From Mycobacterium sp. HUMS_12744610 (GTDB taxonomy: Bacteria; Actinomycetota; Actinomycetes; Mycobacteriales; Mycobacteriaceae): DNA of 64,000 nucleotides. The notes below the pieces were generated by a model. That model had not been told where the DNA came from. It was given only the letters and a program-made list of their open reading frames with translations, and did no database searches. How positions within the stretch are numbered: position 1 is the stretch's first letter; each line of letters opens with the position of its first letter. The stretch covers positions 4,030,001-4,094,000 of the forward strand of contig NZ_JBGEDP010000001.1 in assembly GCF_041206865.1 (NCBI RefSeq). The letters are read 5' to 3'. Positions 1 through 64,000 of the stretch are shown here, piece by piece. The position numbers were made by a program, and so were the translations under genes.

Positions 1-582
1 GCCGAAACCGGCGCGGCGCTGGAAGACAGCTACATCGAAATACTGCGGGCGGTCAAGGACGCCGTCAGCGTTCCCGTCGCAGTCAAGATCTCCCCGTTCT
101 TCAGTTCACCGGCACATATGGCGACCCGAATGGTGCAAAGCGGCGCCGACGGCCTTGTCCTGTTCAACAGGTTCTACGGCCCCGACATCGACCTCGAATA
201 CCTGAAACCGAGATCCGATCTTCGGCTCAGCACACCCTATGACATCCGGCTGCCGCTCCTGTGGATCGCGTTGCTCTCGCCGGTGTTGGACGCCTCGATC
301 GCCGCAAGCACCGGCGTGTGGACACCGGACGAAGTCGTCAAGTATCTTCTGGCCGGCGCCGACGTGACGATGACAACCTCGGCCCTGCTCGCCCACGGCC
401 CCGAACATGTCTCCACGCTGGTGGACGGCCTGCGCGACTGGATGCACAACCGGGGATTCGAGTCCGTCGCCGCCCTCAAGGGCCGGCTGGCCGCGGGCCA
501 GAATCCTGCCGACACAGCCGAACTCATGCGTGCCCAATATCACGAGATCCTGACCACCAACTACCCGGACATCGGGCGATGA
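1..582 (+). CDS. Dihydroorotate dehydrogenase-like protein, 5' end outside the window
   Basis: The reading frame is open from the first base and ends at TGA 580-582, giving the last 193 residues. The visible part reads as the C-terminal half of an FMN-dependent TIM barrel. VPVAVKISPFF is a beta strand carrying a flavin-contacting Lys, GADGLVLFNRFYGPD follows, and GADVTMTTSALLAHGP is the phosphate-binding end. The segment LSTPYDIRLPLLWIALL is typical of the stand-alone DHOD-like proteins rather than PyrD. The substrate is not known. The converging neighbour is narK, so the window gives no operon context. Confidence 0.8.
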   Translation, partial: AETGAALEDSYIEILRAVKDAVSVPVAVKISPFFSSPAHMATRMVQSGADGLVLFNRFYGPDIDLEYLKPRSDLRLSTPYDIRLPLLWIALLSPVLDASIAASTGVWTPDEVVKYLLAGADVTMTTSALLAHGPEHVSTLVDGLRDWMHNRGFESVAALKGRLAAGQNPADTAELMRAQYHEILTTNYPDIGR

Positions 583-619
583 CGGTCCGCGCCGCCTGGT
601 CGGCAGGCCACGCGCCCGG

Positions 620-1996
620 TTACAGCCCCTGTGCGGCAGGGGGCCTCACGTAGCGCGCCCAGGTCAGCAACGCGGCCCCGACATAGCACACCAGAAAGCT
701 GACGAATGCCGGGGTCTCGGTGTGGGTGCTCAGATAAGACTGCCGCAGCACCAGATTGGTCACCGTCGCGCCGAGTGCCCCGAGCGCACCGGCCAGCCCG
801 AGAACCGAACCCGACATGGCGCATTGCTGGTGCCGGCGTTGCTCCTCGCTGACATCCAGTGTGCGGCAACGCGCCGCGAAGACCGTCGGGATCAGCTTGG
901 ACACCGATCCCTTGCCCACGCCGCAAAAGATGAACAGCACGATGAACCCGGCGATGTAGCCGGCCGTCAGGATCGTCTTGGGGCCTCCGGGTCCGCCGAT
1001 CACGTCTTGGCGGCTGCTGACGCCGACCAGGAAGCCGCCGGCCGCGATCATGCCGGCAAGAGCGGCCAGGGTGACGCGGCCACCCCCGAGGCGGTCGCTC
1101 AACCAGCCCCCGATCACGCGTGCGACCGACCCCAGCAGTGGCCCCACGAAGGCGACCTCGGCGGCGTGCAACGACGCCTGCGCATGGCTTTGCCCGCGGG
1201 CCAACAAGTTCAGATGTATCACCTGGCCGAAGGCGAAGGCAAAACCCAGGAATGATCCGGAGACGGTCACGTAGAGCAACAAGATTCCCCACGTATCGGG
1301 CATCGCGAGGGCGCTCCGCATGTCGGCCACCCTGATGGGCTGGGAGAAGTTATCCATGAACAGCGCCGCGCCGGCGCCGACGACGGCCAGCAGCACCAGG
1401 TAGATCGCGCACACCCAGTACGGTTCCCGGTGACCGGCGGCCGCCAGCACCAGCAGTCCGACCACTTGGACAGACGCCGCCCCCAGGTTGGCTATCCCCC
1501 CGGTGAGACCCAGCGCCAAACCCTTGAGGCGCTGCGGGTAGAGCACTTCGGCGTTGGCCAGCGCTGCCGCGTAATTGCCGCCACCCAATCCGGTCAAACC
1601 CGCGCACACCAGGTACGGCCACAACGGCAGGCCGGGATTGGCCAACAGCACCATCGCCCCGCTCGTGGGGATCAGCAGTATCAGCGACGAGAACGTCGCC
1701 CAGTTGCGCGCGCCGAACCTGGTGGTGGCCATCGTGTAGGGGATGCGCGCGACCGCACCGACCAGGGCTGCGGTGGCGCCCACCAGCAGCTTGTCGCTTG
1801 GCGTGAAGCCGTAGACGGCCTGCGGCATGAACAGCACCATTACCGACCACAGGTACCAGATCGAAAAGGCGACATGGGCGGTGGCGATCGACCAGACCAG
1901 GTTGCCGCGGGCGATGGCGTCGTTACCCGTGCGCCAGGCCGTGGCGTCTTCCGGGTCCCAATCCACTATGTGATGCGTATCAGCCATCCGGCCCAC
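620..1996 (-). CDS. narK: NarK-family nitrate/nitrite MFS transporter
   Basis: A 458-residue major facilitator with about 12 membrane helices. The nitrate-porter signatures are visible: a Gly-rich helix near residue 140 (CAGLTGLGGGNYAAALANAE) and a second one near residue 385 (FIFCGVGKGSVSKLIP), plus a conserved Arg in ARIPYTMATTRFGARN. It should move nitrate in or nitrite out across the inner membrane. Length and sequence fit the mycobacterial NarK3/NarU branch, but I cannot tell which paralogue. The start is at 1996 or at the in-frame ATG at 1987 (MADTHH). It lies 104 nt from cysH on the same strand, so co-transcription is possible. Confidence 0.9.
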   Translation of the reverse strand: MGRMADTHHIVDWDPEDATAWRTGNDAIARGNLVWSIATAHVAFSIWYLWSVMVLFMPQAVYGFTPSDKLLVGATAALVGAVARIPYTMATTRFGARNWATFSSLILLIPTSGAMVLLANPGLPLWPYLVCAGLTGLGGGNYAAALANAEVLYPQRLKGLALGLTGGIANLGAASVQVVGLLVLAAAGHREPYWVCAIYLVLLAVVGAGAALFMDNFSQPIRVADMRSALAMPDTWGILLLYVTVSGSFLGFAFAFGQVIHLNLLARGQSHAQASLHAAEVAFVGPLLGSVARVIGGWLSDRLGGGRVTLAALAGMIAAGGFLVGVSSRQDVIGGPGGPKTILTAGYIAGFIVLFIFCGVGKGSVSKLIPTVFAARCRTLDVSEEQRRHQQCAMSGSVLGLAGALGALGATVTNLVLRQSYLSTHTETPAFVSFLVCYVGAALLTWARYVRPPAAQGL

Positions 1997-2100
1997 CTTT
2001 CACCGCGGGTTTCGGCCGGGCATCCGTCACGTCGCTGGTTCGGGAGATATTGCGCGGGAACCCATCCAGCGCTCACCGCCGCAGTCCGTGCGCTACCCGC

Positions 2101-2820
2101 TCACGAAGCGTGCAGGCCGCATTCGACCTTCGCGTGTCCCGGCCAGCGCCCGCTGCGCGGGTCGGCGCCCGGCGCCGGCTTTGCGGTGCACGGGGCGCAC
2201 CCGATCGAGGGGTAACCCTCCTCGACAAGCGGGTTCACCAGCACGTTGCGCTCGGCGATGTAGTCGGCCATGTCCCGGTCAGACCACGCGGCCAGCGGGT
2301 TGACCTTCACCAGCTTGAACTTCTCGTCGAAACTGATCAACGGCGCGCCCGCACGTGTGGGCGCGTCGACGCGGCGCAATCCGGTCACCCAGGCCGAATA
2401 CCCGTGCAAAACTTTGGTCAGCGGGACGACCTTGCGCAGCCGGCAACATTCGTCGGAGTCGCGGGCAAACAGATCCTTGCCCAAGAGGGCGTCCTGCTCG
2501 GCTACGGTGTGCTCCGGTGTCACGTTGAGCAACCGGATGTCGTACGTGGTTTCAACCGCGTCGCGGGTGCCGATGGTCTCGGGGAAGTGATACCCGGTGT
2601 CCAGGAACAACACCGCCACACCCGGTCGCACCTCGGCGGCCAGGTCGATCAGCACCGCGTCCTGCATGTTGGACGCCACCACATAGCCGTCGGGGCCGAA
2701 GGTCGCGTCCGTCCAGCGCAACAGCTCGGTCGCCCCGGCGTCCGGCAACTCCAATGCGCCGCGTGCGGCTAACCCACGCAGTTCGGTTTCGGTAAAACGC
2801 CGTGACCCGTTCATCCCCAT
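2101..2820 (-). CDS. cysH: Adenylylsulfate (APS) reductase CysH
   Basis: A 239-residue assimilatory reductase that reduces APS to sulfite with thioredoxin. The [4Fe-4S] ligands of the APS-type enzyme are present as DECCRLRK near residue 122 and IGCAPC near residue 205. The catalytic Cys sits in the C-terminal ECGLHAS motif. The two cysteine pairs separate it from PAPS-specific enzymes, which lack the cluster. The ATG at 2814 is better placed after the GGAGG at about 2822-2826 than the ATG at 2820, so the true start may be two codons shorter. Confidence 0.95.
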   Translation of the reverse strand: MGMNGSRRFTETELRGLAARGALELPDAGATELLRWTDATFGPDGYVVASNMQDAVLIDLAAEVRPGVAVLFLDTGYHFPETIGTRDAVETTYDIRLLNVTPEHTVAEQDALLGKDLFARDSDECCRLRKVVPLTKVLHGYSAWVTGLRRVDAPTRAGAPLISFDEKFKLVKVNPLAAWSDRDMADYIAERNVLVNPLVEEGYPSIGCAPCTAKPAPGADPRSGRWPGHAKVECGLHAS

Positions 2821-2940
2821 GCCTCCGTCCGACGACTTGTGAAGTGTCCCAGCGCTATCAGATCATTCGAGCGGGTCCCGCGGTAGGGACCGAAGCCCCT
2901 TTCCTTTCGGGCGTGCGGCCTCAGGGCACGCCGATCGCAG

Positions 2941-3352
2941 TCAGCCCCGAAGGACGCGCCGGGGGCGGGTCACGCTCTCCTCGATGAACCGGTCGACCGC
3001 TCCGAAATAGGTGGGCGAGGCCGCCTTGCCGGCCAGTTCGGCTATGGCGCGTTGTTCGCCCAGAACGTCGGTGGCCCAGAGGTTCTCGGCCATGCGAGCG
3101 GCGTGTACGTCGAGTCCGGCCAGTAGCTCGGTGCATTGCGAACCTGCGACGACGGTACGGCGGGCCAACGTGCGCAGCGTGTCCCATTCGGCATGCCATG
3201 CGCCGTCGGGCCGCTCGTCGTGGGCCAACGCGGCGGCGGTGTGCAGGGTCGCGGCCAGCTGCGGCGCGGTGATGGCGGTCCGCCGGATCAGCACGGACAG
3301 CACCGGGTTTCGCTTGCGCGGCACCGAGGACGATCCCCCGCGGTGCTCACCC
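2941..3352 (-). pseudogene. pcaB: pcaB remnant (3-carboxy-cis,cis-muconate cycloisomerase, C-terminal part)
   Basis: The frame carries the fumarase/aspartase-superfamily signature GGSSSVPRKRNP, then a helical stretch ending VLRG, in all about 135 residues of a family that is usually 350-450 long. The N-terminal two thirds are absent. An in-frame TGA lies just upstream of the signature, so no normal start exists. Upstream sequence switches abruptly to pcaG in another frame, so a deletion joined the two genes. The original enzyme acts in the beta-ketoadipate pathway after protocatechuate ring cleavage. Confidence 0.8.
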
Positions 3353-3437
3353 GCCGGCTGCGGTCACCGGGGTAGGACAACCCGAGGTGCAGGAAGGGAC
3401 CCGCCGTTTGCCCTGGCGTGCGGCCGGGTTCAACCAT
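3353..3437 (-). pseudogene. pcaG: pcaG remnant (protocatechuate 3,4-dioxygenase alpha, first 25-30 codons)
   Basis: Starting at the ATG at 3437 the frame reads TPGQTAGPFLHLGLSYPGD, the typical N-terminus of the alpha subunit of protocatechuate 3,4-dioxygenase. It then runs into pcaB sequence in a different frame. The rest of the subunit is missing. Order and orientation (pcaH-pcaG-pcaB) match an ordinary pca operon that lost its middle parts. Confidence 0.75.
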
Positions 3438-3880
3438 CGTCGGTCCAGGTTCGGCCAGCACGATGTCCCAGCGGTAGCCGGTCGCGTACTCCGGTTCGGT
3501 GAGGTCGTGGTCGTAGCCGGCGATCAGCCGCCGGCGCGCGGCGGGGTCGATAACGGACCCGAGAATCGGGTCGAGGGCGCACGGCCCGCCCCGTCGAGCA
3601 GCCGACCGGCCACGGCGATGCGCTCCCCGATCGGCTCACCGGCATGGCCGGACGTCAGGTCGGCGTCGGCGGGATCGACGTCCCGCTCGCCGAAACACGG
3701 GGCCCCCGTTCGGCCCCTTCGGAGTCGACGGCGAGCGGGGGCCGCTGCGGGTGGCGCAGCGCCGTGCCCCGGTACGGCGGGTAGTCGAGCCGCGGCCGCG
3801 CGTCCCCCGCGGCTGCCCGGTGCTCGGCGGCGATGCCGGCCATCTCCGCCGTGATGTCGTCCTGCGAGACGCTCGGCGCT
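3431..3880 (-). pseudogene. pcaH: pcaH remnant (protocatechuate 3,4-dioxygenase beta), frameshifted, middle deleted
   Basis: Pieces of the beta subunit are readable in different frames. Near 3860-3690 are SQDDITAEMAGIAAEHR and LDYPPYRGTALRHPQRPP. Near 3700-3580 are FGERDVDPADADLTSGHAG and EPIGERIAVAGRLLDGAGR. Near 3570-3440 are DPILGSVIDPAARRRLIAG and EYATGYRWDIVLAEPGP. The central region with the Tyr/His iron ligands, expected between the second and third piece, is absent. A stop precedes the first piece and the frame changes at least twice. This cannot encode a working dioxygenase. Confidence 0.8.
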
Positions 3881-4009
3881 CATGAGCCGTGAGGCTACTC
3901 CCGCCCGACGCGGTGACAACCGTCCGCCGAGATAGGGCCTTGCGGCCCTTATCGGATCCGGCCCCGCCACGGCAACCTTGAGCGACAAGCTCCACCCGAG
4001 GTGACAACG

Positions 4010-4450
4010 ATGAACGCAATACTGGTCCGCCCAGACGGATTCACCGCAACCGAACTGACCCGCGCCGAGGCGATGCGCCTGCTGGCGAGCGTCAGCTACG
4101 GGCGCGTGGTGCTCAGCGTGGGCGCACTGCCGGCGATCCGCGCGGTCAACCATCTCATCGACGAGGGCCGGATCATCCTGCGCACCCGGTTGACCGCCCC
4201 CGCCTCCGGAACCCGGCGCGCCAACGCGCATTCGGGTCTGGTCGTGGCCTACGAAGCCGACGACCTCGACCCGGACCGGCACACGGGCTGGAGCGTCGTG
4301 GTCACCGGCATGGCGAAGACGGTCAGCGATCCCGGCGCCATCGCCCGCTACGAGCGCCTGCTGCGTCCGTGGGTCAACGAGGCCGACACGGTCGTCGCGA
4401 TCGAACCGCAGATCGTCACCGGCATGCGCCTCGCGCCCGACGGCGACTGA
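4010..4450 (+). CDS. Pyridoxamine 5'-phosphate oxidase-like FMN-binding split-barrel protein
   Basis: A 146-residue protein with the split-barrel pattern of small flavin-binding proteins: [19 protein letters not shown], then [18 protein letters not shown], then the dimer-interface strand [12 protein letters not shown]. The family binds FMN or F420 and often reduces or senses small molecules. The exact role is unknown. I chose ATG 4010 because GAGGTGA at 4000-4006 is well spaced for it. A GTG at 4001 would fall inside that ribosome-binding site. It diverges from the pca remnants and converges on the hemerythrin gene. Confidence 0.85.
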
Positions 4451-4463
4451 CGGTCGCGGACCG

Positions 4464-4949
4464 CTACAGGGCCCGGACCAGCGCCGCCCGGCCCTTGGTC
4501 CGCAGCCGGTGCAGGGCAGAACCGCGGTAGCGCTCCATCATGGCGGCCATCTTGTCACCGAGTTCCTCGAGTTGGGCGTCGGTGAGCTCGACCTCGGGGG
4601 GAGCCGGGATCAGGTCGCGCTCCTCCTCGTCGGCGTGCGCCTCCAGGACGGTCTTGAACGAGTTCCACTCCTGCTCGTACCCGGGTGCGCTCTGCGGGGT
4701 CTTCAGCAGCACGGACAGCTGGTCGACCACCTGGCGATGTTCGGCGTGGGCGATCGCGATCAACCTGCTGGCCTTCTTGAGGGCCGGGTAGTACAGGTCG
4801 TCCTCGATGCGGAAATGGATGTCGAGCTCGATCAGCATGTCGTCGAAAAAGTCGTGCCGCTCTTGCGAATTCACCGGCGACCGGCTGATCTTGCCGCCCA
4901 GCCCCTTGAGCACGGTGTGGTGCTCCTTCAACACGTCATAGGCGTTCAC
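4464..4949 (-). CDS. Hemerythrin HHE-domain protein
   Basis: A 161-residue cytoplasmic protein with repeated metal-ligand positions of the hemerythrin four-helix bundle: EHHTVLKGL, the DIHFRIEDDLYYPAL helix, AIAHAEHRQVVDQL and LEAHADEEERDLIP. Such proteins hold a di-iron centre that binds O2 or responds to peroxide or NO. GTG 4949 is the start: GGAGGAG lies 5 nt upstream. The open frame continues further upstream, but that part lies inside the Rieske gene. It overlaps the end of the Rieske gene by 14 nt, so the two are translationally coupled. Confidence 0.9.
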   Translation of the reverse strand: MNAYDVLKEHHTVLKGLGGKISRSPVNSQERHDFFDDMLIELDIHFRIEDDLYYPALKKASRLIAIAHAEHRQVVDQLSVLLKTPQSAPGYEQEWNSFKTVLEAHADEEERDLIPAPPEVELTDAQLEELGDKMAAMMERYRGSALHRLRTKGRAALVRAL

Positions 4950-5928
4950 TTGGCTCCTCCCTCTCGAATCCCTCTCGAATCCCCGTCGCCCCGCGGACGA
5001 ACGACGTGGCCTCGCCGCGGACCTCGACCGTTCCGTCGACCAACCGGGCCTCATAGCACGGCAACGGGGCCGCCGACGGGCCCCGCAGCACCTCACCGGA
5101 TTCGGCCGAGAACCACGAGCCGTGCCAGGGGCACACGAGCCGGCCCCGGTCGACCCAGCCGTCGGCCATCGGAGCCGCCAGGTGCGGGCAGAACTCGCCG
5201 AACGCGGCGACCTCGTCGGGGCCGGTCCGGCACACCACCAGCCCCACACCGTCGACCTCCACCCGCACCGGTTTCCCGTTCAGCGATTCGGCGGGCAGCA
5301 CCGGTGTCCACTCCCTGGTGCGCAGCCGCTCGCCGGAGCGGTCGATGCCGATCCCGGACTCGAACACCAGGGCCCCGCCGAGGTAGCTGCCGGCGACGGT
5401 GATGCCGTAACCCAGCGCCGTCAGGGCGATGCCGCGGTAGTGACGGCCCCGGCGGCGGTCCCGCCAGGACTGGGCGTACAGCGCGGTCGCGGCCAGGTTC
5501 ACCAGGCCGTGTACCAGCCCCACCCGGCGGTCCTCCTCGTGGGTGTGCTGCCAGTCGGTGACGCCGGTGACGGCCGACCCGACGCTGGCCAGGATGCCCA
5601 CCCCCAGCGCGCGGCCCGCGAACCGCGCGGCGTCGCGGACCTCGCCGCGCCGCTGCCCCGGCAGCAGACTGAGGGCGTCCAGGGCGACGGTTGTGCCGAG
5701 CGCCCCGCTGGTCAGCGACGCCAACGGCGGGTGCGCCGGGTGCCCCAGCCACACGCCGTGCAGTGCGTTCGTGACCCCGTTGCGCGCCCCGCCCAGCCCG
5801 TTGTAGGCGAAGCTCAGCAGGTGCTCCAGCCGGTAGCTCGGCCGGTCCAGCCATTCCTGGCGCCCGATCGCGGACACGACCCGTTCTCCGAGTCCCTGCA
5901 ACCGGGCACTTCGTGTCCGACCAGCCAT
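4936..5928 (-). CDS. Membrane-anchored Rieske [2Fe-2S] protein with DUF2231 domain
   Basis: A 330-residue fusion. Residues about 60-185 form a hydrophobic DUF2231-type region with several membrane helices (HPPLASLTSGALGTTVALDA to LGYGITVAGSYLGGALV). Residues about 210-310 form a Rieske domain with both cluster motifs, CPHLAAP and CPWHGSWF, so all four ligands (two Cys, two His) are present. It probably passes electrons at the membrane. The downstream overlapping partner is a hemerythrin, suggesting one iron-based redox or O2/NO-sensing unit. The partner of the pair in electron flow is not shown by the sequence. Confidence 0.88.
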   Translation of the reverse strand: MAGRTRSARLQGLGERVVSAIGRQEWLDRPSYRLEHLLSFAYNGLGGARNGVTNALHGVWLGHPAHPPLASLTSGALGTTVALDALSLLPGQRRGEVRDAARFAGRALGVGILASVGSAVTGVTDWQHTHEEDRRVGLVHGLVNLAATALYAQSWRDRRRGRHYRGIALTALGYGITVAGSYLGGALVFESGIGIDRSGERLRTREWTPVLPAESLNGKPVRVEVDGVGLVVCRTGPDEVAAFGEFCPHLAAPMADGWVDRGRLVCPWHGSWFSAESGEVLRGPSAAPLPCYEARLVDGTVEVRGEATSFVRGATGIREGFEREEPSERL

Positions 5929-6205
5929 GCCACCAGCCCTTCCCGCCGAGAGACAGACGACGTTGCTCGAGGCAAAACCCGAGGATTACCTCGCGGTTAA
6001 TTTTTGCTCACACGCCTGACAGCCCTAACGTGACCACAGTAACGCCGGTCGCCCGTCTCTATCCTTGCCAACCACCTGTGAATTAGCCCAAATCATTCTT
6101 GTAAAAACCTGGCCACGCCGGATCGCGGCGATTGACCAGGACTGCGGGCTGCGGAATTCTACTGAACAGGAAGCTATTTCTGTAGCACAGACAAGGTGGG
6201 GCGCC

Positions 6206-7030
6206 GTGGCGGACGATCGCGCCCTCGACGACATCTGCGAAAACGTGCGCCGCGGCATGGTCCCCGCCCACATCTACAACGACACCGACCTGTTCGCGCT
6301 GGAGAAGGAGCGACTGTTCGGCCGCGCGTGGGTCTTTGTCGGGCACGAGTCGGAGATCCCTCAGGACGGCGACTACGTGGTGCGCCGGGTGCTCGACGAC
6401 TCGTTCATCATCGCGCGCGGTTCGGACGGCGAGGTGCGCGCCATGTTCAACATGTGCCTGCACCGCGGCATGCAGGTGTGCCGGGCGGAGATGGGCAACG
6501 CCTCCAATTTCCGCTGCCCCTACCACGGCTGGTCCTACCGCAACGACGGCCGGCTCACCGGCCTGGCGTTTCACCAGGAGGCCTACGGCGGCGACGACGG
6601 CTTCCCGCGAAGCGGCCAAACCCTGCTGCCGGCACCGCGTTTCGCGAGCTACAACGGCTTGCTGTTCATCAGTTTGGACCCGCACGCCGAACCACTCGAG
6701 GACTTCCGCGAGGACTTCAGGTTCTATCTGGACTTCTACACCCGGCAGAGCGTCGGCGGGGTGGAGTTGCGGGGGCCGCAGCGCTGGCGGATCAAGGAGG
6801 TCTGGTCGCCACGCCAGCAGCGGGTCGTCGGCGAGGACGGTTTCATGGTCTCGGCGGCCACCTGCTTTCCCAACCTCAGCTTCGTGCACAACTGGCCGAA
6901 ACTGCCCGCGGCGAGCCCGGAAAAGAGAACGTCCTGCCCTTCATCTCGATCCGGCTGTGGCAGCCTCTCAGCGCGAACGAGACGGAGGTGTGCTCGTGCT
7001 TCGCGGTGGACTCCGCGGCTCCCCCGCGGT
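6206..7030 (+). pseudogene. Aromatic ring-hydroxylating dioxygenase alpha subunit, internally deleted and frameshifted
   Basis: From GTG 6206 (preceded by AAGGTGGGG) the frame encodes a normal N-terminus with an intact Rieske motif (CLHRGMQVC and CPYHGWSYRNDG). After QRWRIK, near 6800, the sequence jumps to the far C-terminal part GFMVSAATCFPNLSFVHNWP. The region holding the mononuclear iron site (Asp, two His) is missing. Near 6905 the frame shifts, and the rest (ENVLPFISIRLWQPL, then FAVDSAAP and YKRDSY) continues in another frame until about 7030. The catalytic iron site is lost, so this is a broken gene. Confidence 0.85.
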
Positions 7031-7099
7031 ACAAGCGGGACTCCTATCCTTGTCGACGAGTCCGTCTTGCGGATGCAGAATCTGGCGGTGTTCCTGTGA
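7030..7099 (+). pseudogene. Ring-hydroxylating dioxygenase beta subunit, C-terminal fragment
   Basis: The last 20 or so codons before TGA 7097-7099 read ILVDESVLRMQNLAVFL. This matches the usual end of dioxygenase beta subunits (a strand of the form LD-x-x-VL-x-x-NL-x-x-FL). Nothing else of the beta subunit is present, so a deletion fused the end of beta to the damaged alpha gene. The next small gene starts inside its stop codon, as expected for the original operon order. Confidence 0.6.
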
Positions 7100-7320
7100 A
7101 CGAAACCATCACGGTCGCAAATGAATTCGCCGAAGTCGAGGTGCGGCGGGTGGACACCCGCAACGGCTCGCGGCTGCCGATCAGAGCCCTGCGAACCGGG
7201 CGCTCGATCAGCCTGGACGCGCTGGAACTCGAGGCGCTGACCCGGCAGAACGCCCGCACGCTCACGGCCATGGTCGGCACCTCCGGCGGCCCGCTGCTAC
7301 CGGACGAGGAGGGCAGGCCT
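7096..7320 (+). pseudogene. Small dioxygenase-operon protein, truncated
   Basis: GTG 7096 overlaps the preceding TGA (GTGA), the pattern of a coupled gene. The product starts VNETITVANEFAEVEVRRVD and continues to about residue 72 (LTAMVGTSGGPLLPDEE). It resembles the small proteins, sometimes named dihydrodiol dehydrogenase, found after dioxygenase subunits in mycobacteria; I am not certain of that. After about 7315 the frame enters DNA that codes for an IclR regulator on the other strand, so the original 3' end is lost. Confidence 0.45.
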
Positions 7321-7321
7321 C

Positions 7322-7453
7322 GCTCAGCCGGATCTGCGGCCGCCCGCCCAGCAGCAACAGCAGTTTCAGCGCGTTGTCGACCGACTCGATCGGATACTGC
7401 GGCACAAGGGAATCGGCCGTCGATCCGCCCGCCCGGTCACGCTTGTGCTGCAT
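7322..7453 (-). pseudogene. IclR-family regulator, N-terminal fragment
   Basis: From the ATG at 7453 the minus strand encodes about 44 residues including YPIESVDNALKLLLLLGG and RPQIRLSEA, the first helices of an IclR-type winged helix. The recognition helix and the whole effector domain are absent. It stops where the truncated dioxygenase-operon protein stops, so one deletion probably removed the end of both genes. IclR proteins often control such catabolic operons, so this was likely the local regulator. Confidence 0.65.
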
Positions 7454-7635
7454 GCGTCCACGGTAGTCGCTACGCCGCGCCGCAGAAACCCCAACCGCCA
7501 CGCCGGTCCGCGCCCGGGACTCTTCGTGCCCGCCTTCTAACGACAACCGCACGAGCGCCGGATTTGTCGCCATGAGGCGGGCGAAAGAAAGCGTCCGCCC
7601 CGCCGGAAGCCGGTGCGGCGACGAGACAGGGCCGC

Positions 7636-9288
7636 TCAAAAAGCAGCTGCAACAACGCTTTTCGCCCACCGGTAATCGGCCTTGCCGGACGGCGAACGTT
7701 GCACCCGGTCGCAGAACACGACCGCCTTCGGCAGCTTGTAGCGGGCGAGGTGACGGGCGGCCTCGGCGATGATGCTGTCGCCGTCGGCCTGCGCGCCGTC
7801 GGCCAGCTGCACGACGGCGACCACTTCGTTGCCCCACCGGACGCTGGGCCGGCTCGTGACGACGACGTCGTAGACGGCGGGGTGTCCGGCGATCGCGGCC
7901 TCGACCTCCTCGGCGAAGATCTTCTCCCCGCCGGAGTTGATGGTGACCGAGTCGCGGCCGAGCAGCTCGATCTGGCCGTCGGCGTACCAGCGGGCCCGGT
8001 CGCCGGGCACCGAGTGCCTGATCCCCTCGATGACCGGGAACGTGCGCGCCGTCTTCTCCGGGTCGCCCAGATAACCCAGCGGGATGAACCCCTGCTGGGC
8101 CAGCCAACCGACCTCCTCGTCGCCCGGCGACAACACCCGGGTCATGTCCTCGCTGACCACCACCGCACCGGGGTTGGGCGCGAACCGGCCGCTCGCGTGC
8201 TGCGACCGCGAGGACACCTGCCCCATCTGCGCACCGGATTCCGACGAGCCGCCGGCGTCGAGGATCGTCAGATGTGGCAGCAGCTCGACGAAGCGCTGCT
8301 TGAGCGGAGCGCTGAGCGCGGCCCCGCCGGTGACCAGCACCAGCAGCCCGGACAGGTCGTAATCGCCGGACTCGAATTCGTCGAGCAGCGGCCGCCCGAA
8401 GGCATCACCGACCATGGACAGCGACATCACCCGCTCCCGACTCGCCAGCGCCCACGCCTCGGCCGGGTCGAAGTGCGTCGTCGTCGGCGCCATCACGAAG
8501 GGCCGGCCGGCGCACAGGCTGATGAGGGCCGCCCACTGCGCCGCGCCGTGCATGAGCGGTGCGACCGTCATCGAGCCCGGTCCCCCGGCCCGCGACCGCT
8601 CGACGATCTCCGCGAGGCCGGTCATCGGCTCCCCGGTCGCGGGATCCCGCCCGCCCATCGCGTTGACGTAGATGTCGTGCTGGCGCCACAGCACCGCCTT
8701 GGGCATTCCGGTGGTGCCGCCGGTGTAGAGCACGTAGAGGTCGTCGGGCGAGAGCGCGAGGTCGAGCGGCGCGTCGGAGACGGAGGCCAGCAGCTCCTCG
8801 TAGCGCACCGCCCCGGGCAGCGGATCGACCCCGGAGCCGTCGTCGACGTGGATCAGGCGGGGCCGGATGTCCATCTCGGCCAGCGTCTCGGCCAGCGTCG
8901 GGGCGAACCGCGCGTGGTACATGACGGCGTCGGCGCGGGCGTTGCCGAGCAGATACACCAGCTCGTCGGCGACGTAGCGGTAGTTGACGTTGAAGGGGGC
9001 GACCCGGGCCGCATAGGCACCCAGCATGGCCTCGAGAAACTCGTTGCAGTTGGCCATGTACAGCCCGAGGTGGCTCTGACCCGACTCGTGTGGTGCCAGC
9101 TCGGCGCGTTCCCGGCGCGCGCCGAGCCCCCAGTCATGCAGCGCGCGGGCGAACCGGCGGGCACGCTCGCCGGTTTGGGCGTAGGTGAACCGCCGATCCC
9201 CGAAAACAATGCAGTCCCGGTCGGGGTTGGCCGCGGCCACCGCGGCGAACACCTGGGCGAGATTGAACCCCTCGTCGTGCACACACAC
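7636..9288 (-). CDS. Acyl-CoA synthetase (FadD-type AMP-dependent ligase)
   Basis: A 550-residue adenylate-forming enzyme that activates a carboxylic acid as acyl-AMP and then acyl-CoA. The P-loop is YTGGTTGMPKAVLW near residue 193. The remaining motifs are DAGGSSESGAQMG, the YADGQIELLGRDSVTINSGG hinge and the C-terminal catalytic Lys in SPSGKADYRW. The broad family includes mycobacterial enzymes for sterol side chains and aromatic or long-chain acids. The substrate cannot be read from sequence. GTG 9288 or the GTG at 9282 is the start, both after GAGGAG. The SGNH hydrolase diverges from it. Confidence 0.9.
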   Translation of the reverse strand: MCVHDEGFNLAQVFAAVAAANPDRDCIVFGDRRFTYAQTGERARRFARALHDWGLGARRERAELAPHESGQSHLGLYMANCNEFLEAMLGAYAARVAPFNVNYRYVADELVYLLGNARADAVMYHARFAPTLAETLAEMDIRPRLIHVDDGSGVDPLPGAVRYEELLASVSDAPLDLALSPDDLYVLYTGGTTGMPKAVLWRQHDIYVNAMGGRDPATGEPMTGLAEIVERSRAGGPGSMTVAPLMHGAAQWAALISLCAGRPFVMAPTTTHFDPAEAWALASRERVMSLSMVGDAFGRPLLDEFESGDYDLSGLLVLVTGGAALSAPLKQRFVELLPHLTILDAGGSSESGAQMGQVSSRSQHASGRFAPNPGAVVVSEDMTRVLSPGDEEVGWLAQQGFIPLGYLGDPEKTARTFPVIEGIRHSVPGDRARWYADGQIELLGRDSVTINSGGEKIFAEEVEAAIAGHPAVYDVVVTSRPSVRWGNEVVAVVQLADGAQADGDSIIAEAARHLARYKLPKAVVFCDRVQRSPSGKADYRWAKSVVAAAF

Positions 9289-9355
9289 TCCTCAGCATCG
9301 AGCGAGCGCCAGGTTACAACGCATTTCCGCGGGGACTGCTATTAGTCTCGGCTTC

Positions 9356-10225
9356 GTGTGCGGGGCTAATCGGGCCGGGTACTGCCGATACGTCGCGATC
9401 GGTGACAGCCAGACCGAGGGATTGTGGGACGGCGACGACACCGTCGGCCTGCTGGGCTTTGCCGACCGGCTCGCCGCGATGATCGACACGCTGCACCCCG
9501 GCCTGCAGTACGCCAACCTGGCGATCCGCGGCAAGCGGATCAGCGACGTGCTCACCGAGCAGCTTCCCGAGGCCCTGGCGATGCGGCCCGACCTGATCAC
9601 GGTGTGCGCCGGGATGAACGACGTCATCCAGCCGGGCCGGTCGTTCGGCCGGGCCCTGGTCGACCTCGACCACCTGCACGCCGCGCTCGCCGAGTCGGGG
9701 GCGACGGTGGTGACGACGACCTTCCCGAACGTCGCGCAGTTCCTCCCGCTCGGACGGCTGGTGGCGACGCGGCTCACCCGCATCAACCAGGCGATCAGCG
9801 ACGCCGCCGGGCAGTACGGCTTCCGGCTGGTCGACCTGTACAGCGCGGCCTCGATGCGCGAACTGGACACCTGGGCGATCGACCGGGTGCACGCATCCAC
9901 CAAGGGCCACATCCTGTTCGCCGCCGCGGCCGCCGAGGCGCTGAATCTGCCCGACAGCAACCATGATTGGGCCGATGCGAGCGCGGATCCAGCGGGATTG
10001 TCCTTCTCGGCCGGCGCCCGGGGCCACCTGCGCTGGGCGCACGAGAGTTTCGTCCCGTGGATCTGGCGCCGACTGCGCGGCCGGTCCTCGGCCGACGGCC
10101 GGGTGCCGAAGCGTCCCCGGCTGCAGCGCCTCACCGCGCCGAGCGGTCCGCACAACGGCTGCGCGCCCCGGGAAGAAGGCTTTGCACCGCGGATGATGCG
10201 CGAGTCGGGCATCCTTGACCCATGA
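9356..10225 (+). CDS. SGNH/GDSL-family hydrolase (esterase or lipase)
   Basis: A 289-residue protein with the SGNH blocks in order: GDSQTEG (block I, nucleophile Ser) near residue 16, a conserved Gly in IRGKRISD, GMNDVIQPG (block III Asn) near residue 87, and DRVHAST (block V Asp/His) near residue 177. No clear signal peptide is seen. The C-terminal 80 residues are Arg/Pro-rich and not part of the core. GTG 9356 is chosen because the longer open frame runs into the divergent fadD gene. Its stop overlaps the ATG of the DedA gene (ATGA), indicating coupling. Confidence 0.85.
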   Translation: MCGANRAGYCRYVAIGDSQTEGLWDGDDTVGLLGFADRLAAMIDTLHPGLQYANLAIRGKRISDVLTEQLPEALAMRPDLITVCAGMNDVIQPGRSFGRALVDLDHLHAALAESGATVVTTTFPNVAQFLPLGRLVATRLTRINQAISDAAGQYGFRLVDLYSAASMRELDTWAIDRVHASTKGHILFAAAAAEALNLPDSNHDWADASADPAGLSFSAGARGHLRWAHESFVPWIWRRLRGRSSADGRVPKRPRLQRLTAPSGPHNGCAPREEGFAPRMMRESGILDP

Positions 10226-10887
10226 ACGTGGAGGCCTTGCTGCACTCGATCCCGCCGCTGGCGGTGTACCTGGTAGTCGGGGCCGTCGTCGGGCTGGAAA
10301 GCCTCGGGATTCCGCTGCCCGGCGAGATCGTGCTGGTCAGCGCGGCGCTGATGTCGTCGTATGACGACCTGCCCATCAATCCGGCCTTCGTCGGTGCCGC
10401 CGCCGTCCTGGGCGCGGTGGCCGGCGACTCCGTCGGCTACGCGATCGGGCGCCGGTTCGGCATGCCGCTCTTCGATCGGCTCGGCCGCCGGTTCCCGAGA
10501 CATTTCGGGCCCGGACACGTCGCGCTGGCCGAAAGGCTGTTCAACCGCTGGGGTGTCCGGGCGGTGTTCTTCGGCCGCTTCATCGCATTGCTGCGCATCT
10601 TCGCCGGGCCGCTGGCCGGAGCGCTCAACATGCACTACCCGCGATTCCTGGCGGCCAACGTGTCGGGCGCCGTCTGCTGGGCCGGGGGCACCACCGCGCT
10701 GGTCTACTTCGCCGGGATGGCCGCCGAGCGCTGGATGGAGCGGTTTTCCTGGATCGCGTTCGTCATTGCCGCCGTGTGCGGCGTCACGGCGGCAATCCTG
10801 CTGCGCGAGCGCACCTCCCGGGCAATTGCCGAACTCGAGGCCGAGCACGGCCGCAGAGCCGGGACCGCCGCCGCCGACCCCGTGTGA
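10222..10887 (+). CDS. DedA-family (VTT domain) membrane protein
   Basis: A 221-residue integral membrane protein. The DedA/VTT marks are ESLGIPLPGEIVLVSAAL in the first re-entrant region and GRFIALLRIFAGPLAGALNM near residue 130, with a Gly-rich helix (GDSVGYAIGRRFG) between. Members act as lipid scramblases or flippases and support membrane and envelope homeostasis. It is translationally coupled to the SGNH hydrolase, so the pair may act on lipids. The C-terminal 25 residues are charged and cytoplasmic. Confidence 0.9.
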   Translation: MNVEALLHSIPPLAVYLVVGAVVGLESLGIPLPGEIVLVSAALMSSYDDLPINPAFVGAAAVLGAVAGDSVGYAIGRRFGMPLFDRLGRRFPRHFGPGHVALAERLFNRWGVRAVFFGRFIALLRIFAGPLAGALNMHYPRFLAANVSGAVCWAGGTTALVYFAGMAAERWMERFSWIAFVIAAVCGVTAAILLRERTSRAIAELEAEHGRRAGTAAADPV

Positions 10888-10903
10888 AGCCGGTTCCGGC
10901 GGG

Positions 10904-11524
10904 TCAGCCGGCCGCCTCCCCCAGACCGGGGTTCGACGACGGTCGGTGCGCTTCGATGAGAGCGCCGGCCATCGTCTTGGCGTGCAGGGCGGCGTCCCGG
11001 TCCCCCACTGCCGTGAGAACGATCGCGCCCTTCATGAGGATATGCCAGGAGGAGGCGAACCCCTCCACATCGGTGAGCCCCGCCGCGATCGCGCGCCGGC
11101 GCACGATGTCGCGGACGTGGTCGATGTGGGCGATGCTGGCCCGGCCGGCGGGATGGTCGGGGCCCACCTCGAGCAGCACGTTGATGAACGAGCAGCCCTC
11201 GTAACCGCCGCGCAGCTGGAACCATTCGTGCAACACGTCGAAGATCGCCATCAACTGCTGCTCGGGCGTGTCGGCGCGCTTGCGGGACTGCTCCTCGATC
11301 AGACCGTGGGTCCAGAGTTCCTCGCGGCGCTGCAGCACGGCCAACACGAGGTCGTTCTTCGTCGCGAAGTGCCGATACAGTGTGGCCCGCGCCACCCCGG
11401 CGCGTTCGATCACCTCGTCGGTGCCGACAGCACGAATTCCACGGCGGCTGAACAATTCATAGGCTGCGCTGAGGATTCGTTCGCGCGCCGGCACCGCGGG
11501 TGCCGCAGCGTCAGGGCCTGTCAT
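10904..11524 (-). CDS. TetR/AcrR-family transcriptional regulator
   Basis: A 206-residue repressor-type protein. Residues 14-60 hold the helix-turn-helix: RERILSAAYELFSRRGIRAV, then VARATLYRHFATKNDLVLAV. The ligand domain begins near residue 75. The open frame runs further upstream, but ATG 11524 follows GGGAGG and sits at the edge of the intergenic region. It diverges from the STAS gene. Two inverted repeats in the gap are candidate operators, so self-regulation and control of the STAS gene are likely. Confidence 0.88.
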   Translation of the reverse strand: MTGPDAAAPAVPARERILSAAYELFSRRGIRAVGTDEVIERAGVARATLYRHFATKNDLVLAVLQRREELWTHGLIEEQSRKRADTPEQQLMAIFDVLHEWFQLRGGYEGCSFINVLLEVGPDHPAGRASIAHIDHVRDIVRRRAIAAGLTDVEGFASSWHILMKGAIVLTAVGDRDAALHAKTMAGALIEAHRPSSNPGLGEAAG

Positions 11525-11559
11525 AGCCTCCCTTACGATACTCTTAGCGCCCCATGGGT

Positions 11560-11577
11560 AGACAGACCGCCCTGTCT
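11560..11577. promoter_or_regulatory. Candidate TetR operator 1
   Basis: AGACAG, six bases, then CTGTCT form a perfect inverted repeat between the divergent tetR and STAS genes, 36 nt upstream of the tetR start. Size and symmetry fit a TetR-family dimer site. A related half-site occurs about 30 bp away. Confidence 0.5.
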
Positions 11578-11608
11578 CGTTATACAAAAGAGATTCGCAC
11601 TTCGCGAG

Positions 11609-11622
11609 GTCTGTCTTCAGAC
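11609..11622. promoter_or_regulatory. Candidate TetR operator 2
   Basis: GTCTG, four bases, then CAGAC form a second inverted repeat in the same gap, 58 nt before the STAS start. It shares the GTCTG/CAGAC half-site with the repeat at 11560-11577, which supports one regulator reading both. Confidence 0.4.
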
Positions 11623-11680
11623 AATAGGACGGGCAACCTTCGCAGCGTTTTCGACGCCAGCCGAACAGGGAGCCACCACA

Positions 11681-12118
11681 ATGAGCCCAGTATTTGCCGA
11701 CACCACATCCAGCCCCCCTTTGACACTCAGCACGCGGCTGGTCTACGAACTGGGCGATCCAAACAGCACTCTGCGGGCGACCACCGACCGCGTCGGCGGC
11801 GCGGTCCTCGTCAACGCGGGGGGCGAGGTCGACGCGTGCAACGAGCACACCTGGCGCCAGCTGGTCAGTGAGGCAGCCGGCGTCGTCTCCACCCCGGGAC
11901 CCCTCGTCATCGACGTCACCGGGCTCGACTTCATGGGTTGCTGCGCGTTCGCGGTGCTGGCCGACGAGGCGGAACGCTGCCGCACCCGCGGCATCGAGCT
12001 GCGCCTGGTGAGCCACGAGCCGCTGGTCGCCCGCATCGTCGCGGCGTGCGGACTGAGCGGCGTGCTGCCCATCTATCCCACCGCCGACGCCGCGCTCGGC
12101 ACGACCGCCCGCTGGTAG
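11681..12118 (+). CDS. STAS-domain protein (anti-sigma factor antagonist type)
   Basis: A 145-residue single-domain protein. The STAS fold is read from GGAVLVNAGGEVDACNEHTW, then PLVIDVTGLDFMGCCAFAVL, where the usual phospho-acceptor Ser (DxSG/DxTF motif region) appears as DFMGCCA. The lack of a Ser or Thr at that point may mean it is not switched by phosphorylation. The partner anti-sigma kinase is not in the window. ATG 11681 follows GGGAGCC. It is probably controlled by the divergent TetR gene. Confidence 0.85.
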   Translation: MSPVFADTTSSPPLTLSTRLVYELGDPNSTLRATTDRVGGAVLVNAGGEVDACNEHTWRQLVSEAAGVVSTPGPLVIDVTGLDFMGCCAFAVLADEAERCRTRGIELRLVSHEPLVARIVAACGLSGVLPIYPTADAALGTTARW

Positions 12119-12302
12119 CGCTCCCGTTCGCTTCGTTGTTCAACGGCCCGCCAACTCATAGCTGATTCACAGCGCCCAGCCGCGTCCGGACGCTAACGCC
12201 GTACCCCGAAACGGTGACAAACTTAGAGAAGCTTTGTAGATGGCGCGGACGGGCGGCGCCTCGCAGCCAGCGGGGCGGGCCGGAGCGGACTCGGGAGGCG
12301 CG

Positions 12303-13898
12303 GTGGACGTCGTACTAGGGATATCGATGGAATCCACCGCGGTGCGCATGGTGCTCCTCGGGGGCGAGAACGCCGACGGCGTGACCGTCGAGGAGGACAC
12401 CGTGCGCATCGCCGCGGCGGACACCGCGACCCGCAACGCACCCGGACACGTGATCTCGGCGATCCTGGGCACTCGGCAGGGCGCCGCCGAGGGCGGTTAC
12501 CGCCTGGCGTCGACGGGGGTGGCCTACACCAACCCGGTCGAGGCCGCCGCGCTACAGGAAGCGTTGGCAAGCAACGGGATCCGCGACGTCACCCTGGTTT
12601 CGGCGTTTCTGGCCGCGGCCGCGCTGACCCAGACGGTCGGTCAGGCGATCGGGTACCGCCACACCGCGATGCTGCTCGTCGACCCCAATTTCGCCACGAT
12701 CGCGGTGATCGACTCCGAGGACGGTTCGATCACCGGGGTGCGCAGGCAACGGCGGGCCCTTTCCCTCGCCGACACCGCCGTCCAGCTGGCCGCGATGGTC
12801 GCCGGCGCTGACGCCGCGGAGCTGACTGCCGAGGGGGTTTTCCTCGTCGGCCAGGGGGTGGACACGGCGCGGCTCAAGGCGGCGCTGGAGGCGGTGACGC
12901 CGTTGGCCGTGAGCGCGCCGGAGGAGCCGCAGGCGGCCCTGGCGCGCGGCGCGGCGCTGGCGTCGGCCAACGCGCCGCTGTTGGTGCTCTCCACCGGTGC
13001 GCTGGCCTACGCACAGGATCCCGGCACCGGGGAGGTGCCGCCGTACCCCCTGCACGACTACCCCGGCGTCGCCGATCCACCGGCCGAGCGCCCCATCGCG
13101 TACAGCGACATCCCGGAGCCGTCCGCGGAAGCCGAGACCACGCTGCTGACCGGGATCGGCCGCCGAGGTGCCGGCCCCACGCGCAAGCGCCGCAGGCCGG
13201 TGCTGCTGACCAGCAGCGTGCTGGCGGTGATCTTCACCTGCGCGGCGGTGGCGCTGGAGATCGCGCTGGCGATCAACATCCGCACGACCGTCGCCCTGCA
13301 GCCCAATCCCGAGCAGAACATCATCGTCCCGACCCGCCAGGCGCCCGCCCCCCACAGTCAGCCGGCGCCGGTGACGCATCCCGTTCCCAGGGTCAGCGCG
13401 CCCACGGTCGCGATACCCGATCTGCCGAAGCCGGCCGTGGCCGCCCCCGCCGCCCCGGCTCCCCCGGTTCCCGTCGCCGCCCCGGTGCCGGTGCCGGTGC
13501 CCATGCCGGTCCCCGTCGCAGCGCCGCTGCCGCCCGTTCCCAACATCGCACCGCTGCTGACGCCGCACCCGGTCTCGGTGGCACCGCTGCAGCTGCCCAA
13601 ACCGCCCGCGGTGCAACTGCCCACACCGCCCGCGCTGCAGTTACCCAAACCGCCTGCGGTACAACTGCCCACACCGCCGGCCCCGCAATTGCCCAAACCG
13701 CCCGCGCTGCAACTGCCCAAACCGCCGGCCCTGCAATTGCCGGCACCCCAACCGCTGCAACTGCCCACACCCGTGCTTCCGAAGGCGCCCGTTCTGCCCG
13801 CGCCGTCGTTGCCCGTGTTTCGCCCGCCCGCGCCGATCATGCCGCAAATGCCGGCGCTGCCCCGGTTCCCGTTCGTGCTCCCGCACTTCGGGCTTTGA
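12303..13898 (+). CDS. DUF7159-type mycobacterial membrane protein with Pro-rich repeat tail
   Basis: A 531-residue protein in three parts. Residues 1-240 are the conserved N-terminal region (VDVVLGISMESTAVRMVLL) with an actin/hexokinase-like flavour. A single membrane helix lies near residues 315-342 (VLLTSSVLAVIFTCAAVALE). The rest is a long Pro-rich tail, built partly from eight 8-residue units of the type LQLPKPPA. The tail is probably outside the membrane. GTG 12303 is the start: GGGAGG lies 5 nt upstream, and family members begin with this V/M-DVVLG motif. The function is unknown. Confidence 0.8.
   Translation: MDVVLGISMESTAVRMVLLGGENADGVTVEEDTVRIAAADTATRNAPGHVISAILGTRQGAAEGGYRLASTGVAYTNPVEAAALQEALASNGIRDVTLVSAFLAAAALTQTVGQAIGYRHTAMLLVDPNFATIAVIDSEDGSITGVRRQRRALSLADTAVQLAAMVAGADAAELTAEGVFLVGQGVDTARLKAALEAVTPLAVSAPEEPQAALARGAALASANAPLLVLSTGALAYAQDPGTGEVPPYPLHDYPGVADPPAERPIAYSDIPEPSAEAETTLLTGIGRRGAGPTRKRRRPVLLTSSVLAVIFTCAAVALEIALAINIRTTVALQPNPEQNIIVPTRQAPAPHSQPAPVTHPVPRVSAPTVAIPDLPKPAVAAPAAPAPPVPVAAPVPVPVPMPVPVAAPLPPVPNIAPLLTPHPVSVAPLQLPKPPAVQLPTPPALQLPKPPAVQLPTPPAPQLPKPPALQLPKPPALQLPAPQPLQLPTPVLPKAPVLPAPSLPVFRPPAPIMPQMPALPRFPFVLPHFGL
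13587..13778 (+). repeat. Eight 24-bp tandem repeats coding for LQLPKPPA-like units
   Basis: Eight consecutive 24-bp units in frame within the DUF7159 gene, with a consensus close to CTGCAACTGCCCAAACCGCC plus four bases. The last two units are diverged. Whole-codon units keep the frame whatever their number, so this is a likely site of length variation between strains. Confidence 0.85.
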
Positions 13899-13922
13899 GG
13901 TCTGGCCACCCAACGCCGCGGG

Positions 13923-14702
13923 CTACACCGTGACCAGGCGGTACAGCCCGATCAGGCCGACCACCACGATCGTGGCGCGCAACGCGTCCGGCGAGAGCCG
14001 GCGCCCGTAACGCGCCCCGAGCGATCCCCCGACCAGCGAGCCCGCGGCGATCAGCCCCGCGACCGGCCAGCTGATGCGGTCTGGGGCGGCCAGCGTGTAG
14101 CCAAGGGCCGCAACGATATTCACCAGCAGCGTGGTGAGGTTCTTGGCCGCGTTCATCCGCTGCATCGACTCTGGCAGCAGGGCCCCCATCACGCCGACCA
14201 GCAGGATGCCCTGCGCGGCGGTGAAGTAGCCGCCGTAGACGGCGACCGCGAACGTGCCCAGCACCAGCATGGCCATGCGTGCCGGGGTGACGTGTTCGGC
14301 GGAGCGTCCCGCCTGCTCGGCCCGCCGGCGGGCCCACGACTGAATCCGCGGGCCGCTCACGACCAGCAGCAGGGCCACCACCAACAACACGGGAACGACC
14401 TCGGTGAACACCCGGGCGGGCAGGTGCAGCAGCAGAAATGCGCCCAGCGCGGCACCAGTCAGCGACGCGGGGATCTGCCATCGCAGCCGATCCCACTGCC
14501 CGCCGAGTTCGGCACGGTAGCCCCAGGTGCCCGACGCGCTGCCGGCCACGAGGCCGACCGCGTTCGACATGGTCGCCGTGACGGGCGGATACCCCAGAGC
14601 CACCAGGGTCGGAAACGTGATGAGGGTGCCGGAGCCGACGAGGGCGTTGATCGCCCCGGCGCCGAACCCGGCCAGACTGATCAACACCACGTCGGAGGCC
14701 AT
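13923..14702 (-). CDS. TauE/SafE-family sulfite/anion exporter
   Basis: A 259-residue membrane protein with about eight helices. The TauE/SafE pattern is seen as GFGAGAINALVGSGTLITFP at the N-terminus and its repeat later in the sequence (KNLTTLLVNIVAALGY). Members export sulfite, sulfoacetate or other small anions. The start is ATG 14702 or the adjacent GTG 14705. It is the third gene of a same-strand series with the SDR and catalase-like genes, with about 40 nt to the latter. The substrate is not known. Confidence 0.85.
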   Translation of the reverse strand: MASDVVLISLAGFGAGAINALVGSGTLITFPTLVALGYPPVTATMSNAVGLVAGSASGTWGYRAELGGQWDRLRWQIPASLTGAALGAFLLLHLPARVFTEVVPVLLVVALLLVVSGPRIQSWARRRAEQAGRSAEHVTPARMAMLVLGTFAVAVYGGYFTAAQGILLVGVMGALLPESMQRMNAAKNLTTLLVNIVAALGYTLAAPDRISWPVAGLIAAGSLVGGSLGARYGRRLSPDALRATIVVVGLIGLYRLVTV

Positions 14703-14742
14703 CACAGACAGGAAACCTTAGCCTGCCGCGTGCGCACGCCGG

Positions 14743-15681
14743 TCAGACCGGAGGCGCGTCCACGCCGCGGTCGACTCCGGTGCGCAGCTTGACCGACGCC
14801 GAATAGGCCAGCGTGCGGAACCGCAGAACCGGGTCGTCGGAGGGTTCGATGCCGTCGGTCACCCGCATCGGGTCGAACACGACGATGTCGTCGCCGTGCT
14901 CGCGCTCGGTGTCGAGGCCGGTGATCTCGATGGTCCCCACGGTGACGACCTGGGTGCCCTGCCACGGCGCCGACGGGTCGACGGTCGAGTCCTGCGGCCC
15001 GGCGATCTGCACCCGGAAGTCGAACCGCACCGGCCCGCGGTCGAGCCGGGCGTTCAGCTCGTCGGTGAGGAAGTCCGGGGACTCGTCCCCCGGGGCCGGG
15101 CCGGAGGACTTCGCGCCGGCGGCGGGCACCAGGTGGTAACGCACGAATCGGGCGTTGCCGTCGGCGCCGACCCAACGGAAGGCGTGCAGGCCGTGATACT
15201 CGGTGGTGGCGTAGCTGGCGGGAACCGTGCTGGCGTCGCGCAGCACGGGCAGCGCGGCGAGCAGCCGCGGGTGGGTGAGCAGGTGCCGGGCCATCCGCAG
15301 CGGTTGCAGCAGGCCGGGGCGCATCGCCTTGAGCAGGTCGATAAACCCGTCCGGGGTGCTCGAGACGAACAGCCGCGCGGTCTGCGTGGAGACATCGGTC
15401 GTCGAGCCGTCGGGCAGCGTGAACTTCACCGCCAGGCCGCGCACCCCCGGGGCGCCGTCCGGCTGTTCGGGGTTGCCGGATCCGTTGGAGAAACGGATCA
15501 GCGCGGGGACCGTGGAGCCGTCGAGGTGGGCTGCGCGCGAGAGCTGTACCGCCTCGGGGCTTGCCGTGAACGTCCCCCGGTACAGGGTCCCCTTGGCGTG
15601 CAGCGCGCGACAGCCGGGCCGCGCTCCCCCGGCGCTTCGAATCGCCTCGATGGCGTCGTCGGGGGAAAGCTTGGCTGCCAT
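14743..15681 (-). CDS. Catalase-related haem peroxidase (about 33 kDa)
   Basis: A 312-residue minimal catalase-fold protein. The distal His is in ALHAKGTLYRG near residue 29, the distal Asn in IRFSNGSGNPEQPDG near residue 65, and the proximal Tyr ligand in FRTLAYSASVKLRTG near residue 295. It lacks the N-terminal arm and C-terminal domain of full catalases. A closely similar 33-kDa protein from M. avium subsp. paratuberculosis is reported to act as an organic-peroxide-dependent peroxidase. It starts 17 nt after the SDR gene, so the two are co-transcribed. Confidence 0.88.
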   Translation of the reverse strand: MAAKLSPDDAIEAIRSAGGARPGCRALHAKGTLYRGTFTASPEAVQLSRAAHLDGSTVPALIRFSNGSGNPEQPDGAPGVRGLAVKFTLPDGSTTDVSTQTARLFVSSTPDGFIDLLKAMRPGLLQPLRMARHLLTHPRLLAALPVLRDASTVPASYATTEYHGLHAFRWVGADGNARFVRYHLVPAAGAKSSGPAPGDESPDFLTDELNARLDRGPVRFDFRVQIAGPQDSTVDPSAPWQGTQVVTVGTIEITGLDTEREHGDDIVVFDPMRVTDGIEPSDDPVLRFRTLAYSASVKLRTGVDRGVDAPPV

Positions 15682-15698
15682 AGGGGAATCCTAGGGGC

Positions 15699-16487
15699 TC
15701 ACTCGGGCAGGCCGAAGAGTTTGACGACGCCGTGATCGCGGCCGGCGGTGTAGCCGCCGTCGACGGCGATGGCCTGCCCGGTGACGAACGAGGCGTCCGG
15801 GGAGAGCAGGAACGCCGCCATCGCCGCGACTTCCTCGGGCCGGCCGAGCCGCTGCAGCGCGTGTTCCTTCGTGATGGAGGCCAGCGGACCCGCCATCCCC
15901 TCCAAACCGAAAACGCTTTCCGCCATCGGTGTTTCGATGAAACCGGGGCAGATGGCGTTGACCCGGATGCCGCTCGGTCCGTAGTCGAGCGCCATGTTTC
16001 TGGTCAGCAGCACGACCCCGCCCTTGGCGGCGTTGTACGAGCTGCCGCCCGCCGTTCCTTCCAGGCCTTCGATGCTGGACACGGTGACGATGGAGCCTCG
16101 CTCACCGTCGATTCTGGGTTGCTCGATCATCCTGGCCAGCGCCGCCTTGGCGACCAGGAACGTGCCGGTGAGGTTGACGCCGATCACCCGCTCCCAGTCG
16201 GCGCGGTCGAGCAGATGGACCGGTCCGCCCCCGGCGACGCCGGCGGCGTGGAAGACGCCATCGAGACGACCCGGCACCGCCTGCAGCACGGCACCGATCG
16301 CGGCTTCGTCGGTCACATCGGCGGTGACGAAGTGGAAGTCGGGCCCCAGGTCCGGCGGAGCGGCCAGGTCGGCACCGACGACGGAGCCGCCCTCGGCCAG
16401 CAGGCGCAGCGCGGTGGCCAGGCCGATCCCGGATGCCGCGCCCGTCACGACGAACGTGCGGGAACGGGCACGGTCGGCATTCACCAT
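15699..16487 (-). CDS. Short-chain dehydrogenase/reductase
   Basis: A 262-residue classical SDR using NAD(P). The cofactor motif is [14 protein letters not shown] at the N-terminus. The catalytic Ser lies in [11 protein letters not shown], and the YNAAKGG motif supplies Tyr and Lys. Asp in ADLAAPP after the second strand suggests NAD preference. ATG 16487 is chosen because AAAGGA precedes it. It is the first gene of the SDR/catalase-like/TauE operon. The substrate is unknown. Confidence 0.9.
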
Positions 16488-16592
16488 GTCGAAGTCCTTT
16501 TGTCGGGTAGGGGTTCCGCTCGGCGGGATCTGCCCATATCGCGATTTGTACCTTACGATTTGCGCAACCACCCGGGGGCACGAGGAGCCACG

Positions 16593-17219
16593 ATGTCATC
16601 AACGCACACACTCCGGTTGCCCGGTGCGACACGGGCCGCGCGCGGCCTGCGGCCCGTGGGTGTCGCCGCCGTGGCCGCCACGGTCCTGATCACGGGCACC
16701 GCCGACCCGGCCGGACAGCCACCGCGCACGCCGGCGCCGGCGGCGGTGCGGTTGCTCGCCGCCGACCCGGTCGACGTCGCGCAGGGCATCTCGATCACCC
16801 CCGCACCGGGCTGGACGGTCGGCGACCGGGGCACGGACTGGGTGGCGCTCTACAACGCCGACTCCAGCGCACAGCTGCAGGTCACCGTCAAGACGGCCGA
16901 CGGGACCGACGTCGCCGCCGTGCTGCAGGGCGACATCGACCGGTTGACCGGCGATCCGTCCTCCGATCTGACCAACGTGAAAAACCTGACCCCGCCCATC
17001 ATCAAGATGGTGCAGGGCGACAACTTTCAACAGAAGGCCTCCATCGACTACACCGGCGTCGTGTCGTCGCCGCGACGCACGGTTCCCGTCCTCGGCACGT
17101 TCAGCGAGCTGCTGAACACCTCGACCGGGCTGTCGGCGTTCATCGACTTCCGGCAGAACGACAACGCGACCGGTCAAGCCGCCCAGGACGGCGGGGCCAT
17201 GATCGACTCCATGCTCTGA
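16593..17219 (+). CDS. Conserved mycobacterial exported protein
   Basis: A 208-residue protein with an N-terminal hydrophobic segment ([19 protein letters not shown]) that can be a signal peptide or membrane anchor. The mature part begins with a strand-rich region ([20 protein letters not shown]) typical of small mycobacterial exported proteins of unknown role. ATG 16593 follows GAGGAG. It is transcribed away from the SDR operon and lies 65 nt before the fadD gene on the same strand. Confidence 0.75.
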
Positions 17220-17284
17220 CGAGTTGCCGCGGCCGCGACGCGCCGCGTATCACAGAGGAGGGACACACCGAACTCGGAGGGGTA

Positions 17285-18865
17285 ATGCCGGCAGCCGACG
17301 CCACCATCAGCACGACCGACACGCTCATCGGATTCGTCGAGCAACACGCACGGCAACGCCCCGACGGCATTGCGATTCGCTACGGCGAACAGCAGTGGAC
17401 CTGGGCCGGCTGGGCGGCGCGGATCCGGCGGGCGGCCGGAGCGCTGCGCGCCGCCGGTGTCCGCCGCGGCCAGTGCGTGGCGTTCCTGGACAAGAACCAC
17501 CCCGCCTGCCTGGAAACCCTGTTCGCGGCCGCATCGATCGGCGCGGTCACCACCGTGGTGAACTGGCGCCTGGCCGGTGCGGAACTGGCGCATGTGCTCG
17601 AAGACAGCGGGGCGCGAATGCTTTTCGTCGGCGCCGAACTGCATCCCGCGGCGCAGGCGGCCGCCGCGCACGTCGCGGGCCTGCGGCGCATCGTCGTGGT
17701 CGGCGGCGACGGCGGCGGCGACGACGACGAGTACGAATCATTGCTCGCCGCAGCATCTCCCGAGGACACCGACGCCGAGGTCACCGGCGACGACACCGCG
17801 CTGGTGATCTACAGCTCGGGCACCACCGGGCGCCCCAAGGGCGTGGTGCTCAGCCAGCGCGCGCTGGTCAACCACGCGGCGAACCTCGCACCGGCGTTTC
17901 CGTTCGGCGAGGGCGACGCGAACCTGGTGTGCATGCCCCTGTTCCACGTGGGCGGGATCGGGTATGCCCTGTTCGGCATCCGGCCCGGGGCCCCGACGAT
18001 CATGACCCGCGAGCCCGACGCCGCGGCGCTGGCCGGGGCGGTGCGCGCCGGCGCGACGCACGCGTTCTTCGTGCCACCGGTGATCGCCAGGTTCCTCGAC
18101 GGCGGCGAGGCGGCCGTCGACGCCATCTCGGGGCTGCGCTACATCGTGTACGGCGCCGCCCCGATGCCGCTGCCCCTGCTGCACCGGGCGCTCGCGGCCT
18201 GGCCCGAGACGCAATTCGTCCAGGTGTACGGGCAGACGGAACTGTGCGGGGCGGTCACGGCGCTCGGCGACGCCGACCATCGCGACGACACCCGGCCCCA
18301 TTTGCAGCTCTCGGCCGGAAAAGCGGTGCTGGGAACCGAAATTCAGATCGTCGATCCCGAAACGGGGCGTCAGGTGCCGGCGGGCCGGCCGGGCGAGATC
18401 TGGGTGCGCAGCAACCAGAACATGAGCGGCTACCTGAACCGCCCGGAGGCAACGGCCGAGACGATCACCGCCGACGAGTGGGTGCGCACCGGCGACGTGG
18501 GGCGCCTCGACGCCGAGGACTACGTCTACGTCGAGGACCGGCTGAAAGACATGGTGATCACCGGCGGGGAGAACGTCTACGGGCCCGAGGTGGAAAGCGT
18601 GCTGATCAAGCATCCCGCCGTCGCCGACGCCGCCGTCATCGGGGTGCCCGACGACCGTTGGGGCGAGTCGGTCAAGGCGATCGTCGTGGCCGCCGGCGAG
18701 ATCGGCCCCGAGGATGTCATCGCGTTCTGCCGTGAGCACCTGGCCGGCTACAAGTGCCCGCGTACCGTCGACTTCGTGGCGGAGCTCCCCCGCAACGCCA
18801 GCGGAAAGATCCTCAAAACCGCACTGCGGGAACCATATTGGGCGGACCGCGCCAGGAAGGTGTGA
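17285..18865 (+). CDS. Acyl-CoA synthetase (FadD-type)
   Basis: A 526-residue adenylate-forming ligase. The P-loop is YSSGTTGRPKGVVLS near residue 178. The others are VYGQTELCGAVTALG, the hinge WVRTGDVGRLDAEDYVYVED near residue 405, and the catalytic Lys in NASGKILKT near the end. It resembles FadD13 and related very-long-chain enzymes in length, but no substrate can be assigned. ATG 17285 follows GGAGG at a good distance. It converges on the echA gene, both likely serving beta-oxidation. Confidence 0.92.
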   Translation: MPAADATISTTDTLIGFVEQHARQRPDGIAIRYGEQQWTWAGWAARIRRAAGALRAAGVRRGQCVAFLDKNHPACLETLFAAASIGAVTTVVNWRLAGAELAHVLEDSGARMLFVGAELHPAAQAAAAHVAGLRRIVVVGGDGGGDDDEYESLLAAASPEDTDAEVTGDDTALVIYSSGTTGRPKGVVLSQRALVNHAANLAPAFPFGEGDANLVCMPLFHVGGIGYALFGIRPGAPTIMTREPDAAALAGAVRAGATHAFFVPPVIARFLDGGEAAVDAISGLRYIVYGAAPMPLPLLHRALAAWPETQFVQVYGQTELCGAVTALGDADHRDDTRPHLQLSAGKAVLGTEIQIVDPETGRQVPAGRPGEIWVRSNQNMSGYLNRPEATAETITADEWVRTGDVGRLDAEDYVYVEDRLKDMVITGGENVYGPEVESVLIKHPAVADAAVIGVPDDRWGESVKAIVVAAGEIGPEDVIAFCREHLAGYKCPRTVDFVAELPRNASGKILKTALREPYWADRARKV

Positions 18866-18876
18866 CCGCCGGGCGC

Positions 18877-19719
18877 CTACAGGCGTCCCTCGACGCGCAG
18901 CTGCGGATGCACCCAGTCCGGTGAGCGGCGCTCCTTGAAGGCGCGGAAACCCTCCCGCGCCTCGGCGTCGCTCAGGCTGGCGGTCATGCCGATGCGGTCG
19001 TACAGGCCCAGGTAGTTGTCGATGCTGGACTTGATGACCCCACGGGCCCGCGGGGCGGTGCGGCACACCTGGGCCAGCACATCGCGCGCCTCCGCGAGCA
19101 GGCTCTCGTGCGGCACGACCCGGCTGACCAGGCCCCAGTCGTAGGCCTCGGCCGCGCTGAGCACCCGCCCGGTGAACATCAGGTCGCGGGTGCGCACCGG
19201 CCCGACCAGCCGTGCCAGCATCTGGCTGTAGTAGGTGTCGGCGTAGCCGCGGAACAACTCGGGCACGCGGAAGGTCGCCCGTTCGCTGACCACCGACAGG
19301 TCGCTGCACAGCGCGATCTGGAAGCCGCCGCCCTGGCACAGCCCGTTGACCGCCGAGACGATCGGCTTGGCCGAGGTCCGCACCGCGTCGAACGGCGTGA
19401 CGTCCATGCCCAGCGCGGCGCCGAAGGTGATCCAGGCGTCGGCGCCGCCGGCCCCGCCGCCCATGTCGCCGCCGGGCGCGAACACGTCACCGGTTCCGGT
19501 GATCAGCAGCCCGGCCAGATCCGGGTCCTCGTTGAGACGGCCGACGGCATAACGGATTCCGAAGTACATCGCCGGGGTCAGGGCGTTGCGGGCGTCCGGG
19601 CGGTCGATCGTGCACACCGCGATCGGCCCCTGCCGCTGCAACGTCAGGTACGGCGTGCCCAGCCAGTCCCCCTCGGGTGGGCGCGGGCTGCCGTGCGGGG
19701 GCGGGGGCTGCTGCGTCAC
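18877..19719 (-). CDS. Enoyl-CoA hydratase/isomerase (crotonase family)
   Basis: A 280-residue crotonase. The oxyanion-hole segments are FAPGGDMGGGAGG near residue 88 and CQGGGFQIALCSDLSV near residue 125. The general-acid/base position is PELFRG, where Glu is present. The N-terminus has a Pro-rich extension of about 20 residues. GTG 19719 is the start: GAAGGAG lies 5 nt upstream, whereas the open frame extends far beyond it. A perfect inverted repeat 57 nt upstream is a likely operator. Confidence 0.9.
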   Translation of the reverse strand: MTQQPPPPHGSPRPPEGDWLGTPYLTLQRQGPIAVCTIDRPDARNALTPAMYFGIRYAVGRLNEDPDLAGLLITGTGDVFAPGGDMGGGAGGADAWITFGAALGMDVTPFDAVRTSAKPIVSAVNGLCQGGGFQIALCSDLSVVSERATFRVPELFRGYADTYYSQMLARLVGPVRTRDLMFTGRVLSAAEAYDWGLVSRVVPHESLLAEARDVLAQVCRTAPRARGVIKSSIDNYLGLYDRIGMTASLSDAEAREGFRAFKERRSPDWVHPQLRVEGRL

Positions 19720-19775
19720 GGGACTCCTTCGACGTCGGCGACCGCGTCGTCGCGTCAGCGCGCGGCGCGGTGGAG

Positions 19776-19796
19776 ATACTGTAGTTCTTACAGTAT
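19776..19796. promoter_or_regulatory. Perfect 8-bp inverted repeat, candidate repressor operator
   Basis: ATACTGTA and TACAGTAT are separated by five bases (GTTCT), 57 nt upstream of the echA start. AT-rich and symmetric in a GC-rich setting, it fits a dimeric repressor such as TetR or GntR type. No regulator gene is adjacent, so the protein acting here is unknown. Confidence 0.55.
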
Positions 19797-19820
19797 GTGG
19801 GGCGGGGTCCGGCGGCCGGT

Positions 19821-20111
19821 CTACAGGTACGGCAGCGTCGCGACGGCGGCGCCCTGGGTCGTGTCGTTGAGCAGCTTGGCCAGCGTGGACTGCAACGTGG
19901 CCGTGGCCTCGCCCACCGGCCGGTCGCAGAACCGGCAGTGGACGGCGAACCGTGGCTGGTCGTCCTCGTCCGGCCAGAACCGGCGTGGCCCCACTGCGGC
20001 GCCCGGGTCGTACTGGACCGACTGATGCGGAGCGTCCCTGAGGATCCTGCCGACGGGATGACCTTGCGGGCATTCAAGTTTCAGCACGCCGATTCCCTCT
20101 TGATTGCTCAC
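19821..20111 (-). CDS. Small putative zinc-ribbon protein
   Basis: A 96-residue protein. The pattern LECPQGHPVG with later VHCRFCDRP gives a C-x3-H and C-x2-C arrangement that could bind zinc. The remainder is unremarkable and ends TLPYL. GTG 20111 follows GAGGAC. The function is unknown. It lies 24 nt beyond the inverted repeat in front of echA and may share its transcript. Confidence 0.55.
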   Translation of the reverse strand: MSNQEGIGVLKLECPQGHPVGRILRDAPHQSVQYDPGAAVGPRRFWPDEDDQPRFAVHCRFCDRPVGEATATLQSTLAKLLNDTTQGAAVATLPYL

Positions 20112-20835
20112 CGTCCACCGTCCTCACGAAGTCGTGGTCTCCTCGGTCACACGTATTGTCGCCCCGGGCCGGCCGGTGTGCCCGGCGTGGTCGCGTGTCC
20201 GGTGCGTAGCGCGAACGTCTGGGCGTGGGCAAACCAAGTATCCAGCGGTGACTGCGGTACGCACGGGTGTACGACGTCGCCCGGCGCCAGCTGCGGGGCA
20301 ACCTGCCGCAGTCGTTCGTGCACGCGTTGCTGTTCGAGGCGGCGCACACGCTGGCAGGTGACGACGATCCGGCGCTGGGCAAGAGCTGGTGAGCTCACGT
20401 CGCAGTCGGGGACTACGGATTGCTCGCGTCCGCTCTGGCACGGCCGCGTGCATCGGTATCCGGCCACCCCGACAACCGACTATTGCGCCAGCGCCCCGCC
20501 ATGATGCCCCAACGTCGCCACACCCGCGCCCAGCACCGGGCGGCGCAAATCTGTGCCGAACGCCGCCGGAACCACGAGGCCCGCACCGCGGCGCCAACCG
20601 AATGCCCGACCTACACCGGACCCGCCCCACCCCACAGCGACGACGACCGAACATCTTTTTAGGTGTTATGAAGATCCCGCGACGCAGATGGGCGCCTCGA
20701 CCGAGGCCGCCGCGGTGCCATTCGCCACTGACGATCGCCAATCCGATTGGGGCGGCCGCTCAGGCCAGCAAGGCGCCCACCGCGACCCGCGACTTTCGTC
20801 TAACATCAATGACACTAGCCGAAGGAGGACATCGC
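20112..20835. other. Gene-poor stretch with one coding-like relic
   Basis: I find no convincing gene. On the plus strand from about 20,264 to 20,392 the frame reads YDVARRQLRGNLPQSFVH then ALLFEAAHTLAGDD and stops at TGA. It looks like the end of a real protein without a start; I do not recognise the family. The remaining sequence is Arg/Pro-rich in all frames, as GC-rich non-coding DNA usually is. Confidence 0.5.
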
Positions 20836-21176
20836 ATGTCCGCATCAAAGGAAAGCGCCGAGGTCTTACGGGCGCAGTTAATTTAGCTGAGCACGAGAAG
20901 ATGGCCGAGGCTCACCTGCGAGAGCATCGCGAGTTGGCGGACGGCCACCTCGCTGACCTGCGAGCCCTCACGGACTGGCACCTGACCGAGCATCGCGATG
21001 CCGCCAAGCAGGGTGGTCTGTCCAGCAGCGAATATGAGTCATTGGCCGCGCGGCATATGGACGAGCATCGCAAGCTCACCGAGCGAATGCTGCAGGATCA
21101 TCATAAGTTGGCCGACCGGCATCTGGCCGAATTGGGCGAACTTTCGGCACGCCATTCCCATGAACATGCGGGGTAA
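20836..21176 (+). pseudogene. His-rich helical-repeat protein with a frameshift near its start
   Basis: GAAGGAGG precedes ATG 20836, which begins MSASKESAEVLRAQLI and stops at TAG 20884-20886. The next frame continues at once with an uninterrupted repeat protein to TAA 21174-21176. Its units have the form EHRELADGHLADL, EHRKLTERMLQDHHKLADR and HLAELGELSARHSHEH. About 85 residues carry more than 15 His. The units look like an amphipathic helix with regularly placed His. One base inserted near 20,880 would join the two parts. It may be a true frameshift, a sequencing error or re-initiation at ATG 20901. The role is unknown; metal binding is a guess. Confidence 0.6.
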
Positions 21177-21413
21177 CTGGTCAGGCCACGCGAGCAGCCA
21201 TGGTCGGCTCTCGGCCAGCACGGCGAGGGCATCGAAGACATTGCTGGCCGCGTTTGGCGACGGTGGATAGTTAGTTTCGGATCGCGCGGAACTTTTTGGC
21301 CCGGTGAGGGTCCGCAAGGCAGTCGGACACCTTCTGGCGCAGCGTGATTCGTCCGGATGTCGCGTGCGGATCCGTTGTCGTAGGGCCGGTCGGGTCTGCC
21401 TGAACCCCGCGCA

Positions 21414-21434
21414 CACAGCCCGCTTGGGGCTGTG
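21414..21434 (-). terminator. Hairpin just downstream of the arsR-type gene
   Basis: CACAGCCC and GGGCTGTG pair perfectly across a 5-nt loop, four bases beyond the end of the ArsR-type gene on its strand. There is no T-run, so it would be a mycobacterial-type terminator without a U tail. Confidence 0.45.
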
Positions 21435-21437
21435 CCC

Positions 21438-21830
21438 TCACGCGGCGCTGTCCGGCGGGATGGGTCCCGCCGCCCGGCGGATGTCGGCCAGCCGTTCTTC
21501 ACAGATGCGGTAGAAGACCCAGCTTCCGCGACGCTGCCTGGTGACCAGGCCGGCTTCGTGCAGGATCTTGATGTGGTAGCTCACGCTCGGTTGGGAGATA
21601 CCGAGTGGGCCGGTCAGGTCGTAGCCGCATTCCCCGCCAGGTCTCGTTCTGAGCAGTCCGAGGAGTTGGACTCGGGTCGGGTCGGCCAGGGCCTTGAACA
21701 ACTTGGCGATCCGTTCGGCCTCGTCGCGAGACATGGCTTCGTCCAGCGTCGGATAGGTCCTTGCGTCTTGGGGCCTCGGCGTTATCGGCGCCGCACCCGC
21801 GTCCAACTGGGCCTTCCGAGAACCTAGCAT
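21438..21830 (-). CDS. ArsR-family transcriptional regulator
   Basis: A 130-residue winged-helix protein. The core is AERIAKLFKALADPTRVQLL, then ISQPSVSYHIKILHEAGLVT (recognition helix) and the wing RQRRGSWVFYRI. ECGYDL at the start of the DNA-reading part has a Cys that could join a metal site, but I see no complete metal-binding set. The start is ATG 21830, or ATG 21735 giving a shorter protein. It diverges from the rhodanese cluster, and dyad sequences around the start suggest autoregulation. Confidence 0.88.
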   Translation of the reverse strand: MLGSRKAQLDAGAAPITPRPQDARTYPTLDEAMSRDEAERIAKLFKALADPTRVQLLGLLRTRPGGECGYDLTGPLGISQPSVSYHIKILHEAGLVTRQRRGSWVFYRICEERLADIRRAAGPIPPDSAA

Positions 21831-21857
21831 ATCGAGATATTGACATTTATCGAATGC
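21826..21857. promoter_or_regulatory. AT-rich imperfect dyad, candidate ArsR operator and divergent promoter
   Basis: AGCATATCGA at the left and TCGAATGCT at the right form an imperfect inverted repeat, with the palindrome ATATCGAGATAT inside. A TTGACA hexamer for plus-strand transcription lies in it. It covers the ArsR start codon and the approach to the rhodanese cluster, where an ArsR operator is expected. Confidence 0.45.
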
Positions 21858-22138
21858 TGGCGCAACCTACCAGCACCACCCGTTTCGTCTATCGACCGGA
21901 GACCAGCGTGTCCAATCCCCTGATCCCGGTGTTCGGCACAGGGCGAACCGGACCAGCCGGGCCGGAGTGCGCGGCGCGCGTGGACCGTGCCGGTGCGGTA
22001 ATTACCGTCGCTCTGTCGCAGCCCGGCATCGAGCTGGTTCGACCGACGCCGGCGCATAACCCCGGCGCGGCGGCCCGGGGAGGACCACCGGACGCTCGCG
22101 GAGCACCGGCGCGAACAAGCCGAGGGCCGACACCGTGA
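21854..22138 (+). CDS. Hypothetical short leader ORF of the rhodanese operon
   Basis: ATG 21854 opens a 94-codon frame (MLAQPTSTTRFVYRPETSVS) that ends in TGA overlapping the GTG start of the sulfurtransferase gene (GTGA). The coupling is the main support. Composition in the second half is Pro/Ala-rich and no domain is recognised, so it may simply be a leader region. Confidence 0.3.
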   Translation: MLAQPTSTTRFVYRPETSVSNPLIPVFGTGRTGPAGPECAARVDRAGAVITVALSQPGIELVRPTPAHNPGAAARGGPPDARGAPARTSRGPTP

Positions 22139-23052
22139 CCTACCGCCATCCTGAGGCCCTGGCCACCGTTGAATGGCTGGCCGAGCACCTCGACGACCCG
22201 TCGGTCCGGGTGGTGGATGCCCGCTTCGCCATCCGGCCCACCGCCGGGAGAACGTTGGAGGCCGTCGCCGAGCGTGACGCCTACCGCGAGGCCCACATTC
22301 CCGGCGCGGTGTTCGTGGATGTGATGGGTGACCTCTCCGATGCGGACGATCCCGTTGTGGTGGTATCGCCGGAGCGGTTCGAGGACCTGATGAGTCGCCT
22401 CGGGATCGGCGACGGGACCACGGTGGTGGTCTACGACGGCCAAGGTGGAACCTGGGCCGCTCGGCTGTGGTGGGCTTTGCGGTACTACGGCCACGACGCC
22501 GTCATGCTGCTCGACGGCGGTTTCACCTGTTGGCTGGCCGCAGATCTCCCGGTCGACAGCGGGGTGCCCGACCCTTCGCCGGCGACGTTCACCGCCCGGG
22601 TCCGGCCCGAGCTCCGGGTCGACGCCGATCAAGTGGCTCAAGCCATCGGTTGTGACGACGTCTGCATCGTCGACGCGTTGCCCGAAGTCTTCTTTACCGG
22701 TGCGGCGCGCCTGTACCCGAACCACCGGGCCGGCCACATACCCACCGCCCACAACGTGCCGGCGCCGTCGCATGTAGATCCGGTCACTCACCGATTGTTG
22801 CCCGCTAGCGCGCTGGCCCGGCTGTGGGAGCCGGTCGGGTTGGAGCCTTCTCGCCGCGTCATCACCTATTGCGGCGGCGGCGTGTTCGGGGCCTACGCCC
22901 TCTTCGCGCTGCATGTCATGGGACACGAGAACGCCGCCCTCTACGATGCCTCGTGGACGGAGTGGGGTGCCGATCCCAGCCGGCCGGTGGAGACCGGACC
23001 GAAAGCTGCGACACATGATCGCTATCAACCGACGAACCCAAGGAGGCAGTGA
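22135..23052 (+). CDS. Thiosulfate/3-mercaptopyruvate sulfurtransferase (tandem rhodanese)
   Basis: A 305-residue protein with two rhodanese domains. The N-terminal one (residues about 10-135) is inactive, as usual. The C-terminal one carries the catalytic Cys in VITYCGGGVFGAY near residue 246. The CGGGV loop differs from the textbook CGSGV of mercaptopyruvate enzymes and CRxGxR of thiosulfate enzymes, so substrate preference is open. GTG 22135 is the start by overlap with the upstream frame. Its stop overlaps the next ATG by one base (TGATG), a clear operon. Confidence 0.88.
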   Translation: MTYRHPEALATVEWLAEHLDDPSVRVVDARFAIRPTAGRTLEAVAERDAYREAHIPGAVFVDVMGDLSDADDPVVVVSPERFEDLMSRLGIGDGTTVVVYDGQGGTWAARLWWALRYYGHDAVMLLDGGFTCWLAADLPVDSGVPDPSPATFTARVRPELRVDADQVAQAIGCDDVCIVDALPEVFFTGAARLYPNHRAGHIPTAHNVPAPSHVDPVTHRLLPASALARLWEPVGLEPSRRVITYCGGGVFGAYALFALHVMGHENAALYDASWTEWGADPSRPVETGPKAATHDRYQPTNPRRQ

Positions 23053-23636
23053 TGGCGCGAATCAAGCTCATCGATCCCGGCCAGGCGCAGGGACGCACGC
23101 GCGAGGTCTTCGAGCGGGTGAAGGCGTATTACAAGATGGTGCCCGGGCTTCAGCGGGCATTGAACTACCTGCCCGAGACCACGGATGCGTTGTGGACCCT
23201 GAGCCTGAATACGGCGATGGAGGGAAGCATCCGTGAAGAGCTCAAGCGCGTGTTCTTCGCGGTGACCGCCTACGAGGTCGAATGTGAATACTGCACCGCG
23301 GCCCACATGATCGCCCTGATGGGCAAGAAGTGGAGCCGCCAGGAGTGCGTGGATCTCATCGAGGGCAAACCATCTCCCCGGTTGACCGACAAGGAGAACG
23401 CCGCGGTGGACTTCGCCCGGACGGTCGGTCGTCGTCCGGCCGCGGTGACTGACGAGATGACCGACAAACTACGAGCATTCGGATGGACCGATGCCGAGAT
23501 CGTGGAGATCGTGACCTCGGTTGCGCTGATGCGCTACACGACCACGGTGGCCAGCGCCCTCGACGTGCCGCTCGAAGAGGCCATGGAAGGCGTAGGGCTC
23601 AGCTGCGGGGTGCCGCTCGATCGGCTCGAGGGTTGA
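23052..23636 (+). CDS. AhpD/carboxymuconolactone decarboxylase-family protein
   Basis: A 194-residue AhpD-like protein with the redox motif CEYCTAAH (C-x2-C-x3-H) near residue 78. Family members relay electrons to peroxiredoxins or act as alkylhydroperoxidases. ATG 23052 follows AGGAGG. It overlaps the rhodanese stop, so both serve one thiol or sulfane-sulfur stress response, probably under the divergent ArsR-type regulator. A peroxiredoxin relic lies 470 nt downstream. Confidence 0.88.
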   Translation: MARIKLIDPGQAQGRTREVFERVKAYYKMVPGLQRALNYLPETTDALWTLSLNTAMEGSIREELKRVFFAVTAYEVECEYCTAAHMIALMGKKWSRQECVDLIEGKPSPRLTDKENAAVDFARTVGRRPAAVTDEMTDKLRAFGWTDAEIVEIVTSVALMRYTTTVASALDVPLEEAMEGVGLSCGVPLDRLEG

Positions 23637-24102
23637 GGGAACCGGCCGCCGGGTCCCCGGTTGGTGTCGGGCGCCAGCGGTAGTCGGTCGCCAGAGGCGA
23701 GCCTTCCGGCGACTGCCCCACGCCCTCGAAAAAACTGCAGGCAGAGCCTTCGAGCGTCTCGGCCGCATGATGGTGGCTGCTCACGCTGCCGGGGCCAGCC
23801 ACCCTCGGCCTTTCAGCTGGGGCGGTCCGGACGATGGCCGGCCAGGGAGCCCCGGTCAGCGTTCAGGTCTCCGATCGAGCCGGGCTGCATCAGCGGTGGT
23901 TCTGAGAGTGGCTCCACACCAGGGCGCCGCCGGAGTGGTCACCTACGGCTGGGACGTACGGTTCGAGATGAGTGACGAGGCGGTCACCTTACTGGCCGAT
24001 GAGTCGAGGCTCCTCATCTGCGTTGGGGACCCTCGTAAAGTGTTGGAATGCTTTGATTTTCGCTGTTTGGCCTGTTTCTCGGCCCGTGGTTGACAGCGGT
24101 GG
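23637..24102. other. Gene-poor stretch after the AhpD-like gene
   Basis: No gene with good codon use or a ribosome-binding site is visible. A 108-codon plus-strand frame ending at 24093 has no recognisable domain. The DNA leads directly into the peroxiredoxin relic without a start for it, so part of it may be eroded peroxiredoxin or flanking sequence. Confidence 0.5.
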
Positions 24103-24243
24103 ACCTACCACCCGCTGAGCACCGGCCGCAATTTTGCTGAGCTGCTGCGCTTGATCAAGGCACTGCAGACCGCCGACAGCTTCGGGGTGGCCACCCCGAC
24201 CGATTGGTGACCCGGCGACCCGGTCATCGTTCCGATCGCCTGA
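24103..24243 (+). pseudogene. 1-Cys peroxiredoxin, C-terminal relic with internal stop
   Basis: The frame reads YHPLSTGRNFAELLRLIKAL then QTADSFGVATPTDW, a TGA at 24208-24210, then PGDPVIVPIA and a second TGA. This is the end of a Prx6-type peroxiredoxin (STGRNFDE, then VATPxxWxPGDxVIV). The nonsense codon falls within the W-x-PGD motif. The N-terminal half with the peroxidatic Cys is missing. Confidence 0.75.
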
Positions 24244-24392
24244 TCCTGCAGTGTGGCCGCCGACCGGATGGCCGGGGCCGAAGAAGGTGTCGCATGCGAC
24301 GACTGGATTCTTCTGCACCAAAAAGATCAGCGAAGCTGCCGTGGAGCACGCCATCCGCGCCCGCTGACGCCGACGGACCGCGCCGATCCGCC

Positions 24393-24995
24393 TCAACTGT
24401 CGCGTCGTCCCCGCCCGCCACGGTGGCCGTGACCACCTCCACCACCGTGGTGACCACCGTCGCAACCATCCCCGCCGCCGCGCCTGTGCCGGCGCCACCC
24501 TCGACCGCCGCCTATCGGCCGACCCGATATCGCCGCTTCGAACGCCCGCAGGTGGTCCTCGGAAGCGGCACGCAAGTTCTCGTACACCCTCTGGATGGCT
24601 GCCTCGTCACTGCCTTGCACGGCCGCAGACAGGTCGGCGATGTCACCAGTTTCGAGTTCGACTCCGACCGCGTAAGCCCCTTCGGCCGAGGACAGTCCCC
24701 GGGCGAGCCACATGTCGTAGGCGTCCTGCAGTTCAGGGCCGACGTAGACACCGGGCGGCTGCCCTACCGACGGATCGGGGACGCCGTACCGCTCGAGCAG
24801 TCGCCCGATCGCGTCATAATGACGCTGCTCGCTGGCGGCAATGTTGTCGAAGATCGGCACACCCCACGCCCGGTGGAACCGCCGGTACAAATCACGCGCC
24901 AGCCGTTCCTCCTCCCGCATCAGCACCAGATCCGCCCGCTCTCCATCGGACAACGGACCACCAGCCGCCGGGTCCAAACTGTCGACCACATTCAT
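24393..24995 (-). CDS. DUF2202 ferritin-like protein with a Gly/His/Arg-rich tail
   Basis: A 200-residue protein. Residues about 15-155 are a ferritin-like four-helix bundle with carboxylate/His metal ligands (LMREEERLARDLYRRF, then ASEQRHYDAIGRLL, GVELETGDIADL and ASEDHLRAFEAAI). Residues 159-200 are an extended tail made almost only of Gly, His and Arg, with one Cys. The tail may bind metal or nucleic acid. ATG 24995 is preceded by GGAG. The longer open frame reaches 25070. It is not clearly linked to neighbours, though nearby genes also concern redox stress. Confidence 0.82.
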   Translation of the reverse strand: MNVVDSLDPAAGGPLSDGERADLVLMREEERLARDLYRRFHRAWGVPIFDNIAASEQRHYDAIGRLLERYGVPDPSVGQPPGVYVGPELQDAYDMWLARGLSSAEGAYAVGVELETGDIADLSAAVQGSDEAAIQRVYENLRAASEDHLRAFEAAISGRPIGGGRGWRRHRRGGGDGCDGGHHGGGGGHGHRGGRGRRDS

Positions 24996-25517
24996 CCGAT
25001 GACTCCGTTCATGTTCGGCCACCCCGAAACCGGTCGGATCGACTACGCATATCTCGGCAGCCATGTTCAACGCACCAACCGAACGCAGGAGGCAGGAACA
25101 CGCTGTCCTGACGTCAGCGTATTAGACATGATCCTCGACACCAGCACCGCCACGTCGGACTTCATCAACGGCTACGGCGGCTCAGCTACGCTGGCCCCTC
25201 GACTCCGGATGTACGAACGCTACGGCAAGACGAGTGTCGACGGCACGTGAAAACCGACCCCCACGCGGAATTTTGACCCTCTGGTCGGGAGATACTTTTG
25301 CTGTGCGGCAAAGGATTCAACGGCGACGTCGATGAAGCCGTCGACCATCTCGATACCCGTACCTGCCGGCCCGATCGAACAAGCAGGTACGAGACGCCCG
25401 GCAACTGACACTTCGCGGCCCTTCTTCGCCCCCGACGCCGTGCCTGGCCCGAGCCGACCGGGACTGGCGTTCGAGCCCCTCGGGCGCCGGTCTCGGGCGG
25501 CGGTGGACGCGAAAGGG
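24996..25517. other. Gene-poor stretch between DUF2202 gene and P450 relic
   Basis: I see no intact gene. A plus-strand frame ending at TGA 25248-25250 reads DFINGYGGSATLAPRLRMYE then RYGKTSVDGT, which looks like the end of a real but unidentified protein. A minus-strand frame at 25220-25411 has no clear match. Mixed, startless frames suggest eroded DNA. Confidence 0.5.
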
Positions 25518-25645
25518 GACTACGCCGGGATCCCATTCGGCGGCGTCCGCCATTGCCTAAACGCGGCGTTCACCGAATACGAGCTGCGCATCGTGCTCGC
25601 CACGTTGTTCGACCGCTACGCGGTGCAGCTCACCAACGAGCGATC
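25518..25645 (+). pseudogene. Cytochrome P450, C-terminal relic with heme loop
   Basis: The frame reads YAGIPFGGVRHCLNAAFTEY then ELRIVLATLFDRYAVQL, the haem-thiolate region and L-helix of a P450. The loop FGGVRHC is one residue short of the canonical F-x-x-G-x-x-x-C spacing. The preceding 350 residues are absent, so it is a dead fragment. Confidence 0.7.
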
Positions 25646-25694
25646 CGGGCGCGACACACCCCCGGCCATGACGTCGCCTCCTCGGCGACCATCA

Positions 25695-26028
25695 TCACCG
25701 CACGGGTGATGCCGGCTGAGCACCACGGAAATCTTCGTCAGACACCAAATCCCGGGAAGCCAATTTGCCGCTCCGCTGAACCAGTCGATCGATCTCTTCC
25801 CGGTGGCTCGGGTCGCTCGACACCGCGGTGATCCACGGGGAGGAGTCTTCCCCCGTCACCGGTGATTTGCAGGCGACCTGGCGCACCGATGATGAACGGA
25901 TCCATGGACAAACTCGTCTGCGAAAACTCGAATCCGGCCTCACCAAGGAGGCGCACCAGCCACGAGGCGGCCGACGACTGCCGCTGACCAGCGCTCAGCC
26001 TCACGACCGGCCGATCCGACTCGTTCAT
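25695..26028 (-). CDS. Hypothetical protein, possibly frameshifted
   Basis: From ATG 26028 (MNESDRPVVRLSAGQRQSS) one frame reads sensibly for about 70 residues (WLVRLLGEAGFEFSQTSLSM). The adjacent frame continues with SPWITAVSSDPSHREEIDRL then VQRSGKLASRDLVSDEDF. A slip near 25,850 would join them. I recognise no family. It ends close to the P450 relic and starts 77 nt from tRNA-Val. Confidence 0.35.
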
Positions 26029-26104
26029 CTATCCCTCGTCACCCGAAGAAACGCGACAGATGTTGCACGGAAGTTGCACGGTGCCGACGATTCACGCTGT
26101 GACC

Positions 26105-26179
26105 TGGTGGTCCCGGCTGGGATCGAACCAGCGACCTTCCGCGTGTGAAGCGGACGCTCTTCCACTGAGCCACGGGACC
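26105..26179 (-). tRNA. tRNA-Val (anticodon CAC)
   Basis: The minus strand folds as a cloverleaf: acceptor GGTCCCG/CGGGACC, a D arm, anticodon loop TTCACAC giving CAC, and a T arm with GGTTCGATC. The CCA end is encoded at 26105-26107. It diverges from the other three tRNA genes. Confidence 0.93.
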
Positions 26180-26358
26180 GGCGCCGAGAGGCGAACGACG
26201 TCGAAGACTAGCACGATCCGAGGATCCCAGTGCGCGCCCATCCTCGGCTTGGCGGCCCGGGATAGCCCAGAACCGCAGCGTACCTGGAAACTTGTAAGTG
26301 CCCGCCGGTGTGGACTATCGTCGTGCTTCGCACCGGGCGACGATCTCGCCCGTTGCGC

Positions 26359-26431
26359 GCGGATGTAGCGCAGTTGGTAGCGCATCACCTTGCCAAGGTG
26401 AGGGTCGCGGGTTCGAATCCCGTCATCCGCT
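26359..26431 (+). tRNA. tRNA-Gly (anticodon GCC)
   Basis: Acceptor GCGGATG/CATCCGC, D arm with AGTTGGTAG, anticodon loop CTTGCCA giving GCC, T arm with GGTTCGAATC. CCA is not encoded. First of three co-directional tRNA genes. Confidence 0.95.
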
Positions 26432-26460
26432 CGAAGGTGCAAGTGGCATCAGTTCCCAGC

Positions 26461-26531
26461 GGTGGAGTGGCCGAGTGGTGAGGCAACGGCCTGCAAAGCC
26501 GTGCACACGGGTTCGATTCCCGTCTCCACCT
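26461..26531 (+). tRNA. tRNA-Cys (anticodon GCA)
   Basis: Acceptor GGTGGAG/CTCCACC with discriminator T, as expected for Cys. The anticodon loop gives GCA, and the T arm reads GGTTCGATTC. CCA is not encoded. It lies 29 nt after tRNA-Gly. Confidence 0.95.
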
Positions 26532-26549
26532 CCGCTTTCGAACCCCCCA

Positions 26550-26624
26550 GCGCGATTAGCTCAGCGGGAGAGCGCTTCCCTGACACGGAAGAGGTCACTG
26601 GTTCAATCCCAGTATCGCGCACCA
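26550..26624 (+). tRNA. tRNA-Val (anticodon GAC)
   Basis: Acceptor GCGCGAT/ATCGCGC, D arm with GCTCAGCGGGAGAGC, anticodon GAC in CCTGACAC, T arm GGTTCAATC, and an encoded CCA at 26622-26624. The Gly-Cys-Val order matches a tRNA cluster known in M. tuberculosis. Confidence 0.95.
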
Positions 26625-26732
26625 GAGTTCTTGCAGATCAGAGGCAGTTTTTAAGTCTCGAATTCGGCAGCGTGCCAGATACATGCCAGACCGGTCAGGT
26701 GGCTCGGGACAACCCCGAGGAGCACCCGAGGC

Positions 26733-26957
26733 ATGACCACTACTCCCCCTATATCTGTCGACATCCTGAATGTCGCTGCCTCGCCGGACGCCACCGAGAT
26801 CCATGACTGGTTGCAGCGCGGCGCGGGCCTGCCGACCCGGGCCTTCGACGGCGCTGTCCGCGAGGCCGTGGGTTTCATGGACGACCTCACCGACGCGGGC
26901 AGCGTGGTCACCACCGCAACCGAGCACGGCCGGATGTACCGACTCAAGCCCGAGTAG
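26733..26957 (+). CDS. Small conserved-looking hypothetical protein
   Basis: A 74-residue acidic protein (MTTTPPISVDILNVAASPDA to GRMYRLKPE). Codon use is regular and secondary structure is predictable: a helix over EIHDWLQRGAGLPTR and another over GAVREAVGFMDDLTDAG. There are no recognised domains. It lies just downstream of the tRNA cluster and may belong to the neighbouring island. Confidence 0.55.
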   Translation: MTTTPPISVDILNVAASPDATEIHDWLQRGAGLPTRAFDGAVREAVGFMDDLTDAGSVVTTATEHGRMYRLKPE

Positions 26958-27035
26958 CGACCCCGCGGACAGCTGTCCCGGACAGTTGTCACCCCCCGGG
27001 TGCAAGATTTACGGCAACCCCAGGAGCCCCTGAAG

Positions 27036-27881
27036 ATGTCCGCCAACGACCAAGACGATGAGTTGCCGCCAACCGTGGGCGCCGACGCCGACGAGACGGA
27101 GATCGTGCCGGGTCTGGCCCAGGCCGCACCCGAGCTGGCCTGGTCGGCTGATCGCTACGCCACTGTCTTGGACTACCCGACGATGCCGTGGTGGGGAAAG
27201 CTCCGACAGCGCGTCACCGATTTCTTTCACCCCTACCTCGATGACGCCCCGATGGATGATGACGGCGCCCCCGCGATGGACGATGACGACGACGGCGAAC
27301 CAATCGCCGTGACCGACCCATCCTGGGGTGCTTGCTTCGCCAGCGCCGCGCCGATCCTATTCGTCGCCGCCGCGGTGGCCCTGGTCATCATCCTGAGCGC
27401 CGCATGGCAGGTGTGGATAACACCGCGCTCGCCTGCTCTTTCGACGTTGCCGCCCACATAAACGAGCCCCGTCGAGACGATCCCGCCTGCAGCGCTTCCA
27501 TCTGTCAGCAGCGTGCCGCCGTCGGACAGCATCCATACAGACCTCCCGGCGCCCGCCGCGCCGCCGACGGTGACAGTGACCGCGCCACCGCCATCCCCGC
27601 CGACCGTGACCGTGCAAGCCGCCCCCACGCTCGCGCCGCCGCCCGCGGACGCGGACCGGATCTTCCGGGAAGGCGTCGCCGGTATCCCCGGCTTGCATGT
27701 CGTCAACTGGGACGTGGCCGAAGCGGGCGCCCGCAGCATCTGCGGCGGCTTCGCCCGCGGCATGACCCGCGCCCAGATCATCGACGAAGTACAACGCGAC
27801 GACCCCACCTTCACACCGTGGCAAACCTCCGGCATGGTCAACGTCGCCCTGGCCGCCTACTGCCCGCAGTACGAAGGATGA
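27036..27881 (+). pseudogene. Membrane-anchored DUF732 protein split by an in-frame TAA
   Basis: One continuous reading frame with a single stop at 27459-27461. Part one (141 residues, ATG 27036 after AGGAG) has an acidic cytoplasmic region and one membrane helix (ILFVAAAVALVIILSAAWQV). Part two continues in the same frame with a Pro/Thr linker (PPTVTVTAPPPSPPTVTV) and an exported DUF732 domain with two Cys (SICGGF and AAYCPQ). A similar undamaged architecture occurs at 36004-36723. A nonsense mutation is the simplest explanation. GTG 27513 could restart part two but would lack a membrane signal. Confidence 0.8.
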
Positions 27882-27887
27882 AAAGCT

Positions 27888-28091
27888 TTGAGCCAGAAGG
27901 CTTCTTGCCGGTGGCCTACGCCAGCCGCCGTGCACACCGGGACCGGGAACCTGTGCGCCGCCCAAGGCATGCGTCGGTGGTCCACGACCCAGCGCTACAC
28001 CGCAGTCTCGGCCATGGAGATCCGCCGTGTCTCCGAGGCTGCGGCGAAATCCGGCGCTGCGCTCAATCACGTCGCCACGGTATTGAATTAG
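27888..28091 (+). pseudogene. Tyrosine recombinase (integrase) C-terminal relic
   Basis: The frame contains STTQRYTAVSAMEIRRVSEA, where TTQRYTAV is the catalytic-Tyr region of phage-type integrases. In the next frame, immediately upstream, is RHASVV, the usual HAS(V/T) His motif, so one base has been lost between them. Nothing of the Arg-containing catalytic core is visible. It lies 1.3 kb from the tRNA-Val gene, a common integration target. Confidence 0.5.
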
Positions 28092-28109
28092 GAGCATAGG
28101 AGGTCCACG

Positions 28110-28463
28110 ATGCTGTCCATGACCCACGCAAGGCTCGTCTGCGGCGTCGCCGCCACGCTGGCCGCGCTCGCCACGCTGACAGCCAGCCCGGCGCGCGCCG
28201 ACGATCCCCACGTCCCCAACATGGCGGCAGGCCAGTGCGCCGGCGGCGGGGGCGGCTCCATCTTCGAGGGGTGGTGCGACGGCGCGCACTATCCCGACGG
28301 CTCCTACTGGCACCAGCTGTCCTACGCGGGCTCCTCGATGCCGTTCTTCATGCCCGGCTCGAGCGAACCGACGCGGCTGGGCATGTCGTGCGTCATCGAC
28401 CCCGACAACGGTCCGATCCCGCAACCGGCGCCCCCCGGTGGCTGCGGCGGTGCGCAGAAATAG
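28110..28463 (+). CDS. Small exported Cys-containing protein
   Basis: A 117-residue protein with a clear signal peptide (LVCGVAATLAALATLTASPA then RADD), cleaved after Ala near residue 30. The mature part has CDGAHYPDGSYWHQ and three or four Cys, likely disulphide-bonded outside the cell. AGGAGG precedes ATG 28110. An in-frame ATG at 28119 is possible. The function is unknown; similar short proteins occur across mycobacteria. Confidence 0.75.
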   Translation: MLSMTHARLVCGVAATLAALATLTASPARADDPHVPNMAAGQCAGGGGGSIFEGWCDGAHYPDGSYWHQLSYAGSSMPFFMPGSSEPTRLGMSCVIDPDNGPIPQPAPPGGCGGAQK

Positions 28464-28472
28464 GAGGTTGCC

Positions 28473-28697
28473 ATGTTGACACGAGCGCTCTGCGGGCTCG
28501 CCGCAGCCGCAGCGCTGATCGGCGTGATTCCGATGCCGCCCGCGCACGCCGGTCCGGTCCAGTGGTGCGACCCGTCCTCGCCGCTGTTCGACCCGACCAT
28601 CTGCTACAACGAGTCGCCGTCGACCGGCAGCTACGCGTGCGACCCGTACGGGCCCGCGTACAACGCGAACTACTGTGCGTCCCAAGGCGCACAGTGA
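28473..28697 (+). CDS. Small exported Cys-rich protein
   Basis: A 74-residue protein with a signal peptide (ALCGLAAAAALIGVIPMPPA then HAG). The mature 45 residues hold four Cys (WCDPSSP, ICYNES, ACDPYG, YCASQG), so two disulphides are likely. It starts 10 nt after the preceding exported protein, after AGGAGG. The function is unknown. Confidence 0.72.
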   Translation: MLTRALCGLAAAAALIGVIPMPPAHAGPVQWCDPSSPLFDPTICYNESPSTGSYACDPYGPAYNANYCASQGAQ

Positions 28698-28732
28698 GGC
28701 CCACCCCCACCCCCTGAAAGGAGCCACCCCCG

Positions 28733-28819
28733 ATGACAAGTGCCCTGCGCGTAGACCCCGACACCCTGGTGGGCGCCAGCGCCGAGCTGACCACGCTCTG
28801 GCGTGCCCCCGGTGAATGA
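28733..28819 (+). pseudogene. Rv2078-like ESX-type gene, N-terminal stub cut by IS element
   Basis: After AAAGGAG, ATG 28733 opens MTSALRVDPDTLVGASAELT and stops at TGA, which is the first codon of the inserted IS3 element. M-T-x-x-LRVDP-x-x-L is a typical beginning of small mycobacterial WXG/EspC-like proteins encoded before DUF1023 hydrolases. The hydrolase gene lies on the other side of the island at 33,451. The remaining C-terminal part is not found. Confidence 0.65.
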
Positions 28820-28871
28820 GTCCGCCTTGTTTTAGGGTCCTGTGGCCCCGATGTGGGGGCCGGAAGGGACG

Positions 28872-29162
28872 ATGAATCACATGGCTGGGCGGAAGAAACA
28901 TTCTGCTGAGGACGTCGTGCGCAAGCTGCGCTGTGCCGACGAGCTGGCTGCGGCGGGCAAGACCAACGAGGAGATCGCCGCGGAGTTGGGGGTGTCGGCG
29001 GCGACGCTGTACAACTGGCGGCGTGCTTACGGCGGCATGGACATCGATGCCCCCAAGGAACTGCGGGAGCTGCGGGAGCAGAACGCCAGGCTCAAGCGGC
29101 TATTGGCCGACGCCGAGCTGGAAAAAGACGCTCTGCGGGAGGTGGCCAAGGGAAAATTCTGA
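28872..29162 (+). CDS. IS3-family transposase OrfA
   Basis: A 96-residue protein with helix-turn-helix (AAGKTNEEIAAELGVSAATL then YNWRRAYGG) and a leucine zipper (LRELREQNARLKRLLADAEL). It binds the IS ends. ATG 28872 follows GGAAGGG. The last codons contain AAAA at 29153-29156, where a -1 slip would join it to OrfB as in other IS3 elements. Confidence 0.9.
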   Translation: MNHMAGRKKHSAEDVVRKLRCADELAAAGKTNEEIAAELGVSAATLYNWRRAYGGMDIDAPKELRELREQNARLKRLLADAELEKDALREVAKGKF

Positions 29163-29185
29163 GCCCGGCCGCCAAGCGCCGTGCC

Positions 29186-30025
29186 GTGGACATGCTCAAA
29201 GAGGTTCTGAACGTGTCCGAGCGGCTCGCGTGCAAAGCGGTCGGGCTGGCCCGCTCCACCTACCGCCGGACCCCGATCGCGCTGACCCCAGACGATCCCG
29301 ACGCTGATCTGCGGCGATGGCTGCGTGACTACTCCACCGCTCACCCGTGTCATGGGTTTCGGCGGGCCTGGGCCGCCCTGCGCCATGACGAGCATCGCGG
29401 GGTGAACAAGAAGAAAATTCACCGCTTGTGGAAGGAGGAGGGCCTGCAGCGACGCGTGCACAGCCCACGCAAGCGGGCCGGCATGTCCTCGGCCCCGGAA
29501 GTGGTTGCCGATGCCCCGAAGGTGGTGTGGGCATTGGATTTCCAGTTCGACTCCACCATCGACGGCAGGACGGTCAAGATTGCGTCGATGGTAGACGAGC
29601 ACACCCGCGAATCGCTGCTGAACATCGTGGAGCGCTCCATCACCGCCGAGCGGTTGATCGAGGACCTACGCAGGTGTTTCGCCGCGGCTGGCGGGCCGCC
29701 GCTGGTGCTGCGCATGGACAACGGTCCTGAGATGATTTCCCAAGCGCTGCAATCGTTTTGCTCCGGATATGTCGGGCTCTGCTACATCCCGCCAGGCACG
29801 CCGTGGAACAACGGTCACATCGAATCGTTCAACAACCGGCTACGAAGGGAGTGCCTCAACCGCAATCACTGGACCAACCTGACCGAGGCCCGCGTGGTCA
29901 TCGGCGACTTCAAGGACGAGCACAATCGGCGACATCGTCACTCGGCCCTGGGCTATCTCACCCCGGCCGAGTACGCTGCCCGATGCAGCCACACCCACCA
30001 CCCCGTGGCCTGCGAGATCAACTGA
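29186..30025 (+). CDS. IS3-family transposase OrfB (DDE integrase core)
   Basis: A 279-residue catalytic subunit. The DDE residues are seen in WALDFQFD, RMDNGPEMIS and GHIESFNNRLRRE, with the expected 35 residues between the second Asp and Glu. The frame extends upstream to the slip site (ILSPAAKRRAVDMLKE), so the working protein is an OrfA-B fusion made by -1 frameshifting. It looks intact. Confidence 0.9.
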   Translation: MDMLKEVLNVSERLACKAVGLARSTYRRTPIALTPDDPDADLRRWLRDYSTAHPCHGFRRAWAALRHDEHRGVNKKKIHRLWKEEGLQRRVHSPRKRAGMSSAPEVVADAPKVVWALDFQFDSTIDGRTVKIASMVDEHTRESLLNIVERSITAERLIEDLRRCFAAAGGPPLVLRMDNGPEMISQALQSFCSGYVGLCYIPPGTPWNNGHIESFNNRLRRECLNRNHWTNLTEARVVIGDFKDEHNRRHRHSALGYLTPAEYAARCSHTHHPVACEIN

Positions 30026-30090
30026 AATCGGTATCAATCACAACCTGGCTCCAAAACCAGGTGGACCGACTATCGGGGACCTGCCAAGAC

Positions 30091-30132
30091 AGCACCGGAG
30101 AGAGGCCCTAGAGTCCCGAACCGGTGCTTTTT
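30091..30132 (+). terminator. Intrinsic terminator hairpin
   Basis: AGCACCGG at 30091-30098 pairs perfectly with CCGGTGCT at 30121-30128, followed by TTTTT. The orientation stops plus-strand transcription leaving the IS. The stop codon of the displaced hipA end lies in the loop. Confidence 0.6.
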
Positions 30133-30283
30133 CGTGCCCGGGGCTTCGGCCAAGAACGTTGGGTCCATAGTCGGGCAAGGTTTGGCTTGACCGACTCGGT
30201 TCCCGGTGGAAGCGCGACACGCTCGACTGAGCTGTATATCCGCTCCAGGCATGCCTGTATCGCCGCACGTGCTCGCCCCTGTG
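30108..30283 (-). pseudogene. hipA: hipA 3' end separated by IS element B
   Basis: On the minus strand the frame runs out of the IS as GRARAAIQACLERIYSSVER, then VALPPGTESVKPNLARLW, and ends at TAG 30108-30110. This fits the last helices of a HipA kinase and lies where the end of the truncated hipA at 31820 should continue. Joined, the two parts give about 430 residues, a normal HipA length. Confidence 0.65.
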
Positions 30284-30353
30284 TGACAGGGTTAAGTGAG
30301 ACAGCAGCAGTAGCCAATCATCGCTACAGGGCGAGACAGGATCACCATTTTCC

Positions 30354-30788
30354 GTGACTATGACGATCGCATCCCTGGAGGGGTGCAGTGATAATGACCA
30401 AGTGGACAACGTGCCCGATCCAGGTGCTCGGGCGCGGCGGCGCACGTTCACCGCCGAGTACAAGGCCCGCATCCTCGACGAGTACGACGCGCTGTCGGTG
30501 GGCTCGTCGGAGCGTGGTGCGTTGCTGCGCCGTGAAGGCCTGTACAGCTCGCATATCGCCGAATGGCGAAAGGCCCGTGATGCCGGCGCTCGGGAGGGTT
30601 TGTCGGCGAAGGGCAAGCCGAAGCGCAGCGCTGAGCAGGTCGAGTTGGACAAGCTGCGGCGGCGCACCACGCAACTGCAGGCTGAGCTGGATCGGACCAA
30701 GCTAGCGCTGGAGATCACGGGAAAAGCACACGCGCTCTTGGAGATGCTCTCCGAGAGCGCGGATTTCGAGCCGAAGTCCAAGCCGTGA
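30354..30788 (+). CDS. IS3-family transposase OrfA
   Basis: A 144-residue protein with a transposase helix-turn-helix (RRRTFTAEYKARILDEYDAL, then LLRREGLYSSHIAEWRKARD) and a coiled coil (VELDKLRRRTTQLQAELDRT). The start is GTG 30354 or ATG 30360. Its stop overlaps the GTG of orfB (GTGA). Confidence 0.88.
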   Translation: MTMTIASLEGCSDNDQVDNVPDPGARARRRTFTAEYKARILDEYDALSVGSSERGALLRREGLYSSHIAEWRKARDAGAREGLSAKGKPKRSAEQVELDKLRRRTTQLQAELDRTKLALEITGKAHALLEMLSESADFEPKSKP

Positions 30789-31795
30789 TCGGCGAGCACC
30801 TGCCCGACCTGGAGGCCGCAACCAGCACCAAACGGGCGTGCGAATTGCTGGGTGCATCGCGGGCCACGCTCCACCGCCACCGCAACCCACCACCACGGCC
30901 GGCACGGCGGGTGCGGCCCGAGCCACTGAATAAGCTCACCGAGGCCGAACGCCAGCAGATTCTGACGGTGCTGCGCTCAGAGCAGTACTGCGATCTGGCG
31001 CCGGCGCAGGTGTGGGCGCGACTGCTTGATGATGGTGTCTACCTGTGCTCGATTCGCACCATGTACCGGCTACTGGCCATTGCCGGGGAGAACCGCGAGC
31101 GGCGTCGCCAGCGCACCCATCCGGCGCGCAAGAAACCCGAGCTGATCGCTAACGCACCAAACCGGGTCTGGTCCTGGGATATAACGAAATTGCAAGGGCC
31201 ACAACGGGGTATCTTCTATCAACTCTATGTGATTATCGACATCTTCTCGCGCTACGTCGTCGGCTGGATCATCGCAGAAGTTGAGGACGGTGAGTTGGCC
31301 AAAGCATTTATCGCCGACACCATGGCCCGTCACGGCATCGCCCGCGGCCAGTTGGCCTTGCACGCTGATCGCGGCACCTCGATGACCTCCAAGCCGGTCG
31401 CCCAGTTGCTGATCGACCTGGGGGTGGACCGCAGCCACAGCCGCCCGCACGTGTCCAACGACAATCCCTACTCGGAGGCTAATTTCAAGACCCTCAAGTA
31501 CTGCCCGGCGTTCCCGGGCCGGTTCGGCTCGATCGAAGATGCCCGCGCCTTCTGCACGACATTCTTCGATTACTACAACCATGAGCATCGCCACAGCGGC
31601 GTGGGCCTACACACCGTTGCATCGGTGCACTACGGCACCGCAAACGAGATCCAGGCCCAACGTGCCGCCACGCTGGATGCGGCCTACGCCGCTAACCCCG
31701 CTAGATTCCGGCACCGGCGGCCCGCTCCACCGAAGCTGCCCACCGTCGCCTGGATCAACCAACCAACCCCGGAAGCACTCATCAAATCCGCGTAA
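30785..31795 (+). CDS. IS3-family transposase OrfB
   Basis: A 336-residue integrase-core protein. The DDE residues are in VWSWDITKL, LHADRGTSMTS and YSEANFKTLKY. A DNA-binding N-terminal region (KRACELLGASRATLHRHRN) precedes it. It overlaps orfA by four bases and looks intact. Confidence 0.9.
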   Translation: MIGEHLPDLEAATSTKRACELLGASRATLHRHRNPPPRPARRVRPEPLNKLTEAERQQILTVLRSEQYCDLAPAQVWARLLDDGVYLCSIRTMYRLLAIAGENRERRRQRTHPARKKPELIANAPNRVWSWDITKLQGPQRGIFYQLYVIIDIFSRYVVGWIIAEVEDGELAKAFIADTMARHGIARGQLALHADRGTSMTSKPVAQLLIDLGVDRSHSRPHVSNDNPYSEANFKTLKYCPAFPGRFGSIEDARAFCTTFFDYYNHEHRHSGVGLHTVASVHYGTANEIQAQRAATLDAAYAANPARFRHRRPAPPKLPTVAWINQPTPEALIKSA

Positions 31796-31820
31796 GAAAC
31801 TGTCTCACCGACCTTGACAC

Positions 31821-32944
31821 GTTCCGCGCCGCTTCCCCATGCCCCAGGAAGCCGCTTCGGCTGTCAGATCATCGACGTTGATGCGGTCGATACTCGTCTT
31901 GCCGTTAATCACATGGCCTGTGCCCTTGAATGCGGGATCCAGGTACATGACCGGCGAGGCATCGTAGATCGGTGCCAGGGACACGCTCCCATCGCGGCCG
32001 ATCATCACTGAGTAGTTTTTAGAGTGCGCGTCAGCATTACCAATGACGACGTTGAATGTGACGACCTGCAGCAACGCCAAGCGAAACCCGTCAGGGTCCA
32101 ACGCTCTCGGTGCGGCCGCGCGGGCTACGCGTCGTAGCCGCGAGCCTGAGCGAGTTGCTTCGGTGGTGCTCTCGTATTTGGCGGCAGGATCGAGACCTAG
32201 CGCTTGACAGAAATCTTCCTGATGCAGCCGATTGCCGTCAGAGCTTCGGTCATAGCGGACCACGACGATGGCCTCGCGTTCACCGAACCGCTCTAATCGC
32301 GACTCCGCAGCATTCATGCCTGCTCCGCGTGCGACTCGTAGCGCCCAGTCTTCCGTCTGAATGAGATGCTTTACGGCGCCGCCGAGTGGCTCGGGTTTGA
32401 TGATGTGCGTTGAGACCGCACCGGCTTCGGGCCAGCCCCATTCACCGTTGGGAAGAGCTACCAACAGCACTTTGTCCTGAATGCCGGCGAGCGATGCCTG
32501 TGGCGTGGCGCCCTCGGGCAGGTGGTAGGTCGGCAGGTCCGCGATCAGAATGTCGACCTCCTGTTTCGTCAAACGGCGGACCTGGCCGGCACCGGGCTTT
32601 GCTCCGTCGAGAAGGATTTGGACAGCACCGGCACATTCCGCACCTACCCGTTCTAATAGCGTCATCGTGTCGTTGGTTCGTACGCGAGCCTCAGTGGCGA
32701 TGTGACGACGCAGGTTGCCCTCCGGCAGAAGACCGTCGATGAACGCCGACACTTGCAACTTGCCGTCACGGTCTTGGATGGGTTTTCGCGAGATGGGTAG
32801 CGCCAAGGACAGGACTCGGCTTCCCTCGCCGAAGGTGTCGAGCGCCTCCTCGGTGAAATCCAGACGCAGGCGAAACCGGCGTGGCTCACTCAGCCTTGCG
32901 ACGTGGACGCCGTACAACCAAACGTCAAGCGCTTTGCGTGCCAT
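31821..32944 (-). pseudogene. hipA: HipA-family Ser/Thr kinase toxin, 3' end cut off by IS B
   Basis: About 374 residues of a HipA kinase: N-terminal HipA domain (LDVWLYGVHVARL, PEGNLRRHIA), the ATP-loop SLAGIQDKVLLV, Lys in HIIKPEP, and the catalytic loop IGNADAHSKNYSV followed by APIYDASPV. HipA toxins phosphorylate targets such as glutamyl-tRNA synthetase and cause growth arrest. After SWGMGKRRG the frame enters the IS repeat and stops. The last 50-60 residues sit beyond the IS. All visible catalytic motifs are present, so residual activity cannot be excluded. It overlaps hipB by 20 nt. Confidence 0.88.
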
Positions 32945-33185
32945 CGACTGTCGTCACTCGGGAGAACTTCGGCACCAGCGCAAGCGCGATGCCGCACTCC
33001 GAAAGTGCGCGCAGCGCTATGTCGACGCTGACAGATTCCCCCCGCTCAAGACGGGAGATGGTCATACGAGTGACTCCGATACGGTCGGCGAGCTCGTCCT
33101 GGTTGAAGCCTCTGTCTTGGCGCGCGCGCCGGATGTGTTGGCCGAGTTCGATGGTGTCGTATACAAGCGGGACAGGATGATACAT
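32925..33185 (-). CDS. hipB: HipB-like antitoxin, XRE-family helix-turn-helix
   Basis: An 86-residue DNA-binding protein. The HTH is LGQHIRRARQDRGFNQDELA, then DRIGVTRMTISRLERGESV. The C-terminal strand IALALVPKF is typical of HipB dimers. It should neutralise HipA and repress the operon. ATG 33185 lies within the first of three TTTCGATCAT repeats, so it probably represses its own translation start region. The open frame extends upstream but through these operators. Confidence 0.88.
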   Translation of the reverse strand: MYHPVPLVYDTIELGQHIRRARQDRGFNQDELADRIGVTRMTISRLERGESVSVDIALRALSECGIALALVPKFSRVTTVDGTQSA

Positions 33186-33262
33186 ATTTCGATCATAGGA
33201 CCGGAATGCCCCAATGATCACTATTTCGATCATCACAGCCGGATGCTCGATGATCGAAATAT
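33184..33262. promoter_or_regulatory. HipB operator array: three copies of TTTCGATCAT
   Basis: TATTTCGATCAT occurs at 33185-33196 and 33222-33233, and inverted (ATGATCGAAATA) at 33250-33261. The second and third form a perfect 12-bp inverted repeat with 16 nt between. AT-rich, next to hipB and containing a TATATATT that could serve as a -10 element for hipB. This fits cooperative autorepression of a toxin-antitoxin operon. Confidence 0.75.
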
Positions 33263-33450
33263 ATAGCACACACATCCATCGTGACGGACTGGTCTCAGAA
33301 CTAAAGATATGAGACGCACCCTGCAGGTCCCGCCCGGGCAGAGGAAGACCCAGGCCACCCTCGTCGACAAAACACGCTGGTGGCCAGCAGAACGCGAGTA
33401 GCATTGCCAGCCAGGTTTGGGAAGGGCATGGGGACGTTGCGGGCGGTGGG

Positions 33451-35296
33451 ATGCAGCTGCGCTTCATAAGCGTCGCGGCGCTGATCGCAGAAGCCGGTGG
33501 CGATCCGTGGGCGATCAACAACAGCCTGCAAACCGGTAGCCCTGCGCAGATCTCGGACCTGGCAGAAGCTTTTCAACAATGCGGGCCGCAGCAGCGCCGA
33601 GGCCGATCACTCCTTCGATATGGCCCGTCGCCGCTTCGACGCCGCCTGGAACCACCAGAATGGCGATCACCCGGTCAACGACTCCGCCGAGGTAAAACGG
33701 GTGACCAAATCGCTGGGTGCGCAGTCGGCGCAACTGCCGAAGATCGCCGCCGATCTCGAAGGCATCGCCGCGTCGCTGGCCGAGGCGCAAAAAAGCGCCG
33801 CCGGCCAGATCGCGGCGCTTGAAGCCCAGCTGGAGAAGCTCGATGACTTGATCGGCCAGGCGCTGCAACTCGAGCACGACCCCAACCTCAGCGCAGCCGA
33901 CCGAGATGCTCTGAACACGTTGATCGCCAATTGCGAAGAGGATGCCATCGCCGACACCAAAGCGGCCGTGGCCCACATCGAGTCGGTACGCACCGGGTAC
34001 TCGAACTGCCTACAGACGTCACTGACCACGCTGCGCACCGATGGATACGATCCCACGGCCCTCGCCCCCGTCGATGCGCAGGACAAGCCCGAGCAGATCC
34101 AGATTCCGCCGCCGACCACCACCCCCGAGGACGTCAAACGATGGTGGGACTCCCTGAGCCGGCAACAACGCGATCAGCTGATCGCTCAGCACCCGCCAGA
34201 ACTGGGCAACCTCAACGGCATTGACACAGACGCCCACGACACGATCAACCAGGCCGTGATGAACGACGACATCGCCCGGGTGGAGAGCGCCGCTTCGAGC
34301 CAGCACGTATCGGTCGATCAAGTCACTCAACACCCGCAGCAATACGGCCTCACGCCCACGGCAATCACCCGCTACACCAACGCTTTACAGACCCGCAACG
34401 GCCTCAGGACAGATGCCACCAACCCCGACGGCAGCAAAAACCCCGTCTTCCTGCAAACCTACGATCCCGAGGCCTTCGACGGCCGCGGCCGCGAAGCCAT
34501 CGCGATCGGCAACCCCGACAAGGCCGACAACACCACCGTCCTGGTGCCGGGGACGGGCAGCAGTGTGCGCGACGGCTACTTGAGTCACACCGAGGGGCGA
34601 AACCTCTACACCGAGGCTCGACGAGCCGACCCGAACAGGTCCGACGCGGTCCTGGTGTGGATGGGATACCACGCCCCCGACAGCGCCATCGACCCCCAGA
34701 TCGGGCAGACCACGCTGGCCAGGCAAGGGGGCGGCCTGCTCGCCGGAGACGTCAACGCGCTCGCCGTCACGCACCAGGCGGGGGCCTCCCATGTGACCGT
34801 GATCGGCCACTCCTACGGTTCGACCACCGTGGCCGACGCCGCAGCGGGTTCCGGGATGCACACCAACGACGTCGTCCTCGTCGGCTGCCCCGGAACCGAC
34901 CTCGCCCACAGCGCCGCCGACTTTCACCTCTCCGCAGGCGGCCACGTCTACGTGGGCGCCGCCTCCTCCGACCCGATCACCCACCTCGGCGGCATCAGGG
35001 ACATCTACCGGGCACCGGAGTCACTATCGGCCTCGGCAACGATCCGGCCCGTGGAGGGCTACGGATCGACCCGGTTCAAAGCCGAGGCTCCGGGCCTGAC
35101 CTCTCCGTTGAAGGATCACAGCTCCTACTTCACCAACGGCGGCGAATCGTTGTTCAGCCTCGCCGACATCGCCTCCGGGCACGGCGACGCACTCGAGCAC
35201 GACCACATGACCGCTGCGCATCGCGGCAGCTACTGGCTGCCCGACGAAGTCGACCCGGAGACGTTCCGGGAACCAACAGCGGGCCACTACCATTGA
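33451..35296 (+). pseudogene. Rv2079-like DUF1023 alpha/beta hydrolase, frameshifted in a T-run
   Basis: ATG 33451 starts MQLRFISVAALIAEAGGDPW and continues to SDLAEAF. At TTTT near 33,570 the frame changes and continues as NNAGRSSAEADHSFDMARRR without further interruption to TGA 35294-35296. Removing one T restores a protein of about 614 residues. The C-terminal half is the DUF1023 hydrolase with nucleophile elbow VIGHSYGST. The N-terminal half is helical (about 200 residues with KSAAGQIAALEAQLEKLDDL). It lies before an lppJ-like gene, as in M. tuberculosis Rv2079-Rv2080. A sequencing error in the T-run is possible. Confidence 0.8.
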
Positions 35297-35304
35297 ATTC
35301 CTCG

Positions 35305-35850
35305 ATGAACCGACCCAAGAGAAGCGACGCCGCCGCACTGCGTGCGGTGATTGCCGCCGTCGTCGCGGCCATCCTTGCCATCGCAATCCAATCCTGCAGC
35401 ACCGTAAGGAATCTCAGCGAGGGGGTACCTCACCCAATGACTCCCGATCAGACCAGGGCGCAAGTCATCAACGCGGCGCGAGAGATCGTCGCGACGCTGG
35501 GACTCAAAGACGTCTCCGGGCATTTCAGCCGTGAGTCCTGCAACGACCAGGCCGTCGCACCCTTCCGCGGAGTGGTCGGGCTCAGCTATGGCCACGCGCC
35601 GACCCTCGAAGCATCCCAAGCCCAAATTCAACAGATGATCGGTGTGCTCAAGGAGCACGGTTGGTCAGCTCCGGGCGACTTCCACAGTCATTCCCCCGCC
35701 GTGAGCAAACAGAACGTCACGGCCGTCTTCGATCCCTACTCCCCCGTCCAAGACGCGGGCGGCTCGATCACCCTCTACGGCGAATGCCGGGACATGACCA
35801 CCAAACAGAACGCGGTACCGGAGCCGATACCCGCGGATCAGTTGGCCTGA
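35305..35850 (+). CDS. lppJ: LppJ-like lipoprotein
   Basis: A 181-residue exported protein. The hydrophobic signal AVIAAVVAAILAIAIQSC ends in a lipobox-like I-Q-S-C, with an unusual Gln at -2. The mature part has ESCNDQAVAPFRGVVGLSYG and a final YGECRD, matching the two-Cys plan of M. tuberculosis LppJ (Rv2080). ATG 35305 starts 8 nt after the hydrolase stop, so they are co-transcribed. The role is unknown. Confidence 0.72.
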   Translation: MNRPKRSDAAALRAVIAAVVAAILAIAIQSCSTVRNLSEGVPHPMTPDQTRAQVINAAREIVATLGLKDVSGHFSRESCNDQAVAPFRGVVGLSYGHAPTLEASQAQIQQMIGVLKEHGWSAPGDFHSHSPAVSKQNVTAVFDPYSPVQDAGGSITLYGECRDMTTKQNAVPEPIPADQLA

Positions 35851-36003
35851 CGCTGCCACCACGAGGATCCGGGCGCTGCCCCCGGTCCCTTCGTACACCC
35901 GGGTAGCCCGCGCGCCGGGTCCCCCTTGCGGTTACGGAATTTTCCGAACGGTTGTCGTACCCCGGTGCCACCATTCAGAGAGGAGCCGGACAGGAGCCCG
36001 AAC

Positions 36004-36723
36004 ATGAGCATCGACGACGACCGGGGCGAAAGGCAGCCGCCAACCACGGCTGCCGCCGACAGTGCTGCGACCGCGATCGGGCCGGCCGCCGACGAGACGG
36101 CGATCGTCCCCCCGCTCGCCGCCGCCCCGCCCGCGCTGGCCTGGTCGCGCGACGAGGATGACGACACCGCTGTCTCGTGGGGTGCAGCCGCACGACGCGC
36201 CGGCATCATCCTCGTCGCCGCCGTCGCGGTTGCGCTCGTTATCGGACTCCTGACGTGGCTCGGGTTCTCCATCTACGGCAAGACCAAGCCGATCGTCGCC
36301 GGGCGGGCCACGAAGCCTTCCGCTACGCTTCCGGCGGCCGCACCGGCCCCGCCGCCGTCAACGGTGACGATCACCCCGGCACCCGCGCCGACGGTCACGG
36401 TGCAAGCAGCCCCACCGCCTCCCGTCCGCGGCGACGGCGTCGCGCCACCACCCGCCGGCGACCGCACCGACGTCTTCACCATCTGCCCCGACGGGCACGA
36501 AGGCGTCGTCGGCGGACACACCAGCTGCGCATTCGCCGAAAACGTGCGCCGAATCTTCTACGCCACGGGCATGTCCGACAACTTCACCGCGTTCTCACCG
36601 GTCACCGGCGAGGCCTACGAGATGACCTGTGTCGGCAGATACCCCGCCTTTTTCGACGACGGATCGACGATGATCTCGACCCGCTGCTACGGCGGGGACG
36701 ACGCCGAAGTGGTCATCTGGTGA
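36004..36723 (+). CDS. Mycobacterial single-pass membrane protein with exported Cys domain
   Basis: A 239-residue protein: an acidic cytoplasmic part (DETAIVPPLAAAPPALAWSR), one membrane helix near residue 75 (GIILVAAVAVALVIGLLTWL), a Pro/Thr linker (TVTITPAPAPTVTVQAAPPP), and an exported C-terminal domain with four Cys (FTICPDG, SCAF, TCVGRY, RCYGGDD). The N-terminal half and linker closely resemble the split gene at 27036-27881, so the two are paralogues with different outer domains. ATG 36004 follows GGAG. Confidence 0.78.
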   Translation: MSIDDDRGERQPPTTAAADSAATAIGPAADETAIVPPLAAAPPALAWSRDEDDDTAVSWGAAARRAGIILVAAVAVALVIGLLTWLGFSIYGKTKPIVAGRATKPSATLPAAAPAPPPSTVTITPAPAPTVTVQAAPPPPVRGDGVAPPPAGDRTDVFTICPDGHEGVVGGHTSCAFAENVRRIFYATGMSDNFTAFSPVTGEAYEMTCVGRYPAFFDDGSTMISTRCYGGDDAEVVIW

Positions 36724-37520
36724 CGGCGCCGGCCTCGCGCGGCCCGAGTGCTCTGAACCATATTGCGCTGCAAACGATTCCACGACGTCGATCAGGTCTT
36801 CGGGCGCCTCCCGGTTCAGCAGGTGCCCCGCGTCGGGCACCTGCACCAGCCGCGCGCCGGGTATCCCCGCGGCGAGGCGGCGCGAATGGGTTGGCGGCGT
36901 GGTGCTGTCGGCGGTGCCGACCATGACCGCGGTCGGCACCCCGATCTCGGCCAGCCGCGGAGAGCGGTCCTCGCGCGAGAAGGCCCGCACGATCGGCAGC
37001 AGCGGCCCGTGCTCGTCGAGGTGCCGGTTGAAGAACTCGACGAACACCGAGACCATCGCCGGCGACGGATGCGCCCCGCACTGCGCGGATGCTGACGAAA
37101 CCGCCCATGGAGTGCCCGACGAGCACCCCGTCGCGCACGTCGAAGTGCCGCAGGACCGCGGCGACGTCGGCGGCCATCGGTTCGGAGCCGACACCGTCGC
37201 CGCCCAGCGTGGACTGCCCGTGCCCGCGCTGGTCGAACGCGATGACACGAAAACCATTGACCTGCAATGCCTCCCACACTAGGTTCCACTCCAGAATGCG
37301 CGCGCCGTAGCCGTGGACGAGGACCACCGGCGGCCCCTGCCCGGCGGCCAGCGCGTGCAGCACGGTCCCGTCGGGGCGGGTGATGCGAACCTGCTCGCCG
37401 CGGGGCTCGGCGACCAGCCGCTCGCGCGGATAAGGGTCCGGGTTCTGCCGGATGCGCGCGACCGCCGCCCGCGCGACGCCGTGCGCCGATACGGTACGTG
37501 CCGGGCACCGCCGCGGCCAT
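36715..37520 (-). pseudogene. Alpha/beta hydrolase with two frameshifts and an internal deletion
   Basis: From ATG 37520 (MAAAVPGTYRIGA) a slip near 37,485 leads to ARIRQNPDPYPRERLVAEPR. Next come VVLVHGYGARILEWNLVWEA, FDQRGHGQST and the nucleophile elbow GVLVGHSMGGFVSIR. About 100 residues of the cap region are then missing. The sequence resumes in another frame as SVFVEFFNRHLDEHGPLLPI, with TAVMVGTADSTTPP (Asp) and PDAGHLLNREAPEDL (His). All three catalytic residues exist, but in different frames. Confidence 0.8.
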
Positions 37521-37544
37521 CCGTGAAAGACTCCGTGGAGTTCA

Positions 37545-38609
37545 GTGGCCACCGACCCGAGGGCATCCGTGACGACTTCCGACGCAGCATCATCCGACCC
37601 GCAGCAGCCCCCGTTGCCGGAGGTGATGAACGAGCTGATCCTGGGCGCCTGGATGTCGCAGGCGATCACCACGGCCGCCGATCTGGGGGTGGCCGACGCG
37701 TTGGCGTCCGGGCCGCTTCCCCTCGACGAACTGGCCGGCAGGGTCGGCGCCAACCCCGACGCGCTGCGCCGGCTGCTGCGGGCGTTGACGAGCCGGGACA
37801 TCTTCGCCCTGCGCGCCGACGGCCGCTACGCGCTGACTCCGCTGGCCGAGCTGTTGCGTTCCGACGCGCCGGTGTCGATGGCGGCCATGGCGCGCTTCGT
37901 CGGCTCGCGCCAGCAGCGCGAGCATTGGAGCCTGCTGACCGAGGCGATCAAGACCGGCAACTCCGTCGTCAAGAAGCTGCGCGGCAAGAGCTTCTTCGAA
38001 TACATGGGCGACGACACCGAATTCGGGCAGATCTTCAACGACGCGATGACGGGCTTGTCCAGTGCGGCGATCGGACCCGTCGTGCAGGCCTACGACTTTG
38101 CGTCCTACGGCACCGTCGTCGACGTCGCCGGCGGTCACGGCCGCCTGCTGGCCGCGATCCTGGAGTCGGCACCCGAGGCGCAGGGCGTGCTCTACGACCT
38201 GCCCGACGTGGTCGCCGGGGCGATGCCGCTACTGCGGGAACTCGGTGTGGCGGAACGGGTTCGGCTTGCCGAGGGGTCGTTCTTCGACGGCGTCCCCGCC
38301 GGCGGCGACGCCTACGTCCTCAAGCACATCATCCACGACTGGGACGACGACCCATGCGTGCAGATCCTGCGCAACATACGGTCGGCCGGCGGCCCCGGCG
38401 CGACGCTCCTGCTGGTCGAGGCGGTCGTGCCCGAGGACGACAGCGCACCCGTCGTCAAACTGGTCGACATGGAGATGCTGATCATCAACAACGGCCGGGA
38501 ACGCACCGCCGACGAGTACCGTCGGCTGCTCGAGGCGGGCGGTTTCGAGATGACGCGCGTGGTGCCGACCGCGTCGCGGTTCAGCATCATCGAGGCCCGC
38601 GCGACGTGA
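37545..38609 (+). CDS. SAM-dependent O-methyltransferase (plant OMT-like)
   Basis: A 354-residue protein with an N-terminal winged-helix dimerisation domain (residues about 25-110, LPLDELAGRVGANPDALRRL) and a C-terminal Methyltransf_2 domain. The SAM motif is VVDVAGGHGRLLAAIL near residue 190. The DLPDVV loop and the catalytic His region LKHIIHDWDDDPC (H near residue 267) follow. It methylates small hydroxylated molecules; the acceptor is unknown. GTG 37545 follows GGAG. It diverges from the hydrolase pseudogene. Confidence 0.88.
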   Translation: MATDPRASVTTSDAASSDPQQPPLPEVMNELILGAWMSQAITTAADLGVADALASGPLPLDELAGRVGANPDALRRLLRALTSRDIFALRADGRYALTPLAELLRSDAPVSMAAMARFVGSRQQREHWSLLTEAIKTGNSVVKKLRGKSFFEYMGDDTEFGQIFNDAMTGLSSAAIGPVVQAYDFASYGTVVDVAGGHGRLLAAILESAPEAQGVLYDLPDVVAGAMPLLRELGVAERVRLAEGSFFDGVPAGGDAYVLKHIIHDWDDDPCVQILRNIRSAGGPGATLLLVEAVVPEDDSAPVVKLVDMEMLIINNGRERTADEYRRLLEAGGFEMTRVVPTASRFSIIEARAT

Positions 38610-38627
38610 CGCCGCGCCGGTAGGCCG

Positions 38628-38996
38628 TCAGTTGCCGGGGCTGCCCGGGGCGGCCGGGCCGCCGGCCTCGTTCGCCGGTTTCGGTCCCCCGCTGCCGGTC
38701 AGGTAGTTCGGGCAGTAGTGGGCGGCCGAGAGCGTGGTGAACTTCGCGGCACCGGCACCCTGGAATTCCGGGTTGCGGTTGCGCAGCTCCGTCACGATCT
38801 CCGCGGCCGACGACCCGTCGTCGAGCAGCGAGCACACCGATTTGGCCGCGCTGATGGCCAGCTCGGGATTCTTGTAGGTGATGTCGGCGGCGCGCAGCTG
38901 CGTCAGGAAGTCCTGATCGTTGTTGATGTCGGCGTGCGCCGGTGCGGCTATGCCGATCGCTGCGGCCACACAAGTGAGCGGAAGGAGAAATTTCAT
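38628..38996 (-). CDS. Exported DUF732 protein
   Basis: A 122-residue protein with signal peptide (KFLLPLTCVAAAIGIAAPAH then ADIN) and a DUF732 domain with its two conserved Cys (AAKSVCSLLDDG and AAHYCPNYL). The C-terminal tail is Gly/Pro-rich. ATG 38996 gives the signal peptide directly after the start. A paralogue lies at 42136-42462 on the other side of the interrupted symporter. The function of DUF732 proteins is not known. Confidence 0.85.
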   Translation of the reverse strand: MKFLLPLTCVAAAIGIAAPAHADINNDQDFLTQLRAADITYKNPELAISAAKSVCSLLDDGSSAAEIVTELRNRNPEFQGAGAAKFTTLSAAHYCPNYLTGSGGPKPANEAGGPAAPGSPGN

Positions 38997-39087
38997 AACC
39001 AGACAATTCTCGCGCACGCCGCGGCGGACCGACCTGCCCGGCGGCAAACTGTAGGTGAACTTTCCGAAGCCACCGGCCACCCGCCCG

Positions 39088-40525
39088 CTACGCCGCAGGC
39101 GCCCGCGAAGCCCGCGAAACCCACGGAACGCGCGGCAAGGGCCGCCGAGCGGGAGGCGATTCGGGCAGCCCCCGGACCAGCAGTGGCTCGGGCGAGTCCC
39201 AGACGTCGCCGTCGAGCACCCCCGGCAGCCCCGCCTCGCTGGCCACGAACACCGGGCGCACGCCCCGCGCGGACTGCCGGTGGAAATCCCGCAGCGCGGC
39301 GAACGCCCACCTGCCCAGCAGGCAGATCGCCACCAGGTTGACGATGGCCATCAGCGCCATCGCGAGATCTGCCAGCGCCCACACCAGCGTCAGCTGCGAC
39401 ATCGCGCCCACCGCCATCGACAGCAGGGTCACGCCCTTGAGCGCGTGGATCGCCGGCCCCCGACCACCCAGGAAGAACAGGTTGGCCTCGGCGCACACGT
39501 AATTGCTCAGCACCGAGGCGAACGCGAAGACGAACACCACCGACGTCATGACCACCGTGGTCCACGAGCCGAGACCCGCGGCGATCGCCGACTCGGTCAG
39601 GCTGGCACCGGCGAGCGCACCCGGGTGCGCCGGGTCGTAGACCCCGGGCCCCGACATCAACACGATGAAGGCCGTCGCCGTGCAGATCACCATGGTGTCG
39701 ACGAAGACCGCGAGCGACTGGATCAGCCCCTGTTCCACCGGATGCGCCACGGTCGCGGCGCCCGCGATGTTGGGCGAACTGCCCAGACCGGCCTCGCACG
39801 CGAACAGGCCCCGCTTGACCCCGGTCAGCATCGCCACCGCGATGCCACCGGCGAAGCCGCCCGCCATCTGACTGGCCCCGAACGCCCCACCCACGATCTC
39901 CTCGATCACCGCCGGCAGCTGGGCGATGTTGAGCGTCACGATCGCCAGGGCCAGCAACGCATAGACCAGCGCCACCACCGGCAGCACCAATCCCGCGAAC
40001 TTCGCGACGCTGCGCACCCCACCGAACAGCACCGGCGCCGCGAGCAATGTCAAAACCGTTGTCGTCCAGCCGGTCCCGATGCCATGTGACGACTTCAGTA
40101 CCCCGCTGATCGCATTGGTCTCCACCATGTTGAACGCGGTGGCAAAGCTGCACACCAGCAGGATGGCGAACAAGACGCCGCCCGCCTTCGAGCGCAGCCC
40201 GTGCTGGATGTAGAACGCGGGGCCACCGCGAAAGGCCCCGTCCTCGGAGCCGACCTTGAAGATCTGGGCCAGCGTCGCCTCGATCACCGCGGTGGCCATG
40301 CCGACCGCGGCCACCACCCACATCCAGAAGATGGCACCGGGCCCGCCGACGGTGAGCGCGATCGCGACCCCGGCGATGTTGCCGGTGCCCACCCGCGACG
40401 CCAACCCGACGCAGAACGCCTGAAACGACGAGATCCCGCCGTGCCGGCGACGGGATCTGCGGAGCTGACGCAGCATTCGGCCGAAGTAACGGATCTGGAC
40501 GAATCTGGTGCGCACCGTGAAATAC
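39088..40525 (-). pseudogene. AGCS-type amino-acid:cation symporter, main part, split by ISL3 element
   Basis: About 475 residues of an alanine/glycine:cation symporter. It begins at FTVRTRFVQIRYFGRM, continues with the family signature FCVGLASRVGTGNIAGVAIA and ends after about ten membrane helices. The first helix is missing here and is found beyond the IS at 41912-42008. The family imports D/L-alanine or glycine with Na+ or H+. ATG 40540 (MSIEPYFTVRT) lies inside the IS end and could give an N-terminally truncated protein. The C-terminal 60 residues are Arg/Pro-rich. Confidence 0.85.
40518..40525. repeat. 8-bp target-site duplication of the ISL3 element (left copy)
   Basis: TGAAATAC directly abuts the GGCTCT end of the element. 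The identical 8 bases are at 41912-41919 on the other side. Eight bases is the usual duplication for ISL3-family insertion. Confidence 0.9.
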
Positions 40526-41911
40526 GGCTCTATTGACATGAATGTGGGTGGCCCCTGGTGTGGTATGGGAGTTCGAGGGTGACCGGTCCGCAAGCCAGGA
40601 GGATGAGAGCGAGGGCAGCTTGAGCGCTGTGGAAGCCGTAGGCACGGCGCACGAGGAGACGCACCTTGGTGTTGAGCCCTTCGTGGCGTCCGTTCGACAG
40701 GTTCCTCTCGATGGCGGCGTTGATGCCGGCGCGGTGTTTGCGGATGGTGCGCCCGGCCTTGACGAACTCCGGGATGCGGCTGCGTTGGGCTCGCGAGCAC
40801 CAACGATCCAGCAGTTCGGCGACGGTGGCGGCGTCGAGGTCGCCGGCGAAGACCTCGCGCAACGCTTCTTTGAGTTGATAGGCGCGCCAAAGGATCCCGC
40901 CGCTGCGTTTCATTTCCCGCAGGGTTTCGGCTTGGGTGTCGGTGAGGTCGGCGGGGTTCTTCAGCAGCGCCCAGCGCGCACCCTTGAACGTGCGAGCGAT
41001 GCGCTGATCGGGCAGCGTGCGGGCGGCCTGCCACACCTGGCGGCGCACCGCATCGAGCGCGTCGGTGACGAGCTTGACAACGTGGAACGGGTCGACGCAG
41101 ATCACCGCCGCCGGCACCCGCTGGCGCACCGCTTTGGCGTAGGCGGGTCCCATGTCCATCGACACCGCTTCGATGGACGCACCTTCGTCGGGCAGTTCAT
41201 CGAAGAAGGCGTCCAAGGTGTCGCTGTCCTTGCCGGGTTTGCCCCACACGATGGTGCCGCTGTCGTGGTCGGAGACCAGCGTCAAATACCGGTGGTGTTT
41301 GCACCAGGAGATCTCGTCGACGCCGATGTCGACCAGCCCGCACAGCCGGTTGGGGTCGAGCACGTCGGGGGCGAGGCGTTCGCAGATTGCGCCTACGGTG
41401 CGCCAGGCCACCCTGGCGAAGGTGCTGACGGTGGTTTTGTCGGTCTTGGTGACCAGCCAGGCCACCAGGTCCTCGAAGTCGCGGGTGTGGCGGGAGCCGG
41501 GGCGGGCGAACGGCACCGCTTCGGCCAGCACACCATGTGTCGGGCAGCGCAGCCGCCTGCGCCGCAACAGGATCCGGCATATCCGCCCGGCGGTGTCCAG
41601 ATGCCGCCACGACGAGTCCACCTCCCGGGTGTCATAGCGATGCCGGGTCGTAAACGAGCAGTGCGGGCAGCCAAGCCGGCGCCGGCGCAAGCTAACCGTG
41701 ACGCGCAGCTCACCACCGTGCACAGCGGCCGCGCCGACGCGCACGCCAGGCAGATCGAGCAGGGAATTGAGTAGGGTTGATGCGCGCACGGACGGCTCCA
41801 GGATCGATCGGGGTTAAGGCCATCGAACCTAGATCACCGTCCGTGCGCCCCGCTCACCATCCCCGCCGCCATACCACACGCTCCCTGATCCACATGAACG
41901 TCAGGAGAGCC
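40526..41911 (-). mobile_element. ISL3-family insertion sequence, 1,386 bp
   Basis: The ends begin GGCTCT on both sides: left GGCTCTATTGACATGAATGT and right (reverse complement) GGCTCTCCTGACGTTCATGT. Intact 8-bp target duplications (TGAAATAC) and an uninterrupted transposase show a fairly recent insertion. Target: the AGCS symporter gene, between codons for GVGMYF and FTVRTRF. Confidence 0.93.
40530..41789 (-). CDS. ISL3-family transposase
   Basis: A 419-residue transposase. An N-terminal zinc finger (LGCPHCSFTTRHR and LRCPTHG) precedes a helix-turn-helix. The DDE catalytic core has VDIGVDEISWCKHH, VSMDMGPAYAKAV with VDPFHVVKL, and Glu in ERNLSNGRHEGLNTKV. The stop codon lies within the terminal inverted repeat. 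It looks intact and possibly active. Confidence 0.93.
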   Translation of the reverse strand: MRASTLLNSLLDLPGVRVGAAAVHGGELRVTVSLRRRRLGCPHCSFTTRHRYDTREVDSSWRHLDTAGRICRILLRRRRLRCPTHGVLAEAVPFARPGSRHTRDFEDLVAWLVTKTDKTTVSTFARVAWRTVGAICERLAPDVLDPNRLCGLVDIGVDEISWCKHHRYLTLVSDHDSGTIVWGKPGKDSDTLDAFFDELPDEGASIEAVSMDMGPAYAKAVRQRVPAAVICVDPFHVVKLVTDALDAVRRQVWQAARTLPDQRIARTFKGARWALLKNPADLTDTQAETLREMKRSGGILWRAYQLKEALREVFAGDLDAATVAELLDRWCSRAQRSRIPEFVKAGRTIRKHRAGINAAIERNLSNGRHEGLNTKVRLLVRRAYGFHSAQAALALILLACGPVTLELPYHTRGHPHSCQ

Positions 41912-42008
41912 TGAAATACATGCCGACGCCGATGAGCAGATAAACGAGGATGCGCGTGTTGAGGATTTCGCTGAGTGGGTCGACCAATTGCCGTTGCAGA
42001 ACGTCCAA
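41912..42008 (-). pseudogene. AGCS symporter, N-terminal fragment beyond the ISL3 element
   Basis: The minus strand reads LDVLQRQLVDPLSEILNTRI then LVYLLIGVGMYF, the first helix of an alanine:cation symporter, and enters the IS at the target duplication. A TTG at 42008 behind GAGGA is a plausible start. Removal of the IS and one copy of TGAAATAC restores the reading frame into the fragment at 39088-40525. Confidence 0.8.
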
Positions 42009-42135
42009 ATTCGCATCCTCGAGGAAAGCCGGGCGCCGTCCGACGAAGCTTAAATTCGGAATGTTGACAACACGTTTCGCCGATAGAACCCCGGTAGCGC
42101 GAATGTAAAAAGACGATGACGAACGGCGCGAGCGG

Positions 42136-42462
42136 TCAGCCCCCGTTCGGGGGCGCCGGCACGGCGCCCAGCGCATCCGGGCAGTAGACGTTGGCCGCGA
42201 TCGCGGTGAACTTCGCGGCGTTGTCGCCTTGGAGCTTGGGGTTGAGTTTCTGGACGCTTTTGACGATGTCGGCCATCTGCGTGCCCTGCCCGGCCATGTT
42301 GCAGACCGCCTTTCCGGCCGCGATCGCCCGGCCCGGATCCGAATAGGTGATGCCGGCCGCCTGCAGGGTCGCGAGGAATTGGTCGTCGGGGGCGTCGGCG
42401 TGCGCGGGCACCGCCACGCCGAGCATGACGGCGAGCCCGATCACCGCCGCGGAGAATCTCAT
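42136..42462 (-). CDS. Exported DUF732 protein
   Basis: A 108-residue protein with a clean signal peptide (FSAAVIGLAVMLGVAVPAHA then DAP) and a DUF732 domain with both conserved Cys (KAVCNMAGQG and ANVYCPDALG). Very similar in plan to the paralogue at 38628-38996. It lies upstream of the symporter on the same strand and was perhaps once co-expressed with it. Confidence 0.87.
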   Translation of the reverse strand: MRFSAAVIGLAVMLGVAVPAHADAPDDQFLATLQAAGITYSDPGRAIAAGKAVCNMAGQGTQMADIVKSVQKLNPKLQGDNAAKFTAIAANVYCPDALGAVPAPPNGG

Positions 42463-42543
42463 ACCGCCCCGATCGTCGCAGAGGAACCACGGGGCGTCAA
42501 CGTCAGGTTGACAGCGGTGCCGTCGTCAACCTAGCGTTGACGC

Positions 42544-43317
42544 ATGCCGGATGCCACGCCGATCTCCTACCCCGTCCGCCTCGACGACCTGATCACCGCC
42601 ATCAAACAGGTCCACCCCGACGCGCTGGACCAGCTGGCCGACGCCGTCCTGGCCGCCGAGCACCTCGGCGAGGTCGCCGACCACCTCATCGGGCACTTCG
42701 TCGACCAGGCCCGCCGCTCCGGGGCGTCCTGGACCGACATCGGCAAGAGCATGGGCGTCACCAAACAGGCCGCCCAGAAGCGGTTCGTCCCGCGCCCCGG
42801 AGCCACGACGCTCGACCCCCGGCAAGGCTTCGGCCGCTTCACGCCGCGGGCCCGCAACGCCGTCGTCGCCGCGCAGAACGCCGCACACGACGCGGGCGTC
42901 ACCGAGATCACCCCCGACCATCTGCTGCACGGCCTGCTCGCCGACCCGGCCGCGCTGGCCACCGTGCTGCTGCACCGCGGGCACGTCGACACCGATGCGC
43001 TGCGCGCCGCCGCGACCCCGTCGCCGTCGGACCCCCCCGCACCGGCGACCACACCGGAGCTGATCCCGTTCAGCGGCCCGGCCCGCAAGGCCCTCGAACT
43101 GACCTTCCGCGAGGCGCTTCGGCTCGGCCACAACTACATCGGCACCGAGCACCTGCTGCTGGCGCTGCTCGAACTCGAGGGCGGGGACGGCCCGCTGCAC
43201 CGCTGCGGCGCCGGCAAAGACCAGATCGAGGCCGACCTGGCTCGCGCACTCGAGTCCCTGAACAGCGACAAAGACGCCGCCGGACGCGGTCCGGACAACC
43301 GCTCCCCCTCGCCGTAG
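42544..43317 (+). CDS. clpC2: ClpC2-like protein with Clp N-domains
   Basis: A 257-residue protein without ATPase domain. An N-terminal helix-turn-helix-like region (GASWTDIGKSMGVTKQAAQK) is followed by two Clp_N repeats: FTPRARNAVVAAQNAAHDAG to PDHLLHGLL and FSGPARKALELTFREALRLG to TEHLLLALLE. Position and length match M. tuberculosis ClpC2 (Rv2667), which is known to bind substrates or toxins of the ClpC1 N-domain and protect ClpC1. ATG 42544 starts it. It opens the conserved core block. Confidence 0.9.
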   Translation: MPDATPISYPVRLDDLITAIKQVHPDALDQLADAVLAAEHLGEVADHLIGHFVDQARRSGASWTDIGKSMGVTKQAAQKRFVPRPGATTLDPRQGFGRFTPRARNAVVAAQNAAHDAGVTEITPDHLLHGLLADPAALATVLLHRGHVDTDALRAAATPSPSDPPAPATTPELIPFSGPARKALELTFREALRLGHNYIGTEHLLLALLELEGGDGPLHRCGAGKDQIEADLARALESLNSDKDAAGRGPDNRSPSP

Positions 43318-43337
43318 CGCTGTGCGATCATGCCAAG

Positions 43338-43868
43338 ATGCGCCGCCCGCTGATCGCCCTGTCCACCGTCCTCGTCGCCGCCGCGAGCGCCACCGCCGTG
43401 AGCGTGGCGGGCTGGGCCGCACCGCGGGCCCTGGCCGGCGACGCCCCGATCGGTCACCTCGGTGACACCCTGCGCGTGGACAACGGCGACTACATCGCCG
43501 ACGTCACCGTCACCAGCGTGGGCCCCTGCGACCCGCCGCCGGGATTCGGCTACATCCGCAGCGGCACCTACAAGGGCTTCCCGGGCAGCAGCGTCGAGCG
43601 CGCCGACGTGACCGTGCGCGCGGTCCGGGTGCCCAACCCGTTCATCCTGGCGACCGACTTCGCCTTCGACGGGGTGACCCCGAACGCCGACGCCTACGTG
43701 CCGCGCACCTCCGACGCGCCCGACGCGCTGGACAACGTGCTCGTCAACGCGCCCAACGGCGCGATCGTGCGCGGCGAGGTGTACTGGGACGCCTACCGCG
43801 ACCCGGTCTCCACCGTCGTCCTGCTGGACAAGAAGACGGGTTATCATCTCGCGCAATGGAATCTCTGA
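43338..43868 (+). CDS. Exported protein, Rv2668 orthologue
   Basis: A 176-residue protein with a signal peptide (PLIALSTVLVAAASATAVSV then AGWAA). The mature part is strand-rich (LGDTLRVDNGDYIADVTVTS), compatible with a small beta-sandwich of the mycobacterial exported type. The function is unknown. It follows clpC2 by 20 nt and overlaps the next gene by 13 nt, so this is one operon, as in M. tuberculosis. Confidence 0.82.
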   Translation: MRRPLIALSTVLVAAASATAVSVAGWAAPRALAGDAPIGHLGDTLRVDNGDYIADVTVTSVGPCDPPPGFGYIRSGTYKGFPGSSVERADVTVRAVRVPNPFILATDFAFDGVTPNADAYVPRTSDAPDALDNVLVNAPNGAIVRGEVYWDAYRDPVSTVVLLDKKTGYHLAQWNL

Positions 43869-44398
43869 CCCGAGTCGTCCACCCGGCAACGGCGGATTCC
43901 GTCGACGAGTTGGCCGCCGTTGCCGCTCTTACCTTTTCGTTGGCATGCCCGCCGTCGGTGCCGCCCGAGAGCGTGGCCGTGTTCATCGGTGCGAACCTGT
44001 CCGCCGCGCGCTTCGCCCAATACCTGGCCGACCCGGACCGGGCGGTGCTCACCGCACGCCAGGACAACCGGATCATCGGTTACGCCATGCTGGTTCGCGG
44101 CGTGGGTGACGACGCGGACGTGCAGCGGGCCGTCGACCTCCGCCCGGCCGCCGAGCTCTCGAAGATGTACGTGCTCGCCGAACAGCACGGGACCGGGGCC
44201 GCGGCGGCGCTGATGGCGCGGGCGCTGGACGCCGCCGGACGGTGGGGCGCCCGCTGCGTGTGGCTGGGCGTCAACCAGAAAAATGAACGCGCACAACGCT
44301 TCTACACCAAGAGCGGCTTCCGGGTGAGCGGCACCCGGACATTTCAGGTGGGCACCCACCGCGAGGACGACTACGTCATGGTTCGCCAGATTCGCTGA
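43856..44398 (+). CDS. GNAT-family N-acetyltransferase, Rv2669 orthologue
   Basis: A 180-residue acetyltransferase. The acetyl-CoA binding turn is seen as AEQHGTGAAAALMARAL near residue 106 after the strand ELSKMYVLA. The C-terminal WLGVNQKNERAQRFYTKSGF strand-helix is typical. The acceptor is unknown. It overlaps the Rv2668-like gene by 13 nt. Confidence 0.88.
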   Translation: MESLTRVVHPATADSVDELAAVAALTFSLACPPSVPPESVAVFIGANLSAARFAQYLADPDRAVLTARQDNRIIGYAMLVRGVGDDADVQRAVDLRPAAELSKMYVLAEQHGTGAAAALMARALDAAGRWGARCVWLGVNQKNERAQRFYTKSGFRVSGTRTFQVGTHREDDYVMVRQIR

Positions 44399-44460
44399 CC
44401 CCGCGTCCGCAAGCGGCCCCTTGCGTGCGCGAACGCCGCCGACGTGCTGCAATCAAGGTC

Positions 44461-45231
44461 ATGCCCGACTCCGAGGCGATCGACACCCCGCTGACCCAGC
44501 TGGGGTCCGCCCGCGAGCTCGACGAGGGCGAACTGGCACTGCTCTACGCCTATCCCCCGCGCGACGACACCTGGGTCCGGGCGAATTTCATCACCAGCGT
44601 GGACGGCGGCGCCACCACCGACGGCACCAGCGGCGCGATGGGCGGGCCCGGGGACCGGATGGTGTTCAACCTGCTGCGCGAGCTGGCCGACGTCATCGTC
44701 GTCGGGGCGGGCACCGTGCGGGTCGAGGGGTACTCCGGCGTGCAGGTGGGCGCCGCCCAGCGGCAGCGCCGGCAAGCCCGCGGCCAGAGCGAGGTCCCGC
44801 AACTGGCGATCGTCACCCAGGCGGGCCGTCTGGATCGCGACATGGCGGTGTTCACCCGCACCGAGGTGCCGCCGCTGGTGCTCACCAGCTCGGCGGCCAC
44901 CGACGAGGCGCGCCGGCTGCTCGGGGACGTCAGCGAGGTCGTCGACTGCTCCGGCGACGATCCCGGCACGGTGGACGAGGCCGCGCTGCTGGCCAACCTC
45001 GCGACCCGCGGGATGCGCCGCATCCTGACCGAGGGCGGCCCGATGCTGCTCGGCTCGCTGATCCAGCGCGACATGCTCGACGAGCTGTGCCTGACGATCG
45101 CGCCCTTAGTGCTCGGCGGCCAGGCGCGCCGCATCGTGACGGGCCAGGGCCAGCTGCTGACCCGGATGCGCTGTGCCCACGTCCTGACCGACGACGCCGG
45201 CTACCTCTACACCCGCTACGTGCGCAGCTAG
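44461..45231 (+). CDS. RibD C-terminal domain reductase, Rv2671 orthologue
   Basis: A 256-residue NADPH-dependent reductase with the RibD/DHFR fold: RANFITSVDGGATTDGTSGA, then DVIVVGAGTVRVEGYSG and LTEGGPMLLGSLI. It lacks the deaminase half of true RibD. The M. tuberculosis protein has dihydrofolate reductase activity and can by-pass DHFR under antifolate stress when over-produced. ATG 44461 (MPDSEAIDTP) is preferred over the upstream in-frame ATG-like starts. In M. tuberculosis Rv2670c lies between this gene and Rv2669; it is absent here. Confidence 0.88.
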   Translation: MPDSEAIDTPLTQLGSARELDEGELALLYAYPPRDDTWVRANFITSVDGGATTDGTSGAMGGPGDRMVFNLLRELADVIVVGAGTVRVEGYSGVQVGAAQRQRRQARGQSEVPQLAIVTQAGRLDRDMAVFTRTEVPPLVLTSSAATDEARRLLGDVSEVVDCSGDDPGTVDEAALLANLATRGMRRILTEGGPMLLGSLIQRDMLDELCLTIAPLVLGGQARRIVTGQGQLLTRMRCAHVLTDDAGYLYTRYVRS

Positions 45232-45245
45232 CTAGGGTGGTCGTT

Positions 45246-46805
45246 ATGCGTCGGCCCCTCCCGTCCGTTGCGGCCCTGCTCGCGGTGAGCACGGTGCTGG
45301 CCGGCTGTGTCCCGGGCCTGCCCGCCGACCCGCGCTTCGCCACCAACTCCGGCGCCCGGCCGCAGGGGGCGGCCCCGAGCAAGCCGAAGCCGAGCGGACC
45401 GCCGCCGATCGCCGCACCCAAGAACGACCTCTCCTGGCGCGACTGCACGTCGCGGGTGTTCACCGACGCGGCCGTCCCCGTCCCCGCCGGTGTCCGGCTG
45501 GACTGCGCCACCTACGACACCGACCTCGACCCGATCAACGGCGGGTCGGGAACCCTGACCATCGGGGCGGTCCGCGCCCGGTCGGATCGCACCCCGCGCG
45601 ACGCCGGTCCGCTGGTGTTCACCACCGGCTCCGACCTGCCGTCCTCGGCGCAGCTGCCGGTGTGGCTGGCGCGGGCGGGCGCCGGCGTGCTGCAAACCCA
45701 CCCGATCGTCGCCGTCGACCGCCGCGGCATGGGGATGTCGACCCCGATCGACTGCCGCGACCGCTTCGACCGGGACGCGATGCGCAACCAGGCGCAATTC
45801 CAGCGTGGCGACGACCCCGTCGCCAACCTGTCCGACATCTCCAACACCGCCACCACCAACTGCACCGACGCCATCGCCCCGGGCGCCTCCGCCTACGACA
45901 ACGTGCACGCCGCCTTCGACATCGAGCGACTGCGCACCCTGTGGGACGTGCCCGCGGTCGCGCTCGTGGGAGTCGGCAACGGCGCCCAGGTGGCGCTCAC
46001 CTACGCCTCGTCGCGGCCGGGCAAGGTTGCCCGGCTGATCCTGGACTCCCCGGTCGCGTTGGGAACCGGCGCCGAGGCGGCCGCCGAGCAGCAGGTCAAG
46101 GGCCAGCAGGCCGCGCTCGACGCGTTCGCCGCCCAGTGCGTGGCGCTCAACTGCGCGCTGGTCCCCGACCCCAAGGGCGCCGTCAGCGCGCTGCTGTCCG
46201 ACGCGCGCGCCGGCCGGGGCCCCGGCGGGGCGTCGGTCGCGCAGGTGGCCAACGCCATCACCGTCGCCCTGGGCTACCCGTCCGGCGGGAGCACCGACAC
46301 GGTCTCGAGCCTGGCCAACGCGCTGGCCAGCGCCCGTTCCGGCGACGTCGACCCGCTGAACACCCTGATCACCCACGCCGACGCCACCCAGGACACCGAC
46401 GGCCAGTTCGTCAACTCCTGCAGCGACGCGGTCAACCGCCCCACCCCCGACCGGGTCCGCGAACTCGTCGTGGCGTGGGGCAAGCTCTACCCGCAGTTCG
46501 GCACGGTCGGCGCGCTCAACATGGTCAAATGCGTGCACTGGCCCACCAGCTCACCGCCGGCGCCGCCGAAAGACCTGAAGATCGACGTGTTGCTGGCCGG
46601 CGTGCAGAAGGACCCGATCGTGGGCACCGGTGGCGTCGCCGCGACGGCGGCCCTCATCATCAACGCCAACGCGGCCAGCAAGCGGGTGATGTGGCAGGGC
46701 ATCGGGCACGGTGCGAGCATCTATTCCGCGTGCGCGATCCCGCCGCTGATCGCCTACCTCAACGACGGCAAGCTGCCCGGCACCGACACCTACTGTCCCG
46801 CCTGA
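45246..46805 (+). CDS. Exported TAP-like alpha/beta hydrolase lipoprotein, Rv2672 orthologue
   Basis: A 519-residue protein with signal peptide and lipobox (VSTVLAGC, Cys near residue 20), then a Pro-rich spacer. An alpha/beta hydrolase domain follows with PIVAVDRRGMGMSTPIDCRD and a C-terminal TAP-like part (ASKRVMWQGIGHGASIYSAC). The nucleophile elbow reads VALVGVGNGAQVAL, with Gly where Ser is expected, so ordinary peptidase activity is doubtful. The His region is present. It follows the reductase by 14 nt. Confidence 0.87.
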   Translation: MRRPLPSVAALLAVSTVLAGCVPGLPADPRFATNSGARPQGAAPSKPKPSGPPPIAAPKNDLSWRDCTSRVFTDAAVPVPAGVRLDCATYDTDLDPINGGSGTLTIGAVRARSDRTPRDAGPLVFTTGSDLPSSAQLPVWLARAGAGVLQTHPIVAVDRRGMGMSTPIDCRDRFDRDAMRNQAQFQRGDDPVANLSDISNTATTNCTDAIAPGASAYDNVHAAFDIERLRTLWDVPAVALVGVGNGAQVALTYASSRPGKVARLILDSPVALGTGAEAAAEQQVKGQQAALDAFAAQCVALNCALVPDPKGAVSALLSDARAGRGPGGASVAQVANAITVALGYPSGGSTDTVSSLANALASARSGDVDPLNTLITHADATQDTDGQFVNSCSDAVNRPTPDRVRELVVAWGKLYPQFGTVGALNMVKCVHWPTSSPPAPPKDLKIDVLLAGVQKDPIVGTGGVAATAALIINANAASKRVMWQGIGHGASIYSACAIPPLIAYLNDGKLPGTDTYCPA

Positions 46806-46848
46806 GTCCCTTACGCCGGCCCGCGCCGCCCCGGTGTACGGTTCGCTC

Positions 46849-48138
46849 GTGACGGCAGCTGACTCGACCCGAACCGGCTGGGGTGACCGGATCCTGACCG
46901 CTTTTCGTCCCCGCACCGGCGCGCCCGGCGCGGCGGCGGTCGTGCGATCGGCGTTGTGGCCGGTGGCCATCCTGTCGGTGCTGCACCGCAGCATCCCGCT
47001 TTCCCTCAACGGCAACATCACCGACGACTTCAAGCCGGTGTACCGGGCGGTGCTTAACTTCCGGCACGGCTGGGACATCTACAACGAGCACTTCGACTAC
47101 GTCGACCCGCACTACCTGTACCCGCCCGGCGGCACGCTGCTGATGGCGCCGTTCGGATACCTTTCCTTCACGCCGTCGCGCTACCTGTTCATCCTGATCA
47201 ACACCGTGGCCATCCTGATCGCCTGGTACCTGCTGCTGCGGATGTTCAAGTTCACCCTGTCCTCGGTGGCCGCACCCGCCCTGCTGACGGCCATGTTCGC
47301 CACCGAGACCGTGACCAGCACGCTGGTGTTCACCAACATCAACGGCTGCGTCCTGTTGGCGGAAATCCTGTTCCTGCGCTGGCTGCTGGACGGCCGGTTC
47401 AGCCGGCAGTGGTGGGCCGGTGTCGCCATCGGCCTGACGCTCACGCTCAAACCGCTGCTGGGACCGTTGCTGTTGCTGCCGCTGCTGAACCGGCAGTGGC
47501 GCGCGCTGGTGCCGGCCTTCGCCATCCCCGTGGTGATCAACGCGGCGGCGTGGCCGTTGGTGAGCGACCCGATGGACTTCCTCACCCGCACGGTGCCCTA
47601 CATCCTGGGCACCCGCGACTACTTCAACAGCTCCATCGAGGGCAACGGCGTGTACTTCGGCCTGCCCGCCTGGCTGATCTTGTTCATGCGGATCCTGTTC
47701 ACGCTGCTGGCGATCGGCGCCCTGTGGCTGCTGTACCGCTACTACCGCACCCGCGACCAACTGTTCTGGTTCACCAGCTCGACGGGCGTGCTACTGCTGT
47801 GGTCGTGGCTGGTGCTGTCGCTGGCCCAGGGCTACTACTCGATGATGCTGTTCCCGTTCCTGATGACTGTGGTGCTGCCCAACTCGCTGATCCGCAACTG
47901 GCCGGCGTGGCTGGGCATCTACGGCTTCCTGACGCTGGACGACTGGCTGATCTACAAGTGGATGCGGTACGGCCGCGCGCTGCATTACCTGAAGATCACC
48001 TACGGCTGGTCGCTGCTGCTGATCGTGGCGTTCACCGTGCTGTACTTCCGCTACCTGGACGCCAAGGCCGAGGGCCGGCTGGACGACGGGATCGACCCCG
48101 CCTGGTTACCGGCCGGCCGCGCTACCGTTGACTCATGA
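46849..48138 (+). CDS. aftC: Alpha-(1,3)-arabinofuranosyltransferase AftC
   Basis: A 429-residue polytopic GT87-type (DUF2029) glycosyltransferase with about ten membrane helices. The acidic motif of GT-C enzymes is in NITDDFKPVYRAV near residue 58. A second conserved loop is HFDYVDPHYLYPPGGTLLMA. AftC adds alpha-1,3 branches to arabinogalactan and lipoarabinomannan arabinan using decaprenylphosphoryl arabinose at the periplasmic face. GTG 46849 gives the expected length (433 residues in M. tuberculosis). Its stop overlaps the msrB ATG. Confidence 0.92.
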   Translation: MTAADSTRTGWGDRILTAFRPRTGAPGAAAVVRSALWPVAILSVLHRSIPLSLNGNITDDFKPVYRAVLNFRHGWDIYNEHFDYVDPHYLYPPGGTLLMAPFGYLSFTPSRYLFILINTVAILIAWYLLLRMFKFTLSSVAAPALLTAMFATETVTSTLVFTNINGCVLLAEILFLRWLLDGRFSRQWWAGVAIGLTLTLKPLLGPLLLLPLLNRQWRALVPAFAIPVVINAAAWPLVSDPMDFLTRTVPYILGTRDYFNSSIEGNGVYFGLPAWLILFMRILFTLLAIGALWLLYRYYRTRDQLFWFTSSTGVLLLWSWLVLSLAQGYYSMMLFPFLMTVVLPNSLIRNWPAWLGIYGFLTLDDWLIYKWMRYGRALHYLKITYGWSLLLIVAFTVLYFRYLDAKAEGRLDDGIDPAWLPAGRATVDS

Positions 48139-48545
48139 CCAGTCCCAAGGTGCAACTGAGCGACGCCGAGTGGCGGCAGAAACTCACGCGTGAGGAGTTC
48201 GAGGTGCTTCGCCGTGCCGGCACCGAGCGGCCGTTCACGGGCGAATACACCGACACCACCACCGAAGGCATCTACCAATGCCGGGCCTGCGGTGCCGAAT
48301 TGTTCCGCAGCACCGAGAAATTCGAGTCGCACTGCGGCTGGCCGTCGTTCTTCGACCCGTCGAGCTCCGACGCGGTGATCCTGCGTTCCGACACCTCGCT
48401 GGGGATGACCCGCACCGAGGTGCTGTGCGCCACCTGCCACAGCCACCTGGGTCACGTGTTCACCGGTGAGGGCTACCCGACGCCCACCGACCAGCGCTAC
48501 TGCATCAACTCCATCTCGCTGCGCCTGGTCCCGACGGGCTCATAG
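48135..48545 (+). CDS. msrB: Peptide-methionine (R)-S-oxide reductase MsrB
   Basis: A 136-residue SelR-domain enzyme that repairs methionine-R-sulfoxide. Two CxxC pairs bind zinc (YQCRACGAELF and LCATCHSHLGH). The catalytic Cys is in RYCINSISLRL near the C-terminus. WPSFF is the conserved substrate pocket. ATG 48135 overlaps the aftC stop (ATGA). Orthologue of Rv2674. Confidence 0.95.
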   Translation: MTSPKVQLSDAEWRQKLTREEFEVLRRAGTERPFTGEYTDTTTEGIYQCRACGAELFRSTEKFESHCGWPSFFDPSSSDAVILRSDTSLGMTRTEVLCATCHSHLGHVFTGEGYPTPTDQRYCINSISLRLVPTGS

Positions 48546-48608
48546 CCGGGCCCCAGCCTCGCGACACATAACCAGCTGCGACGACACGCCTATGCTCAAC
48601 GCAACGGT

Positions 48609-49457
48609 TTATATCTCGCGGCATCCGCGACGGACGAGCGCGTCGCGCACCCGCCGCACGACGTCCTGCGGCTTGTCCTCGGCGATCACCCGGACGACGA
48701 TCCAGGCGAGCTCCTGCAGCTTGCGTGAGCGCCACTGGTCTCGGGCGTACTGCCGGCGGTCGGACCGATGCCGGTCACCGTCGTACTCGGCGGCTACTTT
48801 GTATCTCTCCCAGCCCATGTCGAGCACGCCGACCAATCGCCAGTGGTCATGCACCGGAATCTGGGTCGTCGGAGCCGACAACCCGGCATCGATCAGCAGA
48901 AGACGCAGCCAGGTCTCCTTGGGCGACGCGGCACCAGGGTCGACGAGCGGAAGCGCCGCGCGTAACCGCCGCAGGCCCCGCGCACCGCGGTACCGAATGG
49001 CCAGCACTGACACCTCCCCGACGTCGAAAGGCGTCGCGCGCATCAGGGCGTCGAGCCGCGCCACAGCCTCGCCCCTGCGTAGTTGTCTGGCCAGGTCGAA
49101 CGCCGTCCTCGCTAGGGTGGTCACCGGTAAACCGGCGACGAGGGTGACCTCATCCGGCCGGACACGCTGATTGCGCGTGACCACTCCGTCCGGAGCGTGC
49201 TGGTTACGCCAGATCAACTCGACGGGCACGTCGTCGTCGATCCAATTCGAGCCGTGCAACGCCGCCGCGGCGAGCCCGGCCACGACGCCGCGCCGGCCCG
49301 ACCACAGCCACGCCGCACGGGAACGCATACGCAGCGACGGCGCGGAATGATGCGGCAGGTAGACATCGGGGTAGATGGCCTGGAAATCGGTGCGCAATCG
49401 GTACGGGCTCAGCCGCCCCTGCCGCACCGCGTCACTGCCGACAAACACCTCGTCCAC
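48609..49457 (-). CDS. DUF559/AbiEi-like protein with C-terminal endonuclease-like domain
   Basis: A 282-residue protein. The N-terminal part resembles AbiEi-type winged-helix proteins (VRQGRLSPYRLRTDFQAIYP then DVYLPHH, and VTTLARTAFDLARQLR). The C-terminal part has the DUF559 restriction-endonuclease-like core: LVGVLDMGWERYKVAAEYDG, then DRHRSDRRQYARDQWRSRKL, where Asp, Glu-Tyr-Asp and Lys-type residues match the PD-(D/E)xK plan. GTG 49457 gives the usual start (V/M-DEVF-x-G). Not part of the M. tuberculosis block. It is enclosed by inverted repeats and may have moved in as a unit. The role is unknown. Confidence 0.75.
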   Translation of the reverse strand: MDEVFVGSDAVRQGRLSPYRLRTDFQAIYPDVYLPHHSAPSLRMRSRAAWLWSGRRGVVAGLAAAALHGSNWIDDDVPVELIWRNQHAPDGVVTRNQRVRPDEVTLVAGLPVTTLARTAFDLARQLRRGEAVARLDALMRATPFDVGEVSVLAIRYRGARGLRRLRAALPLVDPGAASPKETWLRLLLIDAGLSAPTTQIPVHDHWRLVGVLDMGWERYKVAAEYDGDRHRSDRRQYARDQWRSRKLQELAWIVVRVIAEDKPQDVVRRVRDALVRRGCREI

Positions 49458-49499
49458 TCGTGGGAAGACGCATTTACGACGCCCCAGGATCCCCGGGAC

Positions 49500-49544
49500 A
49501 TAACTCGTTGCGACCCGCGTCGGCGTGTCGTCGCAACGAGTTAT
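49500..49544. terminator. Strong 15-bp stem hairpin between Rv2675c-like and DUF559 genes
   Basis: ATAACTCGTTGCGAC (49500-49514) pairs perfectly with its complement at 49530-49544 across a 15-nt loop. It sits 25 nt beyond the end of the Rv2675c-like gene and 43 nt before the DUF559 start, so it may end the hem operon transcript. It is also part of the flanking repeat. No T-run follows. Confidence 0.5.
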
Positions 49545-49569
49545 GTGTCGCGACAAGCCAGGGCGCAGA

Positions 49570-52368
<2,799 letters not shown>

Positions 52369-52372
<4 letters not shown>

Positions 52373-53418
52373 AGCGAGTGGACCAGCGACACCAACTCGG
52401 TCAGCACGCCGGCATCGGTTTCCGGGAGCACCCCGTGGCCGAGGTTGAACACGTGACCGGCCGCCCCGGCGTCGACGGCGCGGCGTCCGTCGTCGACCAC
52501 CGCGCGCGCGGCGCGCTCCACCGCCGGCCAGTCCGCGAGCAGAACCACCGGGTCGAGGTTGCCCTGCAGCGCCGTGCCGGCGCCGACGCGGGACGCGGCG
52601 TCCGCGAGCGAGGTACGCCAGTCCACACCGACCACCGTGGCCCCGCAGTCCGACATCGCGCCCAGCAACTCGGCGGTGCCGACCCCGAAGTGCGTCATCG
52701 GCACGCCGTAGTCGGCCAGCTCGGCGAACACCCGAGCGCTGTGCGGCTGCACGTAGGTGCGGTAGTCGGCCAGCGACAGAGCCCCCGCCCACGAGTCGAA
52801 CACCTGGATGGCGTCCACCCCCGCGTCGAGCTGGGCCCGCAGGAAACCGACGGTGACGTCGGCCAGCTTGCCCAGCAGCGCGTGCCAGCTGTCGGGTTCG
52901 GCCAGCATCATCGCCTTGGTGCGGGCGTGGTGGCGGCTCGGGCCCCCCTCGATCAGGTAGGACGCCAGGGTGAACGGCGCACCGGCGAACCCGATCAGCG
53001 GGACCTCCCCGAGCGCGGCCACCAGCAACCCGACCGCGTCCGAAACCGGCTGAATTCGTTGCGGGTCAAGGGGTTTGAGCCCATCGACGTCGGCCGCGGT
53101 GCGCACCGGCGCGGCGATGACCGGCCCGACACCGGCGACGATGTCCAGGTCGATGCCGGCGCCGAGCAGCGGCACCACGATGTCGGAGAACAGGATCGCC
53201 GCGTCGACGCCGTGGCGGCGCACCGGCTGCAGGGTGATCTCACACACCAGCTCGGCGTCGAAGCAGGCGGCCAGCATGTTGTGGTTGGCGCGCAGCGCGC
53301 GGTATTCGGGCAGCGAGCGGCCGGCCTGGCGCATGAACCACACCGGCGCCCGGCTGGGTTTGCGACCGGTCACGGCGGCCAGATACGGCGACTCGGGTAG
53401 GTCGCGGCGAGTACTCAT
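52369..53418 (-). CDS. hemE: Uroporphyrinogen decarboxylase HemE
   Basis: A 349-residue enzyme that removes four carboxyls from uroporphyrinogen III to give coproporphyrinogen III. Both family signatures are present: [16 protein letters not shown] near residue 26 and [17 protein letters not shown] near residue 145. The catalytic Asp is in [17 protein letters not shown] 53418 (MSTRRDLP) is preferred to the ATG 18 nt upstream. First gene of the hemE-hemY-hemQ-methyltransferase operon. Confidence 0.95.
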
Positions 53419-53549
53419 CGCGCTCAATGCTGCCACGAGCGGCCGGCAAGGTGTGCGCGGCGAGCTTCTGGGTAATGGGTGATACGGAGGCCGTGTGTTT
53501 CGGCGTCACGCCGGCTTTGCCCCTCGATGGCTACGGAAGGAGACGGTTG

Positions 53550-54029
53550 ATGTTGCTGACGGGCGGCTCGGCGAAAGACAAGAACGTGGGCGAGGAGGTG
53601 GAGCATTTCGTCGACCGGGCGCTGGAGAACGTCGCGCACGGCCGTTTCGAACGGTCACTGTCGGGCCTGACGGCCATCGGGGCACTGGTGACGACCACGG
53701 AGATCTACTTCGAGCACTATCGCGCCAGCTTCGGTAACAAGTGGATGTGGAGCCCCATCGTCGTCACCCCTCCGGTCGTCGTCGCCGGGGTGGCCGGCGT
53801 CTTCTCACGGCGGTGGGCCAAGCGGTGGCTGCCGATCACCTCGGCGGTGTACGCGGCCAACGGCCTGCTGGGCGAATACTTCCACGCCCGCGGCGTGGCC
53901 CGCCGCCCCGGCGGCTGGAAGCTGTTCAACTACAACGTGCCGATGGGCCCGCCGATCGCCGCGCCCGGGCTGATGAGCATCGTCGGCGCGATGGGCCTGC
54001 TCGCCGCGATCCTGCGCCGGGAGAAGTGA
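53550..54029 (+). CDS. Small membrane protein of the GMC dehydrogenase cluster
   Basis: A 159-residue protein with three or four membrane helices (SPIVVTPPVVVAGVAGVFSR, ITSAVYAANGLLGEYFHARG, IAAPGLMSIVGAMGLLAAIL). ATG 53550 follows AGGAG. It has no haem-binding CxxCH, so it is not a cytochrome subunit. It ends 3 nt before the next gene and is probably the anchor of the dehydrogenase complex. It lies divergently from hemE. Confidence 0.75.
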   Translation: MLLTGGSAKDKNVGEEVEHFVDRALENVAHGRFERSLSGLTAIGALVTTTEIYFEHYRASFGNKWMWSPIVVTPPVVVAGVAGVFSRRWAKRWLPITSAVYAANGLLGEYFHARGVARRPGGWKLFNYNVPMGPPIAAPGLMSIVGAMGLLAAILRREK

Positions 54030-54032
54030 GCC

Positions 54033-54773
54033 GTGGCTGACGTCACCAGCGGCCACCACCTGCCAAACCTGCGTCCGGACGGCAAGCCGCTGCACCCGTC
54101 GTGGCTGCCCCGCCAGCGCCGCGGCGTCACACCGCAGATGATCGGCCGCTACCCCGACTACGACGTGCTCGGCGCCATGGACACCTGGGACGGGGCCACC
54201 CGCCGGGTGGTGCTGGCCCGGCTCGAGGAGCCGGGCCCGTTGCGGTTCTTCGACGCCTCCGAGGAACCCACGCTGCGCGCGTTCTGCGACATCGCGCTGG
54301 CCCAGGACGCCGACCCGCGGATCCCGGTGGCCGAGATGGTCGACGCCAAGCTGGCCGACGGCGAGTTCGACGGCTACCAGTACGCCGGCATGCCCGACGA
54401 CCGCGATACCTGGCACATGGTGCTCGCCGGCTTGAATGAGACAGCCGAGGCGACCTCGGGCGCGGAGTCGTTCGCGGCGGCCCCCATCGAGGACCAGGAG
54501 TTCATCGTCGGGCGCTTCGCCAAGGCACAGCTCTGCGGCGGGACGTGGGAGAAGCTCAACGTCAAGCGGGCGTGGTCGGTGGTGATGCGGGGCGCGTTAG
54601 GCGCGTTCTACAGCCACCCGTGGGCCTGGAACGAGATCGGGTTCGGCGGGCCGGCCTACCCGCGCGGTTTCATGCGGCTCGGCGGGGTGGCCAACCGCGA
54701 GCAGTTCGAGACCCCGGGTGCCACCGCCGAGGACCCGGCCGGGGCCGTCGAGGAGGACCACCTCTATGGGTGA
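54033..54773 (+). CDS. Gluconate 2-dehydrogenase subunit 3-like protein
   Basis: A 246-residue protein with the subunit-3 pattern of membrane-bound gluconate/GMC dehydrogenases: LRFFDASEEPTLRAFCDIAL near residue 63, and WSVVMRGALGAFYSHPWAWN near the end. No twin-arginine signal is visible at the N-terminus, unlike many periplasmic relatives. GTG 54033 starts it. It overlaps the GMC gene by 8 nt, so the two subunits are made together. Confidence 0.82.
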   Translation: MADVTSGHHLPNLRPDGKPLHPSWLPRQRRGVTPQMIGRYPDYDVLGAMDTWDGATRRVVLARLEEPGPLRFFDASEEPTLRAFCDIALAQDADPRIPVAEMVDAKLADGEFDGYQYAGMPDDRDTWHMVLAGLNETAEATSGAESFAAAPIEDQEFIVGRFAKAQLCGGTWEKLNVKRAWSVVMRGALGAFYSHPWAWNEIGFGGPAYPRGFMRLGGVANREQFETPGATAEDPAGAVEEDHLYG

Positions 54774-56475
54774 CTTCTGGCGCGGCGTGTTCAAGGGTTC
54801 GGTGGGCCCGCGCGACAACGATTCGCGATTTCTGCTCGACGTACACTCGCGCGAACTGCCCGGCGAGGCCACCATGCGCCGCTACTCCGACGACGAGGAA
54901 GTCGACCTGGTGATCGTCGGCGCGGGCGCGGGCGGCTCGGTGCTGGCCCAGCGGCTGGCCCGGGCGGGCTGGCGCATCGTGATCCTCGAGGCCGGGCCGT
55001 TCTGGCACCCCGACGAGGACTGGGTCTCCGACGAAGCCGGATCGCGCCACCTGTACTGGACGCAGAAGCGGATCATCGGCGGCGCGGACCCGATCGAGCT
55101 GGGCAAGAACAACTCCGGCCGCGGCGTGGGCGGGTCGATGGTGCACTACGCCGGCTACACGCCCCGCTTCCACCCCAGCGACTTCGAGACCTTCAGCCGC
55201 GACGCGGTCGGCGTTGACTGGCCGATCAGCTACGCCGACCTGCTGCCGCACTACGAACGCGTCGAGCGCGAACTCCCCGTCGCCGGCCAGGACTGGCCGT
55301 GGGGATACCAGCACCGCTACCCGCACGCGCCCCATCCGGTGTCGGGGTCGGCCATGAAGATCTGGGAGGGCGCGCTGAACCTGGGCATCGAGATGCGCGT
55401 CGGCCCGGTGGGCATCGTCAACGGCACCTTCGGCAACCGGCCGCACTGCATCTACCGCGGCTACTGCCTGCAGGGCTGCAAGGTCAACGCCAAGGCCAGC
55501 CCGTACGTCACCCACCTGCCCGACGCGCTGAACCACGGCGTCGAGATTCGCGCGAACTGCATGGCCGGGCGCATCGAGCTCGATGGAAACGGGAACGCAA
55601 GCGGGGTAACCTATTTCGCCAACGACGACGACGGGAGTTTTCGAGAGCGGTTCCAGCGCGCCAAGGTGGTCGCGGTGGCCGGCTACTCGATCGAGACGCC
55701 CCGGCTGCTGCTCAACTCGACCAGCCCGAGCTTCCCCGACGGCCTGTGCAACAACCACGACCAGGTCGGCCGCTACGTGATGGTGCAGGGCGCCACGCAG
55801 ACCGCCGGGCGCTGGCCGGAGGAGCTGCGGATGTACAAGGCGCCGCCGCCGGAGGTCTCCTCGGAGCAGTTCTACGAGACCGATCCCGACCGGGGCTTCG
55901 CCCGCGGGTTCTCCATCCAGACCGTCTCCCCGCTGCCGATCGGCTGGGCCGAGCACGTGCTGGCCGACGGGCACTGGGGGCCGGCGCTGCGCGAATACAT
56001 GCGCGACTACAACCACTGGGCCGTCGTCGGCGTGCTCAACGAGCTGCTGCCCCATGCGGACAACCGGGTGACCACCGTGGACGGGGAGACCGATCGCTAT
56101 GGCATTCCGATCGCCCGGATGGACTACAGCCTCTCCGGTAACGACAGGGCCAACATGGACTACTCGAGGGAGGTCATCACCAACATCCTGCACGCCGGCG
56201 GCGCCCAGGACATCCTCACCATCGAGCGCTTCGCCCACCTCATCGGCGGCGCCCGGATGGGCACCGACCCGGAGAAGAGCGTCGTCAACTCCGACCACCG
56301 CAGCTGGGCGGTGCCGAACCTGTTCATCACCGACGGTTCGGTGTGCCCCACCCAGGGCAGCGCCAACCCGGCGCTGACCATCATGGCGCTGGCGTCGCGG
56401 CTGGGCGAGCGGATCGCCCGCGGCGACATCAAGGCCGAGGCCGTCGGCGTGGGTGCACGCTCCGGGCGTGGTTAG
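54766..56475 (+). CDS. GMC-family flavin oxidoreductase
   Basis: A 569-residue dehydrogenase. FAD motif [20 protein letters not shown] near residue 47. [19 protein letters not shown] is the GMC signature. [20 protein letters not shown] holds the conserved Cys pair of gluconate-type large subunits, and the C-terminus has [17 protein letters not shown] and [13 protein letters not shown]. Substrates are alcohols or sugar acids; which one is unknown. ATG 54766 follows GAGGAGG. With the two preceding genes it forms a cluster absent from the M. tuberculosis block. Confidence 0.9.
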
Positions 56476-56539
56476 CGGCTGCGTACTATCCAGAACCGCA
56501 ACCGTTCAGCGCGCAGCGATCGAAGATTCAGGAGCCCGG

Positions 56540-57358
56540 ATGCCCGTCAGTGTCCCCCCGGTGAGTTACGACGAGTTCCCCAGCCTGCGTTGTGAACGCG
56601 GCGAGAACGGGGTGCTGACGCTGGTTCTCGACGCGCCCGGGCTGAACTCGGTCGGGCCCCAGATGCACCGCGACCTCGCCGACATCTGGCCGGTGATCGA
56701 TCGCGACCCCGACGTGCGCGCGGTGCTGGTGCACGGTGAGGGCAGGGCGTTCTCCTCCGGCGGCAGCTTCGATCTGATCGCCGAGACCATGGGCGGCTAC
56801 GAGGACCGGATGCGCATCATGCGTGAGGCCCGCGACCTGGTGTTCAACATGATCAACTGCGACAAGCCGGTGGTCTCGGCGATCCGGGGTCCGGCCGTCG
56901 GCGCGGGCCTGGTGGTGGCGCTGCTGTCCGACATCTCGGTGGCCAGCCGAACCGCCAAGCTCATCGACGGGCACACCAAGCTCGGGGTGGCCGCGGGTGA
57001 CCACGCTGCGATCTGCTGGCCGCTGCTGGTCGGCATGGCCAAGGCCAAGTACTACCTGCTCACCTGCGAAACGCTGCTGGGCGAGGAGGCCGAGCGCATC
57101 GGCCTGGTCTCGGCGTGCGTGGACGACGACGACGTGCTGACCACCGCCGCCGGCATCGCCGAGAAGCTGGCACAGGGCGCGCAGAACGCGATCCGCTTCA
57201 CCAAGCACAGCCTCAACCACTGGTATCGGATGTTCGGCCCGACCTTCGAGACGTCGGTGGGCCTGGAATTCCTCAGCTTCAGTGGGCCCGACGTGGCCGA
57301 GGGCCTGGCCGCGCACCGAGAGAAACGCCCCGCGAACTTCACCGGCACCGCCACCTAG
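56540..57358 (+). CDS. echA15: Enoyl-CoA hydratase EchA15
   Basis: A 272-residue crotonase. Oxyanion-hole segments: [19 protein letters not shown] near residue 72 and [20 protein letters not shown] near residue 115. The later position usually occupied by Glu reads [11 protein letters not shown], so the exact reaction may differ from a simple hydratase. ATG 56540 follows AGGAG. Position next to the Rv2680-Rv2681-dxs genes identifies it as the Rv2679 orthologue. Confidence 0.9.
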
Positions 57359-57495
57359 CAGGGCCGATACCTGCCGCCGCGGGAACGGCGGACCGACATA
57401 ACGGCTTGGTCGCGACGGCGCGCGATGCGGCGTGCCTGTCGCGGCGTGTCGGGCCGGGGGTCTACCGTCGGACGTTGTGACGAGGAGCGGCACTC

Positions 57496-58077
57496 GTGAG
57501 CTCAGCTGAACCGGCCCCATTCCGCGATGCGGTCGCGGCGATGAACGCCGTCAGCGTGCGGCCGGAGATCGAGCTGGGCCCGATCCGGCCGCCGCAGCGG
57601 TTGGCGCCCTACAGCTACGCGCTGGGCGCCGAGGTCAAGCACCCCGACCTCGAGATCGTCCCGGAGCGGTCCGAGGGTGACGCGTTCGGCAGGCTGATCC
57701 TGCTGTACGACCCCGAGGGCGCCGACGCCTGGGACGGCACGCTGCGCCTGGTCGCCTACATCCAGGCCGACCTGGACGCCAGCGAGGCCGTGGACCCGCT
57801 GCTCCCCGAGGTGGCGTGGAGTTGGCTGAACGACGCTCTGGAGGCACGCCTGCAGCACGTCACGGCCCTCGGCGGCACCGTCACCGCCACCACCTCGGTG
57901 CGCTACGGCGACATTTCCGGGCCACCCCGCGCCAACCAACTCGAGCTTCGGGCGTCGTGGACCGCAACCACCCCCGACCTCGGCGTCCACGTCGAGGCGT
58001 TCTGCGAGGTGCTCGAGTACGCCGCGGGCCTGCCGCCGTCCGGGGTCACCGACCTGAGCTCGCGGTCACGCGCCTGA
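57496..58077 (+). CDS. DUF3000 protein, Rv2680 orthologue
   Basis: A 193-residue cytoplasmic protein of a family conserved in actinobacteria. It contains LAPYSYALGAEV and FGRLILLYDPEGADAWDGTL followed by LVAYIQADLD. No catalytic motif is recognisable. GTG 57496 starts it. It ends one base before the RNase D-like gene, and the two are nearly always paired, so a shared RNA-related role is an inference from context. Confidence 0.87.
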   Translation: MSSAEPAPFRDAVAAMNAVSVRPEIELGPIRPPQRLAPYSYALGAEVKHPDLEIVPERSEGDAFGRLILLYDPEGADAWDGTLRLVAYIQADLDASEAVDPLLPEVAWSWLNDALEARLQHVTALGGTVTATTSVRYGDISGPPRANQLELRASWTATTPDLGVHVEAFCEVLEYAAGLPPSGVTDLSSRSRA

Positions 58078-58078
58078 C

Positions 58079-59431
58079 ATGCGCGAACCGTCGGCCTCCA
58101 GGACCGGTGGCGCGCCGGCCGCGGAACCCGGCGGCGACGCGCCCGACGCCACCGAACCCGACGCCATCCCCCTGGTGCACCCGGCCGCCGGACTACCAGA
58201 GCTGTCCGTCAGCGTCCGCGAGATCGGGGCGGCCGCCGAACTGCTCGACCGCGGCCACGGCCCGTTCGCGGTGGACACCGAGCGCGCGTCGGGCTTCCGC
58301 TACTCCAACCGGGCCTACCTGATCCAGATCCGGCGCGCCGGGGCCGGCACCGTGCTCATCGACCCGGTCAGCCACGGCGCCGAGCCGCTGGAGGCGCTGC
58401 GGCCCGTGGCCGACGTGCTCGGCACCGACGAATGGATCCTGCACGCCGCCGACCAGGACCTGCCGTGCCTGGCCGAGGTCGGGATGCGGCCCCCGGCGCT
58501 CTACGACACCGAGCTGGCTGGGCGGTTGGCCGGCTTCGACCGGGTGAACCTGGCGGCCATGGTCGAGCGCCTGCTGGGCTACGGGCTGGCCAAGGGCCAC
58601 GGCGCGGCCGACTGGTCCAAACGCCCACTGCCCGCCGAGTGGCTCAACTACGCGGCCCTGGACGTCGAACTGCTCATCGAATTGCGCGAGGCGGTCTCGG
58701 AGGTTCTGGCCGAACGAGGCAAAACCGATTGGGCCGCGCAGGAATTCGACCATCTGCGCAACTTGGGGCTGATGGACGCCGCCCCGGTGGCGCGCCGGGA
58801 CCGGTGGCGGCGGACGTCGGGAATCCATCGCATTCGCGACCGCCGCGGCCTGGCCGCAGTACGCGAGCTGTGGTTGGCCCGCGACCGCATCGCCCAGCGC
58901 CGCGACGTCGCACCGCGCCGCGTCCTGCCGGACTCGGCCATCATCGACGCCGCGGTCGCCAACCCGACGACGGTCGAGGAACTCGTCGCGCTGCCGGTGT
59001 TCGGTGGGCGCAACCAGCGGCGCAGCGCCGAGGTGTGGCTGGCGGCGTTGCAGGCGGCCCGCGAGAACCGGCCTCCGCCGCTGGACGCCGAGCAACCGAA
59101 CGGGCCGCCGCCCGCGTCGCGGTGGAGCAGACGCAAACCCGAGGCGGCGGCCCGGCTGGAGGCGGCGCGGGCCGCGCTGGCTGAGGTGTCGCAGCGGGTG
59201 GACGTCCCCACCGAGAACCTGGTCTCGCCCGACCTGGTGCGGCGACTGTGCTGGGACTGGGAGACCCCCGGCGGAGCGGCGGACGCGGTCGAGGCCGTCG
59301 ACGCGTTCCTGCGCGCCGGGCAGGCACGGACCTGGCAGCGGGAGCTGGTGGTCGCCGTGCTGGCGCGCGCGGTCCAGCAGGCCGAGGGTGCCGGCACCGA
59401 GATCGACGGCAGCGGGGAAAGCCCGGATTAG
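58079..59431 (+). CDS. RNase D-like 3'-5' exonuclease with HRDC domain, Rv2681 orthologue
   Basis: A 450-residue protein. The DEDD exonuclease motifs are [16 protein letters not shown] (D and E) near residue 62, [15 protein letters not shown] (D) near residue 120 and [14 protein letters not shown] (D) near residue 195. An HRDC domain follows near residues 245-325 ([20 protein letters not shown]). It likely trims structured RNA 3' ends. The final stop overlaps the dxs stop region by 4 nt on the opposite strand. Confidence 0.9.
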
Positions 59432-61344
59432 TCTAGGCGCTCGCGGATCTCAGTTTCGGCGGCGATGCTGCTGCCCAGGGCGGCGACCCAGCCCGTGATC
59501 CGTCGGGCCACGTCCTGGTCGGTCAGCCCGAGGTCGGCCAGCACCTCACCGCGCGAGGCGTGCTCGAAGAACTCCTGCGGCAGCCCGACGTCGCGGCACG
59601 GCACGTCGACCTCGGCACGCCGCAGTGCGCCCGACACCGCGGACCCGACACCGCCGTTGACACCGTTGTCCTCGAGCGTGACCACCAGCTTGTGCTGCGC
59701 CGCCAGTTCCACGACGCCCTCGGCCACCGGCAGCACCCAGCGGGGGTCGATCACGGTCACGCCGATCCCCTGGTTGTGCAGCCGCCGGGCCACGGCCATC
59801 GCCATCGCCGCGAACGCCCCGACCCCCACCAGCAGGACGTCGTGGTTGCAGCCACTGGCCGGCACCGCCAGGACGTCCACGCCGGAACGCCGTTCCAGGG
59901 CCGGGATGTCTTCGCCCACATCGCCTTTGGGGAAGCGTATGGCGGTCGGCCCGTCACCGACGTCGAGCGCCTCGCCGAGTTCCTCGCGCAGCCGCGTCGC
60001 ATCGCGCGGCGCGGCCACCCGCATGCCCGGCACGATGCCCAGCATCGACAGGTCCCACATGCCGTTGTGGCTGGGGCCGTCCGAACCGGTGATCCCGGCC
60101 CGGTCGAGCACCATGGTGACGGGCAGCTTGTGCAGCGTCACGTCCATCATGACCTGGTCGAACGCCCGGTTCAGGAACGTCGAGTAGATCGCCACCACCG
60201 GATGCATCCCCGCCATGGCCAGACCGGCCGCGGACGTCATCGCGTGCTGCTCGGCGATGCCGACGTCGAACAGCCGGTCCGGGAACTGCTGCCCGAACGC
60301 CGTCAGCCCGGTGGGGCCGGGCATCGCCGCGGTGATGGCCACGATGTCGCGGCGCTGCCTGCCGTAGGCGATCAGCGCGTCGGAGAAGGTCGCCGTCCAC
60401 CCCGGGCCGGAAATCTTGGTGGCCCGGCCGGTGACCGGGTCGATCACGCCGCAGGAATGCATCTGCTCGGCTTCGTCGTCCTCCGCCGGCGCGTAGCCCA
60501 TCCCCTTCCGGGTGACCACGTGCACGATCACCGGGCGCCCGAAGTCGCGCGCGTGGCGCAGCGCCACCTCGACGGCGCGTTCGTCGTGACCGTCGACCGG
60601 TCCCACGTATTTGAGCCCGAGATCGGTGAACAGCAACTGCGGGGACAGCGAATCCTTGATGCCCGCCTTCACGCTGTGCATGAACCGGTAGGCGATCTTG
60701 CCGAACAGCGGCATCGCCCGCAGCGCCTCGCGCCCCTTCTCCAGCGCCTGCTCGTAGGCCGGCTGCAGCCGCAGCGTGGCGAGATGGTCGGCGACGCCGC
60801 CGATGGTCGGCGCGTAGCTACGGCCGTTGTCGTTGACGACGATGACCACCGGCCGGCGGGATGCGGCGATGTTGTTCAGCGCCTCCCAGCACATGCCGCC
60901 GGTGAGCGCGCCGTCCCCGACCACCGCGACCACGTGCCGGTTGCGGTGACCGCTCAGCTCGAACCCCTTGGCCAGCCCGTCGGCGTACGACAGCGCCGCG
61001 CTGGCGTGGCTGGACTCCACCCAGTCGTGCTCGCTCTCGGCGCGCGACGGATAGCCCGACAGCCCGCCCTTTTTGCGCAGGCTCTCGAAGTCCTGGCAAC
61101 GCCCCGTCAGCATCTTGTGCACGTAAGCCTGATGGCCGGTGTCGAAGATGATCGGGTCGTGGGGCGAATCGAACACCCGGTGCAGCGCCAGCGTCAGTTC
61201 GACGACGCCCAGGTTGGGGCCCAGATGTCCTCCGGTGGCAGCGACCTTGTGGATCAGGAACTCGCGGATCTCGGCGGCGAGATCGCGCAGCTGCTGCTGG
61301 GAAAGGTGCTGCAGATCAGCGGGCCCGCGGATCTGTTCGAGCAT
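59428..61344 (-). CDS. dxs: 1-Deoxy-D-xylulose-5-phosphate synthase
   Basis: A 638-residue thiamine-diphosphate enzyme that condenses pyruvate and glyceraldehyde 3-phosphate, the first step of the MEP isoprenoid pathway. The thiamine/Mg motif is [17 protein letters not shown] near residue 142. The catalytic His/Asp region includes [11 protein letters not shown] at the N-terminus. The pyrimidine-domain [15 protein letters not shown] lies near residue 415. Full length and intact. Orthologue of Rv2682c (dxs1). Confidence 0.97.
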
Positions 61345-61402
61345 CCGGTCAGTCTACGCAGCGGTTGCGGGAACAGCAGGGCCGCGGCGGAAGTCAGCCG
61401 GC

Positions 61403-62866
61403 TTAGGAGGGACCGAAGAGTTCGGCCAGCGTGCCGTGAAGCTCGGGGTCGGCCAGCATGACGACCTCGTCGCCGGCCTGAAGTTCGGTGTCGCCCCGCA
61501 CCGGCACCAGGCCGGTGGCGCGGACCACGATGCTCACCCAGATGTCGCCGACGCGGTCGCTGAGCCCCTCGACGGTGCACCCCTCGGCGGCCGAGCCCTT
61601 GGCAACACTGAACCGGTGGACGCCCTCCGGCTCGTCCGCGAGCCGGACACCGATCTCCCACGGCTGGGTCTCTACCGTGCGCATGGGCAGCTGCAACAGG
61701 GTCGCGACACCGGGCACCGCGCTGCCCTGCACCAGAACCGAGAAGATCACGACGACGACCACGATGCCGTACAGGCGTTCCGCGTCGGGCACGTGCGCGG
61801 CGCGCACGAACTCGCCGAGCAGGATCGGCACCGCCCCCTTGAGGCCGGCGAACAGGATGAACAGACGTTCGTTTCGCGCAAGCTCCACCCCGAGCAGGCA
61901 GGAACTCACCGCCAGCGGACGGATCAGCGCCGTCAGGGCCACCCCGAGAGCCAGCCCGGGAATCCATACGTCCGGATGGGTGAGCACGTTGAGGTCGACG
62001 GTCAGACCCAGCACGACAAAGGCAACGATTTCGGCGAGACCGGCCAGGGCGGCGTGGAAGCGCTTGATCTCGGCCTTGTAGGGCGCTCGAGCGTCGCCGA
62101 TCACGATGCCGGCGACGAACACGGCCAGGAACCCCGAGCCGTGCGCCAGCGTGGCGATGCCGTACAGCATCAGGCTGGATGCCAGCGTTCGCAGCGGGTA
62201 GAGGCCTTCGCTCGGCAATGCCACGCGGCGCATGAAGACGAGCAGGGCACGGCCGCCGATCACCCCGACGGCCAGGCCGATCGCCATCTGCAGGATGAAC
62301 TGGGCTCCCACGCCGGCGAACCCGGCCGCGCTGAGGGCACCGGCGGCGACCAGGCTCGTCATCAACGAGATGCCGACCGGATCGTTGGCGCCGGACTCGC
62401 CCTCCAGGATGGTGCTGCTGCGCCCCCTGATCTCTCGTTTGCCCAGGACGGAGAAGACCACGGCCGGATCCGTGGGGGCCACCGCGGTCGCGACGAGCAC
62501 CGCGGGGAACCAGCCGATTCCGCACGCGTAGTGCAGCATCAGCGCGGCGCCGGCGGCGGTCAGGGCGGTACCCAGGACGCCGACCGACAGGATCGGCGCG
62601 ACTGCCGCCCGGAAACGGGCGGGCCCGATGTGCATTCCGCCGTCGAACAACACCAGCACCAGCGCGATGGTGATGACCCGCTCCACGATCCGCTCGGTCG
62701 GCGGCTGCACCGCGGGCACGGCGCGCACCGCCACCGCCGCTCCGACCAGCACCAGCAGGGGCACCGGAATCTTGAACCGCTCGGTCAGGCGGTTCGCCAG
62801 GACCGCGACCAAACCGATGGCGCTGGCGAACAGGACCATCAGCGCGTAACTGAGGGTCTCGTTCAC
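61403..62866 (-). CDS. CPA1-type cation/proton antiporter with TrkA-C domain
   Basis: A 487-residue membrane protein with about 12 helices. The ion-binding region is ATAVAPTDPAVVFSVLGKRE then GESGANDPVG, where DPAVV and GANDP are the CPA1 ND-type motifs. Residues about 400-480 form a cytosolic TrkA-C-like domain (VRATGLVPVRGDTELQAGDE), as in NhaP2/CvrA-type K+/H+ exchangers. GTG 62866 (VNETLSYALMV) gives a normal start; the open frame extends 47 codons further. In M. tuberculosis different genes follow dxs1. Confidence 0.88.
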   Translation of the reverse strand: MNETLSYALMVLFASAIGLVAVLANRLTERFKIPVPLLVLVGAAVAVRAVPAVQPPTERIVERVITIALVLVLFDGGMHIGPARFRAAVAPILSVGVLGTALTAAGAALMLHYACGIGWFPAVLVATAVAPTDPAVVFSVLGKREIRGRSSTILEGESGANDPVGISLMTSLVAAGALSAAGFAGVGAQFILQMAIGLAVGVIGGRALLVFMRRVALPSEGLYPLRTLASSLMLYGIATLAHGSGFLAVFVAGIVIGDARAPYKAEIKRFHAALAGLAEIVAFVVLGLTVDLNVLTHPDVWIPGLALGVALTALIRPLAVSSCLLGVELARNERLFILFAGLKGAVPILLGEFVRAAHVPDAERLYGIVVVVVIFSVLVQGSAVPGVATLLQLPMRTVETQPWEIGVRLADEPEGVHRFSVAKGSAAEGCTVEGLSDRVGDIWVSIVVRATGLVPVRGDTELQAGDEVVMLADPELHGTLAELFGPS

Positions 62867-63079
62867 GACGGCGGCACTCGGAGACGGCCCGGGGAGCACC
62901 GCATGGGCGATCGACCCGGCTCGACGGCCGGGGACCGTCCTATTGTGGTAAGCACCTGAGCCTTTCAGTCGGTCGACAAAGACGTCGCCGACCAGACTTC
63001 CCGGCACACCGCGAATGGAGTGTAGCCGCTCTCGGCTGGCACCCGCAGAGGCATTGCGCCTACCGGTTTCTCGTGCGCT

Positions 63080-64000
63080 TCACGGTCGCCGTCGCGCGCG
63101 GGTCAGCAGCGCAACGCATTCGGTGTGATGGGTCAGCGGAAACGCGTCGAACACCTTGAGCTTGTCCACCACATAGCCGTGCCCGCGGTACAGGCCGATG
63201 TCGCGCGCGAAAGACGCCGCCTCGCAACCGATGTGGACAACACACGGAACCCCGGCGGCGGCCAGCAGATCGATCACCTCGCGTCCGGCCCCCGCCCGCG
63301 GCGGATCCAGCACGGCCACGTCGGCGCCGGCGCGCTGCGACGCGAGCGCCCGTCGCACCGAGTCGGTGACCACGTTCACCTGCGGCAGGTCAGCCAGCGC
63401 CACCCGGGCGGCGCGCGTCGACGCGCGCGACGTGTCGACCGTCAGCACCCGCCCGGCGCGCCCCACCGCGTCCGCGAGCGCGGCGGCGAAGACCCCCGCA
63501 CCGCCGTAGAGGTCCCACACCGCCATGCCCGCCGCCGGCTGCGCCCACTCGGCGACCAGGCTCGTGTAGACGCGCGCCGCGTCGCGGTGGGCCTGCCAGA
63601 AGGCCGTCACGGGCACCCGCCAACTGCGCTCGCCCACCCGCTGCACCGCCTCGTAGCCGCCCTCCACGACCTTGGTGGCGATCCGCCCGCCCTGCCGCAC
63701 GGTGCGCACCACGTGGCGCCGGCCGTCGTCGTCGACGGCCACGTGCAGCTGCGCGGCCGGCGGCAGGTCGGCCCGGGTGACGTTCGCGGCGATCCCGTCC
63801 AGCATCCCGTGGGGCAGTTGCGCGCAGCGCAGGTCGGTCACCAGGGCGTCGCTGTGGTACCGGTGAAACCCGGGGCGCCGGTCCGGTCCCACCTCCAGCC
63901 GGACCCGGGTGCGCCACCCGGTCGGCCCGGAACCCGACAGCTGCTCGGCCCCCGCGTCCGCGCCGCTCCAGTCGAACCCGCCCAGCCGTTGCAACTGGTT
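63080..64000 (-). CDS. TrmA/RumA-type RNA (uracil-5-)-methyltransferase, 5' end outside the window
   Basis: The frame is open to the last base, giving 306 residues of the C-terminal part. SAM motif VWDLYGGAGVFAAALADAVG and LTVDTSRAS. VAVLDPPRAGAGREVIDLL is the DPPR motif. VVHIGCEAASFARDI carries the catalytic Cys, and HHTECVALL the general-base Glu. It methylates C5 of a uracil in tRNA or rRNA. Best guess is the Rv2689c orthologue; the TRAM domain expected at the N-terminus is cut off. Confidence 0.88.
   Translation of the reverse strand, partial: NQLQRLGGFDWSGADAGAEQLSGSGPTGWRTRVRLEVGPDRRPGFHRYHSDALVTDLRCAQLPHGMLDGIAANVTRADLPPAAQLHVAVDDDGRRHVVRTVRQGGRIATKVVEGGYEAVQRVGERSWRVPVTAFWQAHRDAARVYTSLVAEWAQPAAGMAVWDLYGGAGVFAAALADAVGRAGRVLTVDTSRASTRAARVALADLPQVNVVTDSVRRALASQRAGADVAVLDPPRAGAGREVIDLLAAAGVPCVVHIGCEAASFARDIGLYRGHGYVVDKLKVFDAFPLTHHTECVALLTRARRRP

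Follow-up and report, generated by a model that had tools for sequence, protein, structure and literature searches.

In the genome of Mycobacterium sp. HUMS_12744610, a single minus-strand gene (48609-49457) occupies the gap between the convergent neighbours msrB and a methyltransferase-like gene, with a long repeat at each of its ends. This layout raises the question of what ties the gene to its repeats: a selfish element, a regulatory circuit, a defence system or chance. The window, i.e., the whole 64,000-nt stretch of DNA that was analysed, corresponds to C1:4030001-4094000 of the 6.4-Mb genome.

The locus and its nuclease

The following features were recognised in the window (coordinates, strand, description):
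48135-48545, plus strand: msrB, neighbour
48558-48622, plus strand: decayed class A hairpin on the left (downstream) side, in inverted orientation to the upstream hairpin
48609-49457, minus strand: nuclease gene, 282 aa, GTG start at 49457, TAA stop
48621-48926, minus strand: Vsr/EDxHD-like, putatively catalytic domain, residues 178-279
48939-49457, minus strand: AbiEi-like N-terminal part, residues 1-173
49458-49489, minus strand: spacer from the upstream hairpin to the start codon
49490-49554, minus strand: right (upstream) class A hairpin with a perfect 17-bp inner repeat
49570-50322, minus strand: methyltransferase-like gene, neighbour

The loop motif CGACACGCC of the left hairpin is on the plus strand, and the loop motif of the right hairpin is oriented as the nuclease gene, whose stop codon (48609-48611) falls within the left hairpin. 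The gene does not start inside the repeat but at the GTG at 49457; of 102 loci, at least 80% keep the TG of a start codon there. In the spacer of many homologous loci (less clearly at 49458-49489), a pattern resembling a promoter, TGTCGG...CAnnAT, was seen by eye, so that the upstream hairpin would precede the transcript. No AbiEii toxin gene was found beside the nuclease in the stretch of the window read, the gene standing alone between its hairpins.

The encoded protein combines an AbiEi-like N-terminal half with a C-terminal domain resembling the Vsr/EDxHD homing endonucleases (AlphaFold pLDDT 93.5). The top fold matches of the model were AbiEi (6y8q) and I-Bth0305I (3r3p), together with Vsr (1cw0, 1vsr) and restriction enzymes; these are Foldseek ranks looked at again with VIA-align, and folds outside those ranks are possible. 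The Pfam scan of 35 members returned MTES_1575, DUF559 and AbiEi_1 only, with no match to the HUH tyrosine transposase (Transposase_17). The sequence search of the PDB gave nothing (best E 0.7), the NCBIfam search gave nothing relevant, and the C-terminal domain of a paralogue matched the defence proteins PDC-S37 and Hhe weakly. The closest named homologues belong to Mycobacterium and allied genera, and each of the 118 sampled genomes of the genus contained homologues (1 to 17 matches at E <= 1e-10). The dN/dS of the gene (0.15-0.26) points to purifying selection. The description of an endonuclease-like DUF559/AbiEi-like gene in an earlier note on this DNA was confirmed: it is an MTES_1575/DUF559 and AbiEi-like gene bracketed by its own repeats.

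The arms of the repeat (48559-48621 and 49491-49553) are 63 nt long each and 78% complementary, with 869 nt between them. The right arm contains a perfect 17-bp inverted repeat around 15 nt and folded as DNA far better than its shuffled versions (z -4.4, 0/200 as good); the left arm taken alone folded no better than chance (z -0.78, 42/200). The left arm is nevertheless the right-arm hairpin in decayed form; it is alignable to the right arm and to two solo copies elsewhere in the genome, and the covariance model scored it at 68.9 bits and the right arm at 75.1 bits, both arms being in the training set. The appearance of 63-nt inverted arms arises because each hairpin is itself palindromic. The inverted repeats reported to bracket the gene are therefore real, but their units measure 63-65 bp (57-65 bp across hairpins generally) and each arm is a hairpin and probably not a transposon end.

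The exact 14-bp part of the repeat, TCGCGACACATAAC, is present in both arms, as the earlier note had it, but is a local feature: in the 6.4-Mb genome it is confined to the two arms, with one further site at one mismatch. As a genome-wide or mobile tag it was rejected, since at two mismatches or fewer the 14-mer matched 15 times in the whole genome and its reversed control 16 times. Three two-mismatch sites (L004, L007 and L012, at C1:254939, 1587566 and 4471249) represent one segment, identical over the stretch compared, which is probably a repetitive element with no relation to the hairpins. No Rfam match was obtained in six loci. Two paralogues fit neither of the hairpin models R1 and R2 used below: L019 has 62-nt inverted arms that are 92% alike, and L020 a strong hairpin in one flank and a short match in the opposite flank.

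Hairpins at homologous loci

Independently of any model, stems with a score of at least 12 were found in the upstream flank of 49 of the 112 nuclease loci, in the downstream flank of 43 and in both flanks of 22, compared to 1 and 0 in shifted control flanks (n=102). With the models R1 and R2, a hairpin was located within 230 bp of the gene at 77 of 85 loci (73 upstream, 62 downstream, 58 both), the training hairpins having been drawn from 43 of those 85 loci, and no match was present beside the gene at the other eight; the other 445 kb of the 85 loci held one clear and two weak matches, and one L017 match that overlaps the end of the gene was scored as distant for that reason. In the loci with an R1/R2 search, the upstream hairpin ended 33-35 bp (quartiles) before the start codon, and its loop orientation was uniform in 60 of the 61 readable loci. 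Among the 46 loci with both hairpins readable (8 further loci were ambiguous), the pair was direct in 36 and inverted in 10, the inverted ones all belonging to class A.

Nucleases of other genera, 43-50% identical, were accompanied by stems as well: of 20 loci, 11 had a stem scoring at least 12 in the upstream flank and 14 in the downstream flank, nine of them having one in each, compared to 1 of 39 control flanks. The stems beside these nucleases include short, terminator-like ones and others of the same 56-65-bp build, several of the latter with loops like CTCGGCCGATG. The idea that the repeats recur at other DUF559 loci was thus upheld for the hairpin class and its sister classes, both in the genus and in other genera, and failed for the 14-mer itself, which is local.

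Stem pairing is maintained by selection through compensatory change: in class B (45 hairpins) both sides had changed in 20 of 23 pairs with a covariation of 0.62 vs 0.06-0.16 for slid pairings, and in class A (31 hairpins) both sides had changed in 16 of 23 pairs with a covariation of 0.28 vs 0.02-0.10. The most conserved parts of the hairpins are the outer bases (CGA/TCG) and the loop, the latter in class B partly by construction, because most class B hairpins were picked by loop pattern.

The hairpin classes were compared with a nuclease tree of 112 rows, built by a quick method with class labels given by hand and carrying a long-branch warning. A clade of 44 rows included 36 class A loci and no B, and a clade of 51 rows all 44 class B loci and no A; three further A loci grouped with classes C and E in a third clade, and the A locus L064 lay outside. 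Hairpin class changed 19 times on this tree vs 54.6 times in shuffles, and one chromosomal site (a cluster of 21 loci) was occupied by 6 class A and 14 class B units. Stems were similar between close nucleases from separate sites (36 pairs, 0/2000 permutations) in a test with a 0.8 cut that was designed after the all-pairs correlation table was known; over all pairs, the correlation of nuclease and stem distance was not clearly beyond chance (rho -0.115, null sd 0.07). The hairpin is a good candidate for the recognition site of the encoded protein, a role the earlier note had put forward.

Hairpin numbers per genome were related to the nucleases with counts typed by hand, E values taken by exponent, both-strand matches possibly doubled and phylogeny uncorrected: the number of class A hairpins followed the nearness of the genome's best nuclease to the window nuclease (rho 0.56), and all 16 genomes with a best nuclease at E <1e-119 carried class A (median 15 matches vs 0.5); the number of class B hairpins showed no relation to the nearness of the best nuclease (rho 0.085). 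Statistics of the same kind outside the genus gave no association of class B with nuclease presence at E <= 1e-10 (18/22 vs 88/119, p 0.59) and a p of 0.003 at 1e-50, a cut chosen afterwards.

Solo hairpins and turnover of their slots

Class B hairpins were located at 13 places in this genome (E < 1e-7), of which 11 are solo and the other two flank a nuclease copy that is broken (L018). Two class A hairpins are likewise solo. According to crude gene calls, eight of 13 solos do not overlap a called gene, and several sit between convergent genes. Within the genus, class B was present in 115 and class A in 67 of 118 genomes, four of them with at least 45 class B matches; outside the genus, class B was found in 22 of 141 genomes. 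In another genome, three class B hairpins that differ in their stems and are mixed in orientation were seen within 245 bp (L321 128-372; G004 C1:4413477-4413721), a layout like that of a BIME cluster.

The msrB slot was readable in 21 of 30 loci. Eight of these contained a full unit, with the nuclease reversed in two (L168, L187), and in L180 a hairpin and a C-terminal remnant were left. One solo class A hairpin, two half-decayed A hairpins (by eye) and three solo class B hairpins were also present, and six slots were without an R1/R2 hairpin, other palindromes being visible by eye at L166 and L170. The slot is therefore empty or otherwise filled in related species; the earlier note had named clean empty sites in relatives as a sign of mobility. 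The slot of the solo L131 (29 of 30 loci read, by eye) was occupied by other hairpin families or, depending on the species, by no hairpin at all. The families seen there were unlike A and B (L205; L200, L201, L204, L207 and L208; L199), and the class diversity is accordingly larger.

Eight solos of this genome were compared with G165, the closest relative found. G165 was without the hairpin at three of the eight, L130 and L141 (flanks 91-96% alike) and L136 (poorer flanks), shared the solos L135, L137, L148 and L150, and had a truncated L134. The L130 slot was filled with a class B hairpin of a different stem in G100 and with an L020-type hairpin in G051; the L141 slot contained longer inserts in both of these genomes, without a nuclease match. 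No target duplication was seen at L130 and L141, where the junctions were resolved roughly and the direction of gain or loss was not polarised. In L130 (1500-1562) the hairpin of this genome apparently includes the stop codon of the gene on its left, and the hairpin-free G165 has a different stop codon just past the site. At L135, L137 and L150, the shared solo and its spacer were, by eye, apparently more conserved relative to G165 than the adjacent coding ends, which looks like selection, exchange or co-option.

Among the 53 nuclease pairs with an identity of at least 85%, 49 had both flanks in common and four had one. Inheritance is mostly vertical and movement rare; the interpretation given in the earlier note is in part supported.

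Explanations of the gene-hairpin association

We incline to the view that the locus is one unit of a family-wide selfish repeat system, made up of an AbiEi + Vsr/EDxHD nuclease and its cognate ~60-bp hairpins. In the best reading, the nuclease would be hairpin-directed and would maintain and spread its cognate hairpins, with both cleavage and mobility inferred. The system is supported by the enrichment of hairpins beside the nucleases, the match of class and clade, the selection on pairing, the dispersal of solos, the turnover of slots, the relation of class A numbers to the nearest nuclease, the flanked nucleases of other genera and the purifying selection on the gene; the mostly vertical inheritance, the lack of a target duplication, the weak all-distance correlation and the lack of a class B-nuclease association outside the genus count against it. 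The protein, perhaps as a dimer, may bind the cognate palindrome as duplex, cruciform or single strand, recognising the loop motif, certain bases of the stem and the conserved bases at its outer end. AbiEi binds inverted repeats, the I-Bth0305I dimer binds nearly 60 bp (PMC3943268; structure 3r3p), and the hairpins measure 57-65 bp. The nuclease would then nick or cut at the hairpin, and repair might copy hairpins into other intergenic sites and, rarely, the whole hairpin-gene-hairpin unit to a new site; nuclease genes losing their function would leave relics and solo hairpins behind.

Among known systems, the REPtron consists, in the accessible portions of PMC2817692 and PMC3733652, of a RAYT gene between palindromic REP repeats of 20-40 bp with a GTAG head. 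Measured against this description, the present system is similar in having a nuclease gene between two palindromic repeats, dispersed intergenic copies, compensatory change, apparent co-evolution of repeat and enzyme and repeat clusters (here L321). It differs in that the enzyme is Vsr/EDxHD-like with no HUH transposase match, the hairpins are 57-65 bp long, a conserved loop and CGA/TCG outer bases replace the GTAG/GTGG head, and the orientation is mostly direct, whereas REP flanks are described as always inverted. Since three defining features of a REPtron are absent, the locus was not filed as one. Unlike I-Bth0305I, as far as its source describes it, the gene involves no intron or intein and lies between two whole putative targets instead of splitting one. 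Unlike the Vsr mismatch endonuclease, the protein is an AbiEi-like fusion with many copies per genome beside hairpins. From the AbiEi antitoxin (6y8q; available part of PMC7319586) it differs by its fused nuclease domain and the dispersed repeats, and from the AbiE type IV toxin-antitoxin by the lack of an AbiEii toxin beside the nuclease in the window stretch read. The M. tuberculosis stem-loop families Myt-1 (72 nt, 75 members), Myt-8 and Myt-9 are likewise short repeated mycobacterial stem-loops with no role assigned, and no nuclease link is given for them in the part of PMC2267715 at hand; compared by description only, they may be the same repeats as these hairpins. No link of DUF559/MTES_1575 nucleases to hairpins was found in the open-access literature searched. 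It is perhaps an even call whether the AbiEi-Vsr/EDxHD fusions make up a new, HUH-unrelated class of selfish, hairpin-directed nucleases that spreads ~60-bp hairpins through the genomes of this family and occasionally re-homes its own gene between two of them, as a convergent counterpart of REP/RAYT.

The main rival, which we regard as rather unlikely, is that the hairpins are operators and terminators of a resident AbiEi-type autorepressor, which would bind the inverted repeat near its promoter and repress itself, the gene-end hairpins being kept as terminators and the nuclease domain serving another purpose. AbiEi antitoxins are described as binding inverted repeats in their own promoter (PMC7319586, in part), the fixed spacing of the upstream hairpin, with the promoter-like pattern between it and the start, is also compatible with a regulatory role, and eight of 13 solos lie outside the (crudely) called genes, several between convergent genes. 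Autoregulation, however, gives no reason for a second hairpin downstream, for dispersed hairpins of one and the same class, for hairpin class following nuclease clade across sites or for the presence of unrelated families in one slot.

It is considerably less probable that the nuclease attacks foreign or abnormal DNA, with the hairpins as a trigger, off-switch or self mark. The AbiEi-like half, the fold match to Vsr and restriction enzymes and the weak matches of a paralogue's C-terminal domain to PDC-S37 and Hhe agree with such a defence system, but dispersed cognate hairpins and slot turnover would not be expected of it, and among the loci read neither a toxin partner nor defence genes came to notice. 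Just as improbable is a non-autonomous TIR transposon or MITE moved by another transposase, the layout suggested in the earlier note. The inverted arms here and in L019 have that appearance; against it, the ends also occur singly and are direct in most loci, no target duplication was seen at L130/L141 (junctions rough), and the hairpin classes match the nucleases. Ordinary terminator-like stem-loops, near these genes by chance, are the least credible explanation: the hairpins are indeed intergenic and close to gene ends, and mycobacterial terminators often lack a U-tract, but the enrichment beside nucleases, the match of class and clade and the copies upstream of the promoter region speak against it.

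If the selfish repeat system is real, REP-like systems would have evolved twice, on two different nuclease folds, and the co-evolution of palindrome and enzyme would become testable. It would also give a role to the DUF559/MTES_1575-type genes and to intergenic hairpins that can be mistaken for terminators. The R1 and R2 models allow mobile intergenic DNA to be traced in a medically important family.
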